Positions 1-64,000 of a stretch of DNA of 64,000 nucleotides are shown in pieces (position 1 is the first letter of the stretch; each line of letters begins with the position of its first letter). The stretch comes from Ruficoccus amylovorans (GTDB lineage Bacteria > Verrucomicrobiota > Verrucomicrobiia > Opitutales > Cerasicoccaceae). The DNA lies in assembly GCF_014230085.1 (NCBI RefSeq), contig NZ_JACHVB010000064.1, positions 124,001-188,000 of the forward strand, in the 5' to 3' direction. The position numbers were made by a program, and so were the translations under genes. The notes beneath the pieces are model-generated. The model saw nothing but the letters and a program-made list of their open reading frames with translations, ran no database searches and had not been told where the DNA came from.

Positions 1-84
1 TACATTTTGAACTGCCTTACCTGCCGGCACCGGGATGCCGAACTCCGTAAACAGTTCCTTGGCCTGATATTCATGAATGTTCAT
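1..84 (-). CDS. sucC: Succinyl-CoA synthetase beta subunit (5' end only)
   Basis: The reverse strand opens with ATG at 84-82 and reads [12 protein letters not shown], the nearly invariant start of succinyl-CoA ligase beta subunits, followed by a typical GIPVPAGK stretch. Only the first 28 codons lie in the window, so this is a partial gene running off the left edge. The enzyme interconverts succinyl-CoA and succinate with nucleoside-diphosphate phosphorylation in the TCA cycle, and the beta subunit carries the ATP-grasp domain. No Shine-Dalgarno sequence is visible before the start. The 87 bases to rph hold nothing recognisable. Identification rests on the N-terminus alone, but that motif is very specific. 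Confidence 0.88.
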
Positions 85-171
85 GTTGTGTGCTGTGCGT
101 TTATCACAATGACGGGGGATTGGCCCGGCATGGCAACCAATTTTTTGCGATTGCAGGTATTAGAAGCACTC

Positions 172-903
172 TTAACCGAGTACTTCAGCTTGTCTGGCCG
201 TAATCTGCGCGACGGCATGCTTCCCCATGTCCAGCAGACGGGCCAATTGCTCGGACGAGAAGGTGGCTTCTTCGCCCGTGCCCTGTACTTCTACGTACTG
301 GCCGCCGCCGGTCATGACAATATTAAAGTCAACCGAGGCTTCGCGGTCCTCGTGGTAATTCAGGTCGGCAATCTCCAGGTCGTGGAAAATCCCGACGCTG
401 ACCGCCGCCACCGAGTCGGTGAAGGGGCTCTCGGCCAGGACGCCGTCGGCCATGAGGCGGCGCACGGCGAGCTGCGAGGCGACGTAGGCTCCGGAGATGG
501 AGGCGGTGCGGGTGCCGCCGTCGGCCTGGAGCACATCACAGTCGATCCACAGCGTGTAGCCGGGGAGCTTTTTCAGGTCCACCACGGCGCGCATGGAGCG
601 GCCGATGAGGCGTTGGATCTCTACCGAGCGGCCGTCGAGCCGGCCCTTGGCGATGTCGCGGGCTTTGCGGTCGTGGGTAGAGTAGGGGAGCATGGAATAC
701 TCCGCCGTGATCCAGCCACCCTCGACGCCCTGTTCCCGCATCCAGCCGGGGACGCGCTTCTCCAGCGTGGCCGCGCAGATGACCCGCGTGTTGCCGAAGC
801 AGGCCAGCACGGAGCCGGTGGCATGGGGGGCGAACCCGGGTTCAAAAGAAAGGGGGCGGAGCTCATGGGGAAGGCGTCCGTCAAGTCGCTTTTCTGTGGA
901 CAT
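172..903 (-). CDS. rph: Ribonuclease PH
   Basis: A 243-residue protein, the usual RNase PH length (about 240). It is a phosphate-dependent 3'-5' exoribonuclease that trims tRNA 3' ends and other structured RNA, acting as a ring hexamer in the cytoplasm. Visible family motifs are GRSVEIQRLIGRSMRA (about 91-106), containing the arginine equivalent to the conserved phosphate-site Arg, and GGTRTASISGAY (129-140), whose Thr-Arg pair contacts phosphate. The N-terminal KRLDGR pattern is also typical. The ATG is preceded by no clear ribosome binding site. The gene is co-oriented with the partial sucC downstream. Confidence 0.95.
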   Translation of the reverse strand: MSTEKRLDGRLPHELRPLSFEPGFAPHATGSVLACFGNTRVICAATLEKRVPGWMREQGVEGGWITAEYSMLPYSTHDRKARDIAKGRLDGRSVEIQRLIGRSMRAVVDLKKLPGYTLWIDCDVLQADGGTRTASISGAYVASQLAVRRLMADGVLAESPFTDSVAAVSVGIFHDLEIADLNYHEDREASVDFNIVMTGGGQYVEVQGTGEEATFSSEQLARLLDMGKHAVAQITARQAEVLG

Positions 904-980
904 ACGCCGCGCACCATTGACGGTTTACGCCCCCGGGGCAACGGGAAAGCACCGCTTCAGCATGATCTGAGGGGTGCTTT

Positions 981-1010
981 TTCACCACAGAGGCACAAAG
1001 GCACAGAGAG
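981..1010 (-). repeat. Dispersed repeat, left arm of an inverted pair around the GxxExxY gene
   Basis: Read on the reverse strand, these 30 bases match 1416-1445 (forward strand) at 25 of 30 positions. The shared core is of the type CTTTGTGCCTCTGTGGTGAA. The two copies face each other across the GxxExxY gene. Related sequence recurs at 60656-60682 and 63457-63485, so this is a dispersed repeat family and not a one-off hairpin. Confidence 0.75.
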
Positions 1011-1025
1011 GTGAAGGTCTGGCGT

Positions 1026-1409
1026 TTACAGTGCCAACCGCTGAATACCGTCTTTGATGAGCGCAGAGTTAAAGTTAATCAACAGGCCCAGTCTGCATCT
1101 ACTTAGTTTCAAGTAAGTGAGGAGTTGGGCTTTATGGACCGGAAGAAGACTCTCAGTGGCTTTAAGCTCTACGATGAGTTTGCGCTCCACCCATATATCC
1201 AATCTCAACCCGGCGTCCAAGGTGACATCATCGTAACGGATGGGAAGGCTGACTTGTGACTCGGCATGTACACCTCTTTTTCTCAGTTCATGGAGCATGC
1301 AAGCCTCGTAAACGGACTCAATAAGCCCCGGGCCCAAGGTGGTGTGAACTTTAAAGGCAGAATCAACAACCAGGCCGGAGAGATGGTTGTACTCATCTGG
1401 CGGGCCCAT
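1026..1409 (-). CDS. GxxExxY family protein (PD-(D/E)XK nuclease-like)
   Basis: A 127-residue protein with the family-naming motif GLIESVYEA, where G28, E31 and Y34 give G-x2-E-x2-Y. Further on is LRLDIWVERKLIVELKA, in which D71, E81 and K83 have the spacing of a PD-(D/E)XK nuclease core, followed by HKAQLLTYL. The family is recognised and often multicopy in Verrucomicrobiota and related phyla, but its biological role is not established. The predicted nuclease fold is an inference from these residues. The gene sits between rph and ispG on the same strand, bracketed by inverted copies of a 30-bp dispersed repeat, which suggests an inserted cassette. Confidence 0.85.
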   Translation of the reverse strand: MGPPDEYNHLSGLVVDSAFKVHTTLGPGLIESVYEACMLHELRKRGVHAESQVSLPIRYDDVTLDAGLRLDIWVERKLIVELKATESLLPVHKAQLLTYLKLSRCRLGLLINFNSALIKDGIQRLAL

Positions 1410-1415
1410 CTTAAG

Positions 1416-1445
1416 TTCTCTGCGTCTTTGCGCCTCTGCGGTGAA
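1416..1445 (+). repeat. Dispersed repeat, right arm of the pair around the GxxExxY gene
   Basis: This is the forward-strand partner of the copy at 981-1010, with 25 of 30 identities. It contains CTTTGCGCCTCTGCGGTGAA. It lies immediately upstream of the GxxExxY start codon at 1409, so it could also form part of that gene's leader. Confidence 0.75.
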
Positions 1446-1451
1446 ATAACT

Positions 1452-3494
<2,043 letters not shown>

Positions 3495-3590
3495 CCTTAA
3501 CGCAATTAAAATGACTGCCCCCTGATAACAAGCGAAAACGCCGATTTGTCCGGTGACAATTTAACGGTGGCGGGGGAATTTAAGTAACTT

Positions 3591-5432
3591 TTACTCGGCG
3601 GGTTTGTCGTTCGGGAACGCAATGTCGATCTGATACTGCTGCTCGCGGAGGGCCTGTTTTTTGGCTTCGACATCGCCCACCCAGTCGAGCGAGTCGAAGA
3701 GCGTGATATACGCCATGAGCCCGAACAGCAGCACGACAAAGGCCCCGGTGGCGGCCTCGATCAGGCTGCGCGGCATGGGGCGTCCCAGCAGTTTGGAAAT
3801 GGTGGCGATGGTCATGTGCCCGCCGTCGAGGACGGGGATGGGCAACAGATTGAGCAGGGCGAGGTTGACGTTGAGGATGACGGCGAAGGCCAGCGCGGCC
3901 CGGAAGCCGTCCCATTTGGTGTCAAACATGTCCGGGCTGGAAAAACGATGCACCAGCCGCCCGATGCCGATGGCACCGTTGAGGTCTTTGAAGCCGATGT
4001 CCGATCGGGGGCTGACCAGGCTGCCCAGAACGCGGCCGATCATTTTGACGCTGGCGGTGAACTGCTGGCCCGGCGTGGGGTGGGCGATGATGAAGTCGTC
4101 CTGCAGGCGGAAGCCGATCATGGCGCGGGTCACGGGGTTGACGAGCGAGGCGTCCCACTCGCCCCCGGCCTGGTAAACGTAGTCCTTGCCCTCCTGGCGG
4201 AAGCTCAGTTGCGGGTCGACCCCGGCGCTATTGAAGGCGGCGATGAGGGAGGCCAGGCTGTCCACGGGCTGGCCGTTGACGGCGGTGAGCACGTCGCCCG
4301 GTTTGAACTGCCCTTCCAGCGGGCTGGCCTCCGCGATGTCGAAAAGCACGAGCTGTCCCGGCGTGTCCGCAGAGGCCGGGTCACCGGCTTCGTCTGGTGC
4401 GTAAATCGGCATGACTTCAATGGCGGCTTCCGGCTGCCCGGCGGGGGCGAGGCGGGCCAGCGGCTTGGTCCAGGCGACCGCCTCCGGCTTGACGGTGAGC
4501 TGGGTCGGTTCGCCGTCGCGGAGGATGTCCAGGGTGACGGCTTTGCCGGGCTGGGCGTTGATGTAGTCGTTCAGGGTGACTAGGTTGTAAAGTTTCTGAC
4601 CATCAACGGCTTCGATCAAGTCCCCGGACTCAAGCCCAGCGATCTGGGCGGGGGAGTCGGGCATGATGCCGCCCACACGCAGGGTCTGGGCCTGGCTGAT
4701 GCCGATGATGCGAAGCTCGCGCCCGGAGCGTTCGTTATAGGTCATCAGGACCGGGAAGACCTCGACTGGCAGGATGTCGCCGTCGCGCTCAATGAGGAGC
4801 TTGGCACGGGGGTTTCCGGCGGCGTCGCGGCCCGAGCCAGTGGCGATGTACATGCTCACGTCCTGCCAGTCGTTGACAGGCTCGCCATCAATCTGGAGGA
4901 TGCGGTCCCCGGGCTGGAGCCCGGCCTGCGCGGCGGGCGAGGGGACGGTGGTTTCGGCGTCGATTGCGACCTGCGTCTGGACGTAGCCGATCATATTGGT
5001 CTGAGAGGACTTGAGGATCGGCGTGCCCGCGAGCCAGACCACGGTGGCCAGCACGAGGGCCAGGATGAGGTTAAAGAATGGCCCGGCGAAGGCCACGATC
5101 ATCTTGTCGGCGTAGCTGATCGGGGGAAGCTTGTCGGCGTCGTCACTGTCGCCTTCGAGGGCTTTCATGTCCGCCAACTGTGGCAGGGCGACGAAGGCCC
5201 CGAACGGAATCCAGCAAAAGCAGTACTCGACGCCATCCTTGCCGCGCCAGCCGAAGATCTTCGGTCCCAGCCCGAAAATCGAGAAACGCTCGACCTTGAG
5301 CCCGCGCCACTTGGCGGCGAGGAAGTGCCCCAGCTCGTGGATGACGATGGCGCCGTTGAAGAAAAGGATAATAAGCACCCAGCCCCACGCGTTGGTGAAG
5401 AGGGATTGCAGGAGGTTGCCGTCGCCGCTCAT
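3591..5432 (-). CDS. rseP: Site-2 metalloprotease RseP with PDZ domains
   Basis: A 613-residue intramembrane zinc protease. The catalytic motif HELGH (H32, E33, H36) lies in the first membrane segment. The second signature LLNLLPIPVLDGGH occupies about 526-539, with the metal-ligand Asp at 536. The middle holds two or three PDZ-like modules marked by GLQPGDRILQIDG, GLESGDLIEAVDG and FKPGDVLTAVNG. At 613 residues it is longer than E. coli RseP (450), mostly through extra PDZ sequence. The family cleaves anti-sigma factors or remnant signal peptides in the inner membrane. Its place between dxr and ispG is a common bacterial arrangement (dxr-rseP). Confidence 0.93.
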   Translation of the reverse strand: MSGDGNLLQSLFTNAWGWVLIILFFNGAIVIHELGHFLAAKWRGLKVERFSIFGLGPKIFGWRGKDGVEYCFCWIPFGAFVALPQLADMKALEGDSDDADKLPPISYADKMIVAFAGPFFNLILALVLATVVWLAGTPILKSSQTNMIGYVQTQVAIDAETTVPSPAAQAGLQPGDRILQIDGEPVNDWQDVSMYIATGSGRDAAGNPRAKLLIERDGDILPVEVFPVLMTYNERSGRELRIIGISQAQTLRVGGIMPDSPAQIAGLESGDLIEAVDGQKLYNLVTLNDYINAQPGKAVTLDILRDGEPTQLTVKPEAVAWTKPLARLAPAGQPEAAIEVMPIYAPDEAGDPASADTPGQLVLFDIAEASPLEGQFKPGDVLTAVNGQPVDSLASLIAAFNSAGVDPQLSFRQEGKDYVYQAGGEWDASLVNPVTRAMIGFRLQDDFIIAHPTPGQQFTASVKMIGRVLGSLVSPRSDIGFKDLNGAIGIGRLVHRFSSPDMFDTKWDGFRAALAFAVILNVNLALLNLLPIPVLDGGHMTIATISKLLGRPMPRSLIEAATGAFVVLLFGLMAYITLFDSLDWVGDVEAKKQALREQQYQIDIAFPNDKPAE

Positions 5433-5635
5433 GGTTTTTTAATGATTACCGTGGAGATACGGAATGGCGGAACGGGAAAAAGTCAAAATACGCGGGGTGA
5501 GAGTGTTCATCGGTCTTGTTTTACAGCAGAAATCAGGCGCACGGCCAGAGACGGGCGTTTTCGGGTGCAGCTATAGTCTATCACTATAACCGGTTGGTGA
5601 GAGAAAAGTTCGCCTGCGGGTGAAAGATTGGCGGA

Positions 5636-6820
5636 TTATTTCGTGATGGGAGTCAGGCCGGCAGCGACTTTCTCCCCGGCGATGCGGCGGGCCTCGGCGT
5701 CGGCGGCCAGGAGGTCGTCGAGGTTGTCCGGGTCATGGTTGGAGATGGATTCGAGGGTCCGCTCGATCACCCGGGGGATGTCGAGGTAGCCGATGCGGTC
5801 GGCGACAAAGGCTTCCACCGCGATCTCGTTGGCGGCGTTGAAGGCTCCGGTGGCGATCCCTCCGGCCAGGGCGGCCTCGCGGGCCAGCCGCAGGCAGGGG
5901 AACTGCACCTCGTCCGGCGGGCGGAATTCGAGGTTGAGCAGTTGGGAAAAGTCGAGGGTGGCGTCCACGCCCGCGGCCCGTTCGGGGTACAGGAGGGTGT
6001 GCTGGATGGCAAAGGTCATGACCGGCGGGCAGAGTTGGGCCAGGATGGAGCCGTCCACGTACTGCACCATCGAGTGGACGATGCTCTGGGGGTGGATGGT
6101 CACGTCGATGCGGTCGGCAGGCAGGTCAAAGAGCCAGCGGGCCTCGATTAGCTCCAGCCCTTTGTTGGCCATCGTGGAGGAGTCGATGGTGATCTTCGGA
6201 CCCATGTCCCAGTTGGGGTGCTTGAGGGCCATTTCCTTGGTCACGGTGGCCATTTGCTCGCGGCTGAAGTCGCGGAAGGGCCCGCCCGAGGCAGTCAGGA
6301 TGAGCCGGTCCACGTCCACCTTGCGCTCGCCCTGGAGGCATTGGAAAATGGCGTTGTGCTCGCTGTCGAGCGGAAGCATCCGCGAGCCGGAGCGGCTGGC
6401 CGTCTCCATGACGAACTTGCCCGCCAGCACGAGGATTTCCTTGCTCGCCAGGGCGATGTCCTTGCCCTTTTCGAGGGCGGCGAGGGTCGGCTTGAGCGAA
6501 AGCGTCCCGACGATGGCGGGGACCACCAGTTGCGCCTCTCCGAGCACGGAGACGGCGATCAGCCCCTCCAGCCCGCAGTAGAGCTTCGTCCCGGCGGGGA
6601 ACTCGCCCGAGGCCCTGGCCTCGGCGCAGACGGCTTCGTCGTAGATGGCGACGTGGGGGACGTTGAACTCCCGCGCGATGCGGGCCAGGTCGCGCCAGCG
6701 GCGGCGTCCGGCGATGGCGAGCAGTTCGAGTTTGTCCGGGTGCTTGGCGACGACGCGTAGCGTATTTTCACCAATGGAGCCGGTGGCCCCGAGCAGGACG
6801 ATCTTTTTGGGACTGGACAT
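5636..6820 (-). CDS. dxr: 1-deoxy-D-xylulose-5-phosphate reductoisomerase
   Basis: A 394-residue enzyme that makes 2-C-methyl-D-erythritol 4-phosphate from DXP with NADPH, the committed step of the MEP pathway. The NADPH-binding GATGSIG is at 11-17. ALASKEILV (about 123-131), LDSEHNA with metal ligands D152 and E154, ASGGPFRD (177-184) and NKGLELIEA (219-227) are all intact. Length matches the family. About 200 bases without a gene separate it from rseP. They hold only a short inverted repeat, TATAGT-n5-ACTATA, near 5573-5589. Confidence 0.96.
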   Translation of the reverse strand: MSSPKKIVLLGATGSIGENTLRVVAKHPDKLELLAIAGRRRWRDLARIAREFNVPHVAIYDEAVCAEARASGEFPAGTKLYCGLEGLIAVSVLGEAQLVVPAIVGTLSLKPTLAALEKGKDIALASKEILVLAGKFVMETASRSGSRMLPLDSEHNAIFQCLQGERKVDVDRLILTASGGPFRDFSREQMATVTKEMALKHPNWDMGPKITIDSSTMANKGLELIEARWLFDLPADRIDVTIHPQSIVHSMVQYVDGSILAQLCPPVMTFAIQHTLLYPERAAGVDATLDFSQLLNLEFRPPDEVQFPCLRLAREAALAGGIATGAFNAANEIAVEAFVADRIGYLDIPRVIERTLESISNHDPDNLDDLLAADAEARRIAGEKVAAGLTPITK

Positions 6821-6858
6821 GGAACAGAAAGTGCGATGCAGGCAACCCGTAGCAGGGT

Positions 6859-7653
6859 TTAGACCAGGTAATTGAATAAGAGATACCCGGCGGGCGCGGT
6901 CAAGATCAGGCTGTCGGTCAGGTCAAAGATGCCGCCAATGCCGGGGATGGCGCTGCCGGAGTCCTTGACGCCCGCCTTGCGCTTGACCATCGACTCGATC
7001 AGGTCGGAGACGAGCGCGATGTCACCGAGGATGGCCGCGATCAGGGCCGCCTTGATCCAGCCCATTTCGGGCAGGTAGGACGGGAAGCAGGCCAGCAGGA
7101 TGACCCCGACCAGTGCGGAGAAGGCGATCCCGCCCAGTGCGCCCTCGATGGTCTTGTTCGGGCTGATGTGGGGGCAAAGCTTGTGCTTGCCGATGGCCAT
7201 GCCGACCAGCAGCCCGCCCACGTCGGAGAATTTCGAGACCGCCACGATCCAGACCGGCACCATGACCGTGCCGTAGTCCTGCATCAGCAACCCGTAGAAC
7301 TGGAACATAAACGGCACATAGATCACCCCGAACAACGTGGGCATGAACGTGTTGCGGATCTGTGGCACCGCCAGCAGGGTAAAGGAAAGCACGATCATGG
7401 CCAGCGCGGTCACGTCGAGGGCGTGCTGCACGGGCAGGTAGTACGTGCCCAGCATGATGAACAGCCCGAGGCCGACGCCGACTGCCTTGAGCGGGCGGTA
7501 TGGCCCCATTTTCTCCAGCAGCTTGTAAAACTCGATCTGGGTCAGGGCGGCGAGGGCCGTCAGGAGCAGGAGGCCGCCGTCCTGCCCGAAAAAGGCGAGC
7601 ACGGCGACGATGACGGCCCACAGGCCAAGGGTGCTGGCGATGCGTTTCCTCAC
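6859..7653 (-). CDS. cdsA: Phosphatidate cytidylyltransferase
   Basis: A 264-residue polytopic membrane protein that makes CDP-diacylglycerol from phosphatidate and CTP, the entry point to phospholipid synthesis. The C-terminal family signature runs from S216: SDLIESMVKRKAGVKDSG, then IPGIGGIFDLTDS. It is preceded by SPNKTIEGALGG. About eight hydrophobic segments are visible. Translation starts at GTG (7653-7651), overlapping the uppS stop as GTGA, so the two are probably translationally coupled. Its product is used by pgsA at 23953. Confidence 0.95.
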   Translation of the reverse strand: MRKRIASTLGLWAVIVAVLAFFGQDGGLLLLTALAALTQIEFYKLLEKMGPYRPLKAVGVGLGLFIMLGTYYLPVQHALDVTALAMIVLSFTLLAVPQIRNTFMPTLFGVIYVPFMFQFYGLLMQDYGTVMVPVWIVAVSKFSDVGGLLVGMAIGKHKLCPHISPNKTIEGALGGIAFSALVGVILLACFPSYLPEMGWIKAALIAAILGDIALVSDLIESMVKRKAGVKDSGSAIPGIGGIFDLTDSLILTAPAGYLLFNYLV

Positions 7654-8426
7654 CGGTTAAGGGCGGCTTCGTCCGTGGGGGCTTCGGTGACCTGCTCTCC
7701 GGTCTTGCCAAAGCGGCGCTGGCGACGGTGGAAGCTCTCCACGGCGTCGATAAAGTGCTGGCGACCGAAATCGGGCCAGAAAACCGGGCTGAAAAACATC
7801 TCGGAATAGGCGCACTGAAGGAGGAGAAAATTACTGATCCGGGTCTCACCGGAGGTGCGGATGAGCAGGTCCGGGTCGGGGATGCCGTCGGTGTAGAGGT
7901 AGCGCGAGAACAGCGGCCAGTCGAGGTGGTTGGGGTCGGCTTTGCCCTTGGCCACGTCCTCGGAAAAGGCCCGCACGGCGTCCAGCACCTCGGTGCGGGA
8001 GCCGTAGTTGAGCGCCACTTGCAGGACATAGTCCTTGAAATCCTTGGTCGCTTCCAGCGCGGCGTGGAGTTTTTTCTGCACGCCTTCGGGCAGTTCCTCG
8101 GGGCGTCCGATCACGCGCAGGCGGACCTTGTTCTTGACCAGTTCGCGGGTGTTGCGCTCCAGAAAAAACTCCAGCAGCCCCATCAGGGAGGAGATTTCCT
8201 CCGGCGGGCGCTGCCAGTTCTCCACCGAGAAGGCGAACAGCGTCAAGGTGCGGATTTTCAGGTCGCGGGCGACCTTGAGGATCTCCCGTACATTGCTGAC
8301 GCCGCGGCGGTGGCCCTCGATCCGGGGCAGGCCGCGCTGCCGCGCCCACCGTCCGTTGCCATCCATGATGATGGCGACATGCTGGAGGCCCGGCATACCG
8401 GAGGGTTGGCTGGTGGAATCGGTCAC
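7650..8426 (-). CDS. uppS: Isoprenyl transferase (undecaprenyl diphosphate synthase)
   Basis: A cis-prenyltransferase that builds the C55 lipid carrier for peptidoglycan and LPS from FPP and IPP. Conserved motifs are HVAIIMDGNGRWA near the N-terminus with the catalytic Asp, GHRRG, TLFAFSVENWQRP, ALNYGSRTEV, and C-terminal PDLLIRTSGETRISNFLLLQ. The start is uncertain: GTG at 8426 leaves 15 residues before HVAII, ATG at 8396 leaves five, and a TTG further up at 8540 would add an unrelated low-complexity leader. No start has a good Shine-Dalgarno. It is the first gene of the run to ispG and is divergent from the pterin dehydratase gene. Confidence 0.92.
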   Translation of the reverse strand: MTDSTSQPSGMPGLQHVAIIMDGNGRWARQRGLPRIEGHRRGVSNVREILKVARDLKIRTLTLFAFSVENWQRPPEEISSLMGLLEFFLERNTRELVKNKVRLRVIGRPEELPEGVQKKLHAALEATKDFKDYVLQVALNYGSRTEVLDAVRAFSEDVAKGKADPNHLDWPLFSRYLYTDGIPDPDLLIRTSGETRISNFLLLQCAYSEMFFSPVFWPDFGRQHFIDAVESFHRRQRRFGKTGEQVTEAPTDEAALNR

Positions 8427-8605
8427 AGGTGGAGAGTTAGACGCTGGAAACGGACAGATGTTTGCCGTCTCCGGCGGAGGGCTGGTTTGCCCTTTATCTT
8501 CCCACCCTATAAGGGATTGAATCGGGAATGCAAATCCCAATCGTGCTCTTGCGTGTCGCCGGGGAGCGGTTTGACAGGGAGTTTTTTGTGGGGTATTGTT
8601 TGAAT

Positions 8606-8896
8606 ATGTCTAAAGCACTTGACGATGCCGCCGTCGCAACCGCGCTGGCGGGCCTGCCCGGTTGGGCCCATCAGGATAATCGGCTAAAAAAGTCCTTCAC
8701 CTTTGCGGACTTCTCGCAGGCGCTGGGCTTCATCGTCCGCGTGGGGCTGGAGGCCGAGAAAATGAACCACCATCCGGAGCTTTTTAACGTTTATAACCGG
8801 GTCGAGCTGGCTCTGGCCACGCACGATGCGGGGAGCAAGGTCACAGACAAGGATGTCGCCCTCGCCCGGCGGGTTGAGGCTGTCGGGATGGAGTAG
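8606..8896 (+). CDS. Pterin-4a-carbinolamine dehydratase family protein
   Basis: A 96-residue protein. The motif EKMNHHPE (51-58) with two adjacent histidines (H55, H56) is the active-site signature of 4a-hydroxytetrahydrobiopterin dehydratase (PhhB/DCoH). GLPGW near the start and FNVYNRVELALATHDAG also fit. The enzyme dehydrates a pterin carbinolamine to recycle tetrahydropterin. Here it precedes folE2, another pterin gene, by 270 bases, which suggests a pterin-related role. The ATG at 8606 gives the usual family length; an upstream in-frame extension to 8528 is not supported. Confidence 0.88.
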   Translation: MSKALDDAAVATALAGLPGWAHQDNRLKKSFTFADFSQALGFIVRVGLEAEKMNHHPELFNVYNRVELALATHDAGSKVTDKDVALARRVEAVGME

Positions 8897-8936
8897 GTTG
8901 TGTTGGGAGATAGATTGGTCGTCGCCGCTGAGCGCA

Positions 8937-9009
8937 GAATGGCTGAATGGTTAAATGGTTGATTGTTGTTCGCCGGGTTCAGCCCCCAGCCATTTAACCA
9001 TTTGATCAT
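8937..9009. repeat. Imperfect palindromic repeat between phhB-like gene and folE2
   Basis: The sequence GAATGGTTAAATGGTTGAT (near 8943) is followed after about 40 bases by CAGCCATTTAACCATTTGATC, so the two arms can pair through AAATGGTTAAATGG-like sequence. It could act as a terminator-like hairpin for the dehydratase gene or be a small dispersed element. No T-run follows directly. The rest of the 270-base gap shows nothing else I recognise. Confidence 0.5.
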
Positions 9010-9166
9010 TTTGCCTTCAAACTCTCTTGAAACGTTACAATTGACTGATTCCGAACGTATTAACCTTAACGCGACCCTGGATTCTGTACCTTTTAATTAA
9101 AAAACATTCCGCTGTTGCACGGCGGGGACATGTAAGGTAAGCCTAGGGGTTACGACTGAAAAGACG

Positions 9167-10138
9167 ATGAGCGATCAAGTTACATCCAGCCTGAAAAGTA
9201 CGTCCGCGCGCAAGCCGAAGGCGTATTACGACAAGGATTTCCAGGTCACGGACGCCTACCGGCAGACTCTGCCCGACATGCAGAACTGTGACTCCTCGGA
9301 AATCCAGGGGGCGAACGTGCCGATCATGCAGGTGGGCATCTCCAATTTCCGCCTGCCTCTGACGTACCTGACCAAGGCCTGCGAAAAGCGTTCGCTGGAG
9401 ACCTCGGTCACGGGGACGGTCTCACTCGGCGCCGATGCCAAGGGCATCAACATGTCCCGCATCATGCGCACGTTCTACGACTTCAAGGACCGTGTCTTTT
9501 CGCTGGAATTGCTCGAAGAGATCCTCCTGCGCTACAAGCGCGAGATCGGCAGCAGCCGTGCCCGCCTGAAGCTTAATTTCAACTACCCGATCGTGCAGAA
9601 AAGCCTGCGCAGCGGGCTGGAGGGCTTCCAGTACTACAAGGTCGCCTACGAGGGCTTCATCGACGATCTCGACCGCTACCGCCGCTTTATCCATTTTGAT
9701 TTCGTGTACTCCTCGGCCTGCCCGTGCTCCTCGGAGCTCTCCGAGCACGCCCGCGCCGAGCGCGACATCTACAGCATCCCGCACTCCCAGCGCAGTAAGG
9801 CGCGGGTCAGCGTGGAGGTGCGCGACGGCTCCGACCTGCCGCTGGAAGATCTCCAGCAGCTCTGCCTCGAAGCTCTCAAGACCGAGACCCAGGTCATGGT
9901 CAAGCGCGAGGACGAGCAGGCTTTCGCCGAGTTGAACGGCGCGTACGTCAAGTTCGTCGAGGATGCCGCCCGGCTCCTCTACGAGCAGCTCGACGCCGAG
10001 CCGCGTATCCGCGACTTCCAGGTCACCTGCGCGCACTTGGAGTCGCTCCACTCGCACGATGCCGTGGCTGTGATCAACAAGGGCCTGCCCGGCGGCTTCA
10101 CCGCCGACACCCGCGATTTCCACGACCTTATCTGCTAG
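9167..10138 (+). CDS. folE2: GTP cyclohydrolase FolE2 (type IB)
   Basis: A 323-residue enzyme that converts GTP to dihydroneopterin triphosphate, the first step of folate or queuosine-type pterin synthesis. This is the metal-promiscuous type IB form, unrelated in sequence to classical FolE. Family motifs are [10 protein letters not shown] (92-101), [10 protein letters not shown] (183-192, with C185 and C187) and [16 protein letters not shown] (203-218). The segment [11 protein letters not shown] near the C-terminus is also typical. No Zur-like site was recognised upstream, although FolE2 is Zur-controlled in some bacteria. Start at ATG 9167 gives a standard length. Confidence 0.95.
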
Positions 10139-10244
10139 CGTACCGAATCCTTAATTTACTGGGGGTGCATAGCCGCCAAATGAGCACCTGCGTTGGACTA
10201 AGATGAGGCTTGTGTCGGGAGCGGATGGGTTATAGGACGGTGGC

Positions 10245-10766
10245 ATGTCTCGTATCCCTGTTGCTTGTCTGGTCTTTGCGTTTGTCTGGATGACGGGGGC
10301 GCTCGTTTCACTCCGTGCGGACGATGAGATTTTGCGCAACGGCGACTTTTCCCGCGGCACCAGCGGCTGGAAGGGCGACCGCAAAATCCAGCAGGACGGC
10401 GAGGGCAACAAATACATGCTCGTCGAGGCCGACGACGATGAGCCCGCCGTTGTCGTGCAGGACAAGCTCGACGGAAAAGGGCTGGATGTGCTCGTACTGC
10501 GTTTCAGGTGTCTTATCAGTGAAGACTACACCGGCGAAGGTGTGCGGGTGCGGCTGGTCCGCCCCAGTGGCAGCGCGGTGACGCTGACCCTGCGCCTCAC
10601 CGAGCGGGGCGAGTGGATGCCGGTTACGGCCCGGCTGCGCGGCTTGCGTAAGATGGACGAGTTCGCGCTGGAGCTGGGGACTTTTCCGGGCAAGGGGAGC
10701 ATCGCGTTTGACGATGTTTCCGTCCGCCCGCTCGGCCCCGACGATGAGGAGGAAACGGTCGAGTAA
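10245..10766 (+). CDS. Secreted protein with a carbohydrate-binding-like domain
   Basis: A 173-residue protein with an N-terminal signal peptide (hydrophobic 4-22, probable cleavage around SLRAD). The mature part starts with EILRNGDFSRGTSGWKGD, the motif that opens many CBM-like jelly-roll domains, and ends with a matching GSIAFDDVSVRPL strand. This is the pattern of the CBM4/9-like or DUF-type beta-sandwich appended to many verrucomicrobial exported proteins. No catalytic domain is attached. The acidic C-terminus (DDEEETVE) is notable. Ligand and role are unknown. It stands alone between folE2 and uvrD. Confidence 0.7.
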   Translation: MSRIPVACLVFAFVWMTGALVSLRADDEILRNGDFSRGTSGWKGDRKIQQDGEGNKYMLVEADDDEPAVVVQDKLDGKGLDVLVLRFRCLISEDYTGEGVRVRLVRPSGSAVTLTLRLTERGEWMPVTARLRGLRKMDEFALELGTFPGKGSIAFDDVSVRPLGPDDEEETVE

Positions 10767-10824
10767 TACCGTTTCTCAACAGAAATGATACCTGATTCCC
10801 AACTGTCTTGATCAGACAAGGGAT

Positions 10825-10899
10825 TTAACAGGAAGAGCGGAAAGAACGCTAAGTAAGGCCGGAGGTGCCTCTTTCCTTTCTTCCCGGCCTTCCTGTTAA
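10825..10899. repeat. Inverted-arm repeat (TTAACAGGAAG family), copy 1
   Basis: TTAACAGGAAG at 10825-10835 is mirrored by CTTCCTGTTAA at 10889-10899. Similarity between the arms continues inward through GCGGAAAGAACGC-like sequence. The unit, including an upstream TCTTGAT, recurs at 32763-32858, and a half copy is at 37485-37500. It follows the end of a plus-strand gene, which is a typical BIME/REP-like position. Confidence 0.75.
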
Positions 10900-11001
10900 T
10901 TCTTTGAAAGGTGTCGAATTGGGTGAAAAAGTGGTGTAAGCTTTTATAAGGGGCGGCTTTCCTTCTGCCCCGCGAAAAAGAACTGGCGCGCGCTCGCGGG
11001 C

Positions 11002-13104
11002 GTGGACATGGTGAGGGGCATGGATTTTTCCGGACCCAGTGTCAGCATTGGCGACCAGTTCGCCCCCATCGACTACGAGCGCGAGCTTAACCCGCAGCAA
11101 CTGGCCGCGGTCAAGGCCGCTGACGGGCCGGCGCTGGTGCTGGCCGGGGCGGGCTCGGGCAAGACGCGGACGCTGACCTACCGCGTGGCCTGGCTGCTGG
11201 AGCAGGGCGTTTACGCCGGGGAGATTCTCCTGCTCACCTTCACCAACAAGGCCGCCCGTGAGATGCTCGGTCGGGTGGAGGACCTGACCGGCGTGCCCCG
11301 CTGGAAGTTCTGGGGCGGGACTTTTCACTCCATCGGGCAGCGCACGCTGCGTACGCACGGCGCGACGGTCGGGATCGAGAAGGGCTTTACGATCCTCGAC
11401 CAGGGCGACGCCGAGTCCCTCCTCGGCGATGTCATCCGCGAGCGCGACAGCACGTTTCTCAAAAACAAGGACCACCCGAAGGCCCGCGTCGTGGCCGAGA
11501 TGATCAGCTATGCCCGCAACACGCGGCAGCCGCTGGAGAACGTCATCCTCTCGCGCTACCCGTGGCTGGAGGACATGGTCGAGACGCTGCTGGGCTTTGC
11601 CCGTGGCTACGCCGAACGCAAGCTGCGCCAGCAGACGCTCGATTACGACGACTTGCTGGAGTACTGGCTCAAGCTTCTGGAAACCGATGCGCAGGCCCGC
11701 GATTATTATCAGGACCGCTTCCGCTACGTCCTGGTGGACGAGTTTCAGGACACGAACAAACTTCAGGGCTCCATTGTCAACCTGCTCGCGGCCAAGCGCC
11801 GCAACGTCATGGTCGTGGGCGACAACTGGCAGTGCATCTACACCTGGCGCGGGGCCGAGTTCGCCAACATGGAGGACTTCGCCGACGTTTTTCCCGAGCG
11901 CACGATTTACAAGATCGAGACCAACTACCGTTCCAGCCCGCAGATCCTGAATTTCGCCAACCACATGATGGGTGGTCACCCGTCCATCCCCGGCTACCCG
12001 CTGGAGCTTCAGGCGCACCAGCCGTCGCGGGACCGGCCCTACGTGTTGCCGTGTATGGACACGCGCCAGCAGGCGGACATCGTTATCCGGCGGCTGGAGG
12101 GGCTGCGAGAGGAAGGGCGCTCGCTCAAGGACGTGGCCGTCCTCTACCGCGCCCACTATCAGGCGATGGATCTTCAGATGGAGCTTTCCCGCCGTGGCGT
12201 GCCCTACACGATTACCAGTGGCGTGCGTTTCTTCGAGCAGGCGCACATCCGCGATCTCGTAGCGCAGTTGCGGTTGGTGGCCAATCCGCGTGATAGCGCC
12301 GCCTTTGAGCGGCTGGTCATGCTCCTGCCGCGGGTGGGCGCAGTCACCGCGAAAAAACTCTACAAGCAGGCGCACGAGCTGGCGGAAAAGGAACGCACTT
12401 CGCTCGTCTGGGCGTTGCTGGGCGAGCCGGTTCTGAAAAAAGTCCCCGCCGATGCCCGCGAGGACTGGACGCAGATGGCGCAAAGCCTGCTCGACATGGA
12501 GCGTGCTATGGGCGGCCCAGCGGTGGCCCCGCCGGAAAAGCTCGATCCCGACCTCTTCGACCACGCCAAAAAACAGCAACCGGGTGAGACGCGTGTGGCA
12601 GCTACGCCGCAGGAAGTGGTCAAACTCGCCATCGAAGGCTGGTACGGCGACTACCTGCGCAACCTTTATGATAACTGGCAAAGCCGCCGTGACGATCTCG
12701 ACAGTTTACTCGGGTTCGCTGCCCGCTACGAGGACATGACGGAGCTGCTCGCCCAACTGGTTTTGCTCAACTCCGAGACCAGCGACCGCCGGATCGACCC
12801 GGAGGAGGAGACGGTCAAGCTGACGACCATTCACCAGTCGAAGGGGCTGGAGTTCCCGGTCGTGTTCGTGCTCGGCTTGTCCGAAGGGCTGCTCCCGCTC
12901 AAGCGGGCTATCGAAGACGGTGATGTCGAGGAGGAGCGCCGCCTGCTCTATGTGGCCGTGACCCGAGCGATGGAGGAGCTCTACCTGTGCTTCCCGCGCG
13001 TGACGACGTCCGGCGGGCCGCCCCAGATCATGGAGCCCTCGCGATTCCTGACTGCTGTATCCGAAGAGTACTACGAGGTGCTGCGAACCGGCGGCGGGCG
13101 CTGA
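11002..13104 (+). CDS. UvrD/PcrA/Rep-type superfamily 1A DNA helicase
   Basis: A protein of about 700 residues with the full SF1A motif set. Walker A AGAGSGKT is at 48-55, preceded by LNPQQLAAV (Q motif). Motif Ia is LTFTNKAAREM. Motif II is VDEFQDTN at about 246-253, followed by VVGDNWQCIYTWRGA. NYRSS is motif IV-like, motif V is TIHQSKGLEFPVVFV near 609, and motif VI is LLYVAVTRAMEELYL. The family unwinds DNA 3'-5' in repair and replication restart. Which paralogue it is (UvrD, PcrA or Rep) cannot be fixed from sequence alone. The GTG at 11002 begins this frame; the ATG at 11020, preceded by GAGGGGC, is an equally good start. Confidence 0.92.
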   Translation: MDMVRGMDFSGPSVSIGDQFAPIDYERELNPQQLAAVKAADGPALVLAGAGSGKTRTLTYRVAWLLEQGVYAGEILLLTFTNKAAREMLGRVEDLTGVPRWKFWGGTFHSIGQRTLRTHGATVGIEKGFTILDQGDAESLLGDVIRERDSTFLKNKDHPKARVVAEMISYARNTRQPLENVILSRYPWLEDMVETLLGFARGYAERKLRQQTLDYDDLLEYWLKLLETDAQARDYYQDRFRYVLVDEFQDTNKLQGSIVNLLAAKRRNVMVVGDNWQCIYTWRGAEFANMEDFADVFPERTIYKIETNYRSSPQILNFANHMMGGHPSIPGYPLELQAHQPSRDRPYVLPCMDTRQQADIVIRRLEGLREEGRSLKDVAVLYRAHYQAMDLQMELSRRGVPYTITSGVRFFEQAHIRDLVAQLRLVANPRDSAAFERLVMLLPRVGAVTAKKLYKQAHELAEKERTSLVWALLGEPVLKKVPADAREDWTQMAQSLLDMERAMGGPAVAPPEKLDPDLFDHAKKQQPGETRVAATPQEVVKLAIEGWYGDYLRNLYDNWQSRRDDLDSLLGFAARYEDMTELLAQLVLLNSETSDRRIDPEEETVKLTTIHQSKGLEFPVVFVLGLSEGLLPLKRAIEDGDVEEERRLLYVAVTRAMEELYLCFPRVTTSGGPPQIMEPSRFLTAVSEEYYEVLRTGGGR

Positions 13105-13130
13105 GCACAATGTAGCTTAAAGACGACGAC

Positions 13131-13168
13131 AAAAAAACGCCGGGCACCCAAGGGTGCCCGGCGTTTTA
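13131..13168. terminator. Bidirectional intrinsic terminator between uvrD-like and lipoprotein genes
   Basis: A-run at 13131-13137, stem CGCCGGGCACCC pairing with GGGTGCCCGGCG across a two-base loop, then TTTT from 13164. It is convergently placed after the plus-strand helicase and the minus-strand lipoprotein, so it can serve both. Confidence 0.9.
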
Positions 13169-13199
13169 TTAAATATGTATCCAAAAACGGATACGAAGT

Positions 13200-13430
13200 T
13201 TACTCGGTTGCGTCCTTGACCTTTTCCTTGGTGTCGTCGTAGGCGTCCTTGATGGCATCGCCGGTTTGGTCAGCGGTCTTGCTGATGGCGTCACCAGTCT
13301 TGTCGGCGGCCTCGGAGATATGGTCACCGGCGTCCTTCATGTCTTGCTTGGCGTCCTTGCTGCAACCAGCGGCAAAGGTGAGGGCGGCAGCGGCGGTGAG
13401 AGCTGTCAAAAAGCGGATAAGTGATTTCAT
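13200..13430 (-). CDS. Small lipoprotein with TGDAI repeats (paralogue A)
   Basis: A 76-residue protein with a type II signal peptide: MKSLIRFLTALTAAAALTFAAGC, lipobox Cys at position 23. The mature part is a highly charged, repetitive amphipathic helix (DKTGDAISKTADQTGDAIKDAYDD) with 7- to 11-residue periodicity, like apolipoprotein- or LEA-type helices and entericidin-like small lipoproteins. Function is not known; an envelope stress or surface-coating role is only a guess. A paralogue with the same start (MKSL-RxLTAL) lies 226 bases upstream in the same orientation, evidence for a tandem duplication. Confidence 0.8.
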   Translation of the reverse strand: MKSLIRFLTALTAAAALTFAAGCSKDAKQDMKDAGDHISEAADKTGDAISKTADQTGDAIKDAYDDTKEKVKDATE

Positions 13431-13593
13431 GATGAATAGATGGTTATCTGGTTGTTGTCGTGATAGTCGCGAAGACTATCCCACCAGCATGTCACAGCCT
13501 TTCATGGCTGCAATGACAAAAAAGATGAGCTTTTACTCGTTTGATTGCCCCCGGCCGGGAAATCCAGACGAGTCTGGAGTGATGATTGCGGGC

Positions 13594-13626
13594 ATAAAAA
13601 AGCGCCGGATGGTGTACATCCGGCGC
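13594..13626 (-). terminator. Intrinsic terminator after lipoprotein paralogue B
   Basis: Perfect 10-bp stem GCGCCGGATG / CATCCGGCGC (13602-13611 and 13617-13626) with a five-base loop and an A-run at 13596-13601 that reads as a U-tract on the minus strand. Confidence 0.88.
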
Positions 13627-13656
13627 AGGAGGGAATTGTTCTGAACTCTGGCGGCG

Positions 13657-13863
13657 TTAGTTGGCCTTGTCGGCGGCGTCTTCCACGCTGTCACCAGCGT
13701 CTTCGACGGCATCACCCACGGCGTCACCAGCCTTGTCGGCGGCTTTGGAAATGCTGTCTCCGGCGTCTTCGAGATGGTCGCCGGTCGATTTTTCACAACC
13801 TGCGACGAACAGAATAAGTCCGGCGGCCATGAGTGCAGTCAGTAAGCGGGTCAATGATTTCAT
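13657..13863 (-). CDS. Small lipoprotein with AGDAV/EDAGDS repeats (paralogue B)
   Basis: A 68-residue predicted lipoprotein. The signal MKSLTRLLTALMAAGLILFVAGC places the lipobox Cys at 23, exactly as in the paralogue at 13200-13430. The mature chain repeats AGD-(S/A)-(I/V) units (DAGDSISKAADKAGDAVGDA), predicting a long charged amphipathic helix. It has its own downstream terminator, so the two paralogues are separate transcription units. The sequence shows no enzymatic motif. Confidence 0.8.
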   Translation of the reverse strand: MKSLTRLLTALMAAGLILFVAGCEKSTGDHLEDAGDSISKAADKAGDAVGDAVEDAGDSVEDAADKAN

Positions 13864-14052
13864 AATGATAATAGTTGGATGTTGTTTATGATGATCCAGT
13901 GCAGACTATTTTCTGTAACGATAGCCAGTATAGGCCAACTTCCCGCTTGATGCAAAGCCTGACGGCTTTTTTTACCCCAAGGTCAACCGCTGTTTCAGGC
14001 CGCCATGCGCGACTGTGAGTGGCTTACGGGTGCCGGAGGCGGGGTAATGCGC

Positions 14053-14571
14053 TCAGGCCGTTTTTTGATAATCTTGCCAGACCAGATGGAAACTGGGCGC
14101 GTAACCATCGGGATGGCCCGCCATGTCAGCGGTGAGTTCCGGGGGCGTGAACCAGCGCCCTTCGCTGATTTCCTCCGGGTCAAAGGTGATCTCTCCATCC
14201 CAGACGAGCTTGTAGACAAAGATAAATTCATAGCCTGTGGCCCGGCAGGGGCTGTGCGAGAAGAGGGTGTCGAGGGCATCGACGCCGGGAATGCTGATGC
14301 CAAGCTCTTCGCCCAGCTCGCGGACGGCCGCGGTGCTGTAGTTTTCCCCGGCATCCACATGGCCGGAGCACGAGGTGGTCCAGCGGTTGGGGTAGGTGTC
14401 TTTGGTCGGAGAGCGACGCTGCATGTAGATGTCCCCCCGGCTGTTGAAGACCAGGATGTGCACGGCGCGGTGGAAAAGCCGCCGCCGGTGGACTTCATGC
14501 CGGGGTAGCTGCATGATGACTTGGTCGCGCTGGTTTACGACGTCGAAAGGTTCGTCTGGATTGGAAGGCAT
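14053..14571 (-). CDS. NUDIX hydrolase (IPP isomerase-like/YfcD-like)
   Basis: A 172-residue protein with a canonical Nudix box from G70 to I92: GHVDAGENYSTAAVRELGEE, then LGI, giving G-x5-E-x7-R-E-x2-E-E-x-G. N-terminal residues read LPRHEVHRRRLFHRAVHILVFN, with YPNRWTTSCSGH before the box. This matches the subgroup containing E. coli YfcD and type I isopentenyl diphosphate isomerase. Substrate is therefore uncertain: a nucleotide-sugar or CoA-type pyrophosphate is as likely as IPP. No true Idi active-site set can be confirmed by eye. Confidence 0.85.
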   Translation of the reverse strand: MPSNPDEPFDVVNQRDQVIMQLPRHEVHRRRLFHRAVHILVFNSRGDIYMQRRSPTKDTYPNRWTTSCSGHVDAGENYSTAAVRELGEELGISIPGVDALDTLFSHSPCRATGYEFIFVYKLVWDGEITFDPEEISEGRWFTPPELTADMAGHPDGYAPSFHLVWQDYQKTA

Positions 14572-14681
14572 GGCGAGGGTGGGGGACGAGATAGTTATGT
14601 AGTGGAAAATGGATACGGATGGGGCTTCCGTTGTGGATGAGTCAGGTTGTTCCGGATGTATGAATGACTGCGGTCAAAAGT

Positions 14682-15401
14682 TTAGAGGTCGCCGCCGAGT
14701 GGTTGCAGCCAGATTTCATCGACCACGGTTTTGGCCGGGAGTTCCCAGGCATTCACGACGGCCTGCGCCACATCGGCGGCGGGCATGAGGCGTTCGTGCT
14801 TGGTCGCCTCGTCCAGGCCGGACATGTCCCAGGCGTTGGTGTGGGTGGGGCCGGGCAGGATGCAGATCACGCGCACGCCGTGTGGGGTTAGCTCCTGGCG
14901 CATGACGCGGGTCATCCCGAGCAGGCCGTACTTGGCGGCGCTGTACGCGGCCATGCCGGGGAAAATCTTGCGCGAGGCGGAGGAGGCGATGTTGATGATC
15001 GTGCCGCGTTTGCGCTCGGCCATGCCGGGGGCGAAGGCCCGCGACACGAGAAAGGCGCTGCGTAGATTGGCCGCGATAACGGTGTCGAACTCCTCGGTGT
15101 TGAGATCCAGAAAAGGTTTGGCGAGGAAGAAACCGGCGTTGTTGACGATGCCGTCGGGCTCGCCCTGAGTGTTGCGGACAGCTTCGGCCAAGGCGGTGAC
15201 GGCGTCGGCGTCGGAGACATCGCAGGTGTAGGCGCGGGCTTCCACGCCGAGCGCCTGACAGGCTTTGGCGGTGGCCGAGAGTTGGTCGGTGGAGCGGGCG
15301 GTGAGGGCGAGGCGACAGTTGCCCTTTTGCGCAAAAGCCAGTGCGATGGCCGCGCCGATGCCGCGTCCGCCGCCAGTGATGACGATCAGGGGATTTTCCA
15401 T
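14682..15401 (-). CDS. Short-chain dehydrogenase/reductase (SDR)
   Basis: A 239-residue classical SDR. TGGGRGIG (9-16) binds the nucleotide; DVSDAD follows strand 4; NNAG is at 87-90. The catalytic set is S140 or S141, Y153 and K157 in AAYSAAKYG. Length matches single-domain SDRs such as FabG or sepiapterin-reductase-like enzymes. The Arg at 13 and 36 favours NADP(H), as an inference. Substrate cannot be assigned. It lies between the NUDIX gene and the ArsR-methyltransferase gene on the same strand, with gaps of about 110 bases each side. Confidence 0.88.
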   Translation of the reverse strand: MENPLIVITGGGRGIGAAIALAFAQKGNCRLALTARSTDQLSATAKACQALGVEARAYTCDVSDADAVTALAEAVRNTQGEPDGIVNNAGFFLAKPFLDLNTEEFDTVIAANLRSAFLVSRAFAPGMAERKRGTIINIASSASRKIFPGMAAYSAAKYGLLGMTRVMRQELTPHGVRVICILPGPTHTNAWDMSGLDEATKHERLMPAADVAQAVVNAWELPAKTVVDEIWLQPLGGDL

Positions 15402-15515
15402 GCGCAGAGGTTAATTCCCGCCCGGCGTTCCGCCAAGCCGCGATGTCATAATATTTTCACCGCAGCATTGGAGTGGATGAACCTCCTTGTTCTGTCGAGG
15501 CCGGTGGACGTGACC

Positions 15516-16454
15516 TTATTCGAGAGGTCGCACACCGCTGGCCAGCAAAGTCTCGAAATACGGTTCCTGCTCTTCGCGGGCGACGATAGAGACATCGACG
15601 TGCTCGAAGCCCAGTTCCTTGAGCCACTGGTAGAGGGTGTTTTCGGCGAAGCCCAGCCAGGTGTCGGCGTAGAGGTCGCGGGCTTTTTCAAAGGCGTGCT
15701 CCTTGAGGTCGAGCACGATGAGCCGCCCGCCGGGCTTGAGGATGCGGTGCGCCTCGGAGAGGGCACGGAAGGGCTTGCGGGCGTGGTGGAGGGCCTGGCT
15801 GAGGTAGGCGAGATCCACGCTGGCATCCTTCAGCGGGACGTCCTCGATGTCGCCGAGCTGGTAGTAAAGGTTGTCAATGCCGTGACGTTCGGCCAGGTCG
15901 GTGCCGACTTCGACCATTTTGGGGGAGTTGTCGATGCAGTAAACCGCTTCGGCCCGCTGGGCCAGCAATTGCGCCAGGACGCCTTCGCCCGCGCCGAGGT
16001 CGGCGATCTTGATTTTGGGGGTCAGGTGGAGGAGGAAATGCCCGATGCCCTCCCAGGAGCGGCCGGGGCAGTAGTTTTTGCCCAAACGCCCGGCGACCTG
16101 GTTAAAATACTGCTCGGCCTGGCGGCGGCGCTTGTCGAGGATGCGGGCGAGGTTGGCGGCATCGATTTCCAGCTCGGGCTGGTGGGCCGTGGCGCGGCAG
16201 GCGGCCTCGATGAGCTGGCGCTCGCCAGCGGGGAGGTTGCGCGCGAGGGAGTAAAAGCTGCGCTTGCCGTCGCGGCGGTCGGAGGTCAGCCCGCCCTTGC
16301 GCAACAGGGAGAGGTGCGAGGAGATGCGCGACTGGCCCATGCCGAGGATTTCCTGAAGCTCCGCCACGGATAGCTCTTCTTGCACGAGCAGGGCCACCAC
16401 GCGCAGGCGGGTGGGGTCGGCCAGGAGTTTCAGCGTCTCAAGCGGGTCGGACAT
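15516..16454 (-). CDS. ArsR-family regulator fused to SAM-dependent methyltransferase
   Basis: A 312-residue two-domain protein. Residues 1-90 form an ArsR-type winged helix (LLADPTRLRVVALL, then MGQSRISSHLSLLRKGGL as the recognition region). Residues from about 140 form a class I methyltransferase with motif I ADLGAGEGVLAQLL at 151-164, IDNSPKMVEV, and ALHHARKPFRAL. This fusion is known in several phyla and is often tied to methionine/SAM-cycle control; here no met gene is adjacent. Metal-binding cysteines of classical ArsR are not evident. It is divergent from the AT-rich deaminase island. Confidence 0.87.
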   Translation of the reverse strand: MSDPLETLKLLADPTRLRVVALLVQEELSVAELQEILGMGQSRISSHLSLLRKGGLTSDRRDGKRSFYSLARNLPAGERQLIEAACRATAHQPELEIDAANLARILDKRRRQAEQYFNQVAGRLGKNYCPGRSWEGIGHFLLHLTPKIKIADLGAGEGVLAQLLAQRAEAVYCIDNSPKMVEVGTDLAERHGIDNLYYQLGDIEDVPLKDASVDLAYLSQALHHARKPFRALSEAHRILKPGGRLIVLDLKEHAFEKARDLYADTWLGFAENTLYQWLKELGFEHVDVSIVAREEQEPYFETLLASGVRPLE

Positions 16455-16571
16455 CGCGGGCCATGTTCGCGAGTCGTCAGGCCGGGGTCAATGCGAATGG
16501 AGGGGTGAGGGACTATGATGACGCATGTATGTGTAGTTGACATGTTGTATGGATTGTGATCAACATCTCCT

Positions 16572-18095
16572 ATGGCTGTGCCTGCGCAAAAGGAAAAACC
16601 GATTGAATCTCGATCTTATAATGAGTCTACAATAGAGCTATTGGAGGCTGAGCGTTCTCAAGAATTAGTCATCGCTCTATGTGGCCCTATCGGCACTCAA
16701 ATTCACCAAATAGCCGAGTTAATGAATGAGCGGCTAAATGAACATTACTGCTATGATTCTGAAGTTGTTAAACTAAGCAGTTTTATTGCTGAAAAACACC
16801 CATTTAAGGGACGAGAAGCTGAGCATTTCTCCAAAATTGAGCATTTTATAAACAGTGGAAATTCTATGCGGAATGCGTACGGTGCTGGCGTTCTTGCTGA
16901 ATTGGCCGTTCATTACATTAGTATTAAACGTCACTCTAAGATGAGTGAGAGGCAAGTTCATCCCGGTCCCGTCCGATTTTGCCACATTATCGACTCTATT
17001 AAGAATGTACATGAATTAACGCTCTTAAGGTCTGTGTATTCTGATGTTTTGGTTACAGTTGGTGCATATGATGATAAGGATCGAAGAGTTGCTTCGTTGA
17101 AAAGAAAAGGCGTCAGTGAGGAGGATGTGTATCGGCTCATTGATCGTGATTCTGGTGAAGAATATGATAATGGACAATCCGTCCGAAAAGTTTTTCCTCA
17201 ATGTGACTACTTTATTAATTGCAGTGATGATGTTGAAGATATTCAGGCTAAGGTTGATAGGTTCTTGGGATTGATTACTGGTAGTAGTCTTGTTACTCCT
17301 ACTAACGATGAAAGAAATATGTGCCATGCATATTACGCAGGGCTTAATTCGGCTTGTTTGTCGAGGCAGGTTGGTGCGTCATTGGCAGATTCTAACGGCG
17401 ATCTTATTGGGATTGGATGGAATGATGTCCCTCAATTTGGAGGGGGGTTGTATAGTGAGAATAGTGAGCAGGATAAGCGTTGCTTTAAGATAAAGGATTG
17501 TGTCTGTCATAATGACTTTGAAAAAAATGTCATCATTGACTCAATCGTAGAAGATCTAAGATCTAGTATGAAAACTGAAGATCTAGATCGCTTGCGTGAT
17601 AGACTTCGCCGGGGCCGAATAGGTCAGCTATTGGAATTTTCGCGTTCTGTTCACGCCGAGATGTATGCAATCCTCGATTCGAGCGCGAAGGGCGGTGGCC
17701 TAAGGATCAAGGGAGGTAGCATTTATGTTACCACGTATCCGTGCCATAATTGTGCGCGCCATATTGTCGCTGCAGGGATCCATAACGTCTATTATCTGGA
17801 GCCATATAGTAAAAGTATGGCTATTAGACTTCATGAAGATGCAATTACTGAAAATGTTAATAACTCAAATATGGTAAGGGTTATTCCGTACGAAGGTATT
17901 GGACCGGAGATGTTTGCTCGCTTTTTCAAAATGCCTGAAGGTGGGAGGAAAAAAAACGGGAAAATGATTCCCACGAGGGAAAAAAGCGCTATACTTCGGT
18001 CAAGTTTTTCAATGCGATCGTATCCTCAGTTGGAATCGATTGTTGTTGAATCGCTAAAACGTAAGCAACTAGTCGGAAATGGCAGCAAAAACTAA
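16572..18095 (+). CDS. Anti-phage dCTP deaminase-type protein (AvcD-like)
   Basis: A 507-residue protein. The C-terminal third carries the zinc deaminase signature SVHAEMYAI (H361, E363) and TTYPCHNCARH (C391, C394), as in deoxycytidylate deaminases. The N-terminal half has LCGPIGTQIHQIAEL (36-50), a P-loop-like strand-turn lacking the GK(S/T) lysine, as in a degenerate nucleoside-kinase-like domain. This two-domain layout matches AvcD and the dCTP deaminase defence family, which deplete dCTP on infection by making dUTP precursors. A Cys/His cluster at C304, C310, C312 and H313 may form a second metal site. Base composition is about 40% GC in 17041-17100 against 67% in 19741-19800, which points to recent transfer. 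It overlaps the next ORF by 17 bases. Confidence 0.85.
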   Translation: MAVPAQKEKPIESRSYNESTIELLEAERSQELVIALCGPIGTQIHQIAELMNERLNEHYCYDSEVVKLSSFIAEKHPFKGREAEHFSKIEHFINSGNSMRNAYGAGVLAELAVHYISIKRHSKMSERQVHPGPVRFCHIIDSIKNVHELTLLRSVYSDVLVTVGAYDDKDRRVASLKRKGVSEEDVYRLIDRDSGEEYDNGQSVRKVFPQCDYFINCSDDVEDIQAKVDRFLGLITGSSLVTPTNDERNMCHAYYAGLNSACLSRQVGASLADSNGDLIGIGWNDVPQFGGGLYSENSEQDKRCFKIKDCVCHNDFEKNVIIDSIVEDLRSSMKTEDLDRLRDRLRRGRIGQLLEFSRSVHAEMYAILDSSAKGGGLRIKGGSIYVTTYPCHNCARHIVAAGIHNVYYLEPYSKSMAIRLHEDAITENVNNSNMVRVIPYEGIGPEMFARFFKMPEGGRKKNGKMIPTREKSAILRSSFSMRSYPQLESIVVESLKRKQLVGNGSKN

Positions 18096-18285
18096 AAACC
18101 GGGATTCACGTCAACTAAAGCTTACCTTAAGTAATGAGAAGTCTATGGGTACCGCGCCTCAAATTGAGGGAACAAAGAGCAATATTATTTATTTTAAAAA
18201 TTGCGTAAATAGCGTAAATGAGGAGCGCCGTACAAGAGCCATGCGCTCGATCAGCCGCTTATACGATGAGTTGCGGGAGATGTGA
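18079..18285 (+). CDS. Small ORF overlapping the dCTP deaminase gene, unknown function
   Basis: A 68-codon ORF starting inside the 3' end of the deaminase gene (17-base overlap) and ending just before a terminator, so it is probably co-transcribed and translationally coupled. The product is basic at its start (MAAKTKNRDSRQLKL) and ends with a predicted amphipathic helix (NEERRTRAMRSISRLYDEL). No known family was recognised. It shares the low GC of the island. Described AvcID loci use an upstream RNA (AvcI) as antitoxin, so a downstream protein partner would be different. It could also be a non-functional tail. Confidence 0.55.
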   Translation: MAAKTKNRDSRQLKLTLSNEKSMGTAPQIEGTKSNIIYFKNCVNSVNEERRTRAMRSISRLYDELREM

Positions 18286-18303
18286 TTTCTGACATGAATA
18301 TGC

Positions 18304-18334
18304 AAAAAGGCCGGAGAATTCTCCGGCCTTTTTT
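18304..18334. terminator. Bidirectional intrinsic terminator
   Basis: Perfect palindrome AAAAGGCCGGAG-AATT-CTCCGGCCTTTT with A-run on the left and T-run on the right. It lies between the plus-strand deaminase module and the minus-strand greA-like gene and can end both. Confidence 0.92.
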
Positions 18335-18353
18335 AATAATATAAATTTCGCTC

Positions 18354-20213
18354 TTAGAGCTTCCGACCGGAGTCGATCCAGCGGCTGATGCTCTTGAGCT
18401 TCCAGTTGTGGACCTGGCCGTCGATCTCGGTCTGGACGGTGTTGCCGGCCTGCTTGTTCATGAGGGCCTGACCGAGCGGGGTCTTGTAGGAGAGGATGTT
18501 GTCCTCGGGGGCGGAGTCCCAGGCACCCATGAGGGCGTAGTTCTGAACCTCGCCGGAGTCGGTGTCCTCGATCTCGACGATAGAGCCGATGCCGACCGCG
18601 TCGTTGGTCACGTTGGTGAAGTCGGTCACGCGGGCGCGGGCGAAGTCCTTTTCCAGCAGGGCCTTGCGGGCCATGAGGGTTTCCTGGTCCTGGCGGGCCA
18701 TCTTGTACTCGGCGTTTTCGCGCAAGTCCCCATGTTCGCGGGCGACCTCGATGGCCTCCTTGTTTTCGGGGATCTTGACGTTGACCAGCTCTTCGTACTC
18801 GGCCTTGCGGTCGTCGAGGCTCTTCTGGGAGACGATAAGCTCGTCCACCTTCTGTTCGGCCTCGCCGGAGACGAGCTTCTGGATGCTCGGGAAACGCTTG
18901 ATGAAGCGGGCCAGCAGGGACTTCTTGGTCAGGTCCTCGAAGCCCTGGTTGAGGATGAGGCCCTGGGCGAGGTCACGGGCGATCTCGTCATTGGCTTCGG
19001 CCAGCATGTCGGGGATGAGCTCCTGGTCGTCGCTGAGGACGTCGGCGAGCTGGATGCGGCGGTTGCCGGTGCTCTGGAGCGCCTCGTAGTCGATGGCGTA
19101 AAGGATGGCGTTCAACATGCGCGGGCTGACCATGCCGTCAACCAGCTTGGCGAACTTGCGCGAATTGCGGTTCTTGACGATCCAGTACAGGACCGGGCCC
19201 TTGAGGTTTTGCTCGTTGAGCCAGCGCACGAAGTGCTCGTGAACCATCTCGCCGCAGTCGCGCTCGACCAGGAAGCTGATCGATTCGCTGGTCATCTTGC
19301 CCTCGGAATTCTTGAGGATGTCGATGAGGACGCCCTTCCAGTCTTCCGGGTAAACGCGGGTGAGCAGATCGAGGAAGCGCTTGTGGTAGCCGTTGGGGAT
19401 CTCGGCGGCGAGCTGGTTGAGGTCGTTGGCGCCGAGGATGAGGGACTTCGAGGTGGGCTCGATGGTTTCGGGGTCTTCGTCGAGGTGACGGGCGAGGTCG
19501 TTGCGGACCCAGACCCCGTGCAGACGCTCGGCGTAGCTGAGGCCCATGGCGTCCTTGACCGCTTCGGTCAGGTGCTCGAAAATATTGGGCAGGTCGCTGG
19601 CGATCTCTTCGACGTTTTCGGAGATTTGGTAAAGCTTTTCGGCCAGCGCGATCTTCTTCTTGGGCTGCTTGACCATGTAGAAATCCTCAAGGATTTCCTG
19701 CTCGGGCTTGAGGGGTTCGTCGCGCAGCGTGTACGGATCGGTCTTGCGGGAGGGGGTGGCGATGCGGGGATCCTTAACGAGGGCCTTCTTGGTCGCGGTC
19801 CACCACTTCTTGAACTTGACGGGGCCCAGCAGGCGGGCCAGGAGGTTTTCCAGCTCGGTCGGGCTGGCGCTCTGGTCCGGACAGCGGGCCAGGATATCGA
19901 CGACGAGGTCGCCCGGACGCTTCTTGATCATGTCGGCGATGACGTCGGGCTCGGTGCGCTGGCGCACAAGGATGCTGCTTTCGTCGAGCAGTTCGAGCTT
20001 GTCGGCGCAAAAGGCGGGGTCCATGGCATGACCGGGCTTTTCGTCGAAGTCGATGATAAGCTTGTCCTGCGCCTCGTCATAGGCGGTAATCTGGCCGAAG
20101 CCCCAACTGCGGTGCATGCAATAGGTGCCCGGTTGCATGGCTTCCAATTTGGAGCGCAAGCGTTTCATACCGGGCTTTTTTGCGATGATCGTATCGATCA
20201 CATCTTTGTCCAT
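18354..20213 (-). CDS. greA: GreA/GreB-family transcript cleavage factor with large N-terminal extension
   Basis: A 619-residue protein; ordinary GreA is about 158. The last 150 residues are Gre: coiled-coil tip EHGDLRENAEYKMARQDQ from 493, with D496 and E499 matching the acidic tip residues that reach the RNA polymerase active site, then the C-terminal domain GIGSIVEIEDTDSGEVQNYAL and YKTPLGQALM. The preceding 470 residues are an alpha-rich extension with an early SWGFGQITAYDEAQDKLIIDFD segment that resembles a CarD-like or Tudor-like fold. Chlamydial GreA has a comparable long form, so this supports PVC affiliation. The role of the extension is unknown. Confidence 0.9.
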   Translation of the reverse strand: MDKDVIDTIIAKKPGMKRLRSKLEAMQPGTYCMHRSWGFGQITAYDEAQDKLIIDFDEKPGHAMDPAFCADKLELLDESSILVRQRTEPDVIADMIKKRPGDLVVDILARCPDQSASPTELENLLARLLGPVKFKKWWTATKKALVKDPRIATPSRKTDPYTLRDEPLKPEQEILEDFYMVKQPKKKIALAEKLYQISENVEEIASDLPNIFEHLTEAVKDAMGLSYAERLHGVWVRNDLARHLDEDPETIEPTSKSLILGANDLNQLAAEIPNGYHKRFLDLLTRVYPEDWKGVLIDILKNSEGKMTSESISFLVERDCGEMVHEHFVRWLNEQNLKGPVLYWIVKNRNSRKFAKLVDGMVSPRMLNAILYAIDYEALQSTGNRRIQLADVLSDDQELIPDMLAEANDEIARDLAQGLILNQGFEDLTKKSLLARFIKRFPSIQKLVSGEAEQKVDELIVSQKSLDDRKAEYEELVNVKIPENKEAIEVAREHGDLRENAEYKMARQDQETLMARKALLEKDFARARVTDFTNVTNDAVGIGSIVEIEDTDSGEVQNYALMGAWDSAPEDNILSYKTPLGQALMNKQAGNTVQTEIDGQVHNWKLKSISRWIDSGRKL

Positions 20214-20277
20214 GAGCGGAATTTCTTGTCTTTATAATAGAAAATCAAGCCGATAACCTTTTGACTAATAAAAGGCC

Positions 20278-21549
20278 ATGACTCAATTTAAACCAACGGA
20301 ATCGCCGTGGCGGAAAGCCGCAGGTCTATGTGAAAGTTACCAGGCGCAGCCCGCCAAGGCGGAAACGCTGATAACGGATATCAACTTTCATTCCAGTGCG
20401 GAACGGCGCCGTTGTCAATTCCTGTTCTACGGTGTTCTGCGGCACCGCAGGCGCATCGATGAACTGCTCGCCCGGCTGATTTCCCGGCCCCCGAAGCCCC
20501 GGCTGGCGGCCATGCTCCAGGTGGCGGTTTTCGAGTTGATGGCGGCAGAGCCCGCCCGCCAGCCGAAGGTAGTGGACTACGCGGTGGGGCAGATCCGGCG
20601 GATCATGAGCCGCTCGGAGGCCGGGCTGGCCAACGCCGTGCTGCGGAAAATCCCCGCCGAGGCCGCCAAGCTCGACCAGGAAGCCCCGGCGGCGGTCCGT
20701 CTCAGCCATCCGGACTGGTTGGCGCGGCGCTGGCAGGAGCATTATGGTCCCGAGTCGGCGGAAACGTTCATGGCCTGGAACCTGGAACCGCCGCCCGTGC
20801 TTTTTCGGGCGCGCGGGGAACTCCCTGCCGGGCTCCCGCTGGAACCGGCGGCCTGGCCCGGTTTTTACAAGCTGGCGGGCGAATGGGCACGGGTGGAACC
20901 GCTTCTGAACGCGGGCCGTCTCTACGCTCAGGATCCCTCGACGCGGCTGGCCCCGGAGGCGCTGGCCGTACGCCCCGGCGAAAAAGTGCTCGACTTGTGC
21001 GCGGCCCCCGGTGGCAAGGCCCTGATGCTGATCGACGCTCTGGAGAGCGACCGGGACGGGCTGATGCTGGCGGTGGACCTGCCCGGCCCGCGACTGGAAC
21101 CGTTGAACGAGAATTTGCAAAAACTCGGACGCCGGTCCGGCCCGGCGGTCAGCCTGCTGGGGATTGATGTGCGTCGGCTCAGCCCGGAATTGCTGCGGCG
21201 CGAGGGCTTTCCGGAAACATTCGACGCGGTCCTGCTCGACGCCCCCTGCTCAAACACCGGCGTCCTGCGTCGTCGCCCCGACGCCAAGTGGCGGCTGGAG
21301 CCGGGCGACATCGCCGCCAGCGCCGAGCTTCAAGGCGAACTGCTGGCCGTCGCCGCCGAACGAGTCAAGCCGGGCGGACGGCTGGTTTACTCGACCTGCT
21401 CGGTTGAGCCGGAGGAGAATCAGGCCGTGATCAAGGCTTTCCTCGGCAGCGTGGCGGGGAAGGATTTTTCCTGCCGCTCGCAGACGGTTTCCCTGCCCTG
21501 GGAGACCGGGCACGACGGCGCGGGTGTGGCCCTGCTGGTGCGCAGGTGA
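20278..21549 (+). CDS. rsmB: 16S rRNA cytosine-C5 methyltransferase RsmB-like
   Basis: A 423-residue protein with an N-terminal NusB-like RNA-binding domain (about 1-140) and a C-terminal NOL1/NOP2/Fmu methyltransferase domain. The SAM site is VLDLCAAPGGKALML. The catalytic pair is DAPCSNTGVLRRRPDAKW with C324 and YSTCSVEPEEN with C374, near the C325 and C375 positions known in E. coli RsmB. The expected role is m5C967 formation in 16S rRNA. It is divergent from the greA-like gene. Confidence 0.9.
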   Translation: MTQFKPTESPWRKAAGLCESYQAQPAKAETLITDINFHSSAERRRCQFLFYGVLRHRRRIDELLARLISRPPKPRLAAMLQVAVFELMAAEPARQPKVVDYAVGQIRRIMSRSEAGLANAVLRKIPAEAAKLDQEAPAAVRLSHPDWLARRWQEHYGPESAETFMAWNLEPPPVLFRARGELPAGLPLEPAAWPGFYKLAGEWARVEPLLNAGRLYAQDPSTRLAPEALAVRPGEKVLDLCAAPGGKALMLIDALESDRDGLMLAVDLPGPRLEPLNENLQKLGRRSGPAVSLLGIDVRRLSPELLRREGFPETFDAVLLDAPCSNTGVLRRRPDAKWRLEPGDIAASAELQGELLAVAAERVKPGGRLVYSTCSVEPEENQAVIKAFLGSVAGKDFSCRSQTVSLPWETGHDGAGVALLVRR

Positions 21550-21581
21550 TTGCGAGCAGAGAACGACGAGGAAGGCGGGGC

Positions 21582-21779
21582 TTAGTCGCTGAGCAAGTCG
21601 TCGCGGATGGCGTGGAGCGGTGTGGCCGGGGAGGCTTCGGCCTCGGCCTTGGCTGCACGCAGATCCTGCAAGTCCTGAAAGTCGTTGAGGGCTTCCTGAA
21701 TCTTCAAAAACTCCTCGTAGGGGAGGACGACAAATTCCTTCTTCCCTTCCTTTTCAATAATCTGCGGGTGGATGCTCAT
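21582..21779 (-). CDS. Antitoxin, Phd/YefM-like
   Basis: A 65-residue acidic protein. The stretch KKEFVVLPYEEFLKIQEAL resembles the dimerising strand-helix of Phd/YefM antitoxins, and the C-terminal acidic tail (LRAAKAEAEASPATPLHAI) is the region that would wrap a toxin. Its ATG overlaps the stop codon of the RelE/ParE-type toxin by four bases (ATGA), so the pair is coupled. The toxin gene comes first, the reverse of the usual order. Confidence 0.75.
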   Translation of the reverse strand: MSIHPQIIEKEGKKEFVVLPYEEFLKIQEALNDFQDLQDLRAAKAEAEASPATPLHAIRDDLLSD

Positions 21780-22024
21780 CGGTATGCTTCCTTGCGGTGA
21801 ACAACACGGTAGATGATTATCGCATTTTGTTCAACTTCGAAGAGCACGCGCCAGTTGCCGGAGCGCAGGCGATATTCCGGCGTGTGATTTGTCAGTTTTT
21901 TAACGTCACCGGCCAGGTCGTTTTCCAGGCCGGAAATGCGTTCAATGAGCCGTTCCCGGTCACTCAGGGGGATTGCCTTCAGGTCCTTGATTGCCTGCTT
22001 TTTGAGTGAAACCGTGAACTTCAT
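21776..22024 (-). CDS. RelE/ParE-family toxin
   Basis: An 82-residue basic protein. MKFTVSLKKQAIKDLKAIP, then an alpha-helical hairpin, then YRLRSGNWRVLFEVEQNAIIIYRVVHRKEAYR, is the RelE/ParE core, with the characteristic RxGxWRVLFE and VxHRKEAY strands. RelE relatives cleave mRNA on the ribosome and ParE relatives poison gyrase. Residues alone do not settle which; the terminal HRKEAYR favours a RelE-like mRNase. It is first in a two-gene unit with the antitoxin, and 14 bases from the MFS gene's stop. Confidence 0.82.
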   Translation of the reverse strand: MKFTVSLKKQAIKDLKAIPLSDRERLIERISGLENDLAGDVKKLTNHTPEYRLRSGNWRVLFEVEQNAIIIYRVVHRKEAYR

Positions 22025-22037
22025 GGCGAAAACGGCT

Positions 22038-23336
22038 TCAGTCTTCCCGCTGGGGCTGGCGGAGTTTGGCCAGGAGCATGAGCGGGAGGATGAGCACGGC
22101 GGCCCCGGCGGCGTAGGTCACGCTCGAGCCGAGGAAGTAGTAGGCCACGGCGGCGAGGAGCGGGCCGATGGCGCGGGCCAGCGACCCGGCGCTGCGGAAC
22201 AGCCCCAGGTAGCGGCCCTGCTCGGCGCTTCCGGCGTGGAGCGAGACCAGCGCGACCAGGCAGGGGAAGACCAGCCCGGAGCCGATGGACATGAAGCCCA
22301 GCGCGACGAAGAACGAGCTTTGGCGGATGATGGCCGCGATCAGCAGGAAGGCGATAATCATGGCGACGACGCCGATCAGGGTGAGGCGCTTTTCGCCCAT
22401 TTTCGGCCCCATCCGGCGAACGAAGCCGCCCTGCACGAGGATCAGCATGAACCCGATGAAGAGGAACATCATGCCGATGTCCTTGGCCGAGTAGGCGAAG
22501 TGCTCGACTACGTAAAAGGCCAGCATGAACTCCATCCCGCTGAAGGACAGCGTGTACCAGAAGTTCGCGTTGCAGGCGCGACGGATGTCCGGCACCGGGA
22601 TGTGGAAAAGCGCGCGCAGGCGGCTGCCGGTGGCGGAGCGTTCGCGCCGGGCGGCTTCGCGGTCCTCGGGGCTGAGCGTTTCCTTAAAACCCCACTGGAT
22701 GAAAACCAGGTTGGCGAAGGAGAGGATCATGGCGAAGGCGGCGGGGACGGAGAAGGGGTTGATCCCCCAGGCGGCCCACTCGGGGTGGGCGGCCAGCCAG
22801 TTCCACTGCGCGCTGAGACCGCCGATGGCCGGCCCGAGCAGGAAACCCAGCGCGAAGGCCACCCCGACGAGGGCCATACCCCTGGAGCGCTTGTCGCGGC
22901 CCGTCACGTCGGAGACAGCGGCCGTGGCCACGGCGATGTTGCCGCTCATGATCCCGGCCAGCACGCGGGTGGCCAGGAGCATCCACAGCTCCCCGGAAAA
23001 GACCCAGCCCAGGTAGCTCAGGGCGGTGGCGGCCTGCGTGAGCAGAAGTACGGGGCGACGGCCGATGCGGTCCGAGAGGCGGCCCCAGATGGGCGAGAAG
23101 GCGAACTGGAGGATCGAGTAGAGCGAGCCGAGGATGCCCCCGAAGAGCACCGTGACCAGGAAGCGGGAGCGCTCGTTGGCAAAGGTTTCGCCCAGCCAGC
23201 CTCCGCCGTCCGGCCCGAGGTAGTGGTCGAGCATCGCCGGGTACAGCGGAAAGATGATGGAGAATCCCATCAGGTCGATGAACAGGACGAGGAAGACGAC
23301 GCTGAGGGCGTGCCGGTTGCTCGGGGCTTTAGGCAT
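22038..23336 (-). CDS. MFS transporter, TetA/DHA1-like drug efflux family
   Basis: A 432-residue protein with about 12 hydrophobic segments. The DHA1 signature GRLSDRIGRRPVLL between TM2 and TM3 and LATRVLAGIMSGNIAVATAAVSD in TM4-5 match the Tet(A)-like subfamily. LGFLLGPAIGG in TM5 is the antiporter motif C. It probably exports a drug or metabolite by proton antiport from the inner membrane; the substrate cannot be read. It is immediately upstream (minus strand) of the toxin-antitoxin unit and downstream of coaD. Confidence 0.87.
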   Translation of the reverse strand: MPKAPSNRHALSVVFLVLFIDLMGFSIIFPLYPAMLDHYLGPDGGGWLGETFANERSRFLVTVLFGGILGSLYSILQFAFSPIWGRLSDRIGRRPVLLLTQAATALSYLGWVFSGELWMLLATRVLAGIMSGNIAVATAAVSDVTGRDKRSRGMALVGVAFALGFLLGPAIGGLSAQWNWLAAHPEWAAWGINPFSVPAAFAMILSFANLVFIQWGFKETLSPEDREAARRERSATGSRLRALFHIPVPDIRRACNANFWYTLSFSGMEFMLAFYVVEHFAYSAKDIGMMFLFIGFMLILVQGGFVRRMGPKMGEKRLTLIGVVAMIIAFLLIAAIIRQSSFFVALGFMSIGSGLVFPCLVALVSLHAGSAEQGRYLGLFRSAGSLARAIGPLLAAVAYYFLGSSVTYAAGAAVLILPLMLLAKLRQPQRED

Positions 23337-23350
23337 GATGGAGCTTACTT

Positions 23351-23833
23351 TTAACTGCCGAGGGCTTCTTGCAAGGCCGCGAGCGCGTTTGCGGGAACAA
23401 ATTTCCTTGTGCGGGCCGGGTCGTACTGGGCGACGGCCTTGACGAGGCTGGAGGAGGTATAGAAGTGCTCCTGTTTGGGCATGAGAAAAATGGTTTCGAT
23501 TTCGGGGGCGAGGTCGCGGTTCATCTGGGCGAGCTGGAACTCGAACTCGAAGTCCGAAATGGCCCGCAGCCCGCGCACGATCGTCTGCGCGCCCATCTTG
23601 CGGGCGAAGTCCACCGTCAACCCGCTGAGGATGGCGACGCGGGCATTGGGGATACCGGCAAGGTTTTCCTCGATGAGTTGCGCGCGCTGCTCAACGGGGA
23701 GCAGGGGGTGCTTTTCGCGGTTGGGGGCCGCGGCCATGATGACCTCGTCAAAGAGTTCGCAGGCGCGCCGGAGCACGTCCAGGTGGCCGTTGGTGACCGG
23801 GTCGAAAGTTCCTGCGTATAGGGCGCGTCGCAT
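23351..23833 (-). CDS. coaD: Phosphopantetheine adenylyltransferase
   Basis: A 160-residue enzyme joining ATP and 4'-phosphopantetheine to form dephospho-CoA. YAGTFDPVTNGHLDVLRRA holds the T/HxGH nucleotidyltransferase motif (T14-N15-G16-H17). VRGLRAISDFEFEFQLAQMNR and the C-terminal SSSLVK are also diagnostic. The ATG at 23833 gives the standard length; a longer in-frame start at 23887 would add 18 unrelated residues. Confidence 0.95.
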   Translation of the reverse strand: MRRALYAGTFDPVTNGHLDVLRRACELFDEVIMAAAPNREKHPLLPVEQRAQLIEENLAGIPNARVAILSGLTVDFARKMGAQTIVRGLRAISDFEFEFQLAQMNRDLAPEIETIFLMPKQEHFYTSSSLVKAVAQYDPARTRKFVPANALAALQEALGS

Positions 23834-23952
23834 GGGCTTAAGCTGGTAACTCCGCGGCCCGTCCGATGGCAAGCTTTCTCGGGGCAAGGGCCGCCGATGG
23901 GGGCGAAAATTCTCGCCAAGCCCCCCTCAAGACGGAAAACTCTGAAATCTCG

Positions 23953-24552
23953 ATGAATCTGCCTAACCTGCTGACCCTGTCGCGGATCGCGTTTCTGTTC
24001 GTGATCGTCGCCCTGCTCTACGCCCCGTTCAGGGGGGCCGGAGTGCTGGCCTTTGTCTTGTTCATCATCGCGGCGGTGACGGATTGGGCCGACGGCTACA
24101 TGGCCCGGAAGACCGGCCAGATCTCGGACTTCGGCAAGCTGATGGACGCCCTGGCCGACAAGGTGCTTATGGTGGGCATCTTCGTCTCGCTGCTGGCGCT
24201 GCCGGGCTTCCTGCCGTGGTGGAGCATTTTTCTGGTCCTGCTGATTATCATGCGGGAGTTCCTTATCACCGGCCTGCGGCTGGTGGCGGCCTCGCAGGGC
24301 AAGGTGCTGGCGGCGGAAAAAGGTGGCAAGATCAAGACCGTGGTCCAGATCGTGGCCGCCGCCGTGCTGCTCTTCGCCCGCTCGCTGGCGGTGGACTTCG
24401 GGGTGAACGCGGGCGTTTACGGATTTTTCTACTGGGTCGGGATGATCGCCTTTGTCCTGGCCGCGATTCTCACTGTGCAGTCCGGCAGCGTTTATATGGT
24501 TAAATACTGGTCGCTTTTCCAGGGCGACAGCGGCGCAGGGAAACGCTCATGA
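23953..24552 (+). CDS. pgsA: CDP-diacylglycerol-glycerol-3-phosphate 3-phosphatidyltransferase
   Basis: A 199-residue membrane enzyme making phosphatidylglycerol phosphate from CDP-DAG and sn-glycerol-3-phosphate. The CDP-alcohol phosphotransferase motif is present as [27 protein letters not shown] (D-G-x2-A-R-x8-G-x3-D-x3-D). [12 protein letters not shown] opens the first membrane segment. The ATG at 23953 gives the family's usual N-terminus ([11 protein letters not shown]). Its stop overlaps the pgpA start by four bases. Confidence 0.94.
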
Positions 24553-25085
24553 GCGAAGGAGCCTGGAAAGACTATTGCCCGTGGGTGAAGCTATTGCCCA
24601 CGTCCGTCGTGGTCAACGTCGCCACGCTCGGGCCGTTGGGCACGCGCTTCAAGGCACCGGGCACCATCGGCTCGGTCGCGGGTGTCGTCGGCTACACGCT
24701 GCTGTTTCACTACGCCGGGCCGCTGGCTTACCTGATACTGCTGGCGCTGTTTATTTACGCGGCCATCGGGTTTTGCGGCGAGGCCGAGGTACGTATGCGC
24801 AAGCGCGACCCGGGCGAAGTCATTTTGGACGAATTCGTCGCCATCCCGGTCTGCTTTATCGGGCTGCAAGGGGTCATCGCCGGGCTTGGCGGCTGGGCCT
24901 GGACACTCTTGCTGGCCGGGTTCGCGCTGTTCCGGCTCTTCGACATCACCAAGCCCTTCGGCATCTCCAAACTACAGGACCTGCCCGGCGGCTATGGGGT
25001 AGTGGCCGACGATATCGCCGCCGCCATTGTCACCTGCGTGCTCTTGCACATCGGTGTGATTTTTCTTTTGCCGCTGGCGGGGTAG
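24549..25085 (+). CDS. pgpA: Phosphatidylglycerophosphatase A
   Basis: A 178-residue membrane protein that dephosphorylates PGP, the step after PgsA. Motifs are [11 protein letters not shown] near 40, [11 protein letters not shown] with the conserved acidic pair, [11 protein letters not shown], and [14 protein letters not shown]. About four hydrophobic segments. The ATGA overlap with pgsA, preceded by AGGGAAA, indicates coupled translation, and the pair makes a PG synthesis cassette. Confidence 0.94.
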
Positions 25086-25111
25086 AGGGGGACTGTACCC
25101 CTTCTTTTTAA
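25085..25111 (+). terminator. Probable terminator after pgpA
   Basis: GAGGGGG-ACTGTA-CCCCTTC followed by TTTTT, just after the pgpA stop. The remaining 190 bases to the convergent PEP-CTERM gene contain no gene I can support. Confidence 0.55.
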
Positions 25112-25301
25112 AGCCGTCGAAACCGGGTTTGGCTTGTCCGCGAAGTCTGCGCCGTGCGGTGGTGTCATCGGGCGGATGCGGATTGCATGCGTATCGCCGA
25201 TGTCGGACACAGCAAAACCGGCACCGCTACAGTGGCGATGCCGGTCAGCAAATTCGGCACGGGTGATGCCGCCGGGCCGTGCTTTATTCTGGTGGAGGGC
25301 G

Positions 25302-26066
25302 TTACCCCTGACGCGTCGATGTGGATCGGTTTTCGCGCTGGGTACGGCGGCGCAGGAGGACGAGCCCGAGGGCGGCGGCTCCGGCCAACGCGGCGTAAGT
25401 GGAGGGCTCGGGCACGACGTTGAAGGTGAAGGTGGCGGTATCGCTCTGCTCAATGCCTTCGACGTAGGCGGAGACGGTGAAGGTCAGCTCATAAATCCCG
25501 GCCTGGGTGAATCCCCAATTGGCGTGGACGTGGTCGGAATTGTCGAGGTCGAGCGTAAAGGCGTCGGCGGCGCTGATACCGTCCACTGTGCTCATGTAGA
25601 AGACCGGGCTAAGGCCGTCCTGCCAGAGCGAGAAGTTTCCGCCCTCGGGCATGGCTGCGCCGGTCAGGGTGAGGGTGAAGCTGTTGCCGTCAAACGCGCC
25701 GAGGGTGATTTCCTCTCCGCCGATGCCCAGGTGCGGGGCGCCGAGGGCGGACGCGCTGCCTTGGCCGCTGCCGGACTGCGGCAGGTACCAGAAGCTCTGA
25801 CCCGCGTCGACGCCGATCTGATCCCAGTCCGAGCCGGCTGGGCGTCCGCCGTTCGAGTTTGCAAAAACGTAGCTGCTGTTGGGCACAACGATGACGGCCT
25901 CGTCCGGCTCGACTTCACCGATGCCGTGGATGTGCAGGTGCAGTTCCAGGTTACTGCCTTCGCCCAACCCGAGGTCGGCGTGGCCGGAGGTAAGGCTGAC
26001 TTCCGCCTGCGCGGACGCGGCTGAGAACAAAAGACCCAGTGAGAAAAGAAGATGTTGCTGCTTCAT
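25302..26066 (-). CDS. PEP-CTERM protein with choice-of-anchor M-like domain
   Basis: A 254-residue exported protein. It has a signal peptide at 1-21 (LLFSLGLLFSAASAQA) and a C-terminal VPEPSTYAALAGAAALGLVL-LRRR tail: PEP motif, one membrane segment and an Arg cluster for exosortase processing. The body has His-rich stretches (HLHIHGIG, SGHADLG) and DLDNSDHVHANWGFTQAGIYELTF, the choice-of-anchor M/surface-anchored repeat also seen next to metal ABC transporters in Actinobacteria. Metal binding is an inference. Start ATG at 26066 fits the signal peptide better than the frame's earlier start. Two Fur/Zur-like palindromes lie just upstream. Confidence 0.8.
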   Translation of the reverse strand: MKQQHLLFSLGLLFSAASAQAEVSLTSGHADLGLGEGSNLELHLHIHGIGEVEPDEAVIVVPNSSYVFANSNGGRPAGSDWDQIGVDAGQSFWYLPQSGSGQGSASALGAPHLGIGGEEITLGAFDGNSFTLTLTGAAMPEGGNFSLWQDGLSPVFYMSTVDGISAADAFTLDLDNSDHVHANWGFTQAGIYELTFTVSAYVEGIEQSDTATFTFNVVPEPSTYAALAGAAALGLVLLRRRTQRENRSTSTRQG

Positions 26067-26074
26067 GAAGCCTG

Positions 26075-26128
26075 AAATGCAACTTATTTGCATTTATGCG
26101 TCAAGGCCTTAAATGCATATTGGTTGCA
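26075..26128 (-). promoter_or_regulatory. Paired palindromic operator-like sites before the PEP-CTERM gene
   Basis: AAATGCAA-CTTAT-TTGCATTT (26075-26095) is a perfect 8-bp inverted repeat with a five-base spacer, similar in layout to Zur/Fur-family boxes. A second, related but imperfect site spans 26111-26130. The two copies are in opposite orientation and agree at 18 of 23 positions. They sit 9 to 64 bases upstream of the start codon. Confidence 0.5.
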
Positions 26129-26214
26129 ATAAATGGGCATGGCATTGAAATCACATCTTTTTCGCATCCTTGTTTGAAAATAAGCCGAGGGCCGGCAGAT
26201 GTGCACGGTGCAAG

Positions 26215-27264
26215 CTACTGAGCCCGGGCGCTGGCGCTGGCGATGCGGGCTTCCAGTTCTTCGCGGGCGTCCTGTAGGGCGGATCGGTCCACACTGGCGA
26301 GGATCTTTCGGGCCTCGTCGAGGCGGCCCATTTCGATGAGGACGCGGGCCTGCTGAAGCCGGATGAGGTCGAGCTTGAGCGGGTCGGTCACCCCCTTGGC
26401 GAGGATGGTCCACTGGTTGAGGGCGTCCTGCCAGTCGGGGTTTGCCACCTGGAAAAAGGCTTCCGCGTAACGGATGTGGTAATCGCGGTTGGAAGGCTCC
26501 ATGCTTGAGGCTTCGTGGAAAGCGTCGAGCATGTTGCGGTCGAGGGTCTCGGCCGTGAGCACACCGTTGTCGATGTAGTACTGGCGGTAGTGGGAGAGCA
26601 GTTCGCCCAGTTCGTAGCGGTAAAGCGGTACTTCGGGCTCAAGGTCGATGGCGGCGATGTAGTAGGGCAGGGCGAGTGCGTACTCACCCTCCTCGGCCAG
26701 AAAATTCCCGATCTGCTGCTTGGCCACGGCGAGGTTGGGGTCGAGCATATTGGCCTTCATGAAGGCGTTGTTGGCGGACTTGTTCTCGCCGATGCGGCGC
26801 AGGAATTTCCCGTAGAGCAGGTAGCCGTACACGTAGTCGGGGTTGTCGAGCAGGAAGGAGTCGTACTGGGTGGCGATACCCTGAAGGCGGCGTTCGTATT
26901 CGAGTTGGTCGCGGCGGGCCGGGTCGGTTTCGATTTCCTTGAAGAGCGCGTCCTGCTCTTCGATGATGCCGATCAGGCGAGATTCGGAGAGTGTTTGGCG
27001 GTAGGGTTCGTGCTCGCCGTCGGAGTCTGTGGCGGGGGGCGCTGTGTCCACCGCGGGGGCGCTTGACTCGGGTTGGGCAGGGGCGGTTTCCTCTTCGTCG
27101 TCGCCGAAAAGACCGTCGTAGATGCTGTCAAAGAAATCGGCTCTCGCGCTGTGACCGGCCAGCACGACGGCCAGCGCGAAGACGCCCATCAGGCGGCCTG
27201 CGCCCTTGTGGCGGCTGACGGGCGAAAGAAGTCCGTGGACGAAACTGGAGAGAGCGGATTTCAT
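26215..27264 (-). CDS. Exported TPR-repeat protein
   Basis: A 349-residue protein with a long signal region (hydrophobic GVFALAVVLAGHSARA, about 27-42), an acidic low-complexity linker (DDEEETAPAQPESSAPAVD) and then tetratricopeptide-like helices. Recognisable TPR units are YVYGYLLYGKFLRRIGENKSA, LAVAKQQIGNFLAEEGEYALA and VARVLIEMGRLDEARKIL-type segments. It is probably a periplasmic scaffold. No specific partner can be named from context: the PEP-CTERM gene lies downstream and the TsaB-like gene is divergent. Confidence 0.75.
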   Translation of the reverse strand: MKSALSSFVHGLLSPVSRHKGAGRLMGVFALAVVLAGHSARADFFDSIYDGLFGDDEEETAPAQPESSAPAVDTAPPATDSDGEHEPYRQTLSESRLIGIIEEQDALFKEIETDPARRDQLEYERRLQGIATQYDSFLLDNPDYVYGYLLYGKFLRRIGENKSANNAFMKANMLDPNLAVAKQQIGNFLAEEGEYALALPYYIAAIDLEPEVPLYRYELGELLSHYRQYYIDNGVLTAETLDRNMLDAFHEASSMEPSNRDYHIRYAEAFFQVANPDWQDALNQWTILAKGVTDPLKLDLIRLQQARVLIEMGRLDEARKILASVDRSALQDAREELEARIASASARAQ

Positions 27265-27342
27265 GACAAAGGATTATCGAGGACCACGCTTGCCCGGGCG
27301 GCAAGTGTAATCAACCCCTCTCCCCTGCCTATGGGAGGGGGG

Positions 27343-27380
27343 AGTTTGAAAGTTTGAAGGTTTGAGAGTTTGAAAGTTAA
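27343..27380 (+). repeat. TTTGAAAG/TTTGAGAG heptamer-octamer tract, copy 1
   Basis: The tract reads GAGTTTGAAAGTTTGAAGG followed by TTTGAGAGTTTGAAAG, a short tandem of degenerate TTTGARAG units. Related tracts are at 50640-50762 and 62637-62673. Confidence 0.65.
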
Positions 27381-27480
27381 GTGGGGGATGGGTTCCATGG
27401 GCCGCGTGGCCAATCTCTTTGCGTGTTCGCCGCCCATTATATTGCCAAAATGGCCGGACTTGCGGTAATACTACCGGCCT

Positions 27481-28128
27481 GTGGATAACGACCGCCTATA
27501 CCTTTATCTCGACGCCAGCTCAGTCAGCGTGCAGGCCGGGCTCTGGCGTAAGGGGTGCTGGCTCGCCTACCGGAGTGAAAACAGCCCGGCGCTGGAGAGT
27601 ATTTTTACCCTCGTGCAGGGCTGCCTTGATGACGCCGCGCAACCGCTCGACGCGGTGCAGGGCTTTGTCCACTGCGAGGGGCCGGGCTCTGTGCTGGGAA
27701 TTCGGCTGGCGGGTATGGCAATTCGTAGCTGGCTTGCTCTGCCCGCCTGGGCCGGGGCAGAGGTGCTGGCCTTCCGGAGTCTGGACCTGACGGCCGCGCT
27801 GGTCGCTGCCAGCAGGCAGCCGGAGGGGACGTTTCATGTCATTTCGGAGGCACGCCAGACCTGTTGGAATCTGCTCACCGTCCCCGGGGGCGATATCGTC
27901 GAGGTCGAGCCCGAGGCTCTCGACGCGCTGGCTGGTCCCGTGTTTTACCTGCGCCAGCGTAAATCCTGGCACACGCCACCCGCGGGGGCGGAGGCCATCG
28001 CTAACGACCTGAGCAGCCACCCCGAGTTGCTTGCGTCTCCCGGGCTGCTTTCGCCCGTCGAAGCCCCCGGCCTCTACCGGGTCAACGAACCCTCCTACCG
28101 CACCTGGACCCCGGAGCGACACCGCTAG
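27481..28128 (+). CDS. Divergent TsaB-like protein
   Basis: A 215-residue protein in the ASKHA-type TsaB (YeaZ) family by two signs: LYLYLDASSVSVQAGLW at the N-terminus, and GFVHCEGPGSVLGIRLAGMAI, which parallels the GPGSFTGLRIG motif. TsaB partners TsaD in t6A37 tRNA modification. Divergence is strong and a catalytic role is not expected, since TsaB is structural. The start is GTG at 27481. The TAG stop is formed by the end of the palindromic element that follows, so the original C-terminus may have been altered by that insertion. Confidence 0.7.
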   Translation: MDNDRLYLYLDASSVSVQAGLWRKGCWLAYRSENSPALESIFTLVQGCLDDAAQPLDAVQGFVHCEGPGSVLGIRLAGMAIRSWLALPAWAGAEVLAFRSLDLTAALVAASRQPEGTFHVISEARQTCWNLLTVPGGDIVEVEPEALDALAGPVFYLRQRKSWHTPPAGAEAIANDLSSHPELLASPGLLSPVEAPGLYRVNEPSYRTWTPERHR

Positions 28129-28334
28129 TGTCCCGAGTCTTAAGTCCTCGGCATAAGTTTTGAGGGTGCAACTCAGTTTGGATGCCCCCTCAGGGATTAC
28201 GGCTTTCAGTTTTACTGAAAGCCGTAATCCCTGACGCGATGCGGAAGCATCGAAAGTGCAGGCTTCGCCTGCCGCGGGTGCGGGCTGCGTAAGCCCGCAA
28301 TAATTATGCCGGGAACTTAAGACTCGGCACACTA
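28126..28334. mobile_element. MITE-like palindromic element with 31-bp terminal inverted repeats
   Basis: Left end 28126-28156 and right end 28304-28334 are inverted repeats with three mismatches, starting TAGTGT(C/G)CCGAGTCTTAAG. Inside are a perfect 20-bp stem with TTT loop (28191-28210 with 28214-28233) and smaller hairpins at 28238-28251, 28258-28272 and 28279-28299. The outer TA pair fits a TA-target (Tc1/IS630-type) duplication; alternatively CCGC at 28122-28125 and 28335-28338 is a 4-bp duplication. It encodes no protein. Its ends provide the TAG stop of both convergent neighbours. Confidence 0.72.
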
Positions 28335-29483
28335 CCGCAGTTGCAGGATCGCGCCCTTGAGGTAGTGGCTTTCGGGCATGGTCAGGAGGACCGGGTGGTC
28401 GGCGGGTTGGCCGGTTTCCTCGATCACCACGAAGTCGCGGCGGGCGTCTCCGGCGGCTTCGGCCAGCACGCTCATGAACTGGGCGGGGGAGACATTCTGG
28501 GAGCAGGAGTAGGTGGCGAGAATGCCGCCGGGCGGGAGCATCCGCATAGCCCGCAGGTTCAGCTCCTTGTAGCCGCGCAGCGCACCGTCGAGCGACTTCT
28601 TGCTCCGGGCGAAGGAGGGCGGGTCGAGCACGATCAGGTCGAAGTTCTCCTGCCGGTTGGCGGTGAACCAGTCGAACATGTTCATGACGGAAAAATCCAC
28701 CGCGAGCTGGTTCTTGCCCGCGTTGAGACGAGCGGCCTGCACGCACTCCTCAGAGATATCGACGGCGAGCACGGACTCGGCTCCGGCCTTGGCGCAGTGG
28801 AGGGCGAAGCCGCCCTGATGGCAGAAGCCGTCGAGCACGCGGCGGCCCTTGGCCAGCTCAGCCACGCGCAGGTGTTGGGCGCGCTGGTCGAGGTAGAAGC
28901 CCGTTTTATGGCCGCTGTGCAGGTCGATGAAGAACTCGATCCCGTCCAACATCAGCCAGGCGGCCTCGGCGGGGTTGCCGCTCAGGGTGGTGACAGAGGT
29001 TTCCAGCCCCTCCAGCTTGCGGCTGGGGGCGTCGTTGCGGTAAACAATATCAGCTGGCGAGAGCAGGCGCTGGAGGCAGGTGGTGATGATCGGCAGGGCC
29101 TGGTCCATACCGGCGGTCAGGGCCTGCACGACGAGCACCTGGCCGAACTGGTCAACGACCAGCCCCGGCAGGCCGTCGGCCTCGGACCAGACCAGGCGGC
29201 GAGCCGTATCGGGGGCGCGTCGGGCGATGGCGGCTTCCAGTGCGGCCTTGAGAAAGGACTCGTCGAAGGCGACCTTGTCGCGGCTGTAGCGCCGCCAGAT
29301 GATCTGCGACTTGGCGTTGTACAGGCCCATGCCCATGAAGCGTCCGCGCGAGTCGCGCAGTTCGACCTCCCGGCCGTTGTGTTCGTCGGGCAGCAGGCGG
29401 GTGACTTCCCCACTGAAGACCCAGGGGTGCCCGCGCTGGACGCGGGGGGACGGACCCGGTTTGAGTTTTAAGGACGCGCTCAT
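28332..29483 (-). CDS. rlmI: 23S rRNA C5-methyltransferase RlmI-like
   Basis: A 383-residue protein: PUA domain first (LKLKPGPSPRVQRGHPWVFSGEV), then a central EEHB-like region, then a Rossmann methyltransferase with RVLDGFCHQGGFALHCAK, AVDIS and VLDPPSFARSKKS. This is the RlmI/YccW family, which makes m5C1962 in 23S rRNA. Length is close to E. coli RlmI (396). Its TAG stop falls in the terminal inverted repeat of the palindromic element at 28126-28334. Confidence 0.9.
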   Translation of the reverse strand: MSASLKLKPGPSPRVQRGHPWVFSGEVTRLLPDEHNGREVELRDSRGRFMGMGLYNAKSQIIWRRYSRDKVAFDESFLKAALEAAIARRAPDTARRLVWSEADGLPGLVVDQFGQVLVVQALTAGMDQALPIITTCLQRLLSPADIVYRNDAPSRKLEGLETSVTTLSGNPAEAAWLMLDGIEFFIDLHSGHKTGFYLDQRAQHLRVAELAKGRRVLDGFCHQGGFALHCAKAGAESVLAVDISEECVQAARLNAGKNQLAVDFSVMNMFDWFTANRQENFDLIVLDPPSFARSKKSLDGALRGYKELNLRAMRMLPPGGILATYSCSQNVSPAQFMSVLAEAAGDARRDFVVIEETGQPADHPVLLTMPESHYLKGAILQLR

Positions 29484-29632
29484 TGGCTGGTTGATTTAAA
29501 GGGAAAAGAGAAAGGGCCGTGCCCGGGGCCGATGGCGGGCTGATCCGGCTGCCCGGTTTTTTTTGTAAACACTGGCTAAACGCTAAAGCGCCCGGCTTGA
29601 CGAGTTAATTCGGGAGCGGGGAAGCCCTTCGC

Positions 29633-30745
29633 TCAGGAGACCTTGCGGAAGAGGTGGACGGAGAGCCCAAGCATGAGCACGAGCGGCAGCCAGGCCGAGA
29701 TGGCCAGCGGGATCAGTTCCTGCTCGCCGAGGAGGCGGCTGATGCTGGAGATCACGTAGTACAGGACGAAGAGCCCGACCGATTTTGACACGCCGACGAG
29801 CGGGTTGGTCCGCACCCCGGCCACCGCAAAGGGGATGGCGATGCCCACCACGACCAGGCACCGGAAGGGGCTGGCCAGAATGTTCATGAGGCGAATCTCG
29901 TAGGACTTCATTTTCGGGTTGGACTCGACCGGGATCTTGTCCAGCAGCATTTCCAGCTCGAAGTAGGAAAGGTCCTGCGGCTTCTTGCTCAGGGTCTTCA
30001 TCAGCACCGGGTCTTCGGTGAAATCCGGGTAGGCTTTCTTTTCAAAGGGCCGGGAGAAATAAACCTCGCCGCTGGCGGGGTCGATTTTCTGGTCGCGCCC
30101 GTCGATAAAGACCCAGTGGTTGTCCACGTCGTCGAAGTAGCCTTCGCGGGCCATGACGCGGCCCGTCTCGCGGCCGTAGGCGTCGTGCTGGTACACGTTG
30201 ATGCCGAAGCCCTCATAGGAGTACTCGCTGAAATTGTTCATGAACCACATGCGGCCTTCGCTTTGGTTGTCGAAGCACAGCAGGGGGATGTTGCCGATGT
30301 AGCGCTTGTCCACGCGCTCCTCCTCGGAGGCGAAGTGGAGGTTGTCCTTGAGGATGCGGCTCTGCTCGACCGACCAGGGGACGAGCCGGGCGTTCAGGTA
30401 CAGCAGCAGGGCCGAGAGTACGGCCCCGGCCACCCACAGGCTGCGGGTGATGCGCCAGAGGTTCATCCCGGCCGAGCGCATGGCGACGATCTCGTTGTTG
30501 CGGTGAAGATTACCCAGGGAAAACAGCAGCGAAATGAGCAGGCTGATCGGGATGATCGTCGGCAGGAAGCTCGGGGTGTAGAGCCCGAAGTACTTGAGCA
30601 CCTCCCACGTCGTCGCCCCCCAGCCGATGAAGTCGGGCAGGTCGTCGTAGAGGCGCTCCAGCAGCAGAATCCCCAGGGTGGCCGCCAGCGCCAGCACGAA
30701 GATTTTCAGCCACTCGGAAAAGACGTAACGGTCAAGCAGGCTCAT
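29633..30745 (-). CDS. LptF/LptG-family LPS export permease
   Basis: A 370-residue YjgP/YjgQ-type protein. It has membrane segments at the N-terminus (LDRYVFSEWLKIFVLALAAT) and C-terminus (PFRCLVVVGIAIPFAVAGV, ending with LVLMLGLSVHLF). Between them is a periplasmic beta-jellyroll of about 190 residues. NNEIVAMRSAGMNLWRI is the coupling-helix motif that contacts LptB. The complex moves LPS from the inner membrane to the outer leaflet. Which of LptF or LptG it is cannot be settled alone; its partner is not in the window. Confidence 0.87.
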   Translation of the reverse strand: MSLLDRYVFSEWLKIFVLALAATLGILLLERLYDDLPDFIGWGATTWEVLKYFGLYTPSFLPTIIPISLLISLLFSLGNLHRNNEIVAMRSAGMNLWRITRSLWVAGAVLSALLLYLNARLVPWSVEQSRILKDNLHFASEEERVDKRYIGNIPLLCFDNQSEGRMWFMNNFSEYSYEGFGINVYQHDAYGRETGRVMAREGYFDDVDNHWVFIDGRDQKIDPASGEVYFSRPFEKKAYPDFTEDPVLMKTLSKKPQDLSYFELEMLLDKIPVESNPKMKSYEIRLMNILASPFRCLVVVGIAIPFAVAGVRTNPLVGVSKSVGLFVLYYVISSISRLLGEQELIPLAISAWLPLVLMLGLSVHLFRKVS

Positions 30746-30838
30746 GGATTAATGCAAGCGGCCAGCTTACCCCGGGCGGGGGGCAAGTCGATTTTTTTCT
30801 GGCTCCGTGGCATGGAAGCTGTTGAATGCAAGGCACTC

Positions 30839-32602
30839 ATGTCTTGTTCCGGCTCACAGGAAGGGTGGAATTCCCGGCTCGGTGTCATCCTCGCGGTGGC
30901 GGGCAGCGCGGTTGGACTGGGGAATTTCCTGCGCTTTCCCGGTCAGGCGGCCGAGCATGGCGGTGGGGCGTTCATGATCGCCTACGTGATTTCGTTTTTG
31001 ATTATCGGTCTGCCGATGTGCTGGTCGGAATGGACGCTGGGGCGGCACGGCGGAAGCAAGGGCTTCAACTCCTGCCCCGGTATTTTCAATGCCATCTGGC
31101 GCAGCCCGGCGGCCAAATACGTGGGCATCATCGGGGTGCTGATCCCGGTTATCATCTACATGTACTACGTCAATATCGAGGCGTGGTGCCTGGGCTACGC
31201 GGTCAATTTTCTGGCCGGTAATCTCGACTTTGATTCGGCGAAGGAATCGACGGGCTGGTGGGCCAGCTTTATCGGTGCCGGGGAAAATGGGGCGGCCCTC
31301 GTTGGCGGGGCCAAGGAGGGAATGGGGCCGCTGCAAGGGGTGGGCGTGTACCTGCTGGCGGTTTTTGCCCTGAATTTCCTGCTCATCTACCGGGGTGTTT
31401 CCGGGGGGATCGAGCTGTTCTGCAAGGTGGCCGTGCCGACGCTGGTGGTGCTGGCGCTGGTCGTGCTGATCCGGGTGATGACGTTGGGCGCGCCTGATCC
31501 CGCTGAGCCGGCCGAGAACGTCAACAACGGCCTCGGTTTTCTCTGGAACCCGAACAAAACCTTTTTCGAGGAGACCGATCCGGCAACCGGGGAGGTGGTC
31601 TATAAGCGCGAGGTGGTGGACAAGCACCTGATCGCGGAATTTCGCCAGCAGGCCGCGCAAGACCCGGAGCGTTACACGGTCAGGGAGGTCTCGATCTGGA
31701 CCCAGCTGGCCAATCCGCAGCTCTGGCTGGCCGCCGCCGGGCAGATATTTTTCTCCCTCTCGGTCGGCTTCGGGGTGATTATCACGTACTCCAGCTACAT
31801 GCGCAAGGACGACGACATCGTGCTCAGCGGCCTGGCGGCCACCAGCGCGAACGAGTTTTGCGAAGTGGCGCTCGGGGGGTTGATTACCGTCCCGGCGGCG
31901 GTCGCTTTCATCGGGGTGGCCGGGCTGTCCGGTATCGGCCTGAGCACGTTCGACCTAGGCTTTAAGGTGCTCCCGCTGGTGTTTTCGGAAATGCCCTTGG
32001 GGAATGTGTTCGGCTTTCTGTGGTTTTTCCTCCTCTTCCTGGCGGCCATGACCAGTTCGATTTCGATGCTCCAGCCGGGGATCGCGTTTATCGAGGAGGC
32101 GTTCAAGACCGACCGTAAGCGTTCGACCGCGATCCTGGGGTTTGTCACGGCGGTGGGCAGCGCGTTTGTGGTGTACTTCAGCGCGGACGCCAAGGCGCTC
32201 GACACGCTGGATTTCTGGGCGGCGAACTTCCTCATCTTCGTGCTGGCCACGATCCAGATCATCATGTTCGGCTGGATCTTCGGGGTGGACCGCGGGCTGT
32301 CCGAAGCCAGTCGGGGGGCGGCCATCCGCATCCCGCGTATTTACCGGTTCGTTATCAAGTTCCTGTGCCCGCTGTTTCTGATTACAGTTTTTGTGCTCTG
32401 GGTGCTGACCAGCGTCTTTGGCCTCAATCTCACCAGTGGCGAATCCGAGCTGAGCAGCTACATCGTGGACCTGTTTGTCGAGCCGAACGTTGCCGCCTGG
32501 CTCAGTGTCGGGCTGATGGCGACGCTCGGGGTGGCCTTTTTGCTCATCGTTTCAACCGTCCAGCGCTACAAGGACTACCAGAAGCAGGAGGCCGACTCAT
32601 GA
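30839..32602 (+). CDS. Sodium-dependent (SNF/NSS) transporter, MetP-like
   Basis: A 587-residue protein with about 12 membrane segments. It opens with WNSRLGVILAVAGSAVGLGNFLRFP, the NSS signature that forms the sodium and substrate site in TM1. Further NSS marks are GGGAFMIAYVISFLIIGLPM and SLSVGFGVIITYSSYM (TM6-7 region). A loop insert near 31500-31680 (EPAENVNNGLGFLWNP on) lengthens it relative to LeuT. The start at 30839 is preceded by AAGG. The overlapping small gene downstream suggests a MetPS-type two-component amino-acid symporter. Confidence 0.9.
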   Translation: MSCSGSQEGWNSRLGVILAVAGSAVGLGNFLRFPGQAAEHGGGAFMIAYVISFLIIGLPMCWSEWTLGRHGGSKGFNSCPGIFNAIWRSPAAKYVGIIGVLIPVIIYMYYVNIEAWCLGYAVNFLAGNLDFDSAKESTGWWASFIGAGENGAALVGGAKEGMGPLQGVGVYLLAVFALNFLLIYRGVSGGIELFCKVAVPTLVVLALVVLIRVMTLGAPDPAEPAENVNNGLGFLWNPNKTFFEETDPATGEVVYKREVVDKHLIAEFRQQAAQDPERYTVREVSIWTQLANPQLWLAAAGQIFFSLSVGFGVIITYSSYMRKDDDIVLSGLAATSANEFCEVALGGLITVPAAVAFIGVAGLSGIGLSTFDLGFKVLPLVFSEMPLGNVFGFLWFFLLFLAAMTSSISMLQPGIAFIEEAFKTDRKRSTAILGFVTAVGSAFVVYFSADAKALDTLDFWAANFLIFVLATIQIIMFGWIFGVDRGLSEASRGAAIRIPRIYRFVIKFLCPLFLITVFVLWVLTSVFGLNLTSGESELSSYIVDLFVEPNVAAWLSVGLMATLGVAFLLIVSTVQRYKDYQKQEADS

Positions 32603-32748
32603 CCTCCGCCGGCTGGATAGTGATGATTCTCTCGGTCGGGACTGTTTGCACGCTGTTCGTGTGGTGCATGTGGAAAGTGGTATGCACGCCCAACGAAACC
32701 GAGCACATAAAGGGGATTCAGGACCACACACCGGATGAGGAGAGTTAG
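32599..32748 (+). CDS. Small membrane subunit of the NSS transporter (MetS-like)
   Basis: A 49-residue single-span protein: MTSAGWIVMILSVGTVCTLF-VWCMWKVV, then CTPNETEHIKGIQDHTPDEES. The ATG overlaps the transporter stop (ATGA). Small partners of this size are known for methionine/alanine NSS transporters (MetS with MetP in Corynebacterium). The hydrophobic span, W-x-V-x-C motif and short acidic tail fit that family. This short gene is easy to miss in annotation. Confidence 0.78.
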   Translation: MTSAGWIVMILSVGTVCTLFVWCMWKVVCTPNETEHIKGIQDHTPDEES

Positions 32749-32762
32749 AGCACTTTCAAATA

Positions 32763-32858
32763 GTCTTGATAAAGTCAGGGATTTAACAGGAAGGCCGGAA
32801 AGAACGCAAAGTCAGTTCGGAGACTTGGCTTTCCTCACTTCCCGCCCTTCCTGTTTAA
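32763..32858. repeat. Inverted-arm repeat (TTAACAGGAAG family), copy 2
   Basis: TTAACAGGAAG at 32783-32793 with CTTCCTGTTTAA at 32847-32858; inner arm GCCGGAAAGAACGCAAAG. The 45 bases from TCTTGAT through AGAACGC match the copy at 10805-10850 closely. It fills the gap between the NSS operon and the convergent mtaB gene. Confidence 0.78.
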
Positions 32859-32897
32859 AAACGGTATTAGACGGATAGCATTACCCTTCTGCGCACG

Positions 32898-34229
32898 CTA
32901 CCCCAGCACTTCGACCAACTCGCCCTCGACGAAATCCGCACTGACGCGTTGCAGGCGGACGCGCCCGAGGCGGTTGCGGACCGAGACCGGGTCGGGCATG
33001 GGGACCACCACGCGCACGTAGTTGTCGGTCAGGCCCGGGGCGATGCCCTCGCGCGGGTCTTCAAAGAGCACACGCATTTCGCGGCCCAGGTGTGCCTCGT
33101 GCCAGCGTTGGCGGAGACGTTCGGCCAGCGCCCGCAGGCGGGCGGAGCGCCTGTGCCGTTCGCGCATCGGGACGTGGTCGTCCCGGCGGGCGGCGAGGGT
33201 GCCTTCGCGTTCAGAGTAGGTAAAGACGTGCGCCCAGGCCACGGGATTGTCCAAAAGCAGGCGGCAACTGTCCTGAAAGTCTTCCTCGGTCTCACCCGGA
33301 AAGCCGACCATGACGTCCGTCCCGACAAAGAGATCCGGCACAGCCTCGGCCGCGCGCTGGACGAAGTCCGCCCAGGCGGTCGCGTCGTAGCGGCGGCGCA
33401 TTTGCTCTAAAACCTTGTCCGAACCGCTCTGGAGGGGCAGGTGCAGGTAGGGCAGGAGGGCGTGTGCCGGGTCGGCCATCCGCTCGAAAAGCGCCCACGG
33501 CACGGTGGTTGGCTCGATGCTGCTGATGCGGATGCGGTCGAGACCGTCCACCCGGTCGAGGGCATCGACCAGCCCGAGGATGTCGAGGCCGGAGTTGTCG
33601 TAGGTGCCGATGTTGACGCCGGTGAGGACGAGTTCGCGTACCCCGCGCGAGACCTGACTGTCCACCTCGCGCATGAGGTCGGCCAGGTCGCGGCTGCGCG
33701 CCCGCCCCCGGGCAAAGGGGATAATGCAAAACGAGCACACGAAGTCGCAGCCGTCCTGCACTTTGAGGTTGGCCCGCTGGTTGAAGGGCCGCTCCCCGGC
33801 GAAATTCATGGTAAAATCGCGGCGGTCGATTTTTTCCCGCACAATGACGGGCAGATCGTTTTTCTCGCCGTCGCCGATGTAGTCGAGGACGCCGAGCTTG
33901 TCCTGATTGCCCACGATCAAGTCCACTCCTTCGATGGAGGCCACCTCTTTTGCGCCCATCTGCGAGTAGCACCCGACCACGGCGGTGAAGGCTTCCGGGT
34001 TGCGCTTGATGAAGTTGCGGATGGTCTGGCGGCACTTCGAGTCGGCCTGCGCGGTGACGGTGCAGGTGTTGATGATCCCGAGGTCGGCCTCCTGCCCGAA
34101 GGGCACGATCTCGTAGCCCGCTTCGACCAGCTTTTCGCGCAGCGCCAGCGTCTCGCTCTGGTTGAGTCGGCAACCGAGCGTGTGCAGGCTGGCGCGCGGG
34201 CGGCGCTGGTCTTGGGCGGACGTGCTCAT
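32898..34229 (-). CDS. mtaB: tRNA t6A37 methylthiotransferase MtaB
   Basis: A 443-residue radical-SAM methylthiotransferase. The N-terminal UPF0004 domain ligates one cluster through LGCRLNQSE, NTCTVT and VGCYSQ. The radical-SAM motif is CDFVCSFC. A C-terminal TRAM-like domain follows (LTDNYVRVVVP, ending VSADFVEGELVEV). TLGCRLNQSE, rather than GCQMN, marks MtaB (ms2t6A) and not MiaB. ATG at 34229 begins MSTSAQDQ; an earlier in-frame start lies in a repeat and is not credible. Confidence 0.92.
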   Translation of the reverse strand: MSTSAQDQRRPRASLHTLGCRLNQSETLALREKLVEAGYEIVPFGQEADLGIINTCTVTAQADSKCRQTIRNFIKRNPEAFTAVVGCYSQMGAKEVASIEGVDLIVGNQDKLGVLDYIGDGEKNDLPVIVREKIDRRDFTMNFAGERPFNQRANLKVQDGCDFVCSFCIIPFARGRARSRDLADLMREVDSQVSRGVRELVLTGVNIGTYDNSGLDILGLVDALDRVDGLDRIRISSIEPTTVPWALFERMADPAHALLPYLHLPLQSGSDKVLEQMRRRYDATAWADFVQRAAEAVPDLFVGTDVMVGFPGETEEDFQDSCRLLLDNPVAWAHVFTYSEREGTLAARRDDHVPMRERHRRSARLRALAERLRQRWHEAHLGREMRVLFEDPREGIAPGLTDNYVRVVVPMPDPVSVRNRLGRVRLQRVSADFVEGELVEVLG

Positions 34230-34290
34230 GGGAAGCTGACCATTAGTCATTTCTCATCGGCCATTAGTCAATGGTCAATGGGCAGGCACA
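34230..34290. repeat. CCATTAGTCA-type short repeats upstream of mtaB
   Basis: GACCATTAGTCATTTCTCATC is followed by GGCCATTAGTCAATGGTCAATG, giving two direct copies of CCATTAGTCA and an inverted TGACCATTG-like element. A related tract with TTTCTCAGTGGCCAT is at 61830-61850. These look like small dispersed repeats. Confidence 0.5.
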
Positions 34291-34436
34291 TTTATCGCCG
34301 TGTGACGCCCACAAGGTGGCGGTGCGGCGGTCTGGCCCGCTGATTAATGACCCCCGCCGCTTTGTGCCGGGTGGAGGAGCAGTCTCTCATGGTCGAGTGC
34401 GGCCACGCACCGCACAAACTTAGTGCAAGAGCTTGG

Positions 34437-34835
34437 CTAGCCGATTTTGCGCTCGATGGCTTCGAGGGCGCGGTCGTGCTCGAACCTTACCAGCGCGGGA
34501 ACGGCGTCGTAGGCGGTGAAGACCCCGCCGTCAATCTGCTCCTCGATGCGGCGGCAAAGCTCGGAGAGGCGCAGCAGGCCGGTGTTGGCGGCGCTGCCCG
34601 CGATGAAGTGGATGCCTGGTCGCAGGGCCGAGGGGTCATGGGCGGCTGCGCTGGTTGCGATTTGTTCAAGCTTGGAGCCGGATTCGCCCCGGAAGGTATC
34701 CACGATTTCGCGCATGAAGGCCGGATCGCTCTCGGAAGCTTCCGTGAGCAGGTCTATCTGTTCCTGATCAAGGAGCTCCAGCTCCGGAGAGAGTGAGAAA
34801 AGTGCTGATTCCTGGGCGATGAGCTGGTCCGACAT
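34437..34835 (-). CDS. Histidine phosphotransfer (Hpt) domain protein
   Basis: A 132-residue stand-alone Hpt protein. PGIHFIAGSAANTGLLRLSELCR contains the phosphorylatable His (H76) in the H-x3-G-S-(A/S)-x2-(T/A)-G consensus of multistep phosphorelays. Upstream helices carry DPAFMREIVDTF, typical of Hpt bundles. It lies just downstream of a receiver and a PP2C phosphatase on the same strand, so it may shuttle phosphate to the stand-alone receiver at 34935. No hybrid histidine kinase is in the window. Confidence 0.82.
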   Translation of the reverse strand: MSDQLIAQESALFSLSPELELLDQEQIDLLTEASESDPAFMREIVDTFRGESGSKLEQIATSAAAHDPSALRPGIHFIAGSAANTGLLRLSELCRRIEEQIDGGVFTAYDAVPALVRFEHDRALEAIERKIG

Positions 34836-34934
34836 GGGCGTTGGGAGGTCTGTGTAGAAATGACGGAAAGTTCCGGTTTAGACAAATGAATAACACATAT
34901 TACCAGGGCCTTTTTCTTCTGGCGGGGTAGGGTA

Positions 34935-35300
34935 TCAGCCGTTCAGCAGTTCGCTGATGCGGTTAATAAGAATGGTAGGGCTGAATGGTTTGGTAAAAAC
35001 GGTACTGGCTCCGGCTTCGAGCAATTCATGGCGGGTGCTGCCCTTGCCCTGGCCAGTGACGACGATGATGGGGATGTTCTTCAGGGCGTCATCACTTTTG
35101 AAGTCCACGATCAACTCCAGTCCCGAACGGCCCGGAAGCATCAGGTCGAAAATGGCCAGGTCCGGGTTCACATCGTGCGCCTTGGCCGCGACCGACAATC
35201 CCTCGCGGCAGATTTCCACGCGGTAGCCCCCCCGTTTGAGATTAAATTCGAGGAGTTTGACCATGACGGGGTCGTCGTCGGCGATGAGAATTGTCTTCAT
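34935..35300 (-). CDS. Stand-alone response regulator receiver domain
   Basis: A 121-residue CheY-like protein. MKTILIADDD holds the acidic pocket (D8-D10), D52 in AIFDLMLPG is the phospho-acceptor, T82 the signalling Thr and K104 in FTKPFSP the conserved Lys. No output domain. The ATG overlaps the stop of the GAF-PP2C gene as TAATG. It is probably a relay or regulator for that phosphatase. Confidence 0.88.
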   Translation of the reverse strand: MKTILIADDDPVMVKLLEFNLKRGGYRVEICREGLSVAAKAHDVNPDLAIFDLMLPGRSGLELIVDFKSDDALKNIPIIVVTGQGKGSTRHELLEAGASTVFTKPFSPTILINRISELLNG

Positions 35301-36415
35301 TATGCGTGAGAGGGGCACCGCACTGGGGAATATTCCCAGATAAGTAGAGTCTGATCGTCCCTCGTTGCCTCTATATCGGGACATTCCCGCTGCATTTTAG
35401 CCTGAAGTTTGTTCCAAAACTCTTCCGGGGGGGTGGCGGCTTCCTCCTGGACCAGTGCCAGAAAGGCTTCCCAGCCCCAGACACCTTTTTCGGTTTCCCA
35501 TTCATACAGCCCGTCCGTGATCATTAAAAGCCGGTCCCCATGAGCGATGGGGAAGCTGTCGCACTGGTAGTGGGCGTCCTTGAAAAGCCCGAACGGCGGC
35601 CCCGAGGGGTGGGATTCGCGAAGCTTGCCGTCCTTGTCCACCAGCATGACGGGGCAGTGCCCGGCATTGATGAGCTCGATCCGGTCGAGCGAAGCAGGCA
35701 GCCGGGCGAGGGCGCAGGTGGCGAACAGTGTCATGTCGCCGACCTGCTCGCAGAGGATGCGGTTGAGCTGCTGGGCGAGGCCAAGCAGCGTGTAGTCCAT
35801 GTGCTGGAGAATGTTGAAGGCGGTGCGGAACATTGCCGCCAGGAAGGCGGCCGAGACGCCCTTGCCCATGACGTCCACCACGGCGAAATAGGTGTCGCCG
35901 TGGTCGGTGCGGAGGGCTTCCAGGTAATCCCCGGCCACGTCGCGGGCCGAGCGGCGGGCGGTGAAGACCTGCCACTGCGGCGGGCAGGTGATGGTGGGCA
36001 GGGGCAGGAGCATTTTCTGGATTTCGGCGGCGATTTCCAGTTCCTGAAAGGCGCGCTGCTCGCGGGCGCGGACAATGGTGTTGTCGGCGTTGGCAAGGGC
36101 GATGCCGAAGAGATCGGAGAAGGTCCGCACGTTGTTCAGCTCCCCGGCGTTGAAGTAGGGCAGTTCCTTGCGCACGACGGCAAAGACCCCGTAAAGCTTG
36201 CCCGCGGCCTGGATCGGGCAGCAGATGCCGCAGGCGTAGGCGGACAGTTCCGGGTCGGCGGCGACCTCCTCGGGATGCTCCCAGACGAACTCGGAGCGGG
36301 TTTTTATCACCTCTGCCAGCCGGCCTTCGAGGCTGCTCCACATACGGGTAAAGGGCTGGGAGGAAATTTCCTCGTGGAGCGGGTCTTGCAGCGAGTCGCT
36401 GAAAAACAGCGTCAT
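35300..36415 (-). CDS. GAF domain/PP2C-type (SpoIIE, RsbU-like) phosphatase
   Basis: A 371-residue cytoplasmic protein. Residues 20-115 resemble a GAF sensor (YACGICCPIQAAGKLYGVFAVVRKE), a helical linker follows (REQRAFQELEIAAEIQKMLLP), and 140-370 are a PPM/SpoIIE phosphatase: ARDVAGDYLEAL, FAVVDVMGKGVSAAFLAAMF, NAGHCPVMLVD, and LLMITDGLYEW with metal-binding Asp residues. The family dephosphorylates STAS anti-anti-sigma factors, and a STAS protein is encoded at 37148. It overlaps the anti-sigma-type kinase gene by four bases. Confidence 0.9.
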   Translation of the reverse strand: MTLFFSDSLQDPLHEEISSQPFTRMWSSLEGRLAEVIKTRSEFVWEHPEEVAADPELSAYACGICCPIQAAGKLYGVFAVVRKELPYFNAGELNNVRTFSDLFGIALANADNTIVRAREQRAFQELEIAAEIQKMLLPLPTITCPPQWQVFTARRSARDVAGDYLEALRTDHGDTYFAVVDVMGKGVSAAFLAAMFRTAFNILQHMDYTLLGLAQQLNRILCEQVGDMTLFATCALARLPASLDRIELINAGHCPVMLVDKDGKLRESHPSGPPFGLFKDAHYQCDSFPIAHGDRLLMITDGLYEWETEKGVWGWEAFLALVQEEAATPPEEFWNKLQAKMQRECPDIEATRDDQTLLIWEYSPVRCPSHA

Positions 36416-37017
36416 GCGGGCGTCGCCGACGGCTTTTTCAAATCGTCGATGGCCTGCGAAATGAAGTGGCTGACGCTCTCGGCCCGGACCAGCCCGTCAC
36501 CCAGGCGGTAAAAAGCGGCCAGGCTCTCGTAGCAGACGGACAGCTCGTTGAGCGCCTGCTCAAGCACGGTGTCGATCTCGTCCTCCAAATCGATCTCGGC
36601 GTGGGTTTTGGTAATGCGCAGGCAGTAGCCGTGGGCACTCTTCCAGTGTTCCACCCGGTCGGCGAAGCTCTCGATCAAAAACACGCCGCGTCCGTGGGAC
36701 TGGTACGGGTCTTCCGGCAGTTCGGGGGAGCGGATCACGTCCTCGGCGGGGCCGGGGCCAGGGTCTTTGACTTCGAGCAGGACTTCCCGCCCGTGGCGCA
36801 TCCACTTGACCTCCACCTTGAGGCAGGGGTCGCTTTTACAGCCGTGTTGGATGGCGTTGACGGTCGCCTCGCTCAGGATGAGCTGCCAGAACGCCAGTTG
36901 TTTGTCATTCACGCCCAGATCGCGCAGGAAAAGACCGAAATCTTCGCGCAGGGTTTCGACCAGTTCCACGCGGGCGCTCAGGATGCGGAGGTCGCCTTTT
37001 ACCGGTTCATCAGCCAT
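36412..37017 (-). CDS. RsbW/SpoIIAB-like ATP-binding kinase with C-terminal extension
   Basis: A 201-residue HATPase_c protein. LILSEATVNAIQHGC is the N-box (E and N), VKDPGPGP the G1 box and GRGVFLIESFADRVEH the G2 box. About 65 residues after the ATPase core (LEDEIDTVLEQALNELSVCYESLAAFYR) form an extra helical region not present in RsbW (about 160). The family either phosphorylates STAS proteins or acts as an anti-sigma factor. ATG at 37017 begins MADEPVKG. No sigma factor is adjacent. Confidence 0.85.
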   Translation of the reverse strand: MADEPVKGDLRILSARVELVETLREDFGLFLRDLGVNDKQLAFWQLILSEATVNAIQHGCKSDPCLKVEVKWMRHGREVLLEVKDPGPGPAEDVIRSPELPEDPYQSHGRGVFLIESFADRVEHWKSAHGYCLRITKTHAEIDLEDEIDTVLEQALNELSVCYESLAAFYRLGDGLVRAESVSHFISQAIDDLKKPSATPA

Positions 37018-37147
37018 GAGAAGAAACAATAAGAGAGTTACGAGAGGCCATTATCACTACCATGACACTTCCCGGCCCAAGGCCAAGCCAATCCGAAACG
37101 GCCTTGACAGGGCCTGCGAGTGAAGTTCTGCTCATGGATACTAAAAA

Positions 37148-37465
37148 ATGGCTGACTATACGTTTAAACTGACCGAAGGCGGCACGCAGCTGCTTATCAC
37201 CATCGGCGCGAATAAATTCGATGCCTCCTGCGTCAGTGGATTCAAGCAGCAGTTGGAAGAAACCTGGCAGGACACGATCATCCATGTGGATATCGACTTT
37301 TTCCAAGTGGACTTTATCGACAGTTCGGGCATCGGTGCCCTGCTGGGGGTGCAAAAGCGGCTCCGCGGAGACGGTCAACCTATCCGTGTGCTCAATGCCA
37401 AGCCCAATGTCGTCAGCGTGATCGAGCTGCTGCGCCTGCACCGCGTTTTCTCCATCAGCGAGTAG
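37148..37465 (+). CDS. STAS-domain anti-anti-sigma factor
   Basis: A 105-residue SpoIIAA/RsbV-like protein. VDFIDSSGIGALLGVQKRL contains the phosphorylation loop (S59/S60). Length and fold pattern match single-domain STAS proteins. It is divergent from the kinase-phosphatase genes by about 130 bases, consistent with a shared regulatory region. It would be the substrate of the kinase at 36412 and the phosphatase at 35300. Confidence 0.88.
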   Translation: MADYTFKLTEGGTQLLITIGANKFDASCVSGFKQQLEETWQDTIIHVDIDFFQVDFIDSSGIGALLGVQKRLRGDGQPIRVLNAKPNVVSVIELLRLHRVFSISE

Positions 37466-37484
37466 GGCGGCTGTTCCGGTTTTG

Positions 37485-37500
37485 CCGGCCTTCCTGTTAA
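37485..37500. repeat. Half copy of the TTAACAGGAAG repeat family
   Basis: CCGGCCTTCCTGTTAA equals the right arm of the copies at 10889 and 32847. No left arm is seen nearby. It lies between the convergent STAS and NarL-type genes. Confidence 0.7.
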
Positions 37501-37531
37501 ATCTTCTTTTTAATCAAAGCAGGGGGCAGGC

Positions 37532-38182
37532 TTACTCGTAGAGGGTGCCGCTGATGAGGCCGTTTTCGATGGCGTAGCGGGTGAGGCCGACGGCGTCGTG
37601 GATGTCGAGCTTGCGCATGATGTTGTTGCGGTGGGTCTCGGCGGTTTTGACGCTGATGTGCAGCTTGTCGGCGATTTCCTTGTTTGAGTTGCTCTCGGCA
37701 ATGAGCTGGAGGATCTCTTTTTCGCGTCCGCTGAGCCCGGCCATGGAGTCGGCCTGATCCGGGTTGAGCATGATCTGCTTGAGCATGGAGGAGACGTTCG
37801 GACTGTAAAAGGTCTGCCCGTTGGCGACCATAGCGATGGCTTTCTCCAGCACGTCGAGCCCTTCGGACTTTTGGACCAGCCCGTCGGCCCCGGCCTCGAT
37901 CATGTCTTTGACGATGCGCCGGTTCGGAAAGGCCGAAAAGCCCATCACGAGAACGTCGGGGTTGTCGCGCTTGAGGCGGCGCAGGATTTCCACGCCGTTG
38001 AGCCCGGGCAGGAACACGTCCAGAATCACAAATTCGGGCCGGATGCGCTCGTAGGCTTTCCAGCCTTCCTGCCCGTCGCCGCAAGCTTCTTCGAGTTTCA
38101 GGGTAGGGAAGTCCCGCAACAGCCGACAGATGAACTCTCGCAGGACGACTTGATCCTCAATGACCAGAACTTTTTTCATCAA
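37532..38182 (-). CDS. NarL/FixJ-type response regulator
   Basis: A 216-residue regulator. The receiver has E9/D10, phospho-acceptor D55 (FVILDVFLPG), and a variant SAF in place of the usual TA. The LuxR-type HTH lies at 150-192: LSGREKEILQLIAE, EIADKLHISVKTAETHRNNI. It binds DNA on phosphorylation. It ends the signalling cluster and is convergent with the STAS gene. The cognate kinase is not in the window. Confidence 0.9.
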   Translation of the reverse strand: MMKKVLVIEDQVVLREFICRLLRDFPTLKLEEACGDGQEGWKAYERIRPEFVILDVFLPGLNGVEILRRLKRDNPDVLVMGFSAFPNRRIVKDMIEAGADGLVQKSEGLDVLEKAIAMVANGQTFYSPNVSSMLKQIMLNPDQADSMAGLSGREKEILQLIAESNSNKEIADKLHISVKTAETHRNNIMRKLDIHDAVGLTRYAIENGLISGTLYE

Positions 38183-38342
38183 TACAGGATAGGCGTGGAG
38201 GTGAGGTCCGATGATGAGCTTATGGCGACCGGCTCAATTGTAAACTGCGAATTTATGATTGTTGATGACGGATTGGTGTGTGCCTAGGTGTCAAATGGGT
38301 GCATTGCGGCGAGAGCCGTCTGTCCCCCAGGCATGGCAGCAT

Positions 38343-38375
38343 AAAAAAAACCCGCAGCCGTTGGGCTGCGGGTTT
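38343..38375 (-). terminator. Intrinsic terminator after transaldolase gene
   Basis: A-run 38343-38350, stem CCCGCAGCC / GGCTGCGGG with short loop, on the downstream side of the minus-strand tal gene. Confidence 0.88.
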
Positions 38376-38404
38376 GTGTGCAAAGCGGCTGTGCGCGCGA
38401 GCGT

Positions 38405-39376
38405 TTACAGGCTCTTGGCGATGATGGCTTCGAGCTTGTTGATGTCGGCGGCGAAGAGGCGGATGCCGTCGGCCAGCTTTTCGGTGGCCATGGCGTCTTC
38501 GTTGAGCATCCAGCGGAAGGTCTTTTCGTCTATCGAGATCTTATCGATGTCGGCCTTGGCGGAGGCCTCGGGGCTGAGCTTGCGCTCGACCGGGGCGTCG
38601 GATTCGGCCAGTTCCTTCAGCAGGTTCGGGCTGATAGTGAGCAGGTCGCAGCCGGCCAGTTCGACGATTTCGTCGGTGTTACGGAAGCTCGCACCCATGA
38701 CTTCGGTCTTGTAGCCGAACTTCTTGTAATAGGTGTAAATCTTCTGCACGGAGAGGACGCCGGGGTCGTTCTCGCCGGAGTAGGTTTCGCCGGTCTTGGC
38801 CTTGTACCAGTCCATGATGCGCCCGACGAAGGGCGAGATGAGCTGGGCGTGGGCCTCGGCGCAGGCGATGGCCTGAGCCATGGAGAAGAGCAGCGTCATG
38901 TTGCAGTGGATGCCTTCCTTGGTCACGACCTCGGCGGCTTTGATGCCTTCCCAGGTGGAGGCGATCTTGATCAGGATGCGGTCGCGCGAGATGCCACGGT
39001 CTTCGTACAGCTTGATGATCTCGCGGGCCTTGGCGATGGTCGCCTCGGTGTCGAAGGACAGGCGGGCGTCCACTTCGGTGGAGACGCGGCCGGGGACGAT
39101 CTGGAGGATTTCGCTCCCGAAGAGCACCAGCAGGTGGTCAACGATGGTCTTGACGCGAGCTTCGCCGCTGAGGCCGAGGTCCTTGGTTTCTTCGATGGCC
39201 TTTTTCAGCAGCGGAGCGTATTCCTCCATCTGCACGGCCTTGAAGATCAGGGACGGGTTGGTGGTGGCGTCCTGCGGCTTGTAGGCCTTCATCGAGGAAA
39301 AGTCGCCGGTGTCGGCCACGACTTTGGTGAATTGCTTGAGCTGCTCAAGTTGAGTGGCGGCAGTCTTAGAATCCAT
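38405..39376 (-). CDS. tal: Transaldolase
   Basis: A 323-residue class I transaldolase moving dihydroxyacetone units in the non-oxidative pentose phosphate pathway. DATTNPSL (36-43) and [12 protein letters not shown] with the Schiff-base Lys K137 are intact. [25 protein letters not shown] is also diagnostic. Length matches the TalB type (about 317). It is a single-gene unit with its own terminator. Confidence 0.95.
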
Positions 39377-39443
39377 AGGAATGGGTGATTATTTAATGTT
39401 AGACAGTACTGGGATAGCCCCAGAGGGTGTAATTCCGTCCAAT

Positions 39444-39881
39444 CTATTGGTGATTCTGCCCCTTTTTCAAACATTTAAACGCGCAAGCCGCCAGAGTCGC
39501 CCAACCGCCGAGCAGGCAAAGCCCTCCCAGCGGGGTGACTGGGCCGAGCCATTTCCAGCCCACGGTACACAGCAAATAGAGTGACCCGCTGAAAAGAACC
39601 GTGCCCGCGATCCAGAGGCGGGCTGTCCACTGGCAGCACTTGAGGGCGGCGGGCTCAAGGCGCGTCCAGCTTGCCAGGGCGAGCAATGCCACTGCGTGCA
39701 CGAACTGGTACTTGACCGCGGTCTGCCAGTTGGCGGCGGTGCCGCGTTCGGTCAGGAGATCCTTCAGGGCGTGCGCCCCGAAGGCCCCAAGCGCCACGCC
39801 GATAAACCCGAAAAGGGCCGCCCAGAGCAGAATTTTTAACAGCAATTTTTCACAGGAGCCGGTCTGGTTTTTTGTAGTCAT
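39444..39881 (-). CDS. DUF423 family small membrane protein
   Basis: A 145-residue protein with four hydrophobic segments. GFIGVALGAFGAHALKDLL and KYQFVHAVALLALA are the DUF423 signature, followed by LFSGSLYLLCTVGWKWLGPVTPLGGLCLLGGW. Function is unknown in general; the family (YgdD) is widespread in Gram-negative bacteria. The long soluble start KNQTGSCEKLL is not conserved in the family as I know it. Confidence 0.87.
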   Translation of the reverse strand: MTTKNQTGSCEKLLLKILLWAALFGFIGVALGAFGAHALKDLLTERGTAANWQTAVKYQFVHAVALLALASWTRLEPAALKCCQWTARLWIAGTVLFSGSLYLLCTVGWKWLGPVTPLGGLCLLGGWATLAACAFKCLKKGQNHQ

Positions 39882-40053
39882 TGTGGCTGGTTGTTCTTAA
39901 AGTGTTTTATTTCAGTGCGTTAGGATGGTTTGTGGGATGCCATTCTCTCCCGTGGCGGGGCAAAAAAACTGCTTGATTTATTGAACGAAAATGAGAGATA
40001 GTCGTCCTTGAGCAATTTTTCTGCTCACCAATAACCTAAACAAACTCAAAACA

Positions 40054-40902
40054 ATGAAGAAACTGATTGCAACTCTGGCGATCGTTGGGGCGGCTGGAAC
40101 CTCCGGTCTGTTTGCGCAGACGGGTAATTCCATCGAAGACCTTTCGATCACGAGCTCCTTCGCCTACGAATCCCAGTACGTGTTCCGTGGCGTCAAGCTG
40201 AACTACGACTCCTTCCAGCCGAGCCTCGAATTCGGCTTCCCGGTTGTCGGTGGTGACCTCTACGTCGGTATCTGGAGCAACCTCCCGATCTCCGGCAAGA
40301 ACGGTGGCGGTGCCGCTGGTACCCTGATGGGCAATGCCAACGAAATCGACATCTATGCTGGTTACGCTTACCCGATCACCGACATGGTGACCCTCGATGC
40401 CGGCTTCATCTACTACTGGTACGTGAATGCCCCGTCCATGGGTAACAATGCCACCTCCTACGTCGAGCCCTACATCGGTGCTTCCTTCGACGTCCTCCTG
40501 AGCCCGGCGATCTACGTGTACTACTCGGTCGACCAGCTCACCAAGGCTGGCGGCTCCGGCCCCGACTCCGGCATCCTCACGATCGAAGCCTCCATCGGTT
40601 ACAGCTTCGACCTGAGCCAGTACATGACCGTGGAAGGTCTGTCCTTCGACACCGGTGCCTACATCGGCATGGGTATCCCGAATGACTCCAGCGCCATGAA
40701 CGGCACCACCAGCTTCATCTACGCTGGTGTTACCGGTGACCTCGTTTACGCTTTCAATGAAAACGTGAGCGCCTCCATCGGTGTCCGTTACTCCAACTAC
40801 TCGCAGTCCGGCAACTCCGTCACCCCTCCCTACTCGGGTAGCGGTTTCGCCCCCAACCAGAACAACATCTGGATGGGTGCCTCGGTTGGCTTCACCTACT
40901 AA
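40054..40902 (+). CDS. TorF-like outer-membrane porin
   Basis: A 282-residue protein with a signal peptide (MKKLIATLAIVGAAGTSGLFA). The beta-barrel pattern is clear: SITSSFAYESQYVFRGVKLN, SLEFGFPVVGGDLYVGIWSN, ending ASVGFTY with the C-terminal aromatic of outer-membrane proteins. YVFRGV is the TorF/TIGR02001 hallmark. Codon usage is strongly biased to C-ending codons, which suggests high expression. The leader is A-rich and has no Shine-Dalgarno. Terminated by the hairpin at 40926. Confidence 0.83.
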   Translation: MKKLIATLAIVGAAGTSGLFAQTGNSIEDLSITSSFAYESQYVFRGVKLNYDSFQPSLEFGFPVVGGDLYVGIWSNLPISGKNGGGAAGTLMGNANEIDIYAGYAYPITDMVTLDAGFIYYWYVNAPSMGNNATSYVEPYIGASFDVLLSPAIYVYYSVDQLTKAGGSGPDSGILTIEASIGYSFDLSQYMTVEGLSFDTGAYIGMGIPNDSSAMNGTTSFIYAGVTGDLVYAFNENVSASIGVRYSNYSQSGNSVTPPYSGSGFAPNQNNIWMGASVGFTY

Positions 40903-40925
40903 TCGTAGTTGACTCTGAACTTTCG

Positions 40926-40955
40926 AGCCCGCGGCCATCGCCGCGGGCTTTTTTT
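40926..40955 (+). terminator. Intrinsic terminator after the porin gene
   Basis: AGCCCGCGGC-CATC-GCCGCGGGCT followed by seven T residues. Confidence 0.92.
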
Positions 40956-41419
40956 ATGCCCGACTGATGCGCGGCGCTGGGACGCACGCGTCAGGGAAGG
41001 GGGGGAGAGGTGAGTTGCCCGCGAAGCCACCCGAAGTATGCGCGAAGAGTCACGTCGGGCTAGGGAGCTTCGTTCCGTGTGCGTCCCCTTTTTATATCCT
41101 TTTTAAGATGGCGGCGGGGCTGTACTGCCGCATGCCTTCTTTCTTCTTCGCGTCCCTTCGCGTGGCTTCGCGGGCGATTTTCTTTTCCCGCTTTCGGGGA
41201 GTCGTTGTACGGGCTGGTGGTAACTTGGGTGCAATGTGCGGAATCTTGAAGTCCGTGCTTGCCCTTGATGGGAAAAATGTACTGGATGCGAGCTTGCATT
41301 TTTCCCGGCCCGGCTGGCAGCAGATGCTGTCCGGTTGGAGATCGGCTTTCCTTCAAGGTCTGTGGCGGCTGCCGCAGAGCTGGATTTTTATCTTTTTCCA
41401 CAAAAGCGAAGGAAAGTCG
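40956..41419. other. Long intergenic region with dispersed inverted-arm repeat
   Basis: Between the porin terminator and the rplM promoter lie about 460 bases without a supportable gene. The main feature is an inverted pair of the GCGAAGCCAC family at 41014-41049 and 41143-41176. The stretch 41221-41410 is mixed GC and shows no gene, RNA motif or long repeat that I recognise. An open frame running through into rplM is only a 5' extension of rplM. Confidence 0.6.
41014..41176. repeat. Inverted-arm repeat (GCGAAGCCAC family), copy 1
   Basis: Left arm GTTGCCCGCGAAGCCACCCG (41014-41033) continues to ATGCGCGAAGAG. The right arm at 41143-41176 is its near-mirror, ending TGGCTTCGCGGGCGA. A second, more perfect copy is at 59503-59582. 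Confidence 0.75.
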
Positions 41420-41447
41420 TTGACAGGGGTGGGTGCACATCTATCTT
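41420..41447 (+). promoter_or_regulatory. Probable sigma-70 promoter for rplM-rpsI
   Basis: TTGACA at 41420-41425, a 16-base spacer, then TATCTT at 41442-41447, with the rplM start 18 bases further on. The -35 is a perfect match and the -10 is 4 of 6. Confidence 0.6.
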
Positions 41448-41464
41448 TGCACGCTTTTCCCAAA

Positions 41465-41890
41465 ATGAAGACAACTCTTGCCAAACCCGATATCGACAGG
41501 AAGTGGTACGTCGTTGACGCCTCCGGGCAGACGCTGGGCCGTTTGGCGGTCAAAATCGCCAATATCCTGCGCGGCCGGCACAAGCCTATCTATACACCGC
41601 ACATTGACGCTGGTGATTATGTCGTCGTGATCAACGCCGACAAGGTGAAGCTGACCGGTAAGAAAGAAGAGCAGAAGCTATACATGTTCCACACTGGCTG
41701 GTTCGGCAATGAGTACTATCGCAGTGCCGCCGCCATGCGTGAGAAGAAGCCTGCCTTCATCATCGAGCACGCCGTCAAGGGCATGCTCCCCCGCAACAAG
41801 CTGGCCAACGCCATGATCAAGAAGCTCAAGGTCTATGCCGGTGAAGAACACCCGCACGAAGCCCAGCAGCCCATCACCTTCGAAGGTTAA
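41465..41890 (+). CDS. rplM: 50S ribosomal protein L13
   Basis: A 141-residue L13: [26 protein letters not shown] at the N-terminus, [28 protein letters not shown], and [22 protein letters not shown]. It is an early-assembly protein of the large subunit. ATG at 41465 gives the standard length; the leader ends CCCAAAATG with no Shine-Dalgarno. It forms the usual operon with rpsI, five bases apart. Confidence 0.97.
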
Positions 41891-41895
41891 TTCCC

Positions 41896-42300
41896 ATGAG
41901 TACCGCAACTGACAGCGAAACTTTTACCGCCGTGGGACGGCGCAAGACCGCCGTGGCCCGCATCCGCCTCAGCCGGGGCGAGGGCAAGCTCACGGTCAAT
42001 GGCCGTCCGCTCGAAAACTATTTCTTCACTGAAATGCTGGCCAAGCGCGCCACCCGTCCGCTGGACGTGGCTGAACTTGCTGGCCAGATGGACGCGACCT
42101 TCCTCGTTGAAGGTGGCGGCAGCGTCAGCCAGGCCGGAGCCGTCTCCCATGCCTTGGCCCGCGCCCTCCAGAAGTACAATCCGGAACTGCGTCCGGCCCT
42201 CAAGAAGGCTGGCCTGATCACCCGTGACCCCCGCATGAAGGAACGTAAGAAGTCCGGTCAGCCGGGTGCCCGTAAGCGATTCCAGTTCTCCAAGCGGTAA
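41896..42300 (+). CDS. rpsI: 30S ribosomal protein S9
   Basis: A 134-residue S9: TAVGRRKTAVARIRLSRGEG, NGRPLENYF, SQAGAVSHALARAL, and the C-terminal KKSGQPGARKRFQFSKR, whose last Lys-Arg reaches the P-site tRNA. Located directly after rplM, ending at a strong terminator. Confidence 0.97.
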   Translation: MSTATDSETFTAVGRRKTAVARIRLSRGEGKLTVNGRPLENYFFTEMLAKRATRPLDVAELAGQMDATFLVEGGGSVSQAGAVSHALARALQKYNPELRPALKKAGLITRDPRMKERKKSGQPGARKRFQFSKR

Positions 42301-42321
42301 GCGTACCGACTCGGCTTTCCT

Positions 42322-42355
42322 GCCCTCCGCGTGCGCTTGCCCGGAGGGCTTTTTG
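42322..42355 (+). terminator. Intrinsic terminator after rpsI
   Basis: GCCCTCCG at 42322-42329 pairs with CGGAGGGC at 42342-42349, followed by TTTTTGTTTTTT. Confidence 0.87.
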
Positions 42356-42413
42356 TTTTTTGGGGTATGAATTAGCCCCATTTATTTTCGTTTAATTCAT
42401 TATTAATAATTAT

Positions 42414-43442
42414 ATGAAAACCGCGATTGTTGGAGCCTCTGGATACTCAGGTGAAGAACTCGTGCGGCTGCTGTCCCGGCATCCGCAGGTGGAGCTTGCG
42501 CTGGTCTCCTCGCGCTCGCTCGTGGGTAAGCCGCTGGTCTCGGTTATGCCACAGTTCCGGGGCTTGGTCCCGGCGGATCTGGTTTTCAGTGACTCGGACC
42601 CGGCGACGCTGGCTGCGCGGGACGACATCGATGTGTTTTTCCTCGCCCTCCCGCACGGCGTGGCGGCTGAATTCGCCGTACCGCTCGTCGAGGCCGGGCG
42701 GAAGGTGATCGACCTCTCAGCCGACTTCCGGCTGGGATCGACCGCGCTCTATGAGGAATTTTACGGCCAGGCGCACCCCGCCCCGGCCCTGCTGGAACAG
42801 GCTGCCTACGTCATCCCCGAGATTACACCCGCTGGTTGGGAAAAGGCTCCGCTCATCGCCAGCCCCGGCTGCTACCCGACGAGTATCATCACCCCGCTGA
42901 CCCCGCTGCTGCGGGCGGGGATCGTTTCCAGCCAGGGGATCGTGGTGAACTCGATGAGCGGCGTCAGCGGCGCGGGCAAAAAACTGGCCGAAGCCTACCT
43001 GTACTGCGAGCGTAACGAGAGTGTCAAAGCCTACGGCTTGCCCAAACACCGGCACCTGTCCGAGATCGAGGAGCAACTCGGCGCGGCGGCGGGCGAGCCG
43101 GTCATTATCCAGTTTAACCCGCATCTGGCCCCGATGAAGAGGGGGATAGCGACCACCATCACGGTCCCGGCGGCCAAGCCCAACCTGGCGGCACTCTACG
43201 CGGCCTGGGAGACGGCCTTTGCCGGTCGGCCCTTCATCGGTTTGCTGCCCAGCGGCACCTGCCCGGACACGCTGCACGTGACCGGGACGAACCGGGTGGA
43301 CATGTCCGCGGTTTACGACGAGCGGACGAAGAACTTTATCATCACCAGCGCCGAGGACAATGTCGTCAAAGGCGCCAGCGGCCAGGCGGTTCAGATCATG
43401 AACCTCTGGCTCGGCTTCAAGGAAACGGACGGACTTCTCTAA
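42414..43442 (+). CDS. argC: N-acetyl-gamma-glutamyl-phosphate reductase
   Basis: A 342-residue NADPH-dependent enzyme reducing acetylglutamyl phosphate to the semialdehyde. GASGYSGEELVRLL (7-20) binds NADP; ASPGCYPTS carries the catalytic Cys C153; HRHLSEIEEQL and NPHLAPMKRGI complete the family marks. It is the first gene of argCJBDF. Directly upstream is an AT-rich leader with the perfect palindrome ATTATTAATAAT (42399-42410), which could be an operator, though I cannot call it an ArgR box. Confidence 0.96.
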   Translation: MKTAIVGASGYSGEELVRLLSRHPQVELALVSSRSLVGKPLVSVMPQFRGLVPADLVFSDSDPATLAARDDIDVFFLALPHGVAAEFAVPLVEAGRKVIDLSADFRLGSTALYEEFYGQAHPAPALLEQAAYVIPEITPAGWEKAPLIASPGCYPTSIITPLTPLLRAGIVSSQGIVVNSMSGVSGAGKKLAEAYLYCERNESVKAYGLPKHRHLSEIEEQLGAAAGEPVIIQFNPHLAPMKRGIATTITVPAAKPNLAALYAAWETAFAGRPFIGLLPSGTCPDTLHVTGTNRVDMSAVYDERTKNFIITSAEDNVVKGASGQAVQIMNLWLGFKETDGLL

Positions 43443-43454
43443 CCGATAAAAACG

Positions 43455-44684
43455 ATGAGCACGCATGTGACGTTGACGGATGATTCACCGGGCCTGGGCG
43501 ATGTGCCGGGCTTCCAACTGGCGGGCGTCCATTGCGACGTGCGCGGGACCGGTAACAAGCGGCTCGACCTGGCGCTGATCTTCTCGGAGCAGCCCGCCGT
43601 CGCCGCCGGAGTTTTTACTACCAACGATGTCAAGGCCGCTCCGGTCCGGCATTGCCAGGCGATTCTGGCGGGCCGGGACGACTTCCGGGCCATCGTCGCC
43701 AACAGCGGCAACGCCAACGCCTGTACCGGTGCACAAGGTATGGCCGACTGTGAAGAAATGGCCGCCGAAGCCGCGCGGGGACTCGGGATTTCCGCCGATC
43801 AGGTGTTTGTCTGCTCGACGGGGCGGATTGGCCGGTCGCTGCCGATGGACAAGATCCGTTCCGGCATCGCCGAGGCTGCGGCCGGGTTGTCCAGCGATTC
43901 CGGGCACTCGCTCAACGCCGCCTGGGCCATCCTGACTTCGGACACAAAGCCCAAGACCGTGACCGCGAAGTTCGAGGTCGGCGGTCAGACGGTGACCGTC
44001 TCCGGCATGGCCAAGGGCGCTGGAATGATCGAGCCGAACATGGCCACCATGCTCGCCTTTGTCGGTACGGACGCGGAAATTTCGCGGGCCGGGCTCCAGG
44101 CCGCGCTGGCCGCGGCCGTGCGGTCGAGCTTCAACTCGATCACGGTGGACGGCGACATGAGCACGAACGACACTGTGCTCGTCCTGGCCAACGGCCAGAG
44201 CGGGGTCTCGGTCGAGGATACCGGTTCCGAGGCGGGCGAAGCCTTCCGCGAGGCACTGGGACAGGTCTGCCGGAAGCTGGCCGAGAAGATCGTCGGCGAC
44301 GGCGAACGGATCACGAAGGTGGTCATGGTCAATGTCTCTGGCGCACCGGATAACACCGCCGCCGAAAAGGTGGCGCGGGCCGTGGGCAACTCCCTGCTGG
44401 TCAAGACCTCGTGGTTCGGCAACGACCCCAACTGGGGCCGGTTGCTCGACGCCGCCGGGTACGCCCGGGTCGGGCTGGTCGAGGAGCGGCTGGACATGCA
44501 CTACGACGACATCCCGGTCATCCTCGCGGGCACACCGCAGCACGACAACCTCCCCCAGTGGAAGCAGGCCGTGTCCAAGAAGCATTTTTCCATCTCGATC
44601 AACCTGAATATCGGGCAGGGGGCATACAGCCTGCTGAGCACCGATCTTTCCGAGGGTTACGTCGATTTCAACAAGAGCGAATAA
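43455..44684 (+). CDS. argJ: Bifunctional ornithine acetyltransferase/N-acetylglutamate synthase
   Basis: A 409-residue ArgJ that passes the acetyl group from acetylornithine back to glutamate, making arginine synthesis cyclic. [16 protein letters not shown] holds the self-cleavage site before T198, which becomes the nucleophile of the beta chain. [11 protein letters not shown] and [16 protein letters not shown] are conserved. Whether it can also use acetyl-CoA cannot be read. Twelve bases after argC. Confidence 0.96.
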
Positions 44685-44694
44685 CCACATAGAC

Positions 44695-45588
44695 GTGAAG
44701 ATTACCGAAAATATCGACATCACGACCAAGGCCCAGGTGCTGCTGGAGGCGTTGCCGTACATCCTGCGCTTCCGGGGCTCGACCTTCGTCGTCAAGTACG
44801 GCGGCAGTTTCATGGACGATCCGGACCCGGCGGTACGCATCCGGGTGGCCACGGACATCGTGTTCCTGGCCGCGGTGGGGATTCACGTCGTCGTCGTGCA
44901 CGGCGGCGGCAAGGCGATCTCCCGGGGCATGGCCGAGGCCGGGCTGGAGCCGGTCTTCCGCAACGGCCTGCGGGTGACCGACGAGGAGACGATCAAGATT
45001 GTCGAGAAAACGCTCAACCAAACGGTCAACCTCGACATCTGCGAGCTGATCCAGGCGCGGGGTGGCAAGCCGCTGGGCATGCACGGCAACAACGTGCTCG
45101 TCTGCGACAAGATGCTCTCCGAAGACGCCGAAGGGCAGCCGGTGGACCTCGGTTTCGTCGGGCAGATCCAGTACGTGAAGGCCAAGCTGATCAAGAAGGC
45201 CATCGCCGACGGCTACACGCCGATTGTTTCCCCCATCGCAGTGGACGAACTGGGCCACCCCTACAACACCAACGCCGATGTGGCCGCCGCGGCGGTCGCC
45301 TCTGCCCTGCGGGCGCGGCGGTTGGTTTATCTTTCCGACGTCCCCGGCCTGCTGCGGGACCCGAACGACCCCTCCACGCTCATCTCCTCGCTCCACATCG
45401 ACGAGGTCGAGACGTTGACCAAGGACGGGACTATCTCCCGGGGCATGCTTCCGAAGGTCAACAGCGCAGTCGGTGCCCTGCACAACGGTGTGCACCGGGT
45501 CCACTTCGTTGATGGCCGGCAGCCCCACAGCATCCTGCTGGAAATCTTTACCGACAAAGGTATCGGCACAGAAATCGTCAATCAGTAA
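44695..45588 (+). CDS. argB: Acetylglutamate kinase
   Basis: A 297-residue amino-acid kinase family enzyme. [51 protein letters not shown]-type NAGK sequence and [15 protein letters not shown] are intact. It phosphorylates N-acetylglutamate and is often the arginine-feedback point. The N-terminal helix ([22 protein letters not shown]) is the extension associated with arginine-sensitive hexamers, as an inference. Starts with GTG at 44695. Confidence 0.96.
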
Positions 45589-45597
45589 GCGCAAATC

Positions 45598-46815
45598 ATG
45601 AACGTAACCACCCCGGATTCCACTTCCGACCTGTATGCCTCGTTTGTACTGGGCAATTACGGCACGCCCGCCTGCACGCTGACGCGCGGCGAAGGCGTCT
45701 ATGTGTGGGACTCCGAGGGGCGTCGCCTGCTCGACTTCGGGGCGGGGATCGCGGTCACTTCGATTGGCCATTGCCACCCGCACTGGGTCAAGGCCGTACA
45801 GGAACAGGCGGCCACGCTCGTGCATTGCAGCAACCTCTACCGGCACCCCGGCCAGGGGCGGCTGGCGCAACGGCTTTGCGGCTACGCCGGGCCGGGCAAG
45901 GTTCTCCTGTGCAACAGCGGGGCCGAGGCCAATGAGGCCATGCTCAAGCTCGCCCGGCTCCACGGGCGGGCCAAGACGGGCGAGGAGGGTAAGTGCTTCA
46001 AGGTTCTGACTGCCGAGAAGGCCTTCCACGGCCGGACCTTCGGGGCCATGGCCGCCACGCCGCAGGAGAAAATCCAGGGCGGGTTCCGGCCTATGCTGGA
46101 CGGGTTCGCGCACGGTGTTTTCAACGATCTGGCGAGCTTCGAGGCGCTGGTGGACGACTCCGTCGCCGCCATCCTGGTGGAAGCGATCCAGGGCGAGAGC
46201 GGCGTCAACCCCGCCACGGTGGAGTTCCTGCAAGGGCTGCGGGCGCTTTGCGACAAGCACGGCCTGCTGCTGATGATGGACGAGGTCCAGTGCGGCATTG
46301 GTCGGACGGGGCGGTTCTTCGGCTTCGAAGAGGCCGGGATCGTGCCGGACGCCTTCAGCATGGCCAAAGGCCTCGGCGGTGGTATCCCCATCGGCGCGGT
46401 CTGGATGCGCGACGCGCACGCACCGCTTTTCAAACCCGGCTCGCACGGCACGACCTACGGGGGGAACCCGCTGGTCTGCGCCGCCGCGAATGCCGTGCTC
46501 GACGTGATCGAGTCCGAGGATTTGTTGGCGCAGGTCACCGCCCAGTCCAAGGGCTGGATCAAACGGCTGCAAGAACTGGAACGGAAGTTCCCGGCGCTGG
46601 TCGAAGAAGTGCGGGGCCGGGGTTACATGGTCGGCGTCGCCCTCAAGGTGGACCCGATGCCGGTTATCCAGACCCTGCGGGAAAAGGGCATGCTTGCTAT
46701 CCCGACCGGGGGGCAGGTTATCCGGCTGCTGCCGCCACTCACCGCCACCGTTGAAGACCTTGACCGCTCCGTCGAGCTGCTCGCGGACGCTTTATCCAAT
46801 CACCTCCAAGCTTAG
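45598..46815 (+). CDS. argD: Acetylornithine aminotransferase
   Basis: A 405-residue class III PLP aminotransferase. FGAGIAVTSIGHCHP, LCNSGAEANEAMLKLAR, KAFHGRTFGAM, MMDEVQCGIGRTG and FSMAKGLGGGIPIGA with the PLP Lys at K257. It makes acetylornithine from the semialdehyde using glutamate. Placed between argB and argF. Confidence 0.95.
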   Translation: MNVTTPDSTSDLYASFVLGNYGTPACTLTRGEGVYVWDSEGRRLLDFGAGIAVTSIGHCHPHWVKAVQEQAATLVHCSNLYRHPGQGRLAQRLCGYAGPGKVLLCNSGAEANEAMLKLARLHGRAKTGEEGKCFKVLTAEKAFHGRTFGAMAATPQEKIQGGFRPMLDGFAHGVFNDLASFEALVDDSVAAILVEAIQGESGVNPATVEFLQGLRALCDKHGLLLMMDEVQCGIGRTGRFFGFEEAGIVPDAFSMAKGLGGGIPIGAVWMRDAHAPLFKPGSHGTTYGGNPLVCAAANAVLDVIESEDLLAQVTAQSKGWIKRLQELERKFPALVEEVRGRGYMVGVALKVDPMPVIQTLREKGMLAIPTGGQVIRLLPPLTATVEDLDRSVELLADALSNHLQA

Positions 46816-46830
46816 TTTGCCATCCCCCGT

Positions 46831-47775
46831 ATGAAACACTTCCTGAAAGTGACCGACTTCTCGCACGACGAGGTCGAACTCCTGTTCCAGAACGCCGCCG
46901 AGTTCAAGCGTCTGGGCCGCCACACCCCGGCGCTGCTCCAGCGTCAGTCCTGGGGTATGCTTTTTTATAAAAACAGTACGCGCACCCGCGTCTCCTTCGA
47001 GGTCGGGCTGAACGAACTGGGCGCGCACGCCGTCATGCTCTCCACCGGGAACATGCAGCTCAGCCGCGGCGAGACCATCGCCGACACGGCCCGCGTGCTT
47101 TCGCGTTACCTGTCCGGGCTGATTATCCGCTGCTACGAACACTCCGTGCTGGAGGAGTTCGCCAGTGCCGGGACCATCCCGGTCGTGAATGCCCTGACGG
47201 ACCTGACGCACCCCTGCCAGCTCTACGCCGACCTCTTTACGCTGGCCGAGCGCTGGAGCCCCGGCGAAGGGGAGGCCGATGTCGAGTCGCTGCGGGGCCG
47301 CAAAGTCGCCTTTCTCGGTGATACCGCCTGCAATATGGCCAACTCGTGGATCCTCGCCGCCGCCCACACCGGGATGGAAATTTCCCTCGCCGGTCCTGCC
47401 GAGTTCGCGCCCAGCCAGGCCGCGCGCGACTTGCTGAAGCAGGCGGACCTGCCGGAGACATTCAAGTTCACCACTGACGCACGGGAGGCTGTTCGCGGCG
47501 CGGATGTCGTCTATACCGATGTGTGGGTGAGCATGGGCAACGAGGCCGAGGAAGCCGCCCGCCTCTCCCAGATGCAGCCCTATTCGGTCACGGCGGACCT
47601 CATGGCCGAGGCGGCCAAGGACGCCTACTTCATGCACTGCCTTCCCGCCCATGCCGGGCAGGAAGTTTCGCAGGAAGTCCTTGATAGCTCCGCGTCGATT
47701 ATCTTCGACGAGGCGGAGAACCGCCTGCATATCCAAAAGGCCATCCTCGCCGCCCTCGCCGGGGAACCCCGCTGA
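46831..47775 (+). CDS. argF: Ornithine carbamoyltransferase
   Basis: A 314-residue enzyme forming citrulline from ornithine and carbamoyl phosphate. FYKNSTRTRVSFEVG holds the carbamoyl-phosphate motif STRTR (49-53); NALTDLTHPCQLYADL, GDTACNMANSW and the ornithine loop HCLPAH (269-274) are complete. GDTACNMANSW has Ala-Cys where many OTCases have GNN, a small variation. Last gene of the operon. Confidence 0.95.
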   Translation: MKHFLKVTDFSHDEVELLFQNAAEFKRLGRHTPALLQRQSWGMLFYKNSTRTRVSFEVGLNELGAHAVMLSTGNMQLSRGETIADTARVLSRYLSGLIIRCYEHSVLEEFASAGTIPVVNALTDLTHPCQLYADLFTLAERWSPGEGEADVESLRGRKVAFLGDTACNMANSWILAAAHTGMEISLAGPAEFAPSQAARDLLKQADLPETFKFTTDAREAVRGADVVYTDVWVSMGNEAEEAARLSQMQPYSVTADLMAEAAKDAYFMHCLPAHAGQEVSQEVLDSSASIIFDEAENRLHIQKAILAALAGEPR

Positions 47776-47872
47776 GGCGTATTTTAAAATTACGGAGCGA
47801 GCCCGGGCCTGTTGGTTTTGAGGCTGTTTGTCCGGAGGAACGCAGTTCCGGCTTAAACGTTTTTTGGGGAGA

Positions 47873-47915
47873 GCGTGAGAGGGTGTTTTTTGAAAAAAAA
47901 AAACACCTTCTCGCA
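47873..47915. terminator. Possible bidirectional terminator between argF and rhamnulokinase gene
   Basis: GGTGTTTTTT (47882-47891) can pair with AAAAAACACC (47898-47907), flanked by GAGAG and CTTCTC. The stem is AT-rich. It lies between convergent genes. A second small hairpin, CCGGAGGAAC/GTTCCGG, is at 47832-47851. Confidence 0.5.
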
Positions 47916-47926
47916 TAACCCTTCTT

Positions 47927-49348
47927 TTATGCGCCAGCCACGGCCGGGCGATAGACGTGTTTGTTGATACGGCGGGCGATGACGGCGCGGAAGATGTCGA
48001 GGTTCTCAATCGCGCCCAGGCCGAGAAGCTGATAGCCGATGTTGCCCACGGAGGTTCCTTCCAGGCTGTAGCTGGTGACGGGCAGGCCGGTGGCGTCGGC
48101 GATGCGCTGGCAAAGGAGCTGGTTCTTGGAACCGCCGCCGACGATGGCGATGTTGTCAAAAGATTCGCCGGTCATTTGGCCGAACTGGCGGACGGTGTTG
48201 GCGACGGAGCGGGCCAGCGAGTCGCAGATCAGGCGCATGTACTCGGGCAGGGTCGCGGGCGGGGTGCCGCCCTGGCGGCGCAGGTTGGCGTCGATGGCGG
48301 CGCGCATGTCGTCCGGGTTGAAAAGCGATTCGTCCGTACAGTCGATGAGGGTCCCGGGGCTGGGGAGGTCGGCGGCCTTGTCGGCCAGCGCGTCCCACTC
48401 GGCTCCGCTGGTGGGCCGGTCAGGGAACTTGATGGAGAGCTGTTCGAGCAGCCAGAGGCCGAGGAGGATCTTATTCGGGCGGTAGCCGCCGAGGCCGTCG
48501 CGCTCGTTGCTGACGCCGAGCTTGTAGGCTTCCTCGCCCTTGGCGGGCTGGGCGGTCAGGCCGCCGGTGAGCAGCCAGGTTCCGGCGGAGATAAAGATGT
48601 CGTTCCCGCTCTTGGGAATGGCCTCAAAGGCACAGGAGGTGTCGTGGCCGGGGACGAGGATCGTTTCCACATCTTCGAGTCCCTCGATGTCGCGGACCTT
48701 GCCCAGCTTGATGCCAGAGCGGGCCGGGCCATCGAACCACTCGGCGGGGATACCGAAGTAGTTCAGCGTTTCCCCGGAGAAAGCCACGCCGTTGATGTCC
48801 AGAAGCTGCCCGGTGCTGGCGATAGAGACCTCGTTGCACATCTTGCCCGAGAGCAGGTAGTTGAAGTAGTCCGGCAGCAGGAGCACGCGGCTGACCATCT
48901 GCTTGAGCGCGGGAAAGGCGCTGAGGGTCTCGCCGAGCTGGAGGGCGGTGTTGTAGTTAATGGGCGGCAGGCCAGTCCAGTCGTAGAGTTTGCGGTCATC
49001 GCCGGAGTCGATCAGGCGCTTGCGCAAGGGCTCGGTGCGCTGGTCGCGGTAGGCGTGCATCGGGAAGGCCAGGCGCCCGTCCTTGTCCAGCAGGACATGG
49101 TCCACGCCCCAGGTGTCCACCCCGCAGGAGGCGAGATCGGGGAAAAGGCGTTTGGCTTCCGTCAGCCCCTTGCGGACCTGCGAAAAGAGGGCTCCGATGT
49201 CCCAGTAGTCGTTGTCGTTGAGGCGGTGAAAGGCGTTGGGAAAGCGGTGGACTTCGGTCAGCTCAAGGGCCTCGCCGGTCCAGGTTCCGACGATGACGCG
49301 CCCGCTGGTGGCTCCAAGGTCGATGGCGGCGGCGTGTATTTTGCTCAT
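47927..49348 (-). CDS. rhaB: Rhamnulokinase/fuculokinase-type sugar kinase
   Basis: A 473-residue FGGY kinase. AAIDLGATSGRVIVG (7-21) is the phosphate-1 motif, GVDTWGVDHVLLDKDGR the RhaB-type active-site stretch with catalytic Asp, SAGTWLLTG the phosphate-2 motif, and NIAIVGGGSKNQLLCQRIADATG the adenosine motif. It phosphorylates a ketodeoxysugar (L-rhamnulose or L-fuculose). ATG at 49348 is well supported. With the regulator, transporter and isomerase nearby it belongs to a deoxysugar operon. Confidence 0.88.
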   Translation of the reverse strand: MSKIHAAAIDLGATSGRVIVGTWTGEALELTEVHRFPNAFHRLNDNDYWDIGALFSQVRKGLTEAKRLFPDLASCGVDTWGVDHVLLDKDGRLAFPMHAYRDQRTEPLRKRLIDSGDDRKLYDWTGLPPINYNTALQLGETLSAFPALKQMVSRVLLLPDYFNYLLSGKMCNEVSIASTGQLLDINGVAFSGETLNYFGIPAEWFDGPARSGIKLGKVRDIEGLEDVETILVPGHDTSCAFEAIPKSGNDIFISAGTWLLTGGLTAQPAKGEEAYKLGVSNERDGLGGYRPNKILLGLWLLEQLSIKFPDRPTSGAEWDALADKAADLPSPGTLIDCTDESLFNPDDMRAAIDANLRRQGGTPPATLPEYMRLICDSLARSVANTVRQFGQMTGESFDNIAIVGGGSKNQLLCQRIADATGLPVTSYSLEGTSVGNIGYQLLGLGAIENLDIFRAVIARRINKHVYRPAVAGA

Positions 49349-49371
49349 GGGGGTTTTTACGAAAAAGCGGT

Positions 49372-50154
49372 TCAGGGTTCGATTTTGGCGGGAGGGGCGA
49401 CGATGATCTCGGTGCCGGCCTCGGCGGCGGGGCCGGCGATCTCGGGGGGCGGCTCCCGGTCGGTGATAAGGGTGTACTTGTCCGACAGCTCGGTGACGAG
49501 GCTCAGGGCGCGCTTGCCGAGCTTCGAGCTGTCCATGACGAAGTAAAGCTTGTCGCACACGTTGAGCATGTGCTGCTGAAAGGAGGCGAGGAACGAGTTG
49601 TTGTTCCAGATGCCCTCGGGGGTCAGTCCGGCGCAGCCGCACACGGCGATATCGACGTGGACTCGGTTGATGGCCTGCTCGCAGGCCGGGCCGTAGAGAA
49701 TGCCCAGCCGGGAGTAAACCGTGCCGCCGGTGACAATGGTCTCGGAGGAGCCGACTTCGCCGAAGAGGGCGGCGATGGGCAGGGAGTTGGTAATGACCAC
49801 GAGGCGTTTTTCCACCAGGGCGCGGGCTACGGTATAGGTGGTGGTGCCGCCGTCGAGCATGACGGTCGCGCCTGGCTCGATCAACTGGGCCATCTTGCGG
49901 GCGATGGCGTGTTTTTGTTCCGTGTGGCGGTTATCCTGTGTGATGAAGTCGTAGCCGGAGCTGTTCGCATCCTCTTCGACGAGGCTGGCCCCGCCGTGAT
50001 GGCGGCAGATGATGTTGGCCGCCTCCAGATCGTTGAGTGCGCGTCGGACGGTGGACAGGCTGATGTCGAATTTTTCGGCCAGCGTGTGAAGGTCCGCGTA
50101 CTTGTGTTCGCGGATATACTTCTCGATCAGGTCCAGTCGTTGTTTATTGGTCAT
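49372..50154 (-). CDS. DeoR-family sugar-operon regulator
   Basis: A 260-residue regulator. NKQRLDLIEKYIREHKYADLHTLAEKFDISLSTVRRALNDLEAANIICRHHGGA is the DeoR winged-helix, and the C-terminal DeoR sensor shows MLDGGTTTYTVARALVEK and NSLPIAALF. C-terminal ligand is probably a phosphorylated sugar (inference). It is 23 bases upstream of the kinase gene, so it probably controls the cluster. ATG at 50154 begins MTNKQRLD. Confidence 0.88.
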   Translation of the reverse strand: MTNKQRLDLIEKYIREHKYADLHTLAEKFDISLSTVRRALNDLEAANIICRHHGGASLVEEDANSSGYDFITQDNRHTEQKHAIARKMAQLIEPGATVMLDGGTTTYTVARALVEKRLVVITNSLPIAALFGEVGSSETIVTGGTVYSRLGILYGPACEQAINRVHVDIAVCGCAGLTPEGIWNNNSFLASFQQHMLNVCDKLYFVMDSSKLGKRALSLVTELSDKYTLITDREPPPEIAGPAAEAGTEIIVAPPAKIEP

Positions 50155-50229
50155 GAAAATCACCTTCATCCTGAAGGCGCTTTCACAAACTGTCAAAAAC
50201 AATCAGTTGCTTCCACGAAAATGATGTAA

Positions 50230-50631
50230 TCAGGTCAACCCACTACCCCAGAGCCGCCAGGGGGCGATTTCGAGGCTGTTTCCGGCTGGGTCGCGGAAGT
50301 AGAGCGAGTGGACGCCCTCACGCCAGACGTGTTCCATTTCGAGCGGGATTCCCAATGCTCTCAGGCGGTCTTTCCAGCCGGGTATGTCGGCGGGATCGAC
50401 CCGGAAGCAGGTATGGCCGGGGCCGGTGGTACCGTGGGTGGGCACCTCGTCGTTGCGGGCCGACTCGTGCGGATTGAAGATCAGCAGCATGGCCCCGTCG
50501 AGCCGGTAGAAGATGTACTTACCCGGTTCGCGCGCGTGGGGTTCGCTTGCGAGCAGGCGGTTGTAGAACGCCTCGGCTGCCTCCAGGTCTTCGGCGTAGA
50601 GGCAGGTCTCAAGAATGTGACGCAGGTTCAC
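50230..50631 (-). CDS. VOC-family (glyoxalase/bleomycin-resistance fold) protein
   Basis: A 133-residue single-domain VOC protein. HILETCLYAEDLEAAEAFYNRLLA starts the first beta-alpha-beta module, with a metal-type His; GPGHTCFRV and VHSLYFRDPAGNSLEIAPW (His and terminal Glu) form the second. Substrate unknown. It starts at GTG (50631). It lies between the DeoR gene and the sugar transporter. Confidence 0.78.
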   Translation of the reverse strand: MNLRHILETCLYAEDLEAAEAFYNRLLASEPHAREPGKYIFYRLDGAMLLIFNPHESARNDEVPTHGTTGPGHTCFRVDPADIPGWKDRLRALGIPLEMEHVWREGVHSLYFRDPAGNSLEIAPWRLWGSGLT

Positions 50632-50639
50632 GGGAGAAA

Positions 50640-50762
50640 GGTTTGAGAGTTTAAGAGTTTGAAGGTTTGAGAGTCGGAATGCCGTTTGCGAAAATTCTCC
50701 GTCCGCCGTGCGGCTGCTGGCTCTCTTAACTTTCAAACGCTCAAACCCGAAACTCTCAAACT
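50640..50762. repeat. TTTGAGAG tract with inverted counterpart, copy 2
   Basis: Forward tract GGTTTGAGAGTTTAAGAG continuing TTTGAAGGTTTGAGAG is at 50640-50674. Its inverted counterpart, TTTCAAACGCTCAAACCC then AAACTCTCAAACTT, is at 50729-50762. They form a 120-base inverted pair between the VOC and transporter genes, related to the tracts at 27343 and 62637. Confidence 0.7.
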
Positions 50763-50765
50763 TAT

Positions 50766-52511
50766 TCAGAGTCCGATCCTGCGCAGGGGCTTTCCGGCGT
50801 AGATGTTTTCCTCGATTTTTTCCAGCGGCACGCCGCGGGTTTCGGGGAGGAAGCGGATGGCCAGCGCGAGGCCGACAGCGGTAAAGGCGGCGTAGATGAG
50901 GAAGGTGAAGGACATACCCAGGCCGTCCTTCATGACCGGGAAAAGCTGGCTGACGAAGTAGTCCACCAGCCAGTTGGCGGCGACGGCGATGGACATCCCG
51001 ATCCCGCGGAAGCGGATGGGGAAGATCTCGCTGATCATGAGCCAGCACAGCGGCCCGGCGCTGATGGCGAAGAATACGATGTAGAGCAGGATGCTGGCGA
51101 AAATCCAGTACGTGATCGCCGGAGGCTTGCCGGGAGTCGCGGGCAGGGCCGGGGTGGTCACCCCGGCCGGTGAAGTGGGGGCTGAGGCCTGGGCGTCCGC
51201 GGGGACGGAAACCGACTTGCCCTCGACCGCCGCGTGCATGGCCTGGGAAACGTTCCGCGAACTGGCAATGGCCAGAGCGATCTCCCGGTGGTCGGTCGTC
51301 TGCTCATGGGTAACGGCTGACCCGGCGTTGGGAAGGACGGGGCGCTGCCCGGCGTTGTCGGTGGTGGTGACGGCGCGGGACTCGGCGGGCGCGGTCTGCT
51401 GGAACTTCTCATACCGGTGGAACAGGTACGACTGCGCCCCGAGCATGATGATGATACCGCTCACGCCGATGAACATCAGCTTGCGGCGTCCAAGCTTGTC
51501 CACGAGGAAGATCGAGACGACAGTGGCGATGAGGTTGACCAGGCCCATCGCTACCTGCGCCCACATGGCAGCCGAGGCGCTGAACCCGCCCTGGCTGAAG
51601 ATCTGCGGGCCGAAGTACATGTCGGCGTTGATGCCGGTGGACTGCTGGAAAAATTGCAGAAAAAAGCCCAGCAGCATGACCGGCAGGATCAGCTTGCCGA
51701 AGCAGGCTTTGAGGTTGACGCTCGTCTTGCGGGCGGCGGCTTCGTGGATGTCGCAAAAGGTCGAGCGGGCCTCCTCGCGGCCCATCATGCGCATGAGCAC
51801 GTGGTGGGCTTCGCGCAGGAACTGGTTCTCAATCAGCCAGCGTGGGCTCTGGGGCATCTTGAACATGCCGAAGAGAAAGATGAAGGCCGGGATCAGCCCG
51901 ATAGCCAGCATGACGCGCCAGTTGAGGGCGGTGTCCTTGATCGAGGCGTCCACCGCCACGCCGACCAGAAAGGAAAACAGGATCCCGACCACAATGGAGA
52001 GCTGGTACATGAACAGGATGCGCCCGCGTGATTCCGGCGGGGCGACCTCGGCCATGTACATCGGGGTGATGACGGCGGAGTTACCAATGGCCAGCCCCAT
52101 CATCAGGCGGGCAACCACGAAGACCCAGAAACCGGGCGAAACCGCCGCCAGAGCGATCCCGGCGATGAAGAGAAAGGCGTTGAAGATGAGGCCTTTTTTA
52201 CGCCCGAAGCGGTCCGAAACCTTGCCGCCAAAGAGCGCGCCGATCAATGCGCCCAGCGGGACGGCGGCGACCCACAGTCCCTGAAGCAGGGGGGCGGACT
52301 CCAGGCCGAAGAAGGTGTTGACCGAGCCTCCGACCGCCGCCGCGATGGAGGCGTCGAACCCGAACAGCACCCCCGACATGGCCGCGACCGTGCCGACGAA
52401 AAAGCTGCTCAGCGGTTTGATGGCGACATCTTTGAGGGTTTCCTCCACCTCGTTCACGATGGCACGGAGATGATCGGGGATAGTTGGCTGGGCAGGGGAG
52501 AGTTCACTCAT
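50766..52511 (-). CDS. MFS sugar transporter (SP family) with unusual loop insertion
   Basis: A 581-residue sugar porter; SP members are about 460-480. Twelve TM segments with the SP signatures GGKVSDRFGRKKGLIFNAF, PMYMAEVAPPESRGRILFMYQL, FLQFFQQSTGINADMYFGPQIF, VDKLGRRKLMFIG and RFLPETRGVPLEKIEE. About 95 residues, rich in Ala, Pro, Thr and Val (from TAPAESRAV to PGKPPAITY), are inserted after TM9. Substrate is probably a deoxysugar given the isomerase and kinase in the cluster. Confidence 0.88.
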   Translation of the reverse strand: MSELSPAQPTIPDHLRAIVNEVEETLKDVAIKPLSSFFVGTVAAMSGVLFGFDASIAAAVGGSVNTFFGLESAPLLQGLWVAAVPLGALIGALFGGKVSDRFGRKKGLIFNAFLFIAGIALAAVSPGFWVFVVARLMMGLAIGNSAVITPMYMAEVAPPESRGRILFMYQLSIVVGILFSFLVGVAVDASIKDTALNWRVMLAIGLIPAFIFLFGMFKMPQSPRWLIENQFLREAHHVLMRMMGREEARSTFCDIHEAAARKTSVNLKACFGKLILPVMLLGFFLQFFQQSTGINADMYFGPQIFSQGGFSASAAMWAQVAMGLVNLIATVVSIFLVDKLGRRKLMFIGVSGIIIMLGAQSYLFHRYEKFQQTAPAESRAVTTTDNAGQRPVLPNAGSAVTHEQTTDHREIALAIASSRNVSQAMHAAVEGKSVSVPADAQASAPTSPAGVTTPALPATPGKPPAITYWIFASILLYIVFFAISAGPLCWLMISEIFPIRFRGIGMSIAVAANWLVDYFVSQLFPVMKDGLGMSFTFLIYAAFTAVGLALAIRFLPETRGVPLEKIEENIYAGKPLRRIGL

Positions 52512-52713
52512 GGCAAGGTAGGGCTTTTGCTGCCGCAGCGTCTCTTCCGGCTAAACGACGGCTACACCGGCCGGAGCCGGGGTGCAGGAGGGGTGAGATA
52601 GTTGCGGCAAGGGGTTCAATATGAGCCGGATGGGTTGCATCACAACTCATCGTGTTTTGCCCGCTTTGGCAAGGTCAGAGTGCGTGGAAAATGAGGTGCC
52701 CTATTATGGTTTT

Positions 52714-52731
52714 GTAGTGCATTTGCACTAC
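52714..52731. promoter_or_regulatory. Palindromic operator-like site upstream of the sugar transporter
   Basis: GTAGTGCA-TT-TGCACTAC is a perfect 8-bp inverted repeat about 200 bases upstream of the transporter start. On the minus strand it is followed by CCATAATAG, a possible -10. The length and symmetry suit a LacI-type operator. A second hairpin GAAGCG-n7-CGCTTC lies at 52739-52757. Nothing else stands out in 52512-52779. Confidence 0.45.
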
Positions 52732-52779
52732 ACGTGTTGAAGCGCGGAAGACGCTTCCACGGGAGATTTAAAACAGACG

Positions 52780-53163
52780 CTACTTCGTGGGGGCGGGTCG
52801 CTGCCAGATGACGGTGTTCTCCTCCCCGAAGGTTACGCGATTGGCCCATTTGGGGATGGCGATGGTTTCCTCAAAGGTTCCCGTTTCGCCCGGTTGCCCG
52901 TCGGCATGCAGGTGCACAAGTATCTGCAAAAAGTCGGGATGTCGGACCAGCTCGACCTGCTCCACGGTATAGGCACTGTGGCCGCTGAGCCCGGAAATCA
53001 TTAATATCTCCCGTCCGTCGGAGGTGGCGACTTGCTGCTGGTAGTTGAAGGTGTCGGCCCGCTCCAGCACGAGGTCCTGAGGCGCGAGCGAGGACGGCCC
53101 GGATTGGCAAGCGCCGAGCAGAAGGCTCAGGAGCAGGAGGGCGGAAAAAAGGGGCGGGCGCAT
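52780..53163 (-). CDS. Predicted lipoprotein, unknown function
   Basis: A 127-residue protein with a type II signal peptide MRPPLFSALLLLSLLLGAC (lipobox Cys at 19). The mature part is beta-rich with no recognised domain: LAPQDLVLERADTFNYQQQV, VELVRHPDFLQILVHLHADG. ATG at 53163 is chosen since it directly starts the signal peptide. It sits between the transporter and the lactonase gene, so a role in sugar uptake is possible but unproven. Confidence 0.68.
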   Translation of the reverse strand: MRPPLFSALLLLSLLLGACQSGPSSLAPQDLVLERADTFNYQQQVATSDGREILMISGLSGHSAYTVEQVELVRHPDFLQILVHLHADGQPGETGTFEETIAIPKWANRVTFGEENTVIWQRPAPTK

Positions 53164-53192
53164 CTTTTTGTGGCGTGGTGTCGGGGGCGTTT

Positions 53193-54074
53193 TTATCCGC
53201 CGAAGACAGTGCCCCGGCAACCCTGGACACCGGGTTCGGCGGCGAAGATATGTCCGGCAGCGGTGGCTTCCTTGGGGGCTAGCTGCTCGCTGTTCAGGCG
53301 GGAGGTGGTGAAGTAAAGTGTCTCCAGGCCGGGGCCTCCGAAGGTGGGGCAGGTCACGCCGGGGCAGGGGGCGAGCACCCGCTCGATCATCTTCCCCTTG
53401 ATCGGGTCGTAGCAGGCGACCATCCCTCCACCGTAGAGGGCGACCCAGAGGTTGCCCTCGACGTCGATGGTCATGCCGTCGGGCTTGCCGAGGCCGTCGG
53501 GGACTTCGACCACGGTGCGTCGGTTTTTCAGGCTGCCGGTGGCCGCGTCGTAGTCAAAGGCCTCGACGCGGCGGGTGGGCGAGTCGATGTAGTACATGGT
53601 CTGTTCGTCGTGGGACCAGCACAGGCCGTTGGAGATGGCCACGTTATCCAGCAACTGGCGGGCGCTGAGGTCTTTCTCGATCAGCCAGAGGCTGCCCAGC
53701 GGAGAGACCTTGTCGTCGCTCATGGATCCGGCAAAAAGCCGTCCGTCCGGTCCGGGTTTGCCCTCGTTGAAGCGCGTGTCCTTGAGGTGGGCTTCGGGAT
53801 CGACGAGAAAGGTGATCTCGTTACCGCGCAGGTCGAGCCGGGCGATGCCCTCGCGGGTGCCGAGGATGAGGTCGCCGGTCTCGGTGGGATGGGCGAAACC
53901 CACCTGGCAGGGGACGCTCCACATCCGGTCTTCGTCCTGGGCCGGGTCGTAGAGGTGGACCTCGCAGGCCAGGATGTCCACCCAGATGAGCTGTCGGCGG
54001 GCGGCCCACCAGCAGGCTCCCTCTCCGTGCTGCTTGGCGCGGGGGTGGAGCATCGTCGCGTGATGCGTTTTCAT
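53193..54074 (-). CDS. SMP-30/gluconolactonase-family lactonase
   Basis: A 293-residue six-bladed propeller. LGEGACW-type start is HGEGACWWAARRQLIWVDI with the metal-ligand Glu (E18); RFNEGKPGPDGRLFAGSM carries the conserved Asn and substrate-binding region; WSHDEQTMYYIDSPTRRVEAFDYD the Asp; KPDGMTIDVEGNLWVALYGGG is typical. Such enzymes open aldonolactones in oxidative sugar pathways. A terminator separates it from the isomerase gene, so it may be its own unit. Confidence 0.88.
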   Translation of the reverse strand: MKTHHATMLHPRAKQHGEGACWWAARRQLIWVDILACEVHLYDPAQDEDRMWSVPCQVGFAHPTETGDLILGTREGIARLDLRGNEITFLVDPEAHLKDTRFNEGKPGPDGRLFAGSMSDDKVSPLGSLWLIEKDLSARQLLDNVAISNGLCWSHDEQTMYYIDSPTRRVEAFDYDAATGSLKNRRTVVEVPDGLGKPDGMTIDVEGNLWVALYGGGMVACYDPIKGKMIERVLAPCPGVTCPTFGGPGLETLYFTTSRLNSEQLAPKEATAAGHIFAAEPGVQGCRGTVFGG

Positions 54075-54092
54075 CGTCTCACCAGCAAGCCA

Positions 54093-54127
54093 CAAAAAAG
54101 CCGGTGCGGCAAGTCCGCACCGGCTTT
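54093..54127 (-). terminator. Intrinsic terminator after the isomerase gene
   Basis: A-run 54094-54099, stem AGCCGGTGCGG / CCGCACCGGCT with a five-base loop. It is read from the minus strand, ending the isomerase transcript before the lactonase gene. Confidence 0.85.
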
Positions 54128-54225
54128 GATAAATGATTGGTGTTACGTTCTCCGCGTTAGAGGGAGCGGCCTTTCTTGGACGCGTAGGGGGATTTGTCCC
54201 CCTCGATGTCCAGTGCGGTCGCGCC

Positions 54226-55860
54226 CTAGAGCTTTTCGCCCTTGTCGTTGGTTCCGCAGATGGAGACTTCGATCCCGAGCTGGCGGGCGAGTTCGGCCTT
54301 GGCGTAGAGGCACAGGTCGGCGGCCTTGCCGTCCTTGGCGTAGGCGACATTGAGGTGGTTGGCCTTGTGGCGGGCCATCATCTGGTCGCGGCTGACACCG
54401 TAGCTGACGAAGTGCATGATCGGCCACTGCGGGGTGGTTTCTTCCAGGCGGCGACGGGTTTCCTCTTCGGGCAGTTCGATCGCCTTGCCGCGGCCGACGT
54501 CCATCTTGAGCTTGCCGTCCTCGACGTAGATACGGCTCCAGACCAACTCGCCCGGATGGGCTACGCCCATGAGCGTGCTGCCGCCGGCCGGGAAATACAT
54601 GGCGGGCTGACGGTAGCCGTGGCTGCCCTTCCAGCCGCCGGTGTGGTGCTCGATGGGGGCGCCGCCGGAGATGAGAAAGACCCAGACGTACTCGTCGGTC
54701 GAGCCGGACTTGTCCCAGTCACCCCAGCGCAAGTCGTGCAGGGTGGTTTCGGGCGGCTGGCCGAGGGCGAGGTGCACGCGGTTGGTGAAGATCGCGTCGA
54801 GGCCGCAGCACTCGTCCACTTCGTTGAAGTGGGGGTAGGGCTGGCCCTTCTTGATGATCTCGCCCTTGGCGTTCTTGACGGGGGGGCGGTCGGTGCTATT
54901 GAGCATGCCTTCGACCAGATCGGAGGCCGGGCACATGTCCTTGAGGCCCTGCTGATACTGGATGCCGAGGGCATCGCAGCCAAAGGCGTCGCCGATGCGG
55001 CAGGCGGCCACGTACATCTTGCACTGTTCGATGACCTGCTTCTTGACCAGTTCGGTCTTGCCGTCCTTGCCGAAGTGGAAGTTGAAGCCCTTCTTTTCGA
55101 TGAAGTTGTAAACCTCCTCGGCCTCGGCGTTGGAGACCTGGCTCATGCCGTAGAGCAGGGCGCTCTGGCTGAGGCGCTCCTTGTACACGCCGGTGGAGAA
55201 GAGCAGTTCGTCCGGGATGGTGGCGTTGTACATGCCCATACAGAACTCGTCGAACACGCCCATGATGGCCTTGTTCTGGTCGAGATCCTTGGCGATTTTT
55301 TCAGCCACGGACTTGGCGCGGGCGGGGGCCTTTTTCGGGGCGTACTTGCGCACCTGTGCGGTCGGGTGGGAGACGGTGCCGGTCTTGAGCCAGGTTTCGA
55401 GATTCTTCTGGAAGGATTTGTCGGTCTGGAAGTCTTCGCTCCACAGGGTCGAGTACTTGACTCCGGCCTTGGTCAGGGAGCCGTTGAGGTTGAGCATGCC
55501 GACGAGGCCCGGCCAGGTGCCGCTCCAGTTGGCCACGGTGAGGATCGGCCCCTGGTGGGAGATCAGTCCGGCGAGCACGTGGTGGGAGTATTGCCAGACG
55601 GCTTCGGCCACGATGATGGGGGCCTTGCGGTCGATCTTGGCGAAGATCTCCATGCCCTCTCTCTGGCTGCCGATGAAGCCATGCCCTTCGTCCTTCTTAA
55701 AGGAGTGGGCGCGCTTGACGGAGTAGCCCAGGAGCGAGACGACCTTCTTGAGTTCGTTTTCCATCTTTTCCTGTTCGGGCCAGCAGTTTTGGTTGGCCGA
55801 GAGGCGGAGGTCGCCACTGGCAACGAGCAGGACGGTTTTTGCGGGGGTTTTTTTAGCCAT
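54226..55860 (-). CDS. L-fucose/L-arabinose isomerase family protein
   Basis: A 544-residue protein matching the FucI/AraA-like aldose-ketose isomerase family in length and pattern. [87 protein letters not shown] are visible, with acidic and His residues (E, D, H) suited to Mn2+ binding. Assignment to fucose, rather than arabinose or rhamnose, is an inference from the DeoR regulator and FGGY kinase. N-terminal [19 protein letters not shown] resembles the Rossmann-like first domain. It ends with terminator 54093-54127. Confidence 0.75.
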
Positions 55861-56006
55861 GATGTTGTTGATGGGTTGGGCGTTTAAGGAAAGCGCTCAT
55901 CCAAGCAAGACCCGGAAAAAACCAGCAAGGCAATTCAGTGGTACAAGCCGGGGAATTCAGTGGTACAGAAATATCATCGCTCGATGGAGAGTGTTCCGGT
56001 GCTTCT

Positions 56007-56978
56007 TCAGGCGTGGCGGGTGAGGGTGTGCAGGGTGACTTCGGCTGGGCAGTTGAGGCGTAGCGGCACGCAACCGGCGCCCGTCCCGCGCGAGGTGTAG
56101 CCGCGCATCCGCCCGTAGGTCCAGTCGCCGGCGACGAGGGCGCGGGGGGCGGGGCAGTGAGTGATGAGCGCGCGCCCGCCGGGCAGGCAGAACTGCCCCC
56201 CGTGGGTGTGCCCGGAGAGCATGAGGTCCACCCCGAGCCCCTCGGCCTCCCGGTACGTCTGGGGGCTGTGCGAGAGGAGCAACTTGCAAGCGGTCGGGGG
56301 TACCTCCCGCAGGGCGCGGGCGAGGTCGTGGGTCTGGTAAAAATACGGGTCGTCCACCCCGGCCAGCCAGAGGGTTTGGCCGCTGCGTTCGAGGGGGAGG
56401 GCCTCGTTGAGCAGGACGCGGATGCCCATTGCTTCCAGGTCGGGGACTTTTTCGATAAAATCGTGGTTGCCCAGCACGCCCGCCTTGGGGCCGGGCAGGT
56501 GACGGTAAATCCGCGCCGTTTGCTCCATCGAGGCGCGGTGGCAGTCGCGGGTCCGGTTGCGGAAGTCGCCGGTATTCACGCACAGGTCGTACTCGACACC
56601 CGCCAGCGCGGCAATGACCGCATCGGGCAGCGCCGGGTCGAGGTCGGTGTGCAGGTCGGCCAGGTGGAGGATGCGGAAGCCCTCGAATGCTGCCGGCAGG
56701 CGCGGCAGCACGACACGGTTCTCTATGAGGCGGATTTTTAAGTAGTTGCGGTAGCCGCGCCCGTAGAGGCCGGTCATTTTGAAAATAACGGTGATGAGCC
56801 CTTCCAGCCGGATGTGACGCTCCAACCGAAAAAAGCCCTCCCCCTGGACGGCCAGGTGTGCCTCCAACTCCTGCTGGGCGCGCAGGCGGCGTTCGAGTAG
56901 CGCTTCACCCAGGCGCGAACCGAGTTGCGCGTAAAGATCACCCTCCGTCGGGGCCGCTTGCCGGGAAACTGCATTCAT
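56007..56978 (-). CDS. Calcineurin-like metallophosphoesterase
   Basis: A 323-residue protein. Metallophosphatase motifs: LHLADLHTD, NTGDFRN, VLGNHDF, LLLSHSPQ and LSGHTHGGQF are in order. About 115 residues precede them, with no clear membrane segment by eye. This is the YkuE/YaeI-like class that may act on lipids such as UDP-diacylglucosamine analogues; substrate not assignable. ATG at 56978 starts MNAVSRQ. It is divergent from the riboflavin gene. Confidence 0.82.
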   Translation of the reverse strand: MNAVSRQAAPTEGDLYAQLGSRLGEALLERRLRAQQELEAHLAVQGEGFFRLERHIRLEGLITVIFKMTGLYGRGYRNYLKIRLIENRVVLPRLPAAFEGFRILHLADLHTDLDPALPDAVIAALAGVEYDLCVNTGDFRNRTRDCHRASMEQTARIYRHLPGPKAGVLGNHDFIEKVPDLEAMGIRVLLNEALPLERSGQTLWLAGVDDPYFYQTHDLARALREVPPTACKLLLSHSPQTYREAEGLGVDLMLSGHTHGGQFCLPGGRALITHCPAPRALVAGDWTYGRMRGYTSRGTGAGCVPLRLNCPAEVTLHTLTRHA

Positions 56979-57167
56979 GCCTTTTCGCAGGATCGTGCCG
57001 GATTCCTTTGTTGGCGGCAACCCTTGAACGGGGGAGGAGGTATGTTTGAGCGTAGCGAATCGCGCTGGGGGAGAGGGCCTTTCAGTTCGCATAGGGGCGC
57101 GGCCCTTAAAGCAGCTCCAGCCGGAGCTTGTCATTAGGGCAGAGATGGGTATGAGTAGGTGGTTCCG

Positions 57168-58271
57168 ATGCCGAAGAAAGCCACAAATCCCTTTGATCCG
57201 ATCGAGGAAGCCATTGCCGCCATCGCGGCGGGCGAACCGGTGATCGTGACCGATGACGAGTCCCGCGAAAACGAGGGTGACCTGATCGTAGCCGGTCAGA
57301 AGGCCACCCCCGAGATCATTAACATGATGATCCGTGAGGCGCGGGGCCTGGTCTGCGTGCCGATGGCCGACCACCAGCTCCAGCGGCTGGGGATTCAGGC
57401 GATGGTCGCCGTCAACCGCGAGTCGCACGGGACGAACTTCACCGTCTCGGTCGATGCCGCCGAGGGCATCACGACCGGCATCGGGGCCTACGACCGCTAC
57501 AAAACGATCAGCATCCTGGCCGACCCGAAGGCCACTCCCGACCAACTCGTGCAGCCGGGGCACATCTTTCCGCTTGGCGCAAGGCCGGGCGGTGTCCTTC
57601 AGCGGGCCGGACACACCGAGGCCGCCGTCGATCTGGTCACGCTGGCGGGACTTTTTCCGGTTGGCGTCATTTGCGAGATTTTAAAGGAGGACGGCTCTTC
57701 GGCCCGCCTGCCGGACCTGATCAAGTTCAAGAAAAAGCACGGCCTCAAGCTGGTTTCCATCGCCGACCTGATCCACTACCGCCACAAGCGTGACAAGCTC
57801 GTGCGCCGCGTGGCCACGTTGCCCTTTGAGTCGGAGTTCGGTCAGTTCGACCTGCACGTTTTCCAGAGCCAGTCCGACCACCGCAAGCACATCGCCCTCT
57901 CGCGGGGCCAGCTCGACGAACGCCCGACGCTTGTGCGCGTGCACAGCGAGAACATCCTCGGTGACCTCTTCCGGGGCAAAAAAATGACCGGCCACTCCTC
58001 GCTGACCAAGGCGCTCAAGCGCGTGGCTCAGGAGGGGCACGGGGTCGTGCTCTACATGGAGCAACCGGACGGCGGGCTCAACCTCCAGCCCGGCGAGGAC
58101 GGGGCCGCCCGGCTCGCCCCGGCCAAGATGGACTTCCGCGACTATGGGATCGGGGCGCAGATCCTCTCAGAGCTGGGCCTGCGCAAGATCCGCCTGCTCT
58201 CCGGGACACAGCGCCGTGTCGTTGCCCTCGATGGCTACGACCTGGAAATTGTCGAGCAGATCCCGCTCTGA
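57168..58271 (+). CDS. ribB: 3,4-dihydroxy-2-butanone-4-phosphate synthase with degenerate GTP cyclohydrolase II domain
   Basis: A 367-residue protein with the two-domain RibBA layout. The DHBP synthase part is intact: DDESRENEGDLIVAGQKATPE, GLVCVPMADHQLQRL, FTVSVDA, and RAGHTEAAVDLVTLAG. In the second domain (about 200-367) the zinc Cys triad (GxxxCxCxxQ type) of GTP cyclohydrolase II is missing: the equivalent stretch is LGDLFRGKKMTGHSSLTKAL, and the later YLRQEGRG stretch reads EGHGVVLYMEQPDGGLNL. So only DHBP synthase activity is expected, as in the RibBX form. It sits before ribH. No FMN riboswitch was seen upstream. ATG 57168 follows AGGTGG. Confidence 0.85.
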   Translation: MPKKATNPFDPIEEAIAAIAAGEPVIVTDDESRENEGDLIVAGQKATPEIINMMIREARGLVCVPMADHQLQRLGIQAMVAVNRESHGTNFTVSVDAAEGITTGIGAYDRYKTISILADPKATPDQLVQPGHIFPLGARPGGVLQRAGHTEAAVDLVTLAGLFPVGVICEILKEDGSSARLPDLIKFKKKHGLKLVSIADLIHYRHKRDKLVRRVATLPFESEFGQFDLHVFQSQSDHRKHIALSRGQLDERPTLVRVHSENILGDLFRGKKMTGHSSLTKALKRVAQEGHGVVLYMEQPDGGLNLQPGEDGAARLAPAKMDFRDYGIGAQILSELGLRKIRLLSGTQRRVVALDGYDLEIVEQIPL

Positions 58272-58403
58272 GCTGCCTGCCGGGCAACATCCTCCCCCGC
58301 GTATCCGGGTAACTCCGGCTTTGCCATCGGTGAAAAATCCTGAATGATCTTTCCTCCGCTGTCTTTGCCGGTCCCTCTCTTTTAATACGTTTTCCATCAC
58401 CAC

Positions 58404-58940
58404 ATGTCTTTCCACGCACCAGAACCTTTGAAAATCGACGGCTCGGAGCTGTACTTCGGCATCGTTGCGGCCCGCTACAACGGCGCGTATGTCGATGCCC
58501 TGATCGAGCGCGTCTCCGCCGTCCTCAAGGAGGCCGGTGTGCCCCGGGCCAATGTCCGCCTGGAGCGCGTCCCCGGCTCGAACGAGATCCCGTACCTGGC
58601 GACCATGATGGCCGCCACCCGGCAGTACGACTGCATCATCGCCCTGGGGGTGATCATCCGCGGGGGCACCGCGCACGACGAGGTCATCGCCCACAGCACG
58701 GCCTCCATCCTGCACCGCGTGGCCATGCAGACCGAGTGCCCGGTTATCAACGGCATCCTCACCGTCAACAACACCGAGCAGGCTGAGGAGCGCGTCAACG
58801 GCCACGCCGACCGTGGAGGCGAGTTTGCCCGCGCCGCGCTGGAAATGGCCCGCCACAAGGTGAACTACGTGCAGCTTTTGGACGAGATTGACGCCGAGGC
58901 CGCCGCCGACGACATCAACGACCTTTTCAACAAGAACTGA
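58404..58940 (+). CDS. ribH: 6,7-dimethyl-8-ribityllumazine synthase
   Basis: A 178-residue lumazine synthase. The substrate loop ALGVIIRGGTAHDEVIAHSTA, the FGIVAARYNGAYVDALIERV start (usual F-N replaced by Y-N), ERVPGSNEIPYLATMMA and VINGILTVNNTEQAEER are all present. It condenses DHBP with the pyrimidine in riboflavin synthesis and forms an icosahedral or pentameric assembly. It follows ribB by 132 bases and precedes nusB by three, a common ribH-nusB pair. Confidence 0.93.
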   Translation: MSFHAPEPLKIDGSELYFGIVAARYNGAYVDALIERVSAVLKEAGVPRANVRLERVPGSNEIPYLATMMAATRQYDCIIALGVIIRGGTAHDEVIAHSTASILHRVAMQTECPVINGILTVNNTEQAEERVNGHADRGGEFARAALEMARHKVNYVQLLDEIDAEAAADDINDLFNKN

Positions 58941-58943
58941 GCC

Positions 58944-59474
58944 ATGCCCGAGTACGAACAAGCCCCCGGCGAAGACGCCCTCCAGCGCCCGCCCCGGCCC
59001 GACGGTCAGGCCGATTCCAAGCCCTCAAAGCCCGCCAAGGCTCCCTCTCCCCGGCACCTGAACCGTGTCGCCGCCATGCAGTTCCTCTACATGGCCGAGA
59101 TCAACCAACCCGAGGGGTTGAGCGAGGCGCTTTACGACTTTTTCAACAACCGCGACCACCCGCGCGACTACTACGCCTTTGGCGAAACCCTGGCCAGCGG
59201 CGCGTGGGAAAAGCGCGAGGAGGTGGACAAAACGATCCGCGAGCACGCCCGTAACTGGTCCTTCGACCGTATCGCCAAGGTGGACCTCGCCATCCTCCGT
59301 CTGGCCATCTACGAACTGCATTTCCGCCGGGACATCCCGCCCATCGTCTCCATCAACGAGGCCATTGACCTCTCCAAGGAGTTCTCCACCCCCGACGCCA
59401 AGCGCTTTATCAACGGCATCCTCGACAAGCTCAAGGGCACCCTCGATCGACCGCTAAGAACGGCGGATGTCTGA
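58944..59474 (+). CDS. nusB: Transcription antitermination factor NusB
   Basis: A 176-residue NusB with an N-terminal low-complexity extension (EQAPGEDALQRPPRPDGQ, to about residue 36) absent from most orthologues (about 140). The core has NRVAAMQFLYMAEIN, WSFDRIAKVDLAILRLAIYEL and IPPIVSINEAIDLSKEFSTPDAKRFINGILDKL. It binds boxA RNA with S10 in rRNA antitermination. The ribH-nusB arrangement is conserved widely. Confidence 0.93.
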   Translation: MPEYEQAPGEDALQRPPRPDGQADSKPSKPAKAPSPRHLNRVAAMQFLYMAEINQPEGLSEALYDFFNNRDHPRDYYAFGETLASGAWEKREEVDKTIREHARNWSFDRIAKVDLAILRLAIYELHFRRDIPPIVSINEAIDLSKEFSTPDAKRFINGILDKLKGTLDRPLRTADV

Positions 59475-59502
59475 CGCCGTAGTGCTCGCCTTGTGACAAG
59501 GC

Positions 59503-59582
59503 TTGCCCGCGAAGCCACGCGAAGGGTAACGAAATCTTTTTCCTCTATCTCTTCGCGCCTCTTCGCGTGGCTTCGCGGGCAA
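59503..59582. repeat. Inverted-arm repeat (GCGAAGCCAC family), copy 2
   Basis: A perfect 22-base inverted repeat: left arm 59503-59524 begins TTGCCCGCGAAGCC, right arm 59561-59582 ends GGCTTCGCGGGCAA. The loop holds a further TCTTCGCGCCTCTTCGCG. It fills most of the nusB-ftsY gap, and could fold as a stable hairpin. Confidence 0.85.
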
Positions 59583-59677
59583 ATTCTTTTGAAAACTGCT
59601 GCGCGGCAGATTGAAGCCGGGGCGACAGAAACCAACCTTGCCTTTCGGCGTGGCAGCGGGAAAATCGCTCTTTCCCT

Positions 59678-60607
59678 ATGGCTTCATTTTTTTCGCGATT
59701 CAAGGAAGGTCTGAAGAAGACCACGCCGACCTTTTACAAGATATTTGGTAAGGTCGGGGGGATTTTCAGCGGCAAAAAGCTCGACGCGTCCAGCCTGGAC
59801 GAACTTGAGGAGGCGCTCTACGGGGCGGACTTCGGGGTGGAGACGGCGACCGAGATCATCGAGGAAATTCAGGCCGCCTACAAGCAGGACAAATCCCTGC
59901 GCGGCCAGGACGCCGCCCGCATCGGCGCGACCGTGCTCAAGCGCGTGCTCGCCGGGGCCGAGTTCTCGACCGACTTCCGCGCCCATAACCCCGAGGTCAT
60001 CTGCCTGATCGGGGTCAACGGCTCGGGCAAGACCACCACCGCGGCCAAGCTCGCCTGGCGTTTCAAGGAAGAGGGGCGGGGCGTCACCCTGGGGGCCTGT
60101 GACACCTTCCGCGCCGCCGCCAACGAGCAGATTAAGACCTGGGCCGACCGGCTCGGACTCGACCTGGTGGCGAGCCAGCACAAGGCCGATGCCGCCGCCG
60201 TCGCCTTCGACGCCTGGCAGGCCGCCAATTCGCGTCACCGGGACATTCTGATCCTCGACACGGCGGGCCGCCTACACACCAAGAGCAATCTGATGGAGGA
60301 GCTGAAAAAAATCCGCCGCGTCCTGCAAAAGCACGACGAGACAGCCCCGCACCACGCCTGGCTGGTGGTGGACGGCTCCCTCGGCTCGAACTCCATCGAG
60401 CAGGCCCGCGTGTTCCATGAGGCCTTCGGGTTGACCGGGCTCATCATCACCAAGCTGGACGGCACCAGCCGGGGCGGCGCGCTTGTGGGGATCTACCGTG
60501 AGCTGGGCATCCCCATCGCCTACGTCGGCCTGGGCGAGCAAAAGGAAGATCTCCAACCCTTCTCTGTCGAGAACTACGTCAACGCCATCTTCGGCATCGA
60601 GGAGTAG
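59678..60607 (+). CDS. ftsY: Signal recognition particle receptor FtsY
   Basis: A 309-residue FtsY NG domain: LIGVNGSGKTTTAAKLAWRF (G1), GACDTFRAAANEQIKTWADRL (G2), ILDTAGRLHTKSNLMEEL (G3), TKLDGTSRGGALVGI (G4) and YVGLGEQKEDLQPF near the C-terminus. It docks the SRP-ribosome complex at the membrane. The acidic A domain found in E. coli FtsY is absent; the protein begins MASFFSRFKEGLKKT with a short amphipathic helix, as in minimal FtsY. Confidence 0.94.
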   Translation: MASFFSRFKEGLKKTTPTFYKIFGKVGGIFSGKKLDASSLDELEEALYGADFGVETATEIIEEIQAAYKQDKSLRGQDAARIGATVLKRVLAGAEFSTDFRAHNPEVICLIGVNGSGKTTTAAKLAWRFKEEGRGVTLGACDTFRAAANEQIKTWADRLGLDLVASQHKADAAAVAFDAWQAANSRHRDILILDTAGRLHTKSNLMEELKKIRRVLQKHDETAPHHAWLVVDGSLGSNSIEQARVFHEAFGLTGLIITKLDGTSRGGALVGIYRELGIPIAYVGLGEQKEDLQPFSVENYVNAIFGIEE

Positions 60608-60614
60608 GGGAGAC

Positions 60615-60635
60615 CGCCCGCGAAGAAACGCGAAG
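60615..60635. repeat. Half copy of the GCGAAGCCAC repeat family
   Basis: CGCCCGCGAAGAAACGCGAA in the short ftsY-aroB gap matches one arm of the pairs at 41014 and 59503. No opposing arm is present. Confidence 0.65.
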
Positions 60636-60655
60636 CGTATTTATGCACTAAAAAA

Positions 60656-60682
60656 CTCCGTGCCTTTGTGCCTCTGTGTGAG
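60656..60682 (+). repeat. CTTTGTGCCTCTGTG-type dispersed repeat, single copy
   Basis: CTCCGTGCCTTTGTGCCTCT then GTGTGAG. It is closely similar to the reverse complement of 981-1010 and lies just before aroB. Confidence 0.72.
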
Positions 60683-60700
60683 TAAATTAAAAACAACACC

Positions 60701-61822
60701 ATGAGCGATAAACTGACCGTCGAACTGGGGGAGCGCAGCTACCCGATCATCATTGCCTCCACCCGGCAGGAGTACCGCGAAGCCATCCGCTCGACCGAGG
60801 CATGGACGGCGGGGGCGGCTGTCATTTTTGACGAAAACACACGCCAGTATCTGCCCGACGGAATGCCGGAGGAGATTGTTTACATCGGCTTCGAGCCGGG
60901 CGAGCAGACCAAGTGCTTCGCCAGCCTCCACCGCATTATGGACGAGATGGCCGCGGGCCGCATCGACCGCGGGGGCCGCGTGATCGCGCTCGGCGGCGGG
61001 GTCATCGGCGACCTGGCCGGGTACGCCGCTGCCAGCTACCTGCGCGGGGTGGATTTTTACCAGGTGCCCACGACCCTGCTCGCGATGGTGGACAGCTCGG
61101 TCGGCGGCAAGACCGGGATCAACATCGCCGCCGGGAAAAACCTCGTCGGGGCCTTCTGGCAGCCGCAGGCGGTTTTCATCTGCACCGAGCTTTTGAAAAC
61201 CCTCCCGCCGCGTGAATTCGCCGCCGGGATGGCCGAAGTCATCAAGTACGGGATGCTCTACGACCGGGCGCTTTTCGACCAGCTCGCCGGGCTTGAGCAA
61301 CCGCTGGCCTGGGACCACCCGGCCCTGACCGGCATCATCCGGCGCTGCTGCGAGATCAAGGCCGAGATCGTCAAAGCCGACGAAAAGGAAACCGCCGCCA
61401 GCGGTGGGCGCGCCCTGCTCAACCTCGGGCACACCTTTGCCCACGCCATCGAGAACGTCGCCGGCTACGGCACTTACCTGCACGGCGAGGCCGTGGCTAT
61501 CGGCCTGGTGCTCGCAGCCGAGCTTTCCGCCCGGCTGACGGACGACGGGGCGATTGGTTTTGACTTTGACCGGGCCGATGCCGAGGCCGTGCGCAAGCTC
61601 GTCGCCGCCAACGCTCTGCCCACCTCGCTGAAAGACCCGCTCGGCGGCCAGCCCGCCCCTGCTCTCGATATCGACAAACTGATGGACGCCATGCGCCGCG
61701 ACAAAAAAGTCCGTTCGGGCCGCCTGCGCTTTGTGGCGATGGAGGAGATCGGCCGCGCCGTCACTGTGGCCGATGTCCCGGAGGCGTGGATACGGGAGCT
61801 GTGGCAGCAGAGCGCGCAGTAG
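60701..61822 (+). CDS. aroB: 3-dehydroquinate synthase
   Basis: A 373-residue NAD-dependent, metal enzyme of the shikimate pathway converting DAHP to 3-dehydroquinate. IALGGGVIGDLAGYAAASYLRGVDFYQVPTTLLAMVDSSVGGKTGIN is the signature; GMAEVIKYG, EIKAEIVKADEKE, LNLGHTFAHAIE (His ligands) and HGEAVAIGL follow. Length and motifs are complete. Confidence 0.95.
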   Translation: MSDKLTVELGERSYPIIIASTRQEYREAIRSTEAWTAGAAVIFDENTRQYLPDGMPEEIVYIGFEPGEQTKCFASLHRIMDEMAAGRIDRGGRVIALGGGVIGDLAGYAAASYLRGVDFYQVPTTLLAMVDSSVGGKTGINIAAGKNLVGAFWQPQAVFICTELLKTLPPREFAAGMAEVIKYGMLYDRALFDQLAGLEQPLAWDHPALTGIIRRCCEIKAEIVKADEKETAASGGRALLNLGHTFAHAIENVAGYGTYLHGEAVAIGLVLAAELSARLTDDGAIGFDFDRADAEAVRKLVAANALPTSLKDPLGGQPAPALDIDKLMDAMRRDKKVRSGRLRFVAMEEIGRAVTVADVPEAWIRELWQQSAQ

Positions 61823-61947
61823 CGAGTTTTCATTTCTCAGTGGCCATCGCTGATGGACCGGGTTGGTCCGGAGGCGGCTATCACTGCCGACGGCAGCTTT
61901 AAATGGCCATTGACCCCCGGCGAATGAGGACTTAACCCTTTTCTCTC

Positions 61948-62559
61948 ATGGCTGGTGTCGATGAGACCATCGTACGTGAGTACTTCGAGATGAACGGGTT
62001 CCTCGTTCGTCAGCTACGCAAGTACGCGGTGCAGTCGCGCGCCAAACGCAGCGAGGAGGAGATCGACCTGGTGGTCTATAACCCGACCTGGCGCAAGGGC
62101 GCGGGCAAACCCAACTTCATGCTCTTCTCCAACGAGCTTGAGCTGGTCCAGCGGGCGGTGGTCATTGTCAAGGGTTGGCACAGTCAGCGTTTTACACCCG
62201 GCACCCTGCGTGGGAGTTCGGATATTTTCAAGTTTCTGGAAAAGGACGTGCTCAAGAAGGCCGAGGACCTCTTTCACGTGGACGAGAAGCAGGTCGAGGA
62301 CATCGGTCCGTTTATGAAAATCCTCGTCATGCCCGGCCTGCCCACCCACGAGCCGCACAAGTCCCAGAGCATCGAACTGCTGGAAAAGGCGGGGATCGAT
62401 GCCATCATTTCCTTCCGATCGATCCTGCAGGACATCGTCCAAAAGCTCGAAGTGAACCACAACTACCAGAAGTCCGACCTGCTCCAGATCCTGCGCATCC
62501 TGAAAAACTACGACATGGTCAAGGCTCCGCAACTGGAGCTTTTCGGCGGCAAGCGGTAG
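61948..62559 (+). CDS. Conserved-looking protein of unknown function, possible PD-(D/E)XK fold
   Basis: A 203-residue protein. N-terminal half: DETIVREYFEMNGFLVRQLRKYAV, then SEEEIDLVVYNP and RAVVIVKGWHSQRFTPG. An early Glu helix, an E-x-D strand and a VIVKGWH strand resemble a restriction-endonuclease-like core, but I cannot confirm the fold. The C-terminal half is helical (DIVQKLEVNHNYQKSDLLQILRILKNYDMV) and ends ELFGGKR. Context (aroB, lpxA) gives no functional hint. I do not recognise a named family. Confidence 0.7.
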   Translation: MAGVDETIVREYFEMNGFLVRQLRKYAVQSRAKRSEEEIDLVVYNPTWRKGAGKPNFMLFSNELELVQRAVVIVKGWHSQRFTPGTLRGSSDIFKFLEKDVLKKAEDLFHVDEKQVEDIGPFMKILVMPGLPTHEPHKSQSIELLEKAGIDAIISFRSILQDIVQKLEVNHNYQKSDLLQILRILKNYDMVKAPQLELFGGKR

Positions 62560-62636
62560 GCGCTTCATGTCCGCCGAAGTGTATTCAAAAAATGAATACA
62601 TACCCAGTCTCGCATGCGCCCGCCCGCTTTTACCAA

Positions 62637-62673
62637 CTTTCAAGCTCTTAAACGTTCAAACACTCAAACTTTC
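62637..62673. repeat. CTCAAAC/TTTCAAG tract reaching the lpxA start codon, copy 3
   Basis: Tract ACTTTCAAGCTCTTAAACG then TTCAAACACTCAAACTTTC is the complement of the TTTGAGAG units at 27343 and 50640, and it abuts the lpxA ATG directly, leaving no Shine-Dalgarno. Confidence 0.65.
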
Positions 62674-63387
62674 ATGAGCGAAGCTCTGATCGAACCCGGC
62701 GCGACATTTGGCGCTGACTGTAATCTCGCTCCGTTCGCGGTGCTCAAGGCCGGGGCCGTCCTCGGTGACGGCGTGACGGTGGACCACTTCACCGTGGTTG
62801 GCGGGCTGCCGCAGGATTTGAAGTTCGACCCCGCGACAAAAAGCGGTGTCCGTATCGGCGCGGGCAGTGTATTGCGCGAGGGTGTGACCGTCCACCGTGC
62901 CACACGCGAGGGGGCCTTTACCGAAATTGGGAAAAACTGCCTGCTCATGGCCAACTCTCACGTCGGCCACGACAGTGTGCTCGGGGACAACGTCATCATG
63001 GCCAACGGTGCGCTGCTGGGCGGGCACGTCCATGTCGGCAAAAACGCCTTTATCAGTGGCAACGCCGTCATCCACCAGCACGTGCGCGTGGGCGAGGGCT
63101 GCATCATCTCCGGCGGTTCGCGCGTTGGGCTCGATGTGCCGCCCTTCGTCATTGTCGATGGCAAGAACACCGTGGGCGGGCTGAACCTCGTCGGCCTGCG
63201 TCGCCGGGGCCATACCGCCGAGGAGATTGCCGACCTGAAAAACTGCTACCGGGCCATCTACATGAGCGAGGTGAAAGGCTCCGCCGCTGACAAGGCGGCC
63301 ACTGTCGAGCCGAAGACCGCGACTGGAAAGATTTTTATCGATTTCTTCGCTGACCGTGGGCGCGGATTTATCCATGCTCGGCGTTAG
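62674..63387 (+). CDS. lpxA: UDP-N-acetylglucosamine acyltransferase (LpxA), N-terminally short
   Basis: A 237-residue left-handed beta-helix acyltransferase that starts lipid A synthesis by adding an acyl chain to UDP-GlcNAc. GGLPQDLKF, VTVHRATREGAFTEIGKNCLLMANSHVGHD with catalytic H99, DVPPFVIVDGKNTVGGLNLVGLRRRG and DFFADRGRGFI match LpxA, not LpxD. E. coli LpxA has 262 residues; here about one N-terminal coil is missing. The frame stays open to 62614, but that extension reads repeat DNA. Confidence 0.88.
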   Translation: MSEALIEPGATFGADCNLAPFAVLKAGAVLGDGVTVDHFTVVGGLPQDLKFDPATKSGVRIGAGSVLREGVTVHRATREGAFTEIGKNCLLMANSHVGHDSVLGDNVIMANGALLGGHVHVGKNAFISGNAVIHQHVRVGEGCIISGGSRVGLDVPPFVIVDGKNTVGGLNLVGLRRRGHTAEEIADLKNCYRAIYMSEVKGSAADKAATVEPKTATGKIFIDFFADRGRGFIHARR

Positions 63388-63424
63388 GTATGCTGGACAC
63401 CGGATCGCAGTTAAAGATGAGTTT

Positions 63425-63485
63425 TTACCGCAAAGGCAAAGGCCCTGTATCCTAAACCTTTGCGCCTTCGCGTCTTTGCGGTTAA
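63425..63485. repeat. Inverted pair between lpxA and pdxA (CTTTGCG family)
   Basis: TTACCGCAAAG at 63425-63435 is mirrored by CTTTGCGGTTAA at 63474-63485. The right side reads CCTTTGCGCCTTCGCGTC before this and belongs to the family around the GxxExxY gene. Confidence 0.7.
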
Positions 63486-63497
63486 TCTATTCCTCCC

Positions 63498-64000
63498 ATG
63501 ATTGACAAACCCATCGCCATCACCTGCGGAGACCCGGCCGGAGTCGGCCCGGAGATCGTCGCGAAAATTTTTAAAGAGCACCCCGAGCTGCGCGAAAAAG
63601 TCTGCCCGGTCGGTCCGGCCTCGTGGCTTTCCACACTGGACTATGCGCAGGCCAAGGAAGTGGGCGAGCCGGGCTTTAGGGCCGATCCGGGGAAGCCCTC
63701 GGTCGAGGGTGCGGTGGTCGCGTTGGAGGCGCTCGACGAGGCTGCCTACGGTTGTCGCCAGGGCCGGTACAGCGCGGTGGTGACGGGGCCGGTGAGCAAG
63801 GCCTGGATGTCGCAGGCCGGGGGGACCTGGCCGGGGCAGACGGAGTTTTTTGCCGAGCGCTGGTATGGCGAGCCGACGATGGCCTTCGCCGGTGGCAAGT
63901 TGACCGTTGTTCTTGCCACTTGGCACGTGCCGCTGATGGAGGTGATGAACCACCTGACGCGCGAGTCGGTCGAGCGGGCGGTGAAAAACGCCGATCGCCT
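63498..64000 (+). CDS. pdxA: 4-hydroxythreonine-4-phosphate dehydrogenase (5' part)
   Basis: The first 167 codons of PdxA, cut by the right edge. ITCGDPAGVGPEIVAKIF is the hallmark N-terminus. TGPVSKAWM and GQTEFFAERW match the TGP-(I/V)-x-K and PGHTEFLA motifs. ATWHVPL contains a likely metal-ligand His. It oxidises 4-phosphohydroxy-L-threonine in the DXP-dependent vitamin B6 pathway. ATG at 63498 follows TCTATTCCTCCC, with no clear Shine-Dalgarno. Confidence 0.92.
   Translation, partial: MIDKPIAITCGDPAGVGPEIVAKIFKEHPELREKVCPVGPASWLSTLDYAQAKEVGEPGFRADPGKPSVEGAVVALEALDEAAYGCRQGRYSAVVTGPVSKAWMSQAGGTWPGQTEFFAERWYGEPTMAFAGGKLTVVLATWHVPLMEVMNHLTRESVERAVKNADR

Follow-up and report, generated by a model that had tools for sequence, protein, structure and literature searches.

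The window, a 64,000-nucleotide stretch of the Ruficoccus amylovorans genome, holds an inserted cassette (outer limits 16505–18363) composed of a deaminase gene, a small open reading frame (ORF) overlapping its end and an intrinsic terminator, with 67 nt of inserted DNA before the deaminase. These limits follow from the breaks in homology to the empty methyltransferase–greA site of a same-genus genome (G128): similarity ends at 16504 and restarts at 18364, the right junction lying between 18334 and 18363, and the insert measures about 1.8 kb. Its left flank is a divergent ArsR-HTH/methyltransferase gene (15516–16454, minus strand; assigned by Pfam and by its place near greA in relatives), its right flank a convergent greA with a long N-terminal part (18354–20213, minus strand; Pfam, NCBIfam and relatives). 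Both flanking genes are found in 10 of the 10 family genomes searched. They lie about 120 nt apart in G128; the distance grows to about 1 kb in G163 and G387 and about 2.4 kb in G390, with other ORFs between, and the DNA similarity of G163 and G387 to the window is limited to the flanks. Because this spacer (16455–18353 in the window; L200–L202 in G163, G387 and G390) carries different ORFs in relatives and is empty in G128, it looks like a probable small insertion hotspot. G128 has a deaminase gene of its own (L004) some 80 kb away, 41% identical and interrupted by an in-frame TAG stop; the ORF behind it is open, with 70 codons and a QMDLQL motif.

At 41.8%, the GC content of positions 17001–18000 is below that of every other 1-kb block of the window (all at least 53.9%), which bears out the AT-rich island that an earlier note on this DNA had drawn from 40% GC in 17041–17100 against 67% in 19741–19800. 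The small ORF ends, as that note also held, right before a terminator, a 30-base perfect palindrome followed by a T run (18304–18333, plus strand; −22.2 kcal/mol, z −6.4) that is missing from the output of a simple consensus scanner.

The deaminase gene (16572–18095, plus strand) encodes 507 residues. Judged by profile scores, its product belongs to the defence family rather than to the housekeeping deaminases: it reaches 455.5 bits against NCBIfam NF041025 (anti-phage dCTP deaminase, curated cut-off 400) and E 3e-151 against the PADLOC dCTPase model, and scores 49 bits against the housekeeping ComEB model, under its cut-off of 219. It does not side with housekeeping dCMP deaminases, the outcome that had been raised against the defence reading. 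Enzymes of the anti-phage family deaminate dCTP/dCMP. Sequence profiles relate residues 90–234 to the adenylate-kinase-like chains 3h0k and 3lw7 and residues 254–416 to T4 dCMP deaminase, no single solved structure among the sequence matches covering the full length. An AlphaFold2 model built from an alignment with 28 relatives (mean pLDDT 81.4) returns the same two groups, kinase-like proteins and dCMP deaminases, in Foldseek. The T4 enzyme (1vq2) has 193 residues and shares the deaminase half, the P-loop-like half being absent from it. In enzyme family and in domain order the window protein agrees with NF041025 and the PADLOC dCTPase, whose models cover the deaminase alone, whereas the window adds a small partner gene.

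Both hallmarks of the family are present, the P-loop-like N-terminal half and the catalytic zinc motifs, H361-A-E363 (17652–17660, plus strand) and P-C391-H-N-C394 (17739–17753, plus strand). The HAE and PCxxC residues, picked out already from the single sequence, are unchanged across 29 aligned rows (the window and 28 relatives), N393 being variable. At the P-loop position stands GPIGTQIH, in which the Walker A lysine is missing, in keeping with the degenerate P-loop described before. A cluster of cysteines and histidine at residues 304–313 had been put forward as an extra metal site, a suggestion that stands for two of its members: C304 and C312 are invariant across the same 29 rows, as is C262, but C310 and H313 vary. 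C262 aligns with Cys19 of T4 dCMP deaminase (residue number counted from the alignment), a residue that holds a second zinc in that enzyme. Given the three invariant cysteines and this equivalence, a second metal site in the deaminase is likely, and it is by the alignment a feature of the clade, neither peculiar to the window nor new. The three positions are not cysteine in L017 and L020 (both of branch B, below) or in L006. Across the phylum sample the gene is uncommon, with a match at E ≤ 1e-10 in 8 of 387 genomes; the host genome has two more deaminase matches at other places, both distant.

The second gene of the cassette (18079–18285, plus strand) has 68 codons and shares 17 bases with the 3′ end of the deaminase gene, both ORFs being present as the earlier note had them. 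Three elements can be picked out along its product: QLKLTL, a clamp-binding-like motif fitting a published consensus (residues 12–17; 18112–18129, plus strand); NIIYF, a strand-like element aligned to VIxF/VIxL of relatives (18181–18195, plus strand); and a C-terminal segment (18214–18282, plus strand) presumed to be a helix from the low-confidence helix (block pLDDT 39–48) in a model of the relative L070. The product has no match in Pfam, NCBIfam or PADLOC, and a direct search with the 68-residue protein recovers its own copy alone among 88 genomes and nothing in plasmids, as would be expected if the ORF were a chance reading frame. A profile of 56 relatives built with the window excluded nevertheless ranks it first among 587 window ORFs (E 5e-5; runner-up 0.42). 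With the direct search returning no relatives, its homology rests on profile, position and motif, and by these sequence measures the 68-codon ORF is a real gene. A chance frame is already contradicted for the wider family by that ranking, by the positional motif family exceeding its controls and by dN/dS (both below); for the window we give it next to no credence.

Relatives of the deaminase were gathered from genome contigs with an alignment as query (the best 80 of 559 used, L021–L100), a scan in which a single protein as query gave no match, and from viral contigs (68 loci, L101–L168, three of them without a deaminase ORF in our script). In 78 of the best 80 of 559, an ORF of 45–120 codons starts within 60 nt of the deaminase stop. 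The pattern Q[LMI]x[LMFIV]x[FLIM], composed after inspection of the ORFs, occurs within the first 45 residues in 56 of these best 80, against a mean of 1.3 when residues are shuffled and 3 of 478 other gene ends of the same loci. Six further loci have a five-residue form, QL[DNQS]LF (L040, L041, L047, L052, L076 and L079). Under looser limits (start within 80 nt, 40–120 codons) 79 of the best 80 of 559 have the ORF and 63 have either form of the motif, the controls giving a shuffled mean of 1.55 per 80 (maximum 5 in 300 rounds) and 4 of 478 other gene ends. The candidate protein partner proposed from the one sequence has thus gained ground, an ORF of the same layout recurring at the same place across the clade.

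Seventeen of the best 80 of 559 have no regular motif, and some of these resemble the family in the C-terminal part alone. They comprise near misses (L023, L056, L060, L088 and L094), small ORFs with no clear motif (L028, L032, L057, L071, L077, L082, L089, L090 and L091), one whose start lies beyond the limits (L098), one of an upstream type (L100) and an open small ORF after a frameshifted deaminase (L095). The last, from Ensifer, was considered as a natural fusion of deaminase and small protein and rejected, since reading it in all three frames reveals a frameshift close to where the deaminase ends.

An iterated profile run, covering 160 loci with 7,682 small ORFs between them, yields 69 matches at E < 1e-3 in its third round; 67 lie directly downstream of a deaminase, and those of L107 and L057 are also downstream and on the same strand. 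The search spans a few kilobases per locus, so that absence elsewhere in these genomes is not implied. Its last round reaches 55 of the best 80 of 559 loci and 10 others; it misses the Pantoea small ORF (L014) and finds that of G128 weakly (E 0.007). Values of dN/dS are 0.05–0.44 in 10 of 12 small-ORF pairs with at least 50% identity (some loci entering two pairs), the other two pairs being identical or saturated. The small-ORF family evolves as protein, with purifying selection on the relatives.

The motif of the small protein is akin to those that bind the sliding clamp, of which Hda carries one. Excerpts from PMC13254535 give a revised clamp consensus of Q-phi-x-[L/M]-[F/L] and Q-phi-x-[L/M]-x-[F/L], and excerpts from PMC3716654 a clamp motif QL[S/D]LF. 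QLKLTL fits the published hexapeptide; its last residue is L, F being commoner at that place. Taken untuned, the published consensus is fitted exactly in 38 of the best 80 of 559 loci; shuffling yields 1.04 on average (never more than 5 in 500), the remainder of these ORFs contains none, and 3 of 478 gene ends fit. The motif-bearing set of 72 rows (63 loci, the window and 8 viral loci) divides into 66 hexapeptides and 6 pentapeptides, with L second in 61 and L (49) or F (17) fourth. As sequence, then, the small-protein motif matches the clamp-binding motif at both lengths, six residues and five, and the small protein may bind the clamp. RecB and UmuC also have the short Q-phi-x-[L/M]-(x)-[F/L] motif (excerpts from PMC3716654 and PMC13254535).

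The same segment could instead be a strand that binds the deaminase, as in an ordinary antitoxin tail, with its likeness to clamp motifs arising by convergence. Antitoxin tails often contain short hydrophobic strands, and L028, L032 and L082 retain the C-terminal part with the motif lost, both of which fit such a role. That both clamp registers are in use, and that the motif opens with Q, has L in most cases at the second place and L or F at the fourth, speaks against it, as does, in a weak test, the failure of AlphaFold2 to put the segment on the deaminase in a pseudo-fusion of deaminase and small protein from L070. There the small part has block-mean pLDDT values of 30–48 and no confident docking, and is unstructured save for a low-confidence C-terminal helix; the alignment held 10 more read-through rows and 33 deaminase rows (13 read-through loci found, L091 and L099 excluded). 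We consider a deaminase-binding strand a doubtful account of the motif.

A toxin that binds the clamp has a precedent. SocAB of Caulobacter is a toxin–antitoxin pair whose toxin binds the clamp through such a motif (excerpts from PMC9690074); there the toxin itself blocks the clamp, whereas in the window it is the small partner that bears the motif, the enzyme having nucleotides as its target. The open-licence PMC titles and abstract openings listed, a set outside which the original 2022 AvcID/dCTP-deaminase papers fall, give no protein partner or clamp link for this deaminase clade.

A first maximum-likelihood tree places 149 deaminases (11 of the 160 loci excluded as short, frameshifted or odd), labelled by pattern matching of the neighbouring ORFs, with 65 rows unlabelled and outside the counts of kinds. 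Kind A, a downstream ORF with the Q-motif, has 71 rows and needs two changes on the tree, against 12.3 in shuffles. The 9 rows of kind B, in which the downstream ORF carries a W-P-x-W-K-like motif, and the 4 rows of kind C, in which the upstream ORF has a terminal W, each occupy a single side of one branch in this tree, with L099, of kind A, placed among the C group. The window deaminase pairs, at support 96, with that of L021, from Oleiharenicola (Verrucomicrobiota). A second tree has 127 rows, the 25 numbered L137 or higher being dropped and three plasmid deaminases brought in; here the deaminases of ETEC p58 and of the other two small plasmids fall within the branch-C group with support 99. 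The newcomers are interspersed with the four C-labelled rows, which therefore cease to form a single side of one branch. Branch C stands apart from the large A group (support 98), to which the first tree assigns the window, so that the window deaminase and that of ETEC p58 lie on different branches. The label 'AvcD-like' given in the earlier note accordingly holds for membership of the defence family (NF041025, PADLOC) but calls for caution beyond that, the ETEC p58 deaminase and its kin being a separate branch. The ETEC H10407 p58 locus is, we assume, one of those studied as AvcID, and it stands for AvcID in the trees, which do not contain the AvcD proteins of V. cholerae and V. parahaemolyticus. 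Its 61-codon gene lies upstream of the deaminase, whereas the window gene lies downstream.

AvcID, a type III toxin–antitoxin system of Vibrio and E. coli ETEC, has a homologous deaminase, with presumed dCTP/dCMP depletion, and a reported adjacent RNA antitoxin; the window has a downstream small gene with a clamp-like motif instead, and little upstream room. In the portions of PMC10511110 drawn on here, AvcI is an RNA that binds and inhibits AvcD, works down to a length of about 171 bases, has a transcript slightly under 300, and is lost after transcription shut-off, which frees AvcD; PMC12409362, likewise in excerpt, describes AvcI as an RNA antitoxin inhibiting AvcD. By this family precedent the window deaminase might also be regulated by RNA, the small ORF being minor. 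Yet upstream of the deaminase lie 67 nt of insert within 117 nt of spacer, too short for an AvcI of about 171–300 nt unless the flanking gene were overlapped, although an RNA within the coding region of the cassette is possible. Rfam gives no family at the gathering score in 15500–19000 (the sub-gathering matches all fall within 18208–18395, around the terminator and the small-ORF end), and the small-ORF family is under selection at the protein level. Together these make RNA regulation of the AvcID type very improbable here.

We favour, with somewhat better than even confidence, a two-gene anti-phage cassette in which the clamp-motif small protein regulates the deaminase and so ties its activity to the replication clamp. 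The cassette would have been acquired horizontally as a two-gene anti-phage unit. Its deaminase, to go by its family, would turn dCTP/dCMP into dUTP/dUMP and starve phage DNA synthesis. The small protein would be co-translated with the enzyme and is probably disordered; its N-terminal QLKLTL may occupy the hydrophobic pocket of the sliding clamp DnaN, and its C-terminal strand and helix may bind the deaminase. It would in this way bridge the two, a protein taking the place of the upstream AvcI RNA, for which the 67 nt of insert leave too little room. In the direction that we prefer, the small protein would keep the deaminase in check until runaway phage replication shifts the numbers of free and loaded clamps and pulls it off the enzyme. 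This preference for an inhibitor is by analogy, AvcID, the only studied relative found, being under inhibition.

The same motif and the same co-translation would serve equally if the small protein were a recruiter that brings the deaminase to loaded clamps and has dCTP destroyed where DNA is copied, and excerpts from PMC9690074 describe Hda and repair proteins as using clamp motifs for recruitment. Against this, the dCTP pool is diffusible, so local recruitment would bring little obvious gain, and the AvcID precedent is an inhibitor (PMC10511110, in part). We think recruitment unlikely, though a contender to be taken seriously.

If clamp gating is right, the cassette would be a defence that senses what state the replication clamp is in. 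In the literature examined, silencing and activation of anti-phage deaminases are so far described for AvcID alone, through RNA. The small ORF would supply the second gene that the family's database models, built on the deaminase only, lack, and its motif offers a handle on replication sensing in defence. By record titles the clade extends over Bacteroidota, Pseudomonadota, Verrucomicrobiota and Myxococcota, with one record labelled Mycobacterium. Tentatively, and with the balance tilted against it, a large clade of anti-phage dCTP deaminases might be clamp-gated through a dedicated unannotated small protein, the small genes of other branches perhaps being counterparts and AvcI perhaps coding. 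Many such systems would then be wired to the replication machinery, a trigger hard for many phages to avoid.

Small upstream ORFs are frequent in the branch-C group. Sequence upstream of the deaminase is available for 12 of its loci: in 7 a 56–61-codon ORF with a terminal W lies just before the deaminase (L108 and L109 are near-copies), three closely related loci have a similar ORF without the W, that of L127 is shortened and L099 has its small ORF downstream instead; the count excludes L107, L110, L112, L116 and L119, which have little upstream sequence, and L120 and L131, whose deaminases are partial. Such ORFs of 56–61 codons, most with a terminal Trp, immediately precede AvcID-type deaminases at L015:3781–3966, L016:3738–3908, L018:3779–3952, L019:857–1027, L100:2706–2879, L108:409–582, L207:2348–2530 and L208:443–628. 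Five plasmids, one near-identical to L015 and two near-identical to each other, have annotated genes of 60–61 codons upstream of the deaminase, that of ETEC without the terminal W. Two pairs of upstream ORFs, L118/L123 and L207/L209, give dN/dS values of about 0.3 (0.36 and 0.29 for the two pairs, in either order). A profile of the branch-C upstream ORFs run against the downstream ORFs gives weak matches (best E 4.5), which makes homology between the two sets suggestive at most. At 56–61 codons, the upstream ORF of AvcID-type deaminases is about as long as the shortest AvcI reported to function (about 171 bases), and we conjecture that avcI may overlap it. Since these ORFs may be counterparts of the downstream gene, AvcI could also have a coding role. 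In the portions of PMC10511110 drawn on, however, AvcI does not fall under spectinomycin, and earlier work is reported to have seen no activation of AvcD by the drug, which disfavours a role for protein at AvcID.

A third deaminase branch has a different downstream small ORF, with a V-x-x-W-P-x-W-K-like motif (L017, L020, L121, L125, L128, L129, L130 and L135). In many K. pneumoniae records, small plasmids (NZ_CP033778.1 and similar) with a length of about 4.6 kb bear an anti-phage dCTP deaminase; the Klebsiella plasmid examined is of ColRNAI type and has six annotated genes.
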